Virus record (IMG/VR): IMGVR_UViG_3300043331_000466
Location: 1 to 24,715 of that record
Strand: one strand, 5' to 3'
Length of the DNA: 24,715 nucleotides
Origin: a virus
Shown in pieces: positions 1 through 24,715 of this stretch; position 1 is the first letter of the stretch, and every line of letters begins with the position of its first letter. The notes below the pieces were generated by a model, which saw only the letters and a list, made by a program, of their open reading frames with translations, was not told where the DNA came from and did no database searches. Both the position numbers and the translations under genes were made by a program.

Positions 1-1158
1 TCCCGTGATGGCGTCGAAGCTCATGACCTGCCACTCGTCCTCGTTCGCGTTGGGGCCGTCGTGGACCAGGAACGCGGTGCGGAAGCCCTGGCCGACGTAG
101 CTGCCGTGATCCGGCCCCGCGTCCCGGCCGTACAGGGGGGTTGCGAGCTCGGCCGTTCGCCGGCCAGCCCAGTCGGTGATGGCCCCGAACGTACCGTTAG
201 CCTCGTCGAAGTAGAACATGGCCAGGCGATCGCCCATCTTCCCCACCAGGTACACGAACCCGAACGCGTAGAACACTCCGGTTGCCCGGAAACCTGGGAT
301 GCGCGCCACCTCGACGCCGAACCCCGTCGCAGCGGCCGTGGACGGTGTGATCTGGTGCAGGGCCGTAGTCTCCGAGTCGGAGCGGCCCACGATGTACAGC
401 GCGTTAGCCCCTACGGTAAAGACTAGGTCGGAGTCCCCGAACGCGGAGTTGGTGTCGTAGATGACGGTGGAGGCAACTGGTGCCGCCCCGCTAGTGGGAA
501 TCTCCGCAACCGTCCCATTAGCCCTGCTGATGGCGAATATGTACCCGGTTAGCGGGCCGGCGATCCGGTCAGGGTTGGCGTCGGTGTTCCAGGTGGTTGC
601 CGCTCCTCCCCCAGCGGCGACTCGGTTCACATCCAGAGAGCCCTGGTCGATGTAGTAGAAGAATTCCATAGCCCCTACAGCGGGCCCAGGGTCGTCTATC
701 GAGGCGTCCGAGACTATGTCCCAGGAGTCGGTCGTTGGGTCCCACACGTACAGGGTGTCCGGTGCGTCTCGAGGAGCGCCCATCAAGTACTCCCCTGCAC
801 GGGCCATGAACAGGAAGAAGTCCATGTCCCCTCCCGACGAGAGCTGCGTAATCTCCCAGTCGGGTGACAGGCGGATGGTGCCGTACTCAGTGAACGGGTC
901 CACGTTGTACCCGATCAGGTAACGGTGTGCATTCTCCTGCGATCCGTCCCATATGAGGGTGCCCTCGCCGCCGGACCAGTCGGTGATCGCCCACTCGAGC
1001 AGGTCAGGACGCAGCTGGAACTTTCCAGATTCTCCCTGAACAATTCCGTTCACAGGAGCGCGCAGAGGGTCGCGCCGCAGCGAGTACGCTCGGTTGACGC
1101 CCTTCACGATTCGGAACGGGGTGCCGCCGAGTTTGATGTCGTAGTTGCTATCGATCAC
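1..1158 (-). CDS. Propeller-like phage tail protein, partial (runs off the left edge)
   Basis: An open frame of 386 codons starts with GTG at 1158 and continues past base 1 with no stop. The GTG overlaps the TAG of the upstream adaptor gene by one base (TAGTG), which fixes the start. The visible protein begins MIDSNYDIKLGGTPFRIVKG and is rich in Gly, Thr, Asp and aromatic residues. It has repeating beta-strand-like blocks of the kind 'TLYVWDPTTDSWDIVSD', 'GYIFAISRANGTVAEIP' and 'ALYIVGRSDSETTALHQI', a pattern typical of Kelch-like or other beta-propellers. No signal peptide or membrane segment is seen. In short-tailed phages the gene after the head-tail adaptor often encodes the tail nozzle/tubular protein, which is propeller-based, so that role is inferred from position and repeats. 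A receptor-binding or other tail protein is the alternative. The C-terminus is outside the window. Confidence 0.75.
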   Translation of the reverse strand, partial: MIDSNYDIKLGGTPFRIVKGVNRAYSLRRDPLRAPVNGIVQGESGKFQLRPDLLEWAITDWSGGEGTLIWDGSQENAHRYLIGYNVDPFTEYGTIRLSPDWEITQLSSGGDMDFFLFMARAGEYLMGAPRDAPDTLYVWDPTTDSWDIVSDASIDDPGPAVGAMEFFYYIDQGSLDVNRVAAGGGAATTWNTDANPDRIAGPLTGYIFAISRANGTVAEIPTSGAAPVASTVIYDTNSAFGDSDLVFTVGANALYIVGRSDSETTALHQITPSTAAATGFGVEVARIPGFRATGVFYAFGFVYLVGKMGDRLAMFYFDEANGTFGAITDWAGRRTAELATPLYGRDAGPDHGSYVGQGFRTAFLVHDGPNANEDEWQVMSFDAITG

Positions 1159-2045
1159 TACGGCCTCCAGCGTCTAGCGCGAGCGGTCAAGCGCGTGACG
1201 GGAAGGTCCTTCTCCTCCTGCTTGAGGAGCGCCTGTTCGGCGAACGCCAGGCGCAGGAACTCTGACATGTGCTCCCTGCGATCGGCGCGTAACGATCCCG
1301 GCGGTACCGACTTGTTGGCCTCCGTCGAGGGATTGTCGGTGGAGGGCGCGATGAACATGGACAGGAGCCGGCCCACAGCCCCCTTCACGACCATGTTCGC
1401 CTGGCGGTCGAGCAGATCGGCAGCGGCGTCGATGATCTTCTTGTACGTGTAGTACACGTCCTCACCGGCAGCGCGATCGCCCCACTCGGGAATCCTGATC
1501 GCAGCAGCGCCGGGCACAACAGTCGTGTGCAGACGCCGAGCGACACGGAACGGTAGTGGGCGCAGGTTCAGCGAGTCGTCGTCCTCGTAGTACACGGCTG
1601 CAACGTCGAGGCAGTCGGACAGGCTCAGGTCGTACGTGAACTGGTTGGTGATGAGCGTAATCGCCCCGGTGCCCCAGGCGTGCACGCCGAGGCCCTCGAG
1701 CTCGAGCAGGGTGTCCGCTATGGCCTGATCGATCTGCTTGAGCGTCACTCGGGGGTTCTTGAAGATGGTGTCCCCGGAGTTGTGGGTGGCCGCGGTGGTG
1801 CTGTTGTACCCGCGGATCACGGTCAGGGTGTTGGAGGAGACAGAGCTGACGTAGTTCTGCTCGCCATCGAGCTCGTACTCTACGACATCGCCCTTAGCGA
1901 AGTTGGTGCCGTCCACCACGTCTAGGCCGGTTTCGGAGGCGTCCATCGCCTCAGCGATCGGGTGCGCGAACGGCCTTAGATGGGGCCGAGCGTTGTAGAT
2001 TTCGTCCTTGACGCGGCTGCGGAGCTGAGCCTGGGTTACGGCCAT
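1158..2045 (-). CDS. Putative head-tail adaptor (connector) protein
   Basis: 295 aa, starting with ATG at 2045, 9 bases after the previous stop. It begins MAVTQAQLRSRVKDEIYNAR, an N-terminal helix typical of phage gateway/adaptor proteins. A beta-rich section follows at residues 38-90 ('GTNFAKGDVVEYELDGEQNY', 'TLTVIRGYNST'), then a helix (VTLKQIDQAIADTLLELEGL) and a C-terminal helical part ('IDAAADLLDRQANMVVKGAV') ending in an Arg-rich tail. The beta insertion resembles the 'G..F..GDVI.....E...V..I..NTLTV.RG' motif common in phage adaptor and structural proteins. It lies between the capsid block and the propeller-like tail gene, where an adaptor is expected. It would sit under the portal ring and join it to the tail. 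Function is inferred from position, length and secondary-structure pattern, not from catalytic motifs. Confidence 0.65.
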   Translation of the reverse strand: MAVTQAQLRSRVKDEIYNARPHLRPFAHPIAEAMDASETGLDVVDGTNFAKGDVVEYELDGEQNYVSSVSSNTLTVIRGYNSTTAATHNSGDTIFKNPRVTLKQIDQAIADTLLELEGLGVHAWGTGAITLITNQFTYDLSLSDCLDVAAVYYEDDDSLNLRPLPFRVARRLHTTVVPGAAAIRIPEWGDRAAGEDVYYTYKKIIDAAADLLDRQANMVVKGAVGRLLSMFIAPSTDNPSTEANKSVPPGSLRADRREHMSEFLRLAFAEQALLKQEEKDLPVTRLTARARRWRP

Positions 2046-2054
2046 CTGGCCAGT

Positions 2055-2669
2055 TTAGTTTGGCTCCCTCGAGATGCGAACGGCATAGTCAGCGGCATCG
2101 GCGGTCCAGCCCTTGAGGTTCTTTTTCTTGTTGATGACCCTGATCCTCGGGGCGATCACGTCGTTCTTGAGCCACTCGAGCACCTCCCCGGGGGTAGCGG
2201 GGTACAGCTTGGTGCCCGGGACGGGTTGCAAGTGCTCGGGCGATCCGCTCGGAGCTCGGGGAATGCCGTCGTACAGGGGGTTGAACGTGAGCAAGCTCCG
2301 GGGCTGCTGCGCGTACCACCGGAACAGGCGCTGGGCCAGGATGGCGACCAGCTTTGACCGGTCGGCAGCGTTCATCGGCACGGGGTTCGTGCGAGCCCTG
2401 CCCTCTACGGGCGGCTCCTCGTCCTCGTCCCTGTTCCAGTTCAGGAAGGGAACCTCAGAGAGGGGAGTGGTGCGGATGATCGCACCACTCTTGTCCCTCA
2501 GCACCGCAACAGGTTCCTCCTGCACGAAGAAGCCGTCGCCCCAGTCCTCGCCGAGCTTGTCGCTCTTGCCAAGACCTGGGCGCAGGTCCTCGTGCGGGTC
2601 GATGTCCGACCGCTCAGTTATCTCGTAGATGCGCCGAGCGTCGAATACGACCTTGGGGTCCTCGCTCAA
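2055..2669 (-). CDS. Hypothetical structural-block protein, 204 aa
   Basis: I do not recognise a family. The frame opens with TTG at 2669, one base after the TGA of the upstream gene (2671-2673), and ends with TAA at 2055. It begins MSEDPKVVFDARRIYEITER; no ATG or GTG is better placed, so the TTG is accepted with some doubt. The middle is acidic and probably disordered (NWNRDEDEEPPVEGRARTNP, residues 77-96). The C-terminal half is more ordered, with 'DRSKLVAILAQRLFRWYAQQ' and 'TPGEVLEWLKNDVIAPRIRV' as predicted helices. No membrane segment, signal peptide or catalytic motif is visible. It sits between the 238-aa capsid-adjacent protein and the adaptor, which suggests a virion or head-completion role, but nothing in the sequence proves it. 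Confidence 0.7.
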   Translation of the reverse strand: MSEDPKVVFDARRIYEITERSDIDPHEDLRPGLGKSDKLGEDWGDGFFVQEEPVAVLRDKSGAIIRTTPLSEVPFLNWNRDEDEEPPVEGRARTNPVPMNAADRSKLVAILAQRLFRWYAQQPRSLLTFNPLYDGIPRAPSGSPEHLQPVPGTKLYPATPGEVLEWLKNDVIAPRIRVINKKKNLKGWTADAADYAVRISREPN

Positions 2670-2670
2670 C

Positions 2671-3387
2671 TCAGATGCTCCACGTTCTCGACGTGGTCAC
2701 GCCCTGGGACATCAGCCCTTGGACGATTTCGCCCGCATCCTTGTACCTGTTGGGCAAGGTGTGCGCGGCGTGCTTGTCGGTGCAGAAGCCAGTCCGGCCA
2801 TCGGCGCGGGCCCAGCACCCCCAAGCGGCGCAGTACACGGGCTGCATCGTCTCGAAGTCGAACAGGAGGACAATGCCCTTACGCTGGTAGCGGCGCAGGC
2901 CAATCGCGTCCTCCGGGTCCCCTCCGGCGTTGTTCTGAATCTGTCCCTCGAAGGGGAGTTGCACCAGCCGGCCGTCCTTGTGGAACGCCTTCACGGTGTA
3001 CTGCCGTTTCTTCGGGAGGTTCAGTCCGGGCTTGCCGAAGTGGAGGTTGTTGAACTTCTTGTAGTCAACGATGAACTGCTGAGTCTCGATGTTCCCCGTG
3101 ATGGGGGCCACGGGTTGCGCTGCAAACGCCGCCGGGCTCATCGATTCGAGGTCCTTGTACGGAGAATCGAGCTCGGACTCTTGCACGTCATCGCCCACAC
3201 GCCCCACGGTGTTGCCCTTGGTGCGCGGCTTGTTGAAGTCCACAGGTGCGGGGGTGTCCTCGTCCTGCACGATTTCGCCCTCGGACAGTCCTTCGTTCTG
3301 CTTGCGTAGTTGCTCTGCGGCCACTTTGAGCTGCTCTTCGGTTACGAGAGCGTTGGCCTTCTGTTCGTCGGTCTGTACACGGGGCAC
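2671..3387 (-). CDS. Hypothetical protein with possible C-terminal zinc site, 238 aa
   Basis: GTG start at 3387, preceded by a strong Shine-Dalgarno GAGGAGG five bases upstream, which decides the start. Residues 1-75 are charged and low in hydrophobics (KANALVTEEQLKVAAEQLRK, then Glu/Asp-rich), probably a flexible or coiled-coil arm. The ordered part contains 'QFIVDYKKFNNLHFGKPGLN' and 'RQYTVKAFHKDGRLVQLPFE'. Near the C-terminus the pattern C-x4-C (CAAWGC) is followed by C-x3-H-x2-H (CTDKHAAH), which could bind zinc. It is the first gene after the major capsid gene, separated by a structured 109-nt spacer, so its dose may be set differently from capsid. A capsid decoration or head-associated role is possible from position only; I do not recognise the family. 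Confidence 0.7.
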   Translation of the reverse strand: MPRVQTDEQKANALVTEEQLKVAAEQLRKQNEGLSEGEIVQDEDTPAPVDFNKPRTKGNTVGRVGDDVQESELDSPYKDLESMSPAAFAAQPVAPITGNIETQQFIVDYKKFNNLHFGKPGLNLPKKRQYTVKAFHKDGRLVQLPFEGQIQNNAGGDPEDAIGLRRYQRKGIVLLFDFETMQPVYCAAWGCWARADGRTGFCTDKHAAHTLPNRYKDAGEIVQGLMSQGVTTSRTWSI

Positions 3388-3399
3388 AGCAGCCTCCTC

Positions 3400-3491
3400 G
3401 GTGAGAGGGTGACACCGGATGATCGGCTCCGGTGTCGGTTCGCACAGCTGCCGATCCAGCCGCTGGCTGTTTTACCCCTGCCAGTAGGGGA
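3400..3491 (-). promoter_or_regulatory. Structured spacer after the capsid gene (hairpins, possible pseudoknot)
   Basis: The 109-nt gap between capsid and the next gene holds three hairpins on the minus strand. CCCCT/AGGGG lies at 3475-3490. CAGCC/GGCTG lies at 3457-3469. An 8-bp stem GACACCGG/CCGGTGTC lies at 3411-3436. The ten-base loop of the last hairpin contains GATCGGC (3421-3427), which is exactly complementary to GCCGATC at 3450-3456. The two helices interleave, giving an H-type pseudoknot arrangement. No U-tract follows, so a simple intrinsic terminator is unlikely. Partial termination, mRNA end protection or control of the downstream gene (Shine-Dalgarno at 3393-3399) are possible roles. 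Confidence 0.5.
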
Positions 3492-3496
3492 ACGGG

Positions 3497-4387
3497 TCAA
3501 GCGTCCGTAGTTACCTCGACGCCAGCTGCGTCCTCGACCTCGAACACGCCGTACATCGCCGTTGCGACGAGGACCCATCCACGAATGGGGGCCCAGCGCA
3601 TCGGCTCAACCTTGGCAGCCCACTTCTGGACCATCGCCAAGGCGTAGTCGCGCACGAAGATACCTCCGGCACGGTCAGCGCCACCGTTTGCGGTGGGCAC
3701 GTTGGTGCTCTGGAAGATGTCGATTCCGAAGAAGTTCCCGAAGTATCCAGCCTGAGACTTGCTCATGCGGCCATCGGTCAGCGCGGCCTGGAACCCAGCG
3801 CCGCCATAGACGGCACCGGACTCAGCGTCGAGCGCTTCGCGAAGGTCGGCGGTCTGACGCGGGTGAAGGACACCCACCAGCGCACCGAGGCTCGAAGCAT
3901 CTGCCACCTCGAGGGTGTAGATAGCGTCGAGCAGGTTCGCCAGTGTGATGTTCACGCCGGTAGCTCCGACAACCGAGGAAAAGCCTGCCATGAGAGCGCA
4001 GATGTCAACGTCCACCTTGTCAGCGAGGGCACGCCCCAGCTGGCGCAGACGAGCTCCGTGAGCAGCCGGAATGTCCGACAGCTCGAGCACGTCAGTGACC
4101 GTTGCCTGGATGCCAATTTCAGCAGCCGTGCCGGTCACAGAAGTGGTCGTGAGCGCAGTGTTAGTGAGCTCCGTTCCTTCGTTAACCGCAGCGGCAGTGA
4201 ACTTGTCAGCCTTGGGAATCTTCACAGCCTTCGACGCTTCGCCGGACAGGTCGTAGAAGTCCAACAGAGCGGGGGTGACTACCACCGCCATGAGGGCATC
4301 GAGGACCTGGTCCGTGATGATCGCCGCGTAGCTCACATCGTCGTAGGTCGAAGTTGTGGTTGGTGCAGTTGCGAAATCACTAGCCAT
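3497..4387 (-). CDS. Major capsid protein, HK97-fold type
   Basis: 296 aa, ATG at 4387, preceded by a near-perfect Shine-Dalgarno GAGGAGGTGA, the strongest in the window, as expected for the most abundant virion protein. It begins MASDFATAPTTTSTYDDVSY. Features typical of short HK97-like major capsid proteins are the early 'IITDQVLDALMAVVVTPALL' helix, the 'KIPKADKFTAAAVNEGTELT' strand-loop (residues 56-75), the long central helix around 'GRALADKVDVDICALMAGFS', a P-domain-like 'VLHPRQTADLREALDAESGA', and 'DYALAMVQKWAAKVEP' near the C-terminus. The capsid shell is built from this protein around the scaffold encoded immediately upstream. It lies second in the operon driven by the promoter at 5123-5150. 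Assignment rests on size, pattern, position after a scaffold-like gene and expression signals. Confidence 0.85.
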   Translation of the reverse strand: MASDFATAPTTTSTYDDVSYAAIITDQVLDALMAVVVTPALLDFYDLSGEASKAVKIPKADKFTAAAVNEGTELTNTALTTTSVTGTAAEIGIQATVTDVLELSDIPAAHGARLRQLGRALADKVDVDICALMAGFSSVVGATGVNITLANLLDAIYTLEVADASSLGALVGVLHPRQTADLREALDAESGAVYGGAGFQAALTDGRMSKSQAGYFGNFFGIDIFQSTNVPTANGGADRAGGIFVRDYALAMVQKWAAKVEPMRWAPIRGWVLVATAMYGVFEVEDAAGVEVTTDA

Positions 4388-4446
4388 TAAAAGTTCACCT
4401 CCTCGTAACCATCAGATTTTCTGCCGGTCGTGGAGCTGCGGTTCGT

Positions 4447-4965
4447 CTAGCGACTGGCCTTGGTGGCGTACGGATTATCAGTCCGTATCTGCACCTGGCC
4501 TGCGCGGACCTTGGCCCTGGCAGCAGCCGGGTCGTCCTTGGCCAACTTCTCCCACTCGTCTCTGGGCATCGGCTGTTCGCTTGCGGCCTGCTGACCGCCT
4601 GCTCCAGCGCCTGAACCGGCTCTGCCCATCGAAGCGAGATTGCTGCCCGTGGACGGGTCCTGAGTCTTTCCCGACTCGGGTGCACCTTCTGCCGGCTGTG
4701 ACTCTGCGGCGGGAACGGTTTCGATGGCGGGCAATCCGTACTTGCCGGCGAAGGCCGTTACAGCGTCCGGGGTGATGTCACCCTGGTGACTGGCAACGAA
4801 CAACTCCGCGCTTTCTGGCTTGTACCCGGCCACACGGAACGCGTCCTTGGCCTGCAGGGTACGCAGCTGGGATTGGGCATCCTGCTCGCTCTTACGGGCA
4901 GTGTCCCGCTCCTTCGTCAGCGTCTCGATGCGCTCCCTCATCTGGGGGATCGTCTCTTCGCTCAC
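4447..4965 (-). CDS. Putative capsid scaffolding protein
   Basis: 172 aa, GTG start at 4965 with Shine-Dalgarno AGGAGA eight bases upstream. It begins MSEETIPQMRERIETLTKER; residues 1-42 form a clear coiled coil rich in Glu, Arg and Gln. The middle (about 80-130) is Ala/Gly/Pro/Ser-rich and disordered. The C-terminus has a charged helix (PRDEWEKLAKDDPAAARAKV) ending with a basic tail (KASR), the usual capsid-binding end of phage scaffolds. Size, low complexity and position directly before the major capsid gene fit a scaffold that directs capsid assembly and is then lost. No protease is seen nearby. It is the first gene after the promoter at 5123-5150, about 150 nt downstream of the predicted transcription start. 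Confidence 0.75.
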   Translation of the reverse strand: MSEETIPQMRERIETLTKERDTARKSEQDAQSQLRTLQAKDAFRVAGYKPESAELFVASHQGDITPDAVTAFAGKYGLPAIETVPAAESQPAEGAPESGKTQDPSTGSNLASMGRAGSGAGAGGQQAASEQPMPRDEWEKLAKDDPAAARAKVRAGQVQIRTDNPYATKASR

Positions 4966-5017
4966 TTGCGCTTCTCCTTCTTCTGCCGCTCTTTACACCT
5001 CGGTTTGCGGCGCTACG

Positions 5018-5105
5018 CGCTGGCTACGAGGGGGCCAGCGGGTTGTTGCTTACTAAGTTCGTTGCCGAGGCTCAGCCTTCCCAGTCCGCCTCGAGCGCCG
5101 GACTG
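5018..5105 (-). other. Leader hairpins of the scaffold-capsid transcript
   Basis: The 233-base gap 4966-5198 has no gene. Apart from the promoter, dyad and terminator candidate it holds two stems in the predicted 5' leader: CAGTCCG/CGGACTG at 5082-5105 (7 bp, 10-nt loop) and CGCTGGC/GCCAGCG at 5018-5040 (7 bp, 9-nt loop). They could shield the 5' end of the capsid mRNA. Function is inferred. Confidence 0.4.
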
Positions 5106-5122
5106 CCTATTTCTGGAAGATA

Positions 5123-5150
5123 ACGTTACGGACTGGATCGCTTATGTCAA
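5123..5150 (-). promoter_or_regulatory. Minus-strand promoter for scaffold and capsid genes
   Basis: Read on the minus strand, a perfect -35 box TTGACA (5150-5145) is followed after 16 bp by TAACGT (5128-5123), which fits the relaxed actinobacterial -10 pattern TAnnnT. Transcription would start near 5116 and give a leader of about 150 nt before the scaffold GTG at 4965. The element lies directly upstream of the two genes expected to be most strongly expressed. The -10 box is only a partial match to TATAAT. Confidence 0.6.
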
Positions 5151-5159
5151 GCCGTAACG
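5124..5159. promoter_or_regulatory. CGTTACGG/CCGTAACG dyad operator over the capsid promoter
   Basis: Arms CGTTACGG (5124-5131) and CCGTAACG (5152-5159) are perfect inverted copies separated by 20 bp. Each half-site is itself nearly palindromic. The left arm overlaps the -10 box and the right arm lies just upstream of the -35 box, so a bound dimer or tetramer would cover the promoter. The same dyad with 11-bp arms recurs at 23727-23769. No regulator gene for it can be named in this window. Confidence 0.55.
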
Positions 5160-5169
5160 GAAATGGGGC

Positions 5170-5190
5170 TGTTCCGCTGGCAGCGGAACA
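5170..5190 (-). terminator. Hairpin terminator candidate after the 427-aa gene
   Basis: A perfect 9-bp stem TGTTCCGCT/AGCGGAACA with a 3-nt loop lies 8 bases after the stop codon of the gene ending at 5199. On the minus strand it is followed by GCCCCATTTCC, so the U-tract is weak. It would separate the upstream long operon from the promoter of the scaffold-capsid block. Confidence 0.5.
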
Positions 5191-5198
5191 CGGGAGTT

Positions 5199-6482
5199 TC
5201 AGGTCGGCTGGTTCAGCGCACCGAGAGAAGCGGCACGGGGCCGGCCGCGATCGTCGTACGCGGTGTACGGCTTAGCCCTGCCCTTGAGCCAGGCCCTAGC
5301 AGCACTAGTGGCCGTCTCGATCGATCGGAGAATCTCGGCCTGCGAGCGGCCGGAGCGCGGTGTGATCCCGAGGTTGATGTCGATGAGCTCCTCGGTGGTC
5401 AAGCCGTAGGACATCGTGTTCACTTCGTGCCGCAGCGACAGGAGCATCTGAGCCGCCTGCTGCATCGACTGCGCGGCCTGCTGTCGGCTGGTCATCCCGG
5501 CTGTCTCGAGAGCTGCCGTGACCGCCTTGAACGGGCCCACGAAGTCGCCGATACCCGCCGACACTGCGGCCTCGCGGATGGACGATGCCTCCCATATCTC
5601 GTACGTCTCGGCCGGAGCTCGGCCCTGCAGGAAGTCCAGCGCCTGCTCCGTGTTCATGGGCGACTGCCCCTGTAGGGCCAGCACCTCGTTGAAGGAGGCC
5701 AGCGCCTCTGAGTTGTTCCGCAGGTGACGGAACCCCTGCACCGTGTCCTGCACCGTCTGGATCGAGTAGCCCTTGTTCAGAAGAGCGCCCACCACCTGGG
5801 GCGTGACAGTCTCCGGGTTGCGGCCATCGGCCAGGAGCATCCCCCGCAGGTCCGCCTCGTACTCGAGGAAGCCCGTGACAGCCTCAGAGAGCGAGAGGTT
5901 CCCAGTGCGCTGAATCTTGTCGAGCCCAGGGAAGCGGGTCTTGAAACGGTCCAGCTTGGACCACTGCTCCATCACCCACTCGTCGCTCTTGTCCTCAGCC
6001 TGGGCGATGAACAGGATGTCCTCAGCCTCGCGGTCGCCCTTGAGCCACGTAGGCAGAGAGCCCTCGTCCAGGGTCATCGATATGACCCGCTGGTACTCGT
6101 CCTCGAACTGGCCCTCCCCCTCCATCTCGGAGACGTTCCCGCCGAACACATCGCCGGCGTTAGTCAGGTCCTTGAGCCGAATCTCGTTGTACGTGGTGGG
6201 ACGGCGACCCCGCCCGAAGAGAAGGTCCATCTGCTGCTGCGAAGCCTCGAAGATCAGCCGGCGCTGGGAGTTGGGCAGCCCGTAGGCCACGTACCAGTTG
6301 CCGGTGGACTGATCGAGGTGCCAGGACATGCGACGGCCCGACAGAATGCTCATCTGCGGGCCCTGGAAGGCCGCGTTGTCCCCCGTGTACCTGTCCGTGC
6401 CCACCTCAGCCCCGGCCGGATACGGCGAGAGCTGCTGCGGGTTCGTGTCCTCGTTCTGTGCGACTTGTGATGCGGTGGGCAT
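5199..6482 (-). CDS. Hypothetical virion-associated protein, 427 aa
   Basis: Starts with ATG at 6482, overlapping the upstream TAA by one base (TAATG), so the start is firm. It begins MPTASQVAQNEDTNPQQLSP, a polar N-terminus of about 60 residues. Most of the rest is helical and Gln/Glu-rich, for example 'IEASQQQMDLLFGRGRRPTT', 'DEWVMEQWSKLDRFKTRF' and 'TSRQQAAQSMQQAAQMLLSL'. The C-terminal part 'GLTTEELIDINLGITPRSGR' is followed by a basic, flexible tail. There is no membrane segment, signal peptide or enzymatic motif. It is the last gene before the hairpin at 5170-5190 and follows two other probable virion proteins, one of 2298 aa. It may belong to an internal or ejected protein set, as the three consecutive internal proteins do in T7-like phages; this is inference from order, not similarity. 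Confidence 0.7.
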   Translation of the reverse strand: MPTASQVAQNEDTNPQQLSPYPAGAEVGTDRYTGDNAAFQGPQMSILSGRRMSWHLDQSTGNWYVAYGLPNSQRRLIFEASQQQMDLLFGRGRRPTTYNEIRLKDLTNAGDVFGGNVSEMEGEGQFEDEYQRVISMTLDEGSLPTWLKGDREAEDILFIAQAEDKSDEWVMEQWSKLDRFKTRFPGLDKIQRTGNLSLSEAVTGFLEYEADLRGMLLADGRNPETVTPQVVGALLNKGYSIQTVQDTVQGFRHLRNNSEALASFNEVLALQGQSPMNTEQALDFLQGRAPAETYEIWEASSIREAAVSAGIGDFVGPFKAVTAALETAGMTSRQQAAQSMQQAAQMLLSLRHEVNTMSYGLTTEELIDINLGITPRSGRSQAEILRSIETATSAARAWLKGRAKPYTAYDDRGRPRAASLGALNQPT

Positions 6483-7474
6483 TATCCCTTGAGCACTCCC
6501 TTGAGATTGGACAGGCGCTGCTCGAGGCGGCTGATGAACGGGGACGACCCGGTCACAGCGTCCGTGCGCGCCAGCCTGTTGCGGAACGCATTCGGATCGG
6601 CCCCGAACTGCGCCCCTCCGATTGCGAGCTTAGCGGCCTCCTGCGGAGCAGCGACCTGCACCGCCATGTTGAAGTACGGTGCCATGTACTGCTGCGCCGA
6701 CATGGAGGCCGGCTTGTTCCGGTAGATAGAAGCGTACCGGGGTTCTTGTTCCACGCGGGTGAGCACGAAAGTCTCGAAGTCGAGCTTCTGCATGGGGTTC
6801 GCTGTGACAGCGTCCACGTACGCACGTGCGATTCCGCGAGCGTCCTTGGGCTCCTCGAGGAGAGTGCCCCGCCAGATGTCGCGCACGCTGTTGGCCAGCT
6901 GGTCCAGGTCGAACTGCTGGGCTACCGAACGCCCACCGCCGCCACCGCCGCCCCCTGACCGGCGCGCACCGAGGCCCAAGTCCAGAGCCTCCTGCAGCCG
7001 GCGGTCACGGGAGCCGAGCCAGTTAGTGGCGATGCCGTAGATGAACTCGAAGCCCGCTGGGGTGTTGGTCAGATCGAGCGGGGCCAGGTAGTCCGAGTTG
7101 ATCGATCGGTCCACAGCCCGCAGCAGGTCCGGGAACAGGTTCGAGAGCCAGGCCGCGTACGTCTGCGGGTTCTCGCCGAACGCCTCTGCCACGTTGGGAA
7201 TCTCGTCGAACAGCCTGTCGTACAGGTACTCCTGCCAGGCGACCGGAGTGCCGAACTCGTCCTGGTAGAACTCCGTGTTGTCGCCGCCCTCCACGTACTC
7301 CGGGCCCGACTGATCCGGGGAGAAGATGCCGCCAAAGGGGGCGTCGGGATCGACTATGGACGTGCCCGACTGATCCGGCTGAGTCTGCGCAGCGGAACGG
7401 CTCGGAGTCGTCGTCATCTGCGTGTTAGGGCGGTTGCCGGACTGCGCGTCAACGGACTGGCGGGTGTTGGCCAT
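6482..7474 (-). CDS. Hypothetical virion-associated protein with poly-glycine linker, 330 aa
   Basis: ATG at 7474 overlaps the TGA of the giant gene by one base (TGATG). The first 70 residues are polar and disordered (MANTRQSVDAQSGNRPNTQM, then Asp/Glu/Gly-rich). An ordered middle follows ('EFGTPVAWQEYLYDRLFDEI', 'YAAWLSNLFPDLLRAVDRSI'). At about residues 173-180 there is a run of eight glycines flanked by Arg residues, which looks like a flexible linker between two helical halves. The C-terminal half contains 'FDLDQLANSVRDIWRGTLLE', 'KLDFETFVLTRVEQEPRYAS' and 'SPFISRLEQRLSNLKGVLKG'. No catalytic motif or membrane span is visible. It lies between the giant protein and the 427-aa protein, all translationally linked, so a shared complex in the virion is plausible. 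I do not recognise a family. Confidence 0.7.
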   Translation of the reverse strand: MANTRQSVDAQSGNRPNTQMTTTPSRSAAQTQPDQSGTSIVDPDAPFGGIFSPDQSGPEYVEGGDNTEFYQDEFGTPVAWQEYLYDRLFDEIPNVAEAFGENPQTYAAWLSNLFPDLLRAVDRSINSDYLAPLDLTNTPAGFEFIYGIATNWLGSRDRRLQEALDLGLGARRSGGGGGGGGRSVAQQFDLDQLANSVRDIWRGTLLEEPKDARGIARAYVDAVTANPMQKLDFETFVLTRVEQEPRYASIYRNKPASMSAQQYMAPYFNMAVQVAAPQEAAKLAIGGAQFGADPNAFRNRLARTDAVTGSSPFISRLEQRLSNLKGVLKG

Positions 7475-10400
7475 CAGTCGTTCCTCCGAAAGTCGTCCTC
7501 GCTGTAGTAGGGGGTGTCACCGATCCACAGCCAGGCGAGCTCCCGTCCGTACTGGTCCGTGTTCGTGCCAAAAGTATCAGGGTCGCGCACGAGCCAGATT
7601 CTATCGCCATTGCGCAGCGCTTCCATGAGAGCGTCCTGCAGCGCTTCCTTGTCCGTCTGACCGGCGGGCTCGTGCATCTCCGCGGCCCTGACGCCTAACA
7701 GTCGTACCTCGTGCATCTTCGGCCGTGCACCTGCATCGACCCCGCCAATCAGACGAGCAGCGCCTAGCGCCTCGGACACTACCAGAGTGTCGCCGTCTAC
7801 AACGTGCTGGATGTACGGGGCGTAAGCGTTCGGGTTCTCAGAGCCATCGGCCAGGGTAGGAGCGGCCGGCTGCGGAGGCTCCCAGTCCAGAGGGCCGTAC
7901 GTGCGCTCGAAGCGGGTTTTCCAGATGCCCCGCCAGTCGAGGGGAAGATCGGTGGTCTGCATCAGCACCGAGTACCGCTGCGCCACAGCTTCCTGCTCCG
8001 ACAGAGTCACACCGCCGTTGCGATCCCTAACCCGTTCGGACAGGTTCGCCTCGAACGCGATGAAGTCCGTCAGGTTGCGCCGCCAGTCCTCATCCAGATC
8101 GGGGTTGTTCGCCTGCGAGGCCAGCGAGAAGTCTGCCGCCGCTGCCGGCGCTGAGCGTTGGTCCACGTACGACTGGTAGGGGCCGCGAACGATGGACCAC
8201 ACAGGCGAGTCCACCTGAGTGAGCACGTCCTGCACGCCCTGGAACAGTTGCAGCCCGGTCATGCCGGGAGTCAGATCGATGCCCAGTCCGTTGGCCAGCG
8301 CCTGCACCTCGGTCGGGAACTGGAACAGCTGTAGCTCGCTGAATCTGGCGCTCAGTTCGTCATCGTCCAAGCCGGGCCAGCTCGAGCCCCACGGCTTCAA
8401 CTGGGTGGGCAGGCGCACAGAGTCCCGCAGCGCCTCAAACTCCTCAGAGCCCTCGGCAATGCCGGACTGCTCGGCCACGAACCTCTCGAAGTCGAGCTCG
8501 ATGCTGTTCCAATCCTCCCACACCTCACGGCCGTTCTCGTAGCCGAGGCGCTGTCCGAACTCAGACGCAGCGACCTGGTCCATCGCGGCCTTAATCTCGG
8601 GAGTGACGCCCGAGTCCCATATGAAGTTGTTCACGGACTCGGCAGTGAACTCGTAAATCTGCTTAGCCGCCGATTCCTTCGACGCCTGGATCAGGCCGAG
8701 GATGCGATGCGCACGGCTCAGCGGCTGGATGGGCCGCACGTAGCCGGCCTCGATCAGCGCCTGGTGCCGGAGCAGCCCCTCCCTCGTACCGTCAGTGCGG
8801 TACGCAGTCTGTGCCTCAGTGCCTAAGACGCTCTGCGCCGTGGCGGTCCACTCCCAGGAACCTACCAGGTTCACAGCGAGCGCCGGATACTGCGCGATGT
8901 ACAGGTCGCGCTTCCACTGAGGCAAGTCGAAGAACATGCTGCGGATGTCGTTAGAGGCAGATCGAACCTGCTCCTCAGAGCTGTTCTCGTTGATCCTGAA
9001 CCTCGTGCGCAGATCGTCGGGGAATCTGCGGGACGCCTCGAGCCACACGTTCTGAATCTCGTCAAGGCCAGTGTCGTACTCGGCCCTCACCGGAACCGCC
9101 AGACGGGTCAGCACTCGAGAGGCGTGCGACATCGATGCGTTCCGGTCAGCCTGAGTGGCCAGCCCCCGCAGGTACAGGTCAATCGCCTCCGGGTCCTGCA
9201 GGCTCAGGATGGTGTTCAGCTCCTCCTCGTCGGCCATCAACGCCGACAGCTGGCGAGTTCGGTCAATCTCTCGAGAGATGTCGCCCATCTCGGAGGTGAA
9301 GTTGTAGAAGGGCACGCCCATCAGTCCGCCCGTCAGGTCGGTCAGGAGGGAGATGCCAGAGCCCACCGTGCCGCCCCCGAGAATGTCGCCCAGCAGACCG
9401 CCGCGGTTGTACTCGGCAGAGGGAATGAACTGGGCGATGTTGGACACGAGCTCCTGGTACGCCTCTGGGTCGTCCACCGGGTCGTACATGTTCTCGATGA
9501 CCAAGTCCATGAACACGATCGGAATGAACCCGAGTCCGGGGAGGATCGATCCGAACGGGTTCTCCCCGCCAGTGGGCAGGAAGATGAGCGGGTTGAAGCT
9601 CGCCTCTTCGGCGTTGAACGGGAGGCCCACGCCGGGAGCGAACTCGTCCACGGTGAAGTCCGTAGCGGCCAGGCGGGACATCATCGCCAGCGGCTTCGGG
9701 TTCAGCATCAGCCGGTCCACCGCCCCGTTGGCGATCGTGCCGGCGTTGAGGAAGTTGCGATTGTTGATCCACCCGCGCAGAGCCGGCCGAGTCAGAACCT
9801 CACGGCCCCAGAACGCCGCCATGTCAGCCCACGGACGGCCGAAGGGGAACACGGCCCGGGCCTGCTGCCCGAACCTGCTGCCCTGGTCCCACGTGTACAA
9901 GGTGTTGTCAATCTCGGTCAGAGCTCTCGAGTCGGCCAGGTCGTCGATGTAAGACTCGAGCACCATCCCGTTGCGAGACGCCAAGTCCTGCAGGTACGGC
10001 TTGAGGCCGGCCCGGGACCCGTAGATGCCGCGCAGTCCCAACAGCTGCTCGAGCTCGTTGTCGGGGACGATCCTGCGCCCCTGACTCGTGAACAGCTTCA
10101 CCAGGCGCTCGCGCTCCGTCTTGCGCACGAGCTCGGCCAGGAAGCCCCGGCGGTAGTTCACAGGGTTCATGAACAGGTGCTCAAAGAACGACTCGGTCAG
10201 GGCGGACACCGGAGTGCGGTTGCCCATCTGCTTGCGCACACCGCGCACCGGCCCCATGTGATTGAACACCCAGGCGGGCAGCTCGTGCACACGACCGCCC
10301 TCGGACTCGATCAGCTGCGCAGTCTCCTCCCACGCCCTCCGCATGTCGGCGTACTTGCCCGACTTGCGAGACGGCTTGAGGATCACGTTGTCGAAGATCG

Positions 10401-13400
10401 TCGTCCAGCCGTCGAACAGATCGTCAGAGCTGCCCAAGAGCCCGGTAACGCCCTTGTTCAGCGTCACCTGCTGCCTGGCCCTCAGACCATCAGGTCCCGT
10501 GAACCACTCTCGGAAAGCGTCACGGCCGCGCAGGAAGGCACGGAAGCCAGAGTCCTGCAGCAAGTCGCCGGTCCAGCGCCGAGCAGCGTCGGGGTAAATC
10601 GCATCGCCGGGCTTGATGTCGTCCCATCCCAGACCGATGCCCTCGAACACCTGGCGCTCGGCCTGCTTGTAAATCGTTGGCCCCTCCGACAGGACACGGA
10701 TTCGCTCCTGTGCCCTGCGGGGCAAGTGCTGAGCGCCCCTGCGCACACTGAGTCTGCCGTGCCGCAACAGTGCGCTGGCACGTGCAGAGGTGAAGGCAGC
10801 TCGGTCGTACACCCACTTCATCAGAGCATCAGCGCCCCCGATGTGGAAGATTCGCATGAGCTCGTCGAACGAGACGGTCATCGCCGTCGCCGGCTTGAAC
10901 ACCTTGTCGATGACCCACCACTTGTGCAGGCCCCACGCCGTTTCGCGAACCTGGTGGCCAAAGGCTCTCTGTGAGAACCTGATGTACTTCGCCCCGCCCC
11001 ACTCAGAGGCCACAATCATCTCGAGGGGAGTGAGCGGAACGTTAACCGCCATGCGCGTGTTGAGCACAGTGCTCAAGTTGCCCACCAGCTTTTCGGGATT
11101 GCTCACACCGAGCTCGCGAACCTGATCGCGCAGCTCCTCGGGCAGGAACTTCCTCGCCCCTTCGTGCTCTCCCACTATCGGAGTGCGACCCTTCCGCAGC
11201 TCTTCCCAGGGCACAATACCAGTCTCGGGGTCCACCAGCTCAGCCCATTCCTTGCGAGTAGCGATGCGGGTCCGGTTGAAGTCGTCCCACATGTCCTCGA
11301 CCAGCTTCGCCAACTCGGCCGTGTCAGTTATCTGCCCGTAACGAGCATCTAGTTCGCCCAGTTGTCGCTCGACGGTGCGCAGGCGAGTCACGTACTCCTC
11401 CTGCAACTGAGCCCGATTCGCCTTGGCCTGAGTCCACTGATCGATCATGTTGGGGTTCGTCGGCAGCTGATCCTCGAGGAAGCGAATCGAGTCGTCCCAG
11501 CCGCCGCCCTTCAAGTCCTCGAGCGCAAGCAGCTCTTCCTTCAACGGTCGCAGCCTGGAAAGGTCGTCCACGTACTGAGAGTTGGCCTGAGCGAGCCGGC
11601 GCTGATAGTCGAGCACCCTGTTCACCCACAGCTCGGCCTTGGCAGTGTCGTCGCCCCACAGCCGTGTAGCAGTCTCGATGATCTTCGACGCCGACTGAGG
11701 GCCGTGCAGCTCGAAGCGGGAAATCATGTGCTGCGGGCTCATGTACCTGGTGATCCAGTCCGTCCCGGGCAGTGTGCGCAGCAGCTTGCGCAGGCGATTA
11801 GTCCACGCCATGCCCGTAGCGAGACGGGTCGCTGAGGGAGGAGTAGCGCCATTGGCCACCGCCCGCTCGATGATCTTCTGCAGCTCGTCCCTCGCTCGCA
11901 CAGCGTCCGTGCCCAGCACCACACGCTTGGGCAGCAGCCTATCTGGCCGCACCAGCGTCGGAGTGTCGGGAGTCAGACTGGTGGGGTGGTTGACGATCGA
12001 CTCGCCGGCCTCGAGAAGGCTGTCAGCCGCCACACCAGCCGGTCCCACCTCGATGGTCCCTCCGACGTGCATCGGGGTCCCGCTGTCGATCGCCTGCCTG
12101 GCCACCGACGCAATCTCGGAAAGGTCCTCGGACGCCCGGAAGGCGAACACGGGCCGCAACGGAGCCGTAGCCTGTCCGCCCGGGAAGAGTTCCTCAACGT
12201 CCCGGCCAGCTGCCAGTGCACGCTGCGCAGCTTCGGGAAGGTCAGTGCGACGGAACACGAGCACCCAACCCTCACGGCCGGCCATAGCCTGCTCGCCAGC
12301 CTTGCCCCATTTGGATACGGTGGGCCTGGTGCTCTGGGCGTACGTCAGCGCACGCTCAGCTTCCTGCGTCAGTCCCCCTCGAGTGAAATCATCAGCCCCC
12401 TGCAGCATCGCCTCGACGACATCATCCGCCACTCGGGTCGTGCCGTGGAAGGCGAACAGCTGGGGAGTGTCAGCGATCTGCGCAGCGACCTGCGTAGTCG
12501 CGTCCGATGGATCGAGCAGCCTGCCCTGGCCGACAATCCTCTTGAGCGTGTCGGTGATGCGCACACTGACCGGCACACCGCGCAGGCCCATGCGCTGGGC
12601 AACGGCCACTCGCTTCAACCCGTCCGTAACGTGCAAGGTGCGGTCGCGCAGCGAGTAGGTGAGCTCGATCGGCTCGGAGAATCCGCTGTTGCGCACGCTA
12701 GTTGCGAGGTTGTCCAGAGTCTCGTCCGAGAACCTGCCGATGCGGGCCACGTCCTCGGGGTCGAGCACCTTCGCCACCGTGTCCAGGGCAGTCTCTTGCG
12801 CGTACAGCGCCCTCTGCGAGTTCAGCCACGGACGTGCCGGCAGAGTCTGCGGCACAGCCTGCAGCGCCTCCATCGCAGCCGGCAGCTCTCCCACCTCGTC
12901 GAGGAAGGACAGCGTGTGCACCAGGGGCATGTTCCCCTTGGCGTCGGACAGGGCGATGGTCACCGCATCGTCGATGGTGCGACGGACCAGGGGACCCCGG
13001 GCCATGCGCAGAGCGTCATCTATCGTAGAAGCGCGAGAGGCAACGTTAGTGAGCCTGGGACCGAACAGCCAGGTGGTGGGATCAAACGCAATACCTGCGC
13101 CCACGTCCAGCGCCAGGCCAACGGCCGTGTTCTCGATGCCGAGCACGCCAGCCGGAGTGTCCTTCGCCTTGGCAATCTCCTCGTGCATGTTCTCCCACCG
13201 CCCGTCGAGCACGTCCGACCGAACATCGTCATCGGTCAGCAGCAGCGTCAGGGCGCTGGCCAAGCGCATCGGGTACTTCCCGTACGTGGCCATCGCCTCG
13301 AGAACGTTCGCACTGAGCGTGAACTGCTGCTCATCAAGGGTCTGCACGAACTCGTCAAGGTCAGCTCGGTAACCGCCCTCGGGATCGTTCACAATCTGTC

Positions 13401-14370
13401 GCAGCTGATCCTGCACCTCGGGCAGCTCGTTCAAGTCAGCGGAAAAGAACCCGAAGGCCAGGAACGGATCGCCGTTCGACATCTGCAGGTAAGTGTTGTA
13501 CTGCTGGGGTGACTCGGTCTGCAGCTGCTGCCACGCCTGCTCAGTGACCATCGGCCGCAGGCGGTCCATCAGCGCCTCGTCGGGCAATCCCTGCTCGGCC
13601 TCGAGCTCAGCGATAGCCTTCTGCTGCTCGGCCTCGAACTCGGCCCGGTACGGGTTGAACGGGATCACACCAGCGTTGTGCAGCCCCTCCGTCACAAGAT
13701 CGCCAGTGCCCGCTGGGCTGGACAGCCGCATGCCCAGCTCGAGCCCGTTAGAGATGACCCACCCGACACCACCGAGCACGGTCTGCACCCAGTTGCCCTC
13801 GGCGCGAAGATCGGCCCCGGCACCGGACAGCTCGTCGCGAACCTGCTGCTCGTACTCCATCAGCGACTGCTGGTCGTCGTCCCCGAAGAGAGAGGCGGTG
13901 ATCTGAGAGCCCTGTGTGGGGATGGCGCGCAGGAAGTTCTGGAACGCTCGTCGCCGATTAGCAGAGTCGTACCGGCGCTGAGCCTCGACCCTGATCTGCT
14001 CGTCGTGCTCGCGCTTCCACGCCGCATCCTCCTGCAGCTGGAACACGGACTGTGCGATGTCGGGAGTCAGTAGGGCAACGTCAGCGGGGTCCTGAGCCGC
14101 CAACCACGACAGGGGAACCTGTCCCCGGTTGCTCAGCCAGACCCGCTCAACCTCGTCCACGAAGGCGTGGCCAGAGTTGTCGGTGCGCAGCCGGCGACGA
14201 TTAGCCGCCCTCTGAGCACCGGGGTCGTCCAGGTCGAACATATTCCGCAGCTCTTCGGGCTGATTGGCGTGGGCGATGAAGCGCCAGCTGTCTCGCAGAC
14301 CCTGTCGCAGCTGCTCCGGCTTGGCGTTGACCTTCTCGTCGCGCTCGTAGGCGTACGGGTTCTGCGGCAT
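7474..14370 (-). CDS. Giant multidomain virion protein with ParB-like and SNase-like domains, 2298 aa
   Basis: ATG at 14370, four bases after the preceding stop; it begins MPQNPYAYERDEKVNAKPEQ. The N-terminal 500 residues are helical and Gln/Glu-rich. At about 530-610 there is a ParB/sulfiredoxin-like domain ending in 'LHVTDGLKRVAVAQRMGLRG' and 'VPVSVRITD' (the family pattern is DGxxRxxAAxxxG...VPV). At about 637-760 'FAFHGTTRVADDVVEAMLQG', 'GGLTQEAERALTYAQ' and 'GREGWVLVFRRTD' resemble ADP-ribosyltransferase-like folds in phage polyvalent proteins; this is tentative. A hydrophobic Gly/Pro-rich patch lies near 1590-1625. At about 2184-2298 a staphylococcal-nuclease-like domain shows VVDGDTL, VRLLGVRAAE and DQYGRELAW. 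The Asp21-, Arg35-, Glu43- and Arg87-equivalents are kept, but the Asp40-equivalent calcium ligand is Arg. Position between portal and scaffold suggests an internal, DNA-ejected protein. No virion RNA polymerase motifs were found. Confidence 0.8.
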   Translation of the reverse strand: MPQNPYAYERDEKVNAKPEQLRQGLRDSWRFIAHANQPEELRNMFDLDDPGAQRAANRRRLRTDNSGHAFVDEVERVWLSNRGQVPLSWLAAQDPADVALLTPDIAQSVFQLQEDAAWKREHDEQIRVEAQRRYDSANRRRAFQNFLRAIPTQGSQITASLFGDDDQQSLMEYEQQVRDELSGAGADLRAEGNWVQTVLGGVGWVISNGLELGMRLSSPAGTGDLVTEGLHNAGVIPFNPYRAEFEAEQQKAIAELEAEQGLPDEALMDRLRPMVTEQAWQQLQTESPQQYNTYLQMSNGDPFLAFGFFSADLNELPEVQDQLRQIVNDPEGGYRADLDEFVQTLDEQQFTLSANVLEAMATYGKYPMRLASALTLLLTDDDVRSDVLDGRWENMHEEIAKAKDTPAGVLGIENTAVGLALDVGAGIAFDPTTWLFGPRLTNVASRASTIDDALRMARGPLVRRTIDDAVTIALSDAKGNMPLVHTLSFLDEVGELPAAMEALQAVPQTLPARPWLNSQRALYAQETALDTVAKVLDPEDVARIGRFSDETLDNLATSVRNSGFSEPIELTYSLRDRTLHVTDGLKRVAVAQRMGLRGVPVSVRITDTLKRIVGQGRLLDPSDATTQVAAQIADTPQLFAFHGTTRVADDVVEAMLQGADDFTRGGLTQEAERALTYAQSTRPTVSKWGKAGEQAMAGREGWVLVFRRTDLPEAAQRALAAGRDVEELFPGGQATAPLRPVFAFRASEDLSEIASVARQAIDSGTPMHVGGTIEVGPAGVAADSLLEAGESIVNHPTSLTPDTPTLVRPDRLLPKRVVLGTDAVRARDELQKIIERAVANGATPPSATRLATGMAWTNRLRKLLRTLPGTDWITRYMSPQHMISRFELHGPQSASKIIETATRLWGDDTAKAELWVNRVLDYQRRLAQANSQYVDDLSRLRPLKEELLALEDLKGGGWDDSIRFLEDQLPTNPNMIDQWTQAKANRAQLQEEYVTRLRTVERQLGELDARYGQITDTAELAKLVEDMWDDFNRTRIATRKEWAELVDPETGIVPWEELRKGRTPIVGEHEGARKFLPEELRDQVRELGVSNPEKLVGNLSTVLNTRMAVNVPLTPLEMIVASEWGGAKYIRFSQRAFGHQVRETAWGLHKWWVIDKVFKPATAMTVSFDELMRIFHIGGADALMKWVYDRAAFTSARASALLRHGRLSVRRGAQHLPRRAQERIRVLSEGPTIYKQAERQVFEGIGLGWDDIKPGDAIYPDAARRWTGDLLQDSGFRAFLRGRDAFREWFTGPDGLRARQQVTLNKGVTGLLGSSDDLFDGWTTIFDNVILKPSRKSGKYADMRRAWEETAQLIESEGGRVHELPAWVFNHMGPVRGVRKQMGNRTPVSALTESFFEHLFMNPVNYRRGFLAELVRKTERERLVKLFTSQGRRIVPDNELEQLLGLRGIYGSRAGLKPYLQDLASRNGMVLESYIDDLADSRALTEIDNTLYTWDQGSRFGQQARAVFPFGRPWADMAAFWGREVLTRPALRGWINNRNFLNAGTIANGAVDRLMLNPKPLAMMSRLAATDFTVDEFAPGVGLPFNAEEASFNPLIFLPTGGENPFGSILPGLGFIPIVFMDLVIENMYDPVDDPEAYQELVSNIAQFIPSAEYNRGGLLGDILGGGTVGSGISLLTDLTGGLMGVPFYNFTSEMGDISREIDRTRQLSALMADEEELNTILSLQDPEAIDLYLRGLATQADRNASMSHASRVLTRLAVPVRAEYDTGLDEIQNVWLEASRRFPDDLRTRFRINENSSEEQVRSASNDIRSMFFDLPQWKRDLYIAQYPALAVNLVGSWEWTATAQSVLGTEAQTAYRTDGTREGLLRHQALIEAGYVRPIQPLSRAHRILGLIQASKESAAKQIYEFTAESVNNFIWDSGVTPEIKAAMDQVAASEFGQRLGYENGREVWEDWNSIELDFERFVAEQSGIAEGSEEFEALRDSVRLPTQLKPWGSSWPGLDDDELSARFSELQLFQFPTEVQALANGLGIDLTPGMTGLQLFQGVQDVLTQVDSPVWSIVRGPYQSYVDQRSAPAAAADFSLASQANNPDLDEDWRRNLTDFIAFEANLSERVRDRNGGVTLSEQEAVAQRYSVLMQTTDLPLDWRGIWKTRFERTYGPLDWEPPQPAAPTLADGSENPNAYAPYIQHVVDGDTLVVSEALGAARLIGGVDAGARPKMHEVRLLGVRAAEMHEPAGQTDKEALQDALMEALRNGDRIWLVRDPDTFGTNTDQYGRELAWLWIGDTPYYSEDDFRRND

Positions 14371-14374
14371 TGGG

Positions 14375-14770
14375 TCAGATTACCAACTGATTGGCCTGAA
14401 CCCTACGGCGCAAGGCTGAACGTGCCATCGCTCGGAGCATCGGCGTGCGCGCAGTCTGAGCGACCATGCGCAAGCGTTCCGCAACCGCGTCGGGCACCTG
14501 CGAGGCCATCGCCCTACCGGGCCCGGGTCCCACCGACAAACCGGCAGTGAGCTCTCTCGCGTCCGGTCGCAGCCCACCTCCCAGCAGCGCACCGATCGGG
14601 TCGGAAGCGTCGGGGGCGGCAGCGGTCGGAGACGGGGTCACACCGGGAGTGGTACCAGCCGGAGCGTTGCCCGCCGAGGTGGCGATGGCGGACTCGAGAG
14701 CTCCACGATCCCCGTACTGCGTTGAGCCGGGGGCAATCGATCGCTGAACAGAGGTAGCGGGAGCGGCCAT
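14375..14770 (-). CDS. Hypothetical protein, 131 aa, downstream of portal
   Basis: ATG at 14770 overlaps the TAA of the portal gene by one base (TAATG). It begins MAAPATSVQRSIAPGSTQYG. About two thirds of the protein is Ala/Gly/Pro/Ser/Thr-rich and looks disordered (GNAPAGTTPGVTPSPTAAA). The C-terminal 40 residues form a basic helix (AVAERLRMVAQTARTPMLRA, then RSALRRRV). No known domain is visible. Disordered proteins with a basic helical end next to portal genes are often head-assembly or minor virion proteins, which is all that can be inferred. Four bases separate its stop from the ATG of the giant gene, so the two are probably coupled in translation. Confidence 0.65.
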   Translation of the reverse strand: MAAPATSVQRSIAPGSTQYGDRGALESAIATSAGNAPAGTTPGVTPSPTAAAPDASDPIGALLGGGLRPDARELTAGLSVGPGPGRAMASQVPDAVAERLRMVAQTARTPMLRAMARSALRRRVQANQLVI

Positions 14771-16554
14771 TACTGCACGTACCCCGGACCCTGCTGCAGA
14801 ATCTGACCGAGCGGTGGCAGGTTAGCGGCCGGCGGTCCCTGAGCTGCATTGCCCGGGATGCCACCACGGGCCAGCGACTCCCCAGCCTGCAGCGCCGCAG
14901 CACCAGGATCACCCTGGGCCGGAGCTGGCTGGGTCATGTACTTCACCATCTTCATCACGATGTCGTCAAAGTCCACGTCGTCAGTGTCCAAGAGCTCGAG
15001 GCCGTAAGCCGCAGCTTCGGGCTGACCCTGTTGCGCCATCGCGACCACGCCGGCGAGCAGCGCCTGCTGGAACCCCTCGCGCATGATCTTGACGGGCTCA
15101 GCATCCGGGTCCTCGAGGAAGGGCAGGTTGCTCCGCGCCGTTTCCTTCGACACCAGGCCGTTAGCGATGTGCATGGCCAGGCGCACCTCGATGTTCGACG
15201 GGTCCGATCCGGCACCGATGCCGTAGGTGCAATTAGCGTCCCACGCACCGTTGATGTCCCTGGACGGCAGGAACGTCTCCACCTGGTCGTTGTCCCTCTC
15301 GTCACCCTTGATCGTTTTCTCCCCGTCGCAGAAAATCTCGTCGATGGCGAGGAGGAAGCCGGACACCTTGCCGAAGCCAATCTCGAACTGCTTGTGCGCC
15401 AGTGCGAGTCTCGCGTCGATCGATCCCATGAGCGCGTTGATACCCCTCGAGGAGACGATGGACGCACCCGGCTCGCCCGACAGCTGCTGCGGGAGGACCG
15501 ACTGCCTGTCCGCCTGGTCCGCCAGGTTCTTTATCAGGTCCTTCACGTCGAAGTGCTGAGACGGCGACAGGCGCTCCATCTTCGCGTCCTCAGAGTTGGC
15601 GGACAGGATCGCGCCCGGGCCGAAGTCGCCGGGGTTGCGAACGTTGTACTCGAGTATCGCCGGGAACGAATGCTCCTCGGTCGAGGCGATGGTCAGCGTC
15701 ATGAGACGGTGCATCGTCCTCAGGATGTGCACGGTCTGGTCGAACACTCCGCGGCGCTGTCCGTCGAACGTGGGACGCGTCACTTCCCAAGCGGGCACGA
15801 ATCCCAACTTGTTCTCCTCCTCCACCAGCACCAGCTGGCGGTCAGAGGAGCGACCGTCCTTCGACACGTCAACGAGGGCGTGGAAGAGCGTGTCCTTGTC
15901 GTACCAGAACCATTCCTGCACGTCCTGGTCGCCGGACTTCGAGAAGATCGTCTTGTGCTCCTCAGGGAGCATGGCCCTGAGCTCCTGCTGCGACAGCACT
16001 CTCGCTATCAGCAGCTCGGTGATGTTCCCCAGGTTGTCCTTGAGCATGTACGCGTGCCGCGGATCAAAGCGAATGAGGTAGGGGTTGCGCTCCCTGTCCG
16101 GCTTGGTGAAGTCGCACCACGCGCCGAGGATCGCAGAGCCGCCACCCGCGTAGTCGCCCCACCACAGTGCAGCGAGCTCGGACACGTTGCTCATCGACCA
16201 GAGCTGGCGCAGTCGCCGCTCCCGCTTGCGAGCGCCCCTCTTGCCCTGCGAGCGGTCCACCGAAGCGTGAACGGGCACCCGCAGCGAAGGGAGCACTGCG
16301 CCACCGATCGAGGACCAGTGAGCGATGCCCAGCTCGATCAGGTTCGCCACGGTGGGAGCCTCGGGAGTTTGGGTCAGGTCCGGCCACTCGACGTACCACT
16401 GACCGTTGGAGATGTTCGTGACCATCCGCAGACGAGTCTTGTGCTCGTTGTGCTTGTGGATGAGCCACTCGTAGCGGGCCCAGCGGCTACCTAGGGACTG
16501 ATAAGCGCCTGACGCCAGGTCCACGGGCTGGGGGCCGGTTGTTGCGGTTGGCAT
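14770..16554 (-). CDS. Portal protein
   Basis: 594 aa, the usual size of a phage portal. It begins MPTATTGPQPVDLASGAYQS and overlaps the end of the terminase gene by 68 bases; a GTG at residue 11 would shorten the overlap, so the start is uncertain by about ten residues. Portal-like features are the early 'RYEWLIHKHNEHKTRLRMVT', the wing region with 'RFDPRHAYMLKDNLGNITEL', 'HILRTMHRLMTLTIASTEEH', the stem/crown helices 'RLALAHKQFEIGFGKVSGFL', and 'FLEDPDAEPVKIMREGFQQA' near the end, followed by a disordered Gln/Pro/Gly tail. The portal ring occupies one capsid vertex and is the channel for DNA packaged by the terminase encoded directly upstream. Assignment rests on size, this pattern and the terminase-portal order. 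Confidence 0.85.
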   Translation of the reverse strand: MPTATTGPQPVDLASGAYQSLGSRWARYEWLIHKHNEHKTRLRMVTNISNGQWYVEWPDLTQTPEAPTVANLIELGIAHWSSIGGAVLPSLRVPVHASVDRSQGKRGARKRERRLRQLWSMSNVSELAALWWGDYAGGGSAILGAWCDFTKPDRERNPYLIRFDPRHAYMLKDNLGNITELLIARVLSQQELRAMLPEEHKTIFSKSGDQDVQEWFWYDKDTLFHALVDVSKDGRSSDRQLVLVEEENKLGFVPAWEVTRPTFDGQRRGVFDQTVHILRTMHRLMTLTIASTEEHSFPAILEYNVRNPGDFGPGAILSANSEDAKMERLSPSQHFDVKDLIKNLADQADRQSVLPQQLSGEPGASIVSSRGINALMGSIDARLALAHKQFEIGFGKVSGFLLAIDEIFCDGEKTIKGDERDNDQVETFLPSRDINGAWDANCTYGIGAGSDPSNIEVRLAMHIANGLVSKETARSNLPFLEDPDAEPVKIMREGFQQALLAGVVAMAQQGQPEAAAYGLELLDTDDVDFDDIVMKMVKYMTQPAPAQGDPGAAALQAGESLARGGIPGNAAQGPPAANLPPLGQILQQGPGYVQ

Positions 16555-18406
16555 ACGAGGAAACTATAGCCTGACGCCTGGCAATGATCGAGGGCGGAAC
16601 CCCTCTGCGGTGGGCCACCGCGTCCTGATCGACCGTGATCCCGTGGCGCACCTTAGCCTCGCCCTCCGCGACCCACAGAGCTACCAGAGCGTCTTTCTGC
16701 TCCGCGAACGGGAACACCCGCATGTCGTCGATGAGCGGCATGAGAATCTTCTCGTCCTCCACAGTCGCGGAAGGCAGCGCCAGCATACCGCCGGCCATCA
16801 CCGACGCCAGCGCCCCGATGCCGTACTCCTCGTCGTGCAACGATCCGCGCTTGTGCCCCCTGCCGATCGTCTTGTGCTCCACCAGCACCGTGCCCGCCGC
16901 CTCGGCGCGCAGGCGGAACGACTCGTCGCCCATCAGCGTCGGTGCGAAGTTCGTCTCGATCACGGTGAACTGCACGCGGTGCGTCCGGTACTTGTCCCAG
17001 AAGCGGTAGAAGAGGCTGTCCCTGATCCCGGTCGCCCCCAGCTTGCCGCCGGCCCACACGTCCACGACGGTGCGCACCCGCGTCTGAGGGTTCAGCGCCA
17101 GCAGCACCGCAGCCGCACGGCCAGAAGTCGCCGGGTCCACGCCCAGTATCAGAATCTCCTCATCGAGAACCTGGCCGATGCGCCTGTGAGCGCCGAGCTC
17201 TTTCGCCTGCTCGATCATGCGCTCCGAGAACACAGAGTCCGTCTCCTCGATGTCCTCCTGCTGGTAGACCAGCTTCCACCGCGAAGGGTCGCGGGCCATG
17301 ATCGCGGCGCGGATGTCGCGCAGCCCTTGCCGGTACCCGACAACAACCGGCTTGCCGTCGTACTCCTCGATAATCTCCTGCCCGTCCAAGTCCCAGTACC
17401 CAGGCCAGGTGGGGCGCTCGAGCTCGGTCCACTCGTCCTGCAGCGCCGGAATGAGCACGAGGCGGAAGAGAGGGTTCGACGCCCACGATTTCTTCCACTG
17501 CCCGTACAGGTCGAGCGGGAACAGGCGCGTACCGTTCACGATCACCTGTCCGCGCTGAGCTCGGGACATGGCCTCGTTCGTGAACCACGCGTCGATACGG
17601 TTGCGAGTCAGCTCGCTCACCTGGTTGTCGAGGACCAGCGCGTCGTCGAGGATCAGCAGGTCGAGCCGCGATCCGTAAATCTGTTTGCCGATGCCCAGCG
17701 CCTGCACCGTGGGGTCCCGCTCACCGGACTTACGGTGCCGGACAAAGAACTGGTCCTGCGACCACTCAAGGTCGCCGTGCGCCGGCTTCCACCCGGCGAA
17801 GTCGCGGATGAAGTTGCGCGGCGCGTTGTCGTACAGCTGATCCTCCACCAGGTACCTCTGGACGCGAAGGAGCATGTCCTGCGCTTTCGAGGTGTTCTTC
17901 GACACGAGGGCGATGCGGATGTCCGGGTTCAGCGCAATCCGGTAGAGCACGTACCACAGAGAGACGAGCGTTGACTTCCCGGCCTCGGGGTGGCCCAGGA
18001 TGAGAATGATCTTGCCCAGCGGGTCGGCCAGCGCGCTCTCGATCCAGGTCTGGTGCTCTGCCAGGTCGAACCCTCCGTACTCGCGGCAGAAGTCCGCGAA
18101 GGTCATCCCCGACAGATCGGGGTACTGCCAGCCCAGGGCGGTCCCGGTGCGTATCTGCTTGATGCGCGCCGCCCACTCGGGCTCTTGCTTCTGCAGGTGC
18201 TCCCACCACTTGTAGGTGGTGCCCAGGTACTCAGCGGCCTGGGAGTAGTTGTACCCCGCCTGTACCAGCTTCTCGAACTGCTCCATCGCCCACTGGCGAT
18301 ACGCGGTGGTTCCCTTTTTGGCCGGCGGCTGTCCCATATGGATGTAGGGGAGACGGGAACCGTCCGCCCCTATGACTTCCCCGCCGGGGGTGGTGGTCAG
18401 AGGCAT
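16487..18406 (-). CDS. Terminase large subunit (packaging ATPase-nuclease) with N-terminal HTH
   Basis: 639 aa, ATG at 18406. The motor domain has a Walker A motif GHPEAGKS at 138-145, 'VSKNTSKAQDMLLRVQRYL' at the usual motif Ia position, and Walker B LLILDD at 250-255. The C-terminal RNase H-like nuclease shows the first acidic residue in ILGVDPATSG (D424) and the second in FTVIETNFAP (E484). Residues 48-82 (AGYNYSQAAEYLGTTYKWWE, then EWAARI) look like a helix-turn-helix of the kind found in small terminase subunits. No separate small-subunit gene is visible, so DNA recognition may be partly built in. It cuts and pumps phage DNA through the portal encoded downstream. It lies after the early operon and may be read from the same transcript. 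Confidence is high. Confidence 0.92.
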   Translation of the reverse strand: MPLTTTPGGEVIGADGSRLPYIHMGQPPAKKGTTAYRQWAMEQFEKLVQAGYNYSQAAEYLGTTYKWWEHLQKQEPEWAARIKQIRTGTALGWQYPDLSGMTFADFCREYGGFDLAEHQTWIESALADPLGKIILILGHPEAGKSTLVSLWYVLYRIALNPDIRIALVSKNTSKAQDMLLRVQRYLVEDQLYDNAPRNFIRDFAGWKPAHGDLEWSQDQFFVRHRKSGERDPTVQALGIGKQIYGSRLDLLILDDALVLDNQVSELTRNRIDAWFTNEAMSRAQRGQVIVNGTRLFPLDLYGQWKKSWASNPLFRLVLIPALQDEWTELERPTWPGYWDLDGQEIIEEYDGKPVVVGYRQGLRDIRAAIMARDPSRWKLVYQQEDIEETDSVFSERMIEQAKELGAHRRIGQVLDEEILILGVDPATSGRAAAVLLALNPQTRVRTVVDVWAGGKLGATGIRDSLFYRFWDKYRTHRVQFTVIETNFAPTLMGDESFRLRAEAAGTVLVEHKTIGRGHKRGSLHDEEYGIGALASVMAGGMLALPSATVEDEKILMPLIDDMRVFPFAEQKDALVALWVAEGEAKVRHGITVDQDAVAHRRGVPPSIIARRQAIVSSYANRNNRPPARGPGVRRLSVPR

Positions 18407-18409
18407 GAG

Positions 18410-18685
18410 CTAGCGCCATCTTACCCTCGCGAACACCAGCGCACCAGCAGGGCGATTCGGGCAGGCCGGCGTGCACACGACGAACGCTCCACCCGGCACT
18501 CCCTCGAGCGGGGAGCGGTACGGGCTGTCCTCCACCGAAGCGCCGCACTGCCACCAGCAGAGTGCGGGACCTGACGACCGACCCCTTCGCCCCTGCGAGG
18601 GGGCGAGTCCGGTCAGCTCAGGTGAAGACGACCCTGTAGAAGTCTCCGATGTCCGGGAGTGTCGATTGGTTCTTGAGCGGCGCAT
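18410..18685 (-). CDS. Small Cys-rich zinc-finger-like protein, start uncertain
   Basis: The frame ends with TAG at 18410, three bases before the terminase ATG. Its core has C-x3-C (CWWQC) and, about 30 residues later, C-x3-C (CTPAC), separated by 'GASVEDSPYRSPLEGVPGGA', which looks like a small treble-clef or rubredoxin-type zinc site. It fills what would otherwise be a 211-base gap in a tightly packed operon. The start is unclear: the only ATG (18685) overlaps the previous gene by 68 bases and gives an unconvincing Arg/Ser-rich N-terminus. A CTG at 18616 or a non-standard start near the previous stop is possible. Many small zinc proteins of GC-rich phages look like this; no function can be named. 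Confidence 0.4.
   Translation of the reverse strand: MRRSRTNRHSRTSETSTGSSSPELTGLAPSQGRRGRSSGPALCWWQCGASVEDSPYRSPLEGVPGGAFVVCTPACPNRPAGALVFARVRWR
18588..18606. other. GC hairpin after the DUF1599-like gene
   Basis: CGCCCCT and AGGGGGCG flank a short GCG loop, giving a strong, slightly bulged hairpin (7 bp). It lies about 12 bases after the stop codon at 18618, with no U-tract on either strand. It may mark the border between the early operon and the terminase gene, for example as a pause or processing site. This is weak evidence. Confidence 0.25.
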
Positions 18686-19001
18686 CGGGCAACACCTCCG
18701 TATTGTAATTCTCGTCCCTGTACAGGACTAATGCGATGGCGACGTACACGGCCAGGTCGAGCAGATCGTCCTCCACGGACTCGAACGTGAGCTTGTGACC
18801 GGCAGCGGCCTTCTGCAGCCGGCGCATCTTGTCGTTGCCGCGGACCAGCGCTCCCACCCACCCGCTGATGCCAAAGTCCTCCGACGCCCTGACGTTGGCG
18901 AACGGGTCGTTGTCCCTCCCGTAGTTCGCCTGCTTAGCGTCGTGCATGTTCCCCATCTCTACGAGCACGTCGTGGAACGCCTGCGACATTGGGTGCCTCA
19001 T
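18618..19001 (-). CDS. Nucleotide-modification-associated (DUF1599/Nmad1-like) protein
   Basis: 127 aa, ATG at 19001 overlapping the upstream stop in ATGA. It begins MRHPMSQAFHDVLVEMGNMH. The pattern 'DAKQANYGRDNDPFANVRAS', 'WVGALVRGNDKMRRL' and 'SVEDDLLDLAVYVAIALVLY' matches the DUF1599 type (nucleotide modification associated domain 1): a K..NYG..NDPFAN segment, a DK..RL helix and an ED.LLDLA.Y helix. The acidic residues and all-helical prediction recall MazG/dUTPase-like nucleotide pyrophosphohydrolases. The family is linked by genome context to base modification in phages, but no DNA-modifying enzyme is seen in this window, so a housekeeping role on nucleotide pools is equally possible. 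It is the last of the continuously overlapping early genes. Confidence 0.7.
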   Translation of the reverse strand: MRHPMSQAFHDVLVEMGNMHDAKQANYGRDNDPFANVRASEDFGISGWVGALVRGNDKMRRLQKAAAGHKLTFESVEDDLLDLAVYVAIALVLYRDENYNTEVLPDAPLKNQSTLPDIGDFYRVVFT

Positions 19002-19177
19002 GACTGGTCCAGGCTCAGGGTATCGATGATGTACACGACTGCGTCCGGCCCTACCAGGGTATCGACCTGATCCAGCAGGTCCTCCACCTCATTCTCGGAC
19101 CAGCCGAGGACAATGTTGTGGGGGGCGAACACTATCGGGGGATCGATGTGCTTCCCATACGCGACTAAGACCCTCAC
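18998..19177 (-). CDS. Hypothetical protein, 59 aa
   Basis: A short frame that exactly fills the gap between two neighbours. GTG at 19177 overlaps the upstream TGA (GTGA) and its own TGA overlaps the next ATG (ATGA), which is strong support that it is translated. It begins MRVLVAYGKHIDPPIVFAPH and ends with 'VYIIDTLSLDQS'. Alternating hydrophobic strands and an acidic helix (SENEVEDLLDQVDTL) suggest a small alpha/beta fold. No membrane segment or metal motif is visible. I do not recognise a family. Position in the early operon suggests a host-takeover or regulatory role, which is inference only. Confidence 0.7.
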   Translation of the reverse strand: MRVLVAYGKHIDPPIVFAPHNIVLGWSENEVEDLLDQVDTLVGPDAVVYIIDTLSLDQS

Positions 19178-19545
19178 TCTGCCACCTCCGCTTCAATGGG
19201 CTCTGCCTCGACGGCCTCTACCGACTCAGCGTCCTGGTCCAGCGTGAGCACGTACCGCAGACCATCGTCCACCACGTGCCGCTCGATGCCGAAGCGCACA
19301 CCGTTGAGCGCCTCCATCGTCGCGTGCACCAGAGTCACCTCGCCTCCGAGCTGCTCGAGCACGGCTGCGAACAGCGTGCGACTGATCTGCAGCGCCTCGA
19401 ACATGTCCCTGACGCGCACCTCGAGCTCTTCGGCCCTCTCGTGCGCTGCGGCTGCCAGCTTCTCCATCAGCCGGCCGTGCTCGGCCACCTTGTTCAGCGT
19501 CGAAGCCGGCACCGTCTTGTTCTTCGCCTTCACCTTGTTGCTCAT
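19174..19545 (-). CDS. Hypothetical helical protein with acidic tail, 123 aa
   Basis: ATG at 19545 lies in an ATGA overlap with the upstream stop; a longer in-frame extension to 19806 runs through the upstream gene and is rejected. It begins MSNKVKAKNKTVPASTLNKV, a basic start. Residues 25-62 are a strong amphipathic helix (LMEKLAAAAHERAEELEVRV), probably a coiled coil. A second part 'HATMEALNGVRFGIERHVVD' and 'DGLRYVLTLDQD' follows, and the last 18 residues are Glu/Ala repeats (SVEAVEAEPIEAEVAE). The charge split, basic at the N-terminus and acidic at the C-terminus, could suit a small DNA- or protein-binding factor. No family is recognised. Confidence 0.75.
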   Translation of the reverse strand: MSNKVKAKNKTVPASTLNKVAEHGRLMEKLAAAAHERAEELEVRVRDMFEALQISRTLFAAVLEQLGGEVTLVHATMEALNGVRFGIERHVVDDGLRYVLTLDQDAESVEAVEAEPIEAEVAE

Positions 19546-19781
19546 TCCTGCTCCTCCGAGTGCGAGTACTTGAAAAGGCCGACATAGCCACGGGCGGGAG
19601 GCGGGGCCTTGTCCACCATCGCCCGGCTGTAAACGACAACTGTGGGTATCAGCTCCCCGTCCTCGAGGATGGGGAACCGGAGCTGGCCCACGGTCTTGGG
19701 AGCCAGCACGTGCTGCATGACCCCGTCGAGGGGACCGCCCTGCAGATGGGCGAGGATGGACACGTTGCGGGGCTCGCTCAT
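19542..19781 (-). CDS. Small GGPLDG-motif phage protein, 79 aa
   Basis: ATG at 19781 is joined to the 28-aa frame upstream by ATGA, and its stop overlaps the next ATG in the same way. It begins MSEPRNVSILAHLQGGPLDG. The motif 'LxGGPLDG' near the N-terminus followed by alternating strands ('LRFPILEDGELIPTVVVYSR', 'RGYVGLFKYSH') is recurrent in short proteins of Streptomyces-type hosts and their phages, whose function I do not know. The all-beta pattern suggests a small barrel. It carries no metal-binding cysteines and no membrane segment. The motif supports an actinobacterial host. Confidence 0.7.
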   Translation of the reverse strand: MSEPRNVSILAHLQGGPLDGVMQHVLAPKTVGQLRFPILEDGELIPTVVVYSRAMVDKAPPPARGYVGLFKYSHSEEQE

Positions 19782-19864
19782 CGTTGACACCTGCGAGACA
19801 GGACAATCAGCAGGAGCAGAAGAGCCTTCAGCCCGACAATCAGGTAGGGCCAGCTTATCCTCAT
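19778..19864 (-). CDS. 28-residue single-span membrane peptide
   Basis: Below usual ORF cut-offs, but it fits exactly between two genes. ATG at 19864 overlaps the upstream TGA (ATGA), and its own TGA at 19778 overlaps the next ATG (ATGA). The peptide is MRISWPYLIVGLKALLLLLI followed by VLSRRCQR: one hydrophobic span of about 17 residues with a basic C-terminal end (RRCQR), so the C-terminus should be cytoplasmic by the positive-inside rule. There is no room for any other domain. Small phage membrane peptides often act as inhibitors of host enzymes, superinfection-exclusion factors or lysis helpers; which applies here is unknown. Confidence 0.6.
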   Translation of the reverse strand: MRISWPYLIVGLKALLLLLIVLSRRCQR

Positions 19865-20247
19865 TCCTGCTTCTCCTGGGCGGCGGCGAGAGCGTCGAGA
19901 ACGTCTTGTGGACTCTCATCGAACTCGTCTATGGGAATGCAATGAATCGCCCACTCCGGCCATTCGCCGTTCTCATCGCGCTCGATCACGATGGCCCCAA
20001 CGCGGCGCAGCCAATGAGCAGCAAACCGTAAGCCCGACACTTGATCAAGGCCCACGTCGGGATCAAACACCGCTTTCCCGCGTCGTCTTAGCTCGGCAGC
20101 TAGTTCCTCGGTGGTAGGACCATCCTGCGCCATAACGCACGAACAGAATCGACAACGGAACCCCCCTGAGGGCATCTGGCCGTGTGCCGCCGCCCGATGA
20201 TCACAGGCTGCGCAGATGTACGCGTACACGCCTCTCCAGCGGGCCAT
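19861..20247 (-). CDS. Zinc-ribbon protein, 128 aa
   Basis: ATG at 20247 overlaps the previous TGA by one base (TGATG). It begins MARWRGVYAYICAACDHRAA. Two CxxC knuckles (C12/C15 and C32/C35, with C37 nearby) and His17 form an N-terminal zinc ribbon of about 40 residues. The remainder has a helix 'TEELAAELRRRGKAVFD' and an alpha/beta part 'GLRFAAHWLRRVGAIVIERD' ending in an acidic helix (ESPQDVLDALAAAQEKQE). Zinc ribbons of this type usually bind nucleic acid or a protein partner such as a polymerase subunit. There is no catalytic motif. It lies in the early operon beside other small unknown genes; a regulatory role is likely but not shown. Confidence 0.7.
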   Translation of the reverse strand: MARWRGVYAYICAACDHRAAAHGQMPSGGFRCRFCSCVMAQDGPTTEELAAELRRRGKAVFDPDVGLDQVSGLRFAAHWLRRVGAIVIERDENGEWPEWAIHCIPIDEFDESPQDVLDALAAAQEKQE

Positions 20248-20651
20248 CAGGAGTCTCGGGGTGGGCGACCGCCGCCCGCGTAGAAATCTTCAGCCGCTCC
20301 CGCCTCGACGCACGAGGCTTGGAAAGCGTCCCTCCACCCGGAGTGCGGGGCCCCGGCCACGGGCTGCGCCGTCGCCAGGTAGCCGTCCGTACCGCCCATG
20401 CAGAAGAGGACAGCGGGATCGTCGTGAGTCTTGCCGTGATCGGCGGGGCACTCGGCCGGCTCGCCGTCGAAGCCGAAGCCGTCGAGCATGTCCATCGCGT
20501 ACTGAGCTCCTAACCAGTAGCCGTCGCAGTACACGTCGGGATGTTCAGAGAAGTGCTCGACCGCCCACAGGGACCCAGCGCCCAGGGCTAACACGGCGAC
20601 CAGCGCCAGGAAGAATGACAACCCCGACTTCTCGAACTCACCCTTGCTCAC
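20247..20651 (-). CDS. Membrane-anchored extracytoplasmic protein with four cysteines, 134 aa
   Basis: GTG at 20651 overlaps the upstream stop (GTGA). It begins MSKGEFEKSGLSFFLALVAV. Residues 11-30 are a single hydrophobic segment ending in small residues, either an uncleaved signal anchor or a signal peptide. The rest contains Cys42, Cys68, Cys84 and Cys114 in a soluble, acidic, Gly-rich domain, as expected for two disulfides outside the membrane. 'VYCDGYWLGAQYAMDMLDGF' is the best defined part. A phage early gene with an exported, disulfide-bonded domain could act in superinfection exclusion or envelope remodelling; this is inference. The C-terminus is polar (GGGRPPRDS). I do not recognise a family. 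Confidence 0.65.
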   Translation of the reverse strand: MSKGEFEKSGLSFFLALVAVLALGAGSLWAVEHFSEHPDVYCDGYWLGAQYAMDMLDGFGFDGEPAECPADHGKTHDDPAVLFCMGGTDGYLATAQPVAGAPHSGWRDAFQASCVEAGAAEDFYAGGGRPPRDS

Positions 20652-20989
20652 ACGACCCTCCGTCTCGGTATTCCATCGAGCAGCTTAGCTCGCAGCGAAC
20701 GGTTCCTCCGCAGCAGCTGCGCCGCAACCGTCGATAGCGCTTCAACCACTTCCTCCTCCGACTTATTCCCGAGGGACGCTTCGGCGTACACCGCGTGGAA
20801 GAGCTCGTGCAGCAGAGTCGCCGCCGTCTCGAAGCGCGACAGCCCGGCGCGGACGAAGATCATCCGCTTCTCGAGCACGCACAGGCCGTGCATCAGCTCG
20901 CCCTTGAGGTGCAGGCCCCTCACCGTGTACACCCGGTACGGGTGTCCCATCACGTTCGCGGTCAAGAGGTAGCTGTGCGGGAGGCTCAT
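20648..20989 (-). CDS. HExxH zinc metallopeptidase-like protein, 113 aa
   Basis: ATG at 20989 lies in an ATGA overlap with the 46-aa gene; a longer frame to 21187 overlaps that gene and the ATPase and is rejected. It begins MSLPHSYLLTANVMGHPYRV. At residues 57-67 the sequence 'ATLLHELFHAV' carries the HExxH motif (His61, Glu62, His65). A Glu-rich helix 'NKSEEEVVEALSTVAAQLLR' 14-20 residues later offers the third ligand, as in gluzincin-type small proteases such as ImmA/IrrE. ImmA-type proteases cleave phage or mobile-element repressors. No repressor gene is visible here, so the substrate is unknown. The protein is short but contains a whole minimal catalytic core. The C-terminus is basic (IPRRRVV). 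Confidence 0.75.
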   Translation of the reverse strand: MSLPHSYLLTANVMGHPYRVYTVRGLHLKGELMHGLCVLEKRMIFVRAGLSRFETAATLLHELFHAVYAEASLGNKSEEEVVEALSTVAAQLLRRNRSLRAKLLDGIPRRRVV

Positions 20990-21126
20990 CGCGACCCGAA
21001 GTCTACGATGAGCACCCTCCTGTGGAGGGACAGCTGCAGAGTCCAGCCGCCCTCGAGGCGGCGGTAGCACCACGCACCCCACTCGGCCCTCCCCTTCGGG
21101 GACCGGAACAGCTCCCAGCGAATCAC
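20986..21126 (-). CDS. Trp-rich small protein, 46 aa
   Basis: A short frame with GTG at 21126 in a GTGA overlap with the ATPase stop, and a TGA at 20986 in an ATGA overlap with the metallopeptidase ATG. This double coupling is the main evidence. It begins MIRWELFRSPKGRAEWGAWC and ends 'LIVDFGSR'. It holds four tryptophans and nine arginines in 46 residues and is predicted to form antiparallel strands, so a small nucleic-acid-binding or protein-binding domain is possible. It has a single Cys and no hydrophobic span. I do not recognise a family. Confidence 0.6.
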   Translation of the reverse strand: MIRWELFRSPKGRAEWGAWCYRRLEGGWTLQLSLHRRVLIVDFGSR

Positions 21127-22229
21127 AGCTCCTCCACCTGGTCGCCCAGCAGGTACCAAGCGGCCTTAGTCCGCCCGCCCTTGCCAACGGGCACCCCCCT
21201 ATTCTCCACCCTGCCCAGCTGGGCCAAGCGGTTCAGCTCGAACAGCACCTTGGCCCGCTTACCGCCCACCGCCGCCACCAGGTCGTTCGTGCTCAGTCCG
21301 GGCTCGGCCGTGATCGCTGCCAGCAGCTTCTCGGTGCGCTCGGCGTCCGGGCGGTCGTGCCGGGAGTGCTCGTACCGCAGGACCACGCTCGTCCCAGGCT
21401 CGCCGTCCAGGCGCACGGGTGCGCCGTCCGCCTCCAACTGCTGCAGCGTGAACGTGATCGGAGCCGGGTACTCGCCGTCCTTCACCTTCTGCGCCTCGAG
21501 AGTCGTGTGCGCCAGGCCGGCACGGTCCTCCCCCTCGTGCCACGTCGGCTTCATCACGTACACGTTGTCCGCCGCCCCAGCGAGCATCGAGCTGTTGCGC
21601 ATCACGAGCCCACCGCCCTTGTGGTCCCTCGACTTCGACTCGTGGTGCGTGACCAGGACGGACACGCCCTTACGGTTCAGGGACAGGCACCAGTTGGTGA
21701 ACGATGACACGTCCGTGTTCGCCGGCCCCCGGTAGTAGTTGGCGAACGGATCGATCACGAGCATGCGCACGCCCATCGCCTGCACCTGGGCCTCGACCCA
21801 GGCGTGGTCGGCGACCATCTGCTGGTCGTCGGGAATGTCGGAGCCCAGGACCATCGGGTCGAAGCAGAAGCTGATCCACCCCGGCGCAACGTCCTCCCCG
21901 GTGGCGAGCCGCCACACCTCGAGCCGACCCCGGAAGCTGGCCGTCCCCTCCGACGTGAGGTAGAGCACCTTGCGCCTCTGCACCTCCCTGCCCCGCCAGG
22001 GGTAGCCGCGGGCGAGGCACATCGCCCAGTCGATCGCCACGAGGCTCTTGCCCGAGTTCGGGACGCCGGCGACGAACGTGAAGCTGTCGTCGATCATCCA
22101 CCCGTCGATGAGGTACGACGGGGGCGGCACCGACTCGAGGGCCTCCTCCGACAGGAGCCTGCGGCTGCCGGTCGGTACCGAGTAGTCCTCCTCGAGGGGG
22201 ACGAACGTGGTAATCGGCGTCGCGGTCAC
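21123..22229 (-). CDS. RecA/RepA-like AAA ATPase, probable replicative helicase
   Basis: 368 aa from GTG at 22229, which overlaps the upstream TAG by one base (TAGTG); the frame extends to 22268 but that start would overlap more. It begins MTATPITTFVPLEEDYSVPT. Walker A GVPNSGKS lies at 55-62 and 'VLYLTSEG' at 88-95. Walker B MLVIDP lies at 156-161, and the 'VLVTHHESKSRDHKGGG' segment at 191-207 is the helicase H-motif and glycine loop of RepA-type (AAA_25) hexameric ATPases. Residues after 300 form a winged helix ('GLSTNDLVAAVGGKRAKVLF'), a likely DNA-binding addition. This domain set is typical of phage or plasmid replicative helicases; a recombination or DNA-delivery ATPase is less likely. 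No primase or polymerase is visible in this window. Confidence 0.85.
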   Translation of the reverse strand: MTATPITTFVPLEEDYSVPTGSRRLLSEEALESVPPPSYLIDGWMIDDSFTFVAGVPNSGKSLVAIDWAMCLARGYPWRGREVQRRKVLYLTSEGTASFRGRLEVWRLATGEDVAPGWISFCFDPMVLGSDIPDDQQMVADHAWVEAQVQAMGVRMLVIDPFANYYRGPANTDVSSFTNWCLSLNRKGVSVLVTHHESKSRDHKGGGLVMRNSSMLAGAADNVYVMKPTWHEGEDRAGLAHTTLEAQKVKDGEYPAPITFTLQQLEADGAPVRLDGEPGTSVVLRYEHSRHDRPDAERTEKLLAAITAEPGLSTNDLVAAVGGKRAKVLFELNRLAQLGRVENRGVPVGKGGRTKAAWYLLGDQVEEL

Positions 22230-22402
22230 TACCGGCCTATCCGCACCAAGAGCTCGCACACCGCCCACCCGGCGACGAACCCTATCAGGTGGATCAGCGG
22301 CGGGTGGCGGTCGAACCAGTCGATCGTGTACAGCAGGTTGATCGTGCTCAGCGCCACAGCCGTGCCAGTGAGCACAGCGACGATGGTGTTGACGGCCCTC
22401 AC
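22229..22402 (-). CDS. Small two-span membrane protein, 57 aa
   Basis: GTG at 22402 lies in a GTGA overlap with the upstream stop, and its TAG overlaps the ATPase GTG (TAGTG). It begins MRAVNTIVAVLTGTAVALST. Residues 5-26 and 37-53 (PLIHLIGFVAGWAVCELLV) are hydrophobic and separated by a polar turn 'DWFDRHP', so it should cross the membrane twice with both ends on one side. The basic ends (MR at the N-terminus, RIGR at the C-terminus) place them in the cytoplasm. It resembles holin-like or antiholin-like proteins in topology only. No lysin gene is nearby. Confidence 0.65.
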   Translation of the reverse strand: MRAVNTIVAVLTGTAVALSTINLLYTIDWFDRHPPLIHLIGFVAGWAVCELLVRIGR

Positions 22403-22626
22403 CGCGGCGACCAGTCGGAGAGTTCGGTGAAAACGACGCTGCTCAGGTCCACGTCGCTAACGACCCCTCGGAGCTTGCGCATCATCGAGGCAGCGACCCA
22501 GTTCTCAACAGTGTCACCGCCCTCGGCGACAACTACGGGATCGACGGCGGTGCTGACGCCGACCGTGAGGGTGTACTCCCACAACATCCGTTCCCTGTTC
22601 AACGTCTTGTAGATCACGAGCCTCAT
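22399..22626 (-). CDS. Hypothetical protein, 75 aa
   Basis: ATG at 22626 lies in an ATGA overlap with the membrane-protein stop; a longer in-frame extension to 22947 runs antiparallel-coded through two neighbours and is rejected. It begins MRLVIYKTLNRERMLWEYTL. Alternating strands 'MLWEYTLTVGVSTAVDP', 'VVVAEGGDTVENWVAASMMR' and 'VVSDVDLSSVVFTELSDWS' suggest a small alpha/beta fold. No cysteine or membrane segment is present. Unknown family; function not assigned. Confidence 0.65.
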   Translation of the reverse strand: MRLVIYKTLNRERMLWEYTLTVGVSTAVDPVVVAEGGDTVENWVAASMMRKLRGVVSDVDLSSVVFTELSDWSPR

Positions 22627-22853
22627 CGCTCGCCCCCGTAGTGAACGAGGAGGGCGACGAACACGGCCATCTCGCCGAGCACGAGCAGGGTGAAGGCGGT
22701 CCACCCGACAACGCGCATCCAGAGAGGGCGCAGCTGCAACAGCCCGCCCGCTATGACGATCGTGAGGACGATCACGGCGACGGGCCCCGCTACCGCTGCG
22801 ACTAGCAGGCCGAGCTGGCCGGCCACGTCGAGGAGGGTGTCCCAGAAGGTCAT
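22623..22853 (-). CDS. Small membrane protein, 76 aa, holin-like topology
   Basis: ATG at 22853 in an ATGA overlap with the DUF6197 gene. It begins MTFWDTLLDVAGQLGLLVAA. Residues 12-38 are a long hydrophobic segment with Gly and Pro, and residues 46-70 (VVGWTAFTLLVLGEMAVFVA) form a second span. The loop 'LQLRPLWMR' is basic and probably cytoplasmic, with the ends outside. Two-span phage proteins of this length are often holins. Its place at the head of the early operon and the lack of a lysin make that role uncertain. Superinfection exclusion is an alternative. Confidence 0.65.
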   Translation of the reverse strand: MTFWDTLLDVAGQLGLLVAAVAGPVAVIVLTIVIAGGLLQLRPLWMRVVGWTAFTLLVLGEMAVFVALLVHYGGER

Positions 22854-23227
22854 CGCTCGCCCTCCGTCGCTCGAATCGCACGGTCGAACAGCTCGAGCAC
22901 GTCCCGCTTCCGGGTGGTCGGGGCGTCGTTGAAGCCGATGACGGCACCCCCGCCCTGGCCCAGGCCCGACACCACCAGCTGCTCGTTCAGGGCCATCTTG
23001 GCCGCGTAGGTCCCGCCAGTCTCCTGCGCCTGGCTGATCGCCCCGATGGCGCAGTAGGCGAACCCGCCCGGGGCCCTCCCCTGTCGGGTGAAGGCCCGGC
23101 CCTTCGTCCAGGCGTACGGCCGTGCGAGGATCGCCCTCGCCCTCACGAGCACCCGGTGCGCCGTCGCACGGTCGGCCGGTAACAACCTCGTCGGAGCCGG
23201 CCGGCTCCTCAATCTCGGTACTGCCAC
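22850..23227 (-). CDS. DUF6197-like protein, 125 aa
   Basis: First gene of the leftward operon. GTG at 23227 has GGGAG five bases upstream; the frame stays open to a GTG at 23299, but that codon lies inside a 10-bp hairpin and has no ribosome-binding site. It begins MAVPRLRSRPAPTRLLPADR. The helix 'ARAILARPYAWTKGRAFTR', the central 'FAYCAIGAISQA' and the C-terminal 'IGFNDAPTTRKRDVLELFDR' match the actinobacterial DUF6197 pattern: ...W..G..., CA.GAI, .NDAP.T...DVL.LFD.AI. The family has no known function and is common in actinobacteria and their phages, which supports the host guess. Conserved Cys and Asn-Asp residues would sit together in a small helical fold. Confidence 0.7.
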   Translation of the reverse strand: MAVPRLRSRPAPTRLLPADRATAHRVLVRARAILARPYAWTKGRAFTRQGRAPGGFAYCAIGAISQAQETGGTYAAKMALNEQLVVSGLGQGGGAVIGFNDAPTTRKRDVLELFDRAIRATEGER

Positions 23228-23269
23228 GTCAACTCCCACCGTCCGTTCGACGCTCTTCTGCCCGGCTGG

Positions 23270-23302
23270 GCGGTGACGGGGCGGACGGGGAACCGTCACC
23301 GC
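23270..23302. promoter_or_regulatory. Leader hairpin upstream of the early operon
   Basis: GCGGTGACGG (23270-23279) and CCGTCACCGC (23293-23302) are perfect 10-bp inverted copies with a 13-nt loop. On the minus strand it lies about 43 bases before the GTG at 23227 and contains the alternative GTG at 23299. It could stabilise the transcript or regulate the first gene; no U-tract follows. Confidence 0.45.
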
Positions 23303-23485
23303 ACCCTGCCGGTGTCGCGGACATCAGCCCTGCCAGGGAAAGTAGGGGAACCCCGGGGGGCGTCCGCGTTCACTCCAACGCCGACAACGGGCCCCCTATT
23401 CCCGCCCGGGAAGGAAAAGTTCCCGGTTCCCAAAGTTCCCGCCAGGTAAATCTCCCGATCCCTCCCCAAATCCCTGATTCCGGCC

Positions 23486-23589
23486 CGGGGTATCTCGCAC
23501 CCCGTGCTGGACCCGGAGGTCCAGGCGCAGCGGCAGCGGAGCCTGGGACCTGGCGCGATAGCGCCGGTCCAGCGGGGGCGGATACGCCC
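23486..23589. other. Four tandem hairpins
   Basis: Four consecutive stems occupy 104 bases: CGGGGT/ACCCCG (23486-23504), CTGGACC-CGGA-GGTCCAG (23507-23524), GGACC-T-GGCGC-GATA-GCGCC-GGTCC (23546-23570) and GGGCG-GATA-CGCCC (23576-23589). The last two share a GATA loop on the plus strand (TATC on the minus strand). Such close-packed hairpins are known from single-strand initiation sites and structured leaders. Which strand is used cannot be told. Confidence 0.5.
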
Positions 23590-23599
23590 GGTAGGGGGA

Positions 23600-23645
23600 A
23601 AAGTTCCCAGTTCCCATATATAGGGGGTAGGGAACTGGGAACTTT
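23600..23645. repeat. Perfect 16-bp inverted repeat with TATATA in the spacer
   Basis: AAAGTTCCCAGTTCCC (23600-23615) and GGGAACTGGGAACTTT (23630-23645) are exact inverted copies. The 14-bp spacer ATATATAGGGGGTA is the most AT-rich spot nearby. The site could be an operator pair around a promoter, an unwinding element or a hairpin. Confidence 0.6.
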
Positions 23646-23726
23646 GGCGTCACCATTGGGTTTTCGGGGTATTTTCGCTCGGGCACTGGGAACTTTTGCT
23701 CGGGGTCTGTCCGTCCCCTGCCCGCA

Positions 23727-23769
23727 CACCGTTACGGGGTCGCTGTGGCAGGGGTACTCCGTAACGGTG
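23727..23769. promoter_or_regulatory. Second copy of the CGTTACGG dyad operator
   Basis: Arms CACCGTTACGG (23727-23737) and CCGTAACGGTG (23759-23769) are perfect inverted copies separated by 21 bp. The core CGTTACGG...CCGTAACG is the same as over the capsid promoter at 5124-5159, where the spacer is 20 bp. No clear promoter lies between these arms, so it could act as a distant operator or as the site controlling divergent transcription. Confidence 0.55.
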
Positions 23770-23880
23770 CTCGGTAACCCCCCTACCCCCCGTTTCCCGC
23801 GCCAGTACGGGGGATTCCCGGGTTTTCCGCACATCTGCGGGGGCATTCCCCCCAAGTATGGCGAGGGAGACTTACCATCC

Positions 23881-23920
23881 TGGGTAACGCAGAGTAACGT
23901 TGTGCAACGTTGACAAACGT
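23881..23920. repeat. Four 10-bp AACG iterons
   Basis: The 40 bases read TGGGTAACGC, AGAGTAACGT, TGTGCAACGT, TGACAAACGT. AACG falls at 23886, 23896, 23906 and 23916, exactly 10 bp apart and thus on one face of the helix. A perfect plus-strand -35 box TTGACA lies inside (23910-23915), but the match 17 bp downstream (CCTATC) is poor. The array fits iterons for a replication initiator or a cooperative repressor site. Confidence 0.6.
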
Positions 23921-24161
23921 AAGGGCGCGTGCCCTATCGCAGAAGTTCACAGTCATCCCGGGGGGATAGGGTATTCGTTATCGGGCGGCTCGCCCGACAT
24001 CACAGCTCTTACCCGCTCGCACGCGCACAGCCCTCGCAAGCTCGGGCCGGTCACGATCACCACCGCTCACTGGGGACACGGAGGTCACAGACGATCGACC
24101 CCAACGGGATCGGGATCGGGGAACCGACAAGGAAGAACCCGCATCGCAGGACCGCCGCTGA

Positions 24162-24602
24162 CCCAGCCCGTGACGCTCCGGCGGACAGCACCCTCCCACA
24201 GGCGGAACACGCGTTTGTTCGCACGAACCTGCTGGGCGGGGAAGGAGGGCGCTGTCCCTGAGCCGGAGCGACGGGCTGGGAGGCTCGTGCGCGCTCGTCG
24301 GACCCCCCGCTTGCGCGGGGACCCCCGGAACTCCGACGAGCTAGTGACGGTTCACCGGGCGCTGATTGTACCCCCTGGGTCCCTGAGCGGAGTCAAGGGT
24401 CGATCGTGCCACTCTGCGAATGGGACCCTGCCGGCCCGGACAGGGAAAGGGACGGATCGGCTAACGCCGCTCGAGTCCCCCGGGCCGTCAGGGCGCGCCA
24501 GAGCCCGCGCCATTCGCAGACCGGACACGACTCTCGGGCGAGCGTGCTAGCGCACGCTGAGCCCGTCCCTTGACTCCGCCACCCAGGGGGTGCGGGGACA
24601 GC
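24162..24602. ncRNA. Candidate large structured RNA (three base-paired domains)
   Basis: Domain A, 24162-24280: stems of 10, 9, 7 and 6 bp in register (CCCAGCCCGT/ACGGGCTGGG, CGCTCCGGC/GCCGGAGCG, GGACAGC/GCTGTCC, CCCTCC/GGAGGG) with small bulges. Domain B, 24293-24341: GCTCGTCGGA/TCCGACGAGC around CCCCGC-TTGC-GCGGGG. Domain C, 24361-24602: nested stems GCTG/CAGC, a 13-pair stem around CCCCCTGGGT/ACCCAGGGGG, GCGGAGTCAAGGG/CCCTTGACTCCGC, CTGCGAATGG/CCATTCGCAG, CCCTG-c-CGGCCCGG/CCGGGCCG-t-CAGGG and GGGAC/GTCCC. A side hairpin CGGGC-g-AGCGTGC-TAGC-GCACGCT-ga-GCCCG lies at 24535-24565. The strand is undecided: A190·C250 becomes G·U on the minus strand, while the t369·g592 wobble favours the plus strand. 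No tRNA, tmRNA or RNase P core was recognised. It could be a free RNA, a long leader of the plus-strand gene, or origin DNA. Confidence 0.55.
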
Positions 24603-24611
24603 AGATCAGTT

Positions 24612-24659
24612 CCTCTCCCACCAGCGGAAGGCCCGCAGGATCGGGGAGGGACGGAGAGG
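24612..24659 (+). promoter_or_regulatory. Ribosome-binding site and complementary sequestering segment
   Basis: GGAGAGG (24653-24659) is a good Shine-Dalgarno five bases before the ATG at 24665. CCTCTCC (24612-24618) is its exact complement 34 bases upstream, so a 7-bp stem would hide it. Opening this stem, perhaps by the structured RNA ending at 24602, would control translation. Both elements are visible; the switch is inferred. Confidence 0.5.
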
Positions 24660-24664
24660 CATTC

Positions 24665-24715
24665 ATGGACGAGTACGAGCTCCTCACCCTGGAGCTGGGA
24701 CACCGAGCAGCGTTC
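24665..24715 (+). CDS. Start of a rightward gene, partial (cut by the right edge)
   Basis: ATG at 24665 with GGAGAGG five bases upstream opens a frame that is still open at the last base: MDEYELLTLELGHRAAF, 17 residues. It is the only plus-strand start in the window with a convincing ribosome-binding site, and it lies just after a long gene-free control region, as expected for the first gene of a divergent operon. The visible part is acidic and helical, without recognisable motif. It could be a regulator or another early protein. It needs the adjoining sequence to be named. Confidence 0.6.
   Translation, partial: MDEYELLTLELGHRAAF

Follow-up and report, generated by a model that had tools for sequence, protein, structure and literature searches.

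The pRNA of phage phi29 is required for DNA packaging and is bound to the portal, and to our knowledge RNA is known to serve at a genome end, be it for packaging, for end maturation or for genome entry, only in phi29-like phages. The put RNA of HK022, a structured antitermination leader placed ahead of the early operon, is much smaller than the element described here. In phi29, early transcription passes through the pRNA (147–320) to the left end (PMC11476376). The template-strand hairpin of phage N4 must be closed by a C-G pair and have a loop that starts with G and ends with A; it lies at the left end, which is injected first (PMC4496689). The large RNAs GOLLD and ROOL are often found near tRNA islands (PMC12286853).

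Here we analyse a 441-base element (positions 24162–24602) of an IMG/VR contig of 24,715 bases (virus record IMGVR_UViG_3300043331_000466), the whole of which is referred to as the window. The phi29 pRNA is a noncoding phage nucleic acid close to the left end; the element is likewise noncoding and lies 292–732 bp from a terminus predicted from contig ends, and the leftward orientation is the one that we favour. Unlike the pRNA (174 nt), it spans 441 nt or more and belongs to a terminase-type phage without a phi29-type packaging system; neither strand matches the phi29 pRNA family of Rfam. Hairpins of marine relatives share with the N4 promoters the loop type C(GNA)G, the strand and the left-end position, whereas the window leader contains long rods in place of a template-strand 5–7 bp stem with a C(GNA)G triloop. 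In sequence comparisons, the giant protein encoded on this genome fragment gave no match to any polymerase such as the virion RNA polymerase of N4. The element resembles GOLLD and ROOL in being large, many-helixed and phage-linked, but has no sequence or structure match to them and no tRNA island. As a structured zone ahead of early genes it recalls HK022 put, from which it differs in that the plus strand is the less favoured one and no antitermination motif was found.

The window derives from a podovirus-like phage

The window comes from a podovirus-like, terminase-type phage, with genes on the minus strand for the large terminase, the portal, a 2298-aa giant protein, the major capsid protein, an AAA_25 ATPase and a DUF6197 protein. 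Its nearest metagenomic relatives are all distant, with terminases 55–64% identical to that of the window (64% for the best), and the terminases of Streptomyces phages such as Immanuel3 (Beephvirinae) are about 27% identical. These Beephvirinae are the closest cultured relatives that were found, and Immanuel3 has a noncoding leader of 1.2 kb at the corresponding end. A scan for terminase relatives yielded 79 loci, on contigs given L numbers below. Between the last minus-strand gene (start 23299) and a plus-strand ATG at 24665 lies a gap of about 1.37 kb with no convincing gene inside, and a purine-rich GGGAGGGACGGAGAGG immediately precedes this ATG.

The giant protein (7474–14370, minus strand) bears ParB_N-like and thermonuclease-like stretches, and its homologues, of 2300–2550 aa, come after the portal gene throughout the group of the window phage. 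Operator-like direct and inverted repeats (AAAGTTCCCAGTTCCC / GGGAACTGGGAACTTT) occupy 23413–23700, and similar GGGAACTGGTTCCC repeats are found in L015 in the equivalent interval, from the terminus to the AAA gene. Contig IMGVR_UViG_3300029448_000050 (55,746 bp; L039 and L065) carries two terminase genes of this family, separated by about 30 kb, and is a tandem or chimeric assembly of two phages. L101 (NZIO01000019.1, Pelagibacter MAG) and L102 (PADT01000072.1, Flavobacteriaceae MAG) are phage contigs of the same family, with lengths and match positions identical to those of L030 and L042.

The element is strongly folded and noncoding

The element folds at −276.1 kcal/mol on the plus strand and −284.1 kcal/mol on the minus strand, compared with −215 and −221 for shuffled sequences (z = −9.4 and −9.8; none of the 100 shuffles made for each strand reached the native energy). 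A second set of 60 shuffles gave z-scores of −8.4 (plus) and −8.3 (minus), and the flank at 23870–24161 is at chance (z = +1.3 plus, 0.05 minus). The folding-energy comparison proposed in the first-pass annotation, which had been made from the letters of the window, therefore places the element far beyond chance on both strands. The folds of the two strands have 111 base pairs in common, and the leader as a whole contains five perfect hairpins, against 1.2 expected.

All three large domains described in that annotation are present (Table 1). The 32 pairs with small bulges of domain A were recovered in the folds of both strands, and the 10-bp stage of the two-stage hairpin of domain B was read from the sequence and the plus-strand fold. 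The nested arms, apical stem and 12-bp side hairpin of domain C were likewise recovered in the folds of both strands, but two of the arms measure 11 bp rather than 13 bp. The statement that no gene fits here also agrees with our results: in the open frame at 23900–24550, GC content by codon position is flat over the element (0.69/0.68/0.76), which rules out 24162–24602 as coding sequence. In most confirmed genes of the window, second-position GC is low (~0.45) and third-position GC high (~0.84).

Table 1. Positions of the features of the left-end region in the window
Feature	Position	Strand	Description
GGGTTTTC motif	23820–23827	+	Reference point for the terminus; conserved in relatives, upstream of the AAA ATPase gene
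Terminal segment	23828–23870		Predicted end between 23870 and 23871, then conserved CTTACC (23871–23876); from contig ends of relatives
Left-end leader	23871–24664		Without genes, from predicted terminus to first early gene; z −6.8 plus / −8.0 minus; no gene signal
Tandem-GA module	24030–24047	−	Plus-strand GCCC-TC-GCAAGC-TC-GGGC; only copy in the window; lies in the leader
Domain A	24162–24280		Four helices, 10+9+7+6 = 32 bp, small bulges; 24162–24171 closes with 24271–24280
Domain B, two-stage hairpin	24293–24341		10 bp (24293–24302 with 24332–24341) enclosing 6 bp (24305–24320)
Domain C, long nested rod	24361–24602		Arms of 4, 11, 13, 5 and 11 bp; apical stem 5+4 bp
Side hairpin of domain C	24535–24565		12 bp (5+7); helices in folds of both strands
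Start of first early gene (MDEYELLTLELGHRAAF...)	24665–24715	+	From sequence; truncated by contig end

A cmscan of both strands against Rfam gave no match at the gathering threshold and one chance-level hit (E 1.7, at E ≤ 5), and kinship with GOLLD or ROOL, with which the first-pass annotation had compared the element, is not supported; the window, itself a fragment, contains no tRNA gene. No DNA similarity to the region was found in phage and plasmid collections, nor any DNA match in six relatives. A protein scan with the AAA ATPase returned no relative, and a scan of genome contigs returned only two MAG-binned marine phage contigs and one weak partial match. In the set of papers searched, no description of a left-end structured leader in such phages was found. 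The element is probably a real, uncharacterised phage element.

Contig ends of relatives point to a terminus beside the element

Twelve contigs of relatives end 43–45 nt beyond a GGGTTTTC-like motif, and in a few more the distance is slightly shorter or longer. Contigs that span the end point carry a conserved CTTAY directly after it, specifically CTTACC in the window, L059 and L056, and CTTAT in marine contigs. Furthermore, L107 and L108 begin 23 nt before the stop point of the right-end contig L027. From these contig ends, we infer that the shared stop point is a sequence-specific genome terminus with short terminal redundancy or cohesive ends, and the predicted position of this terminus would put the element at the above distance inside the left end, ahead of the first early gene. 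Immanuel3 differs, having a 276-bp direct terminal repeat. A scan with the terminus pattern for GC-rich relatives returned nothing beyond the L059 contig, already known, and a single contig of 98 kb.

Relatives carry folded leaders, with covariation in a marine subgroup

In eleven relatives, the zone equivalent to the element is mostly hairpin-rich, with leader z-scores (plus/minus) of −8.5/−12.9 in L059, −4.6/−7.0 in L056, −6.3/−9.0 in L026 and −6.4/−8.3 in L043; two are near chance on one strand (L054 plus, −1.2; L031 minus, −1.65). Perfect hairpins are also in excess, with 8 against 1.0 expected in L059 and 11–37 against 3–11 in marine left ends, while late regions show no excess. A tRNA cluster as the source of the high scores was rejected, as these leaders contain no tRNAs. 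The early region of L056, a GC-rich relative, contains very long intergenic stems at 2740–2850 and 2940–2980, with one uninterrupted 26-bp run and one perfect 18-bp hairpin.

We aligned the leaders of three marine lineages (68–80% identical) and used as controls alignments with columns shuffled within conservation classes. The consensus fold reaches −172.9 kcal/mol on the minus strand (controls, −84 to −102) and −138.6 kcal/mol on the plus strand (controls, −78 to −89). Pairs changed on both sides number 55 on the minus strand (16–30 in controls) and 44 on the plus strand (12–30 in controls), and the covarying helices include long-range ones. This covariation is strong but not final, because column shuffling preserves conservation without preserving phylogeny, and there are only three independent lineages. 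The window fold could not be aligned with any of the leaders of relatives, and no overall shape common to them was found. The covariation sought in the first-pass annotation is thus present at the homologous place in one marine subgroup, whereas the window element is without an alignable homologue. A paired double change, CAGCAAGCTG to CAGTAAACTG, distinguishes L065 from L019, which are 99% identical.

In L022, L023 and L065, the first early genes themselves are folded on both strands, with z-scores of about −3 to −20 against synonymous-codon shuffles; in the same marine subgroup, late genes and those deeper in the genome score far closer to chance. The early genes at the left ends of L065 (5350–7603), L022, L023 and L026 are packed with near-perfect hairpins on both strands. 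In other subgroups, early-gene structure is weak or mainly on the sense strand. This marine subgroup cautions that structure at the left end need not amount to a single discrete RNA; the window reaches just 51 bases into the first early gene. Early genes with synonymous sites adjusted for folding of both strands would be unusual in themselves.

The minus strand is the likelier folded strand

Beside the helices common to both strands, the window has 8 wobble pairs on the minus strand and 1 on the plus strand; the corresponding counts in L059 are 15 and 2. Partition-function calculations for the window give 14.7 expected G-T pairs on the minus strand and 6.1 on the plus strand, the latter value being below all 12 shuffles. 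The element has three apical tetraloops, which on the minus strand are GCAA, GCTA and GTTA, each closed by C-G. The left ends of L022, L023, L026 and L065 also favour the minus strand, with C(GNA)G loops at 13 to 0 and tandem GA at 19 to 2, counts that are not independent because these genomes are related. The wobble test is not robust on 400-nt tiles: it gives 5 against 5 in the second window tile, which covers most of the element, and the marine groups differ in it.

The leader of the window also contains a tandem-GA module that, on the minus strand, reads stem-GA-GCUUGC-GA-stem, forming tandem G-A pairs. The core of this module occurs in two to three copies in leaders of the marine group, and variants occur in leaders of L056 and of the L043 type; 0.02–0.14 copies are expected per leader. 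The sharing is suggestive rather than independent proof, because the pattern was defined after the marine copies had been seen and the window copy prompted the test.

Taken from these sequence features, the minus strand is likelier to be the folded one, without certainty, and the support within the window is moderate. The earlier reading on the plus strand is probably wrong: the minus strand is favoured by the wobble pairs, by the tandem G-A modules and by the types of loop, one tiled test at 5 against 5 excepted. What holds of the proposed new structured RNA is a strongly structured, noncoding, phage-borne element without a known family; the strand is the part that probably fails, and the word RNA is itself inferred.

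Possible roles of the element

We favour, weakly, a reading in which this large noncoding structured element, in a left-end leader about 290–730 bp inside a sequence-specific terminus, would work as a noncoding RNA copied leftwards from the minus strand towards the genome end (probability roughly 0.35). Such an RNA may act on an event at the left end: packaging, end maturation or early transcription. The place, the strand hints, the fit of the covariation and the resemblance to phi29 lead us to prefer it, and the function of the leftward RNA is the weakest part of this best explanation. Counting against it, a promoter scan of the region found none on either strand, and in the marine subgroup the folding continues on both strands into the early coding genes, which is hard to square with a discrete RNA. 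It is a long shot that the whole lineage of terminase-type tailed phages carries, beside the genome end, a large folded RNA (or single-stranded DNA) that evolves fast and takes part in packaging, in end maturation or in genome entry. If the reading is right, phages of a widespread lineage with marine and GC-rich members share a structured element, so far unannotated, at a constant position close to the genome end; the covariation makes its function testable, and end-linked phage RNAs or DNA hairpins would extend beyond phi29 and N4.

The element could instead be part of a structured 5′ leader of the early mRNA on the plus strand, starting near the left end, with a leader of about 700 nt serving antitermination, attenuation or mRNA stability, which we consider somewhat unlikely. 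The element directly precedes the first early gene, its plus-strand fold is equally far from shuffles, the marine covariation scores on the plus strand too, and a TTGACA hexamer lies at 23910, near the left end; however, no sigma-70-type promoter passes the scan, and wobble pairs and loop types favour the opposite strand. Three rRNA-leader-like GAGAACTC sites on the early-sense strand of the Immanuel3 leader are in keeping with an early-mRNA leader, but the window leader has no such site.

A role at the level of DNA is unlikely; here hairpins of the template (minus) strand, comparable to the N4 promoters, would extrude or become single-stranded as the genome enters, as transcription starts or as the ends mature. 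The minus-strand bias of C(GNA)G triloops and tandem GA at marine left ends argues for it, as do the match of the N4 template-strand hairpin to the marine hairpins in loop type and left-end position (PMC4496689) and the presence of structure on both strands, even within coding genes of one subgroup. The window, however, lacks C(GNA)G hairpins, its arms form long and imperfect rods that do not resemble promoter hairpins of 5–7 bp, and sequence comparisons detected no RNA polymerase in the giant virion protein.

It is improbable that the structure has no function and merely arose as a by-product when replication close to the genome end made palindromes in error (template switching). Such errors could also have made the paired change between L065 and L019, and a by-product would be consistent with Watson-Crick structure that is near-symmetric on both strands and continues through coding genes; it would not predict the long-range covarying marine helices, the conserved tandem-GA module or the strand-biased loops. 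Size, helix density and phage location might point to a divergent member of GOLLD, of ROOL or of another known large RNA class, which is very improbable given the lack of an Rfam match at the gathering threshold, the single chance-level hit and the window's lack of a tRNA gene.

The three GAGAACTC sites of Immanuel3 (L008, NC_048686) lie within 44615–45818, two of them in the contexts TTTGAGAACTCAACAGTGTG and CTTGAGAACTCCACAGCG, which we take to resemble actinobacterial rRNA leader sequences; the leader of this phage is possibly an antitermination leader.
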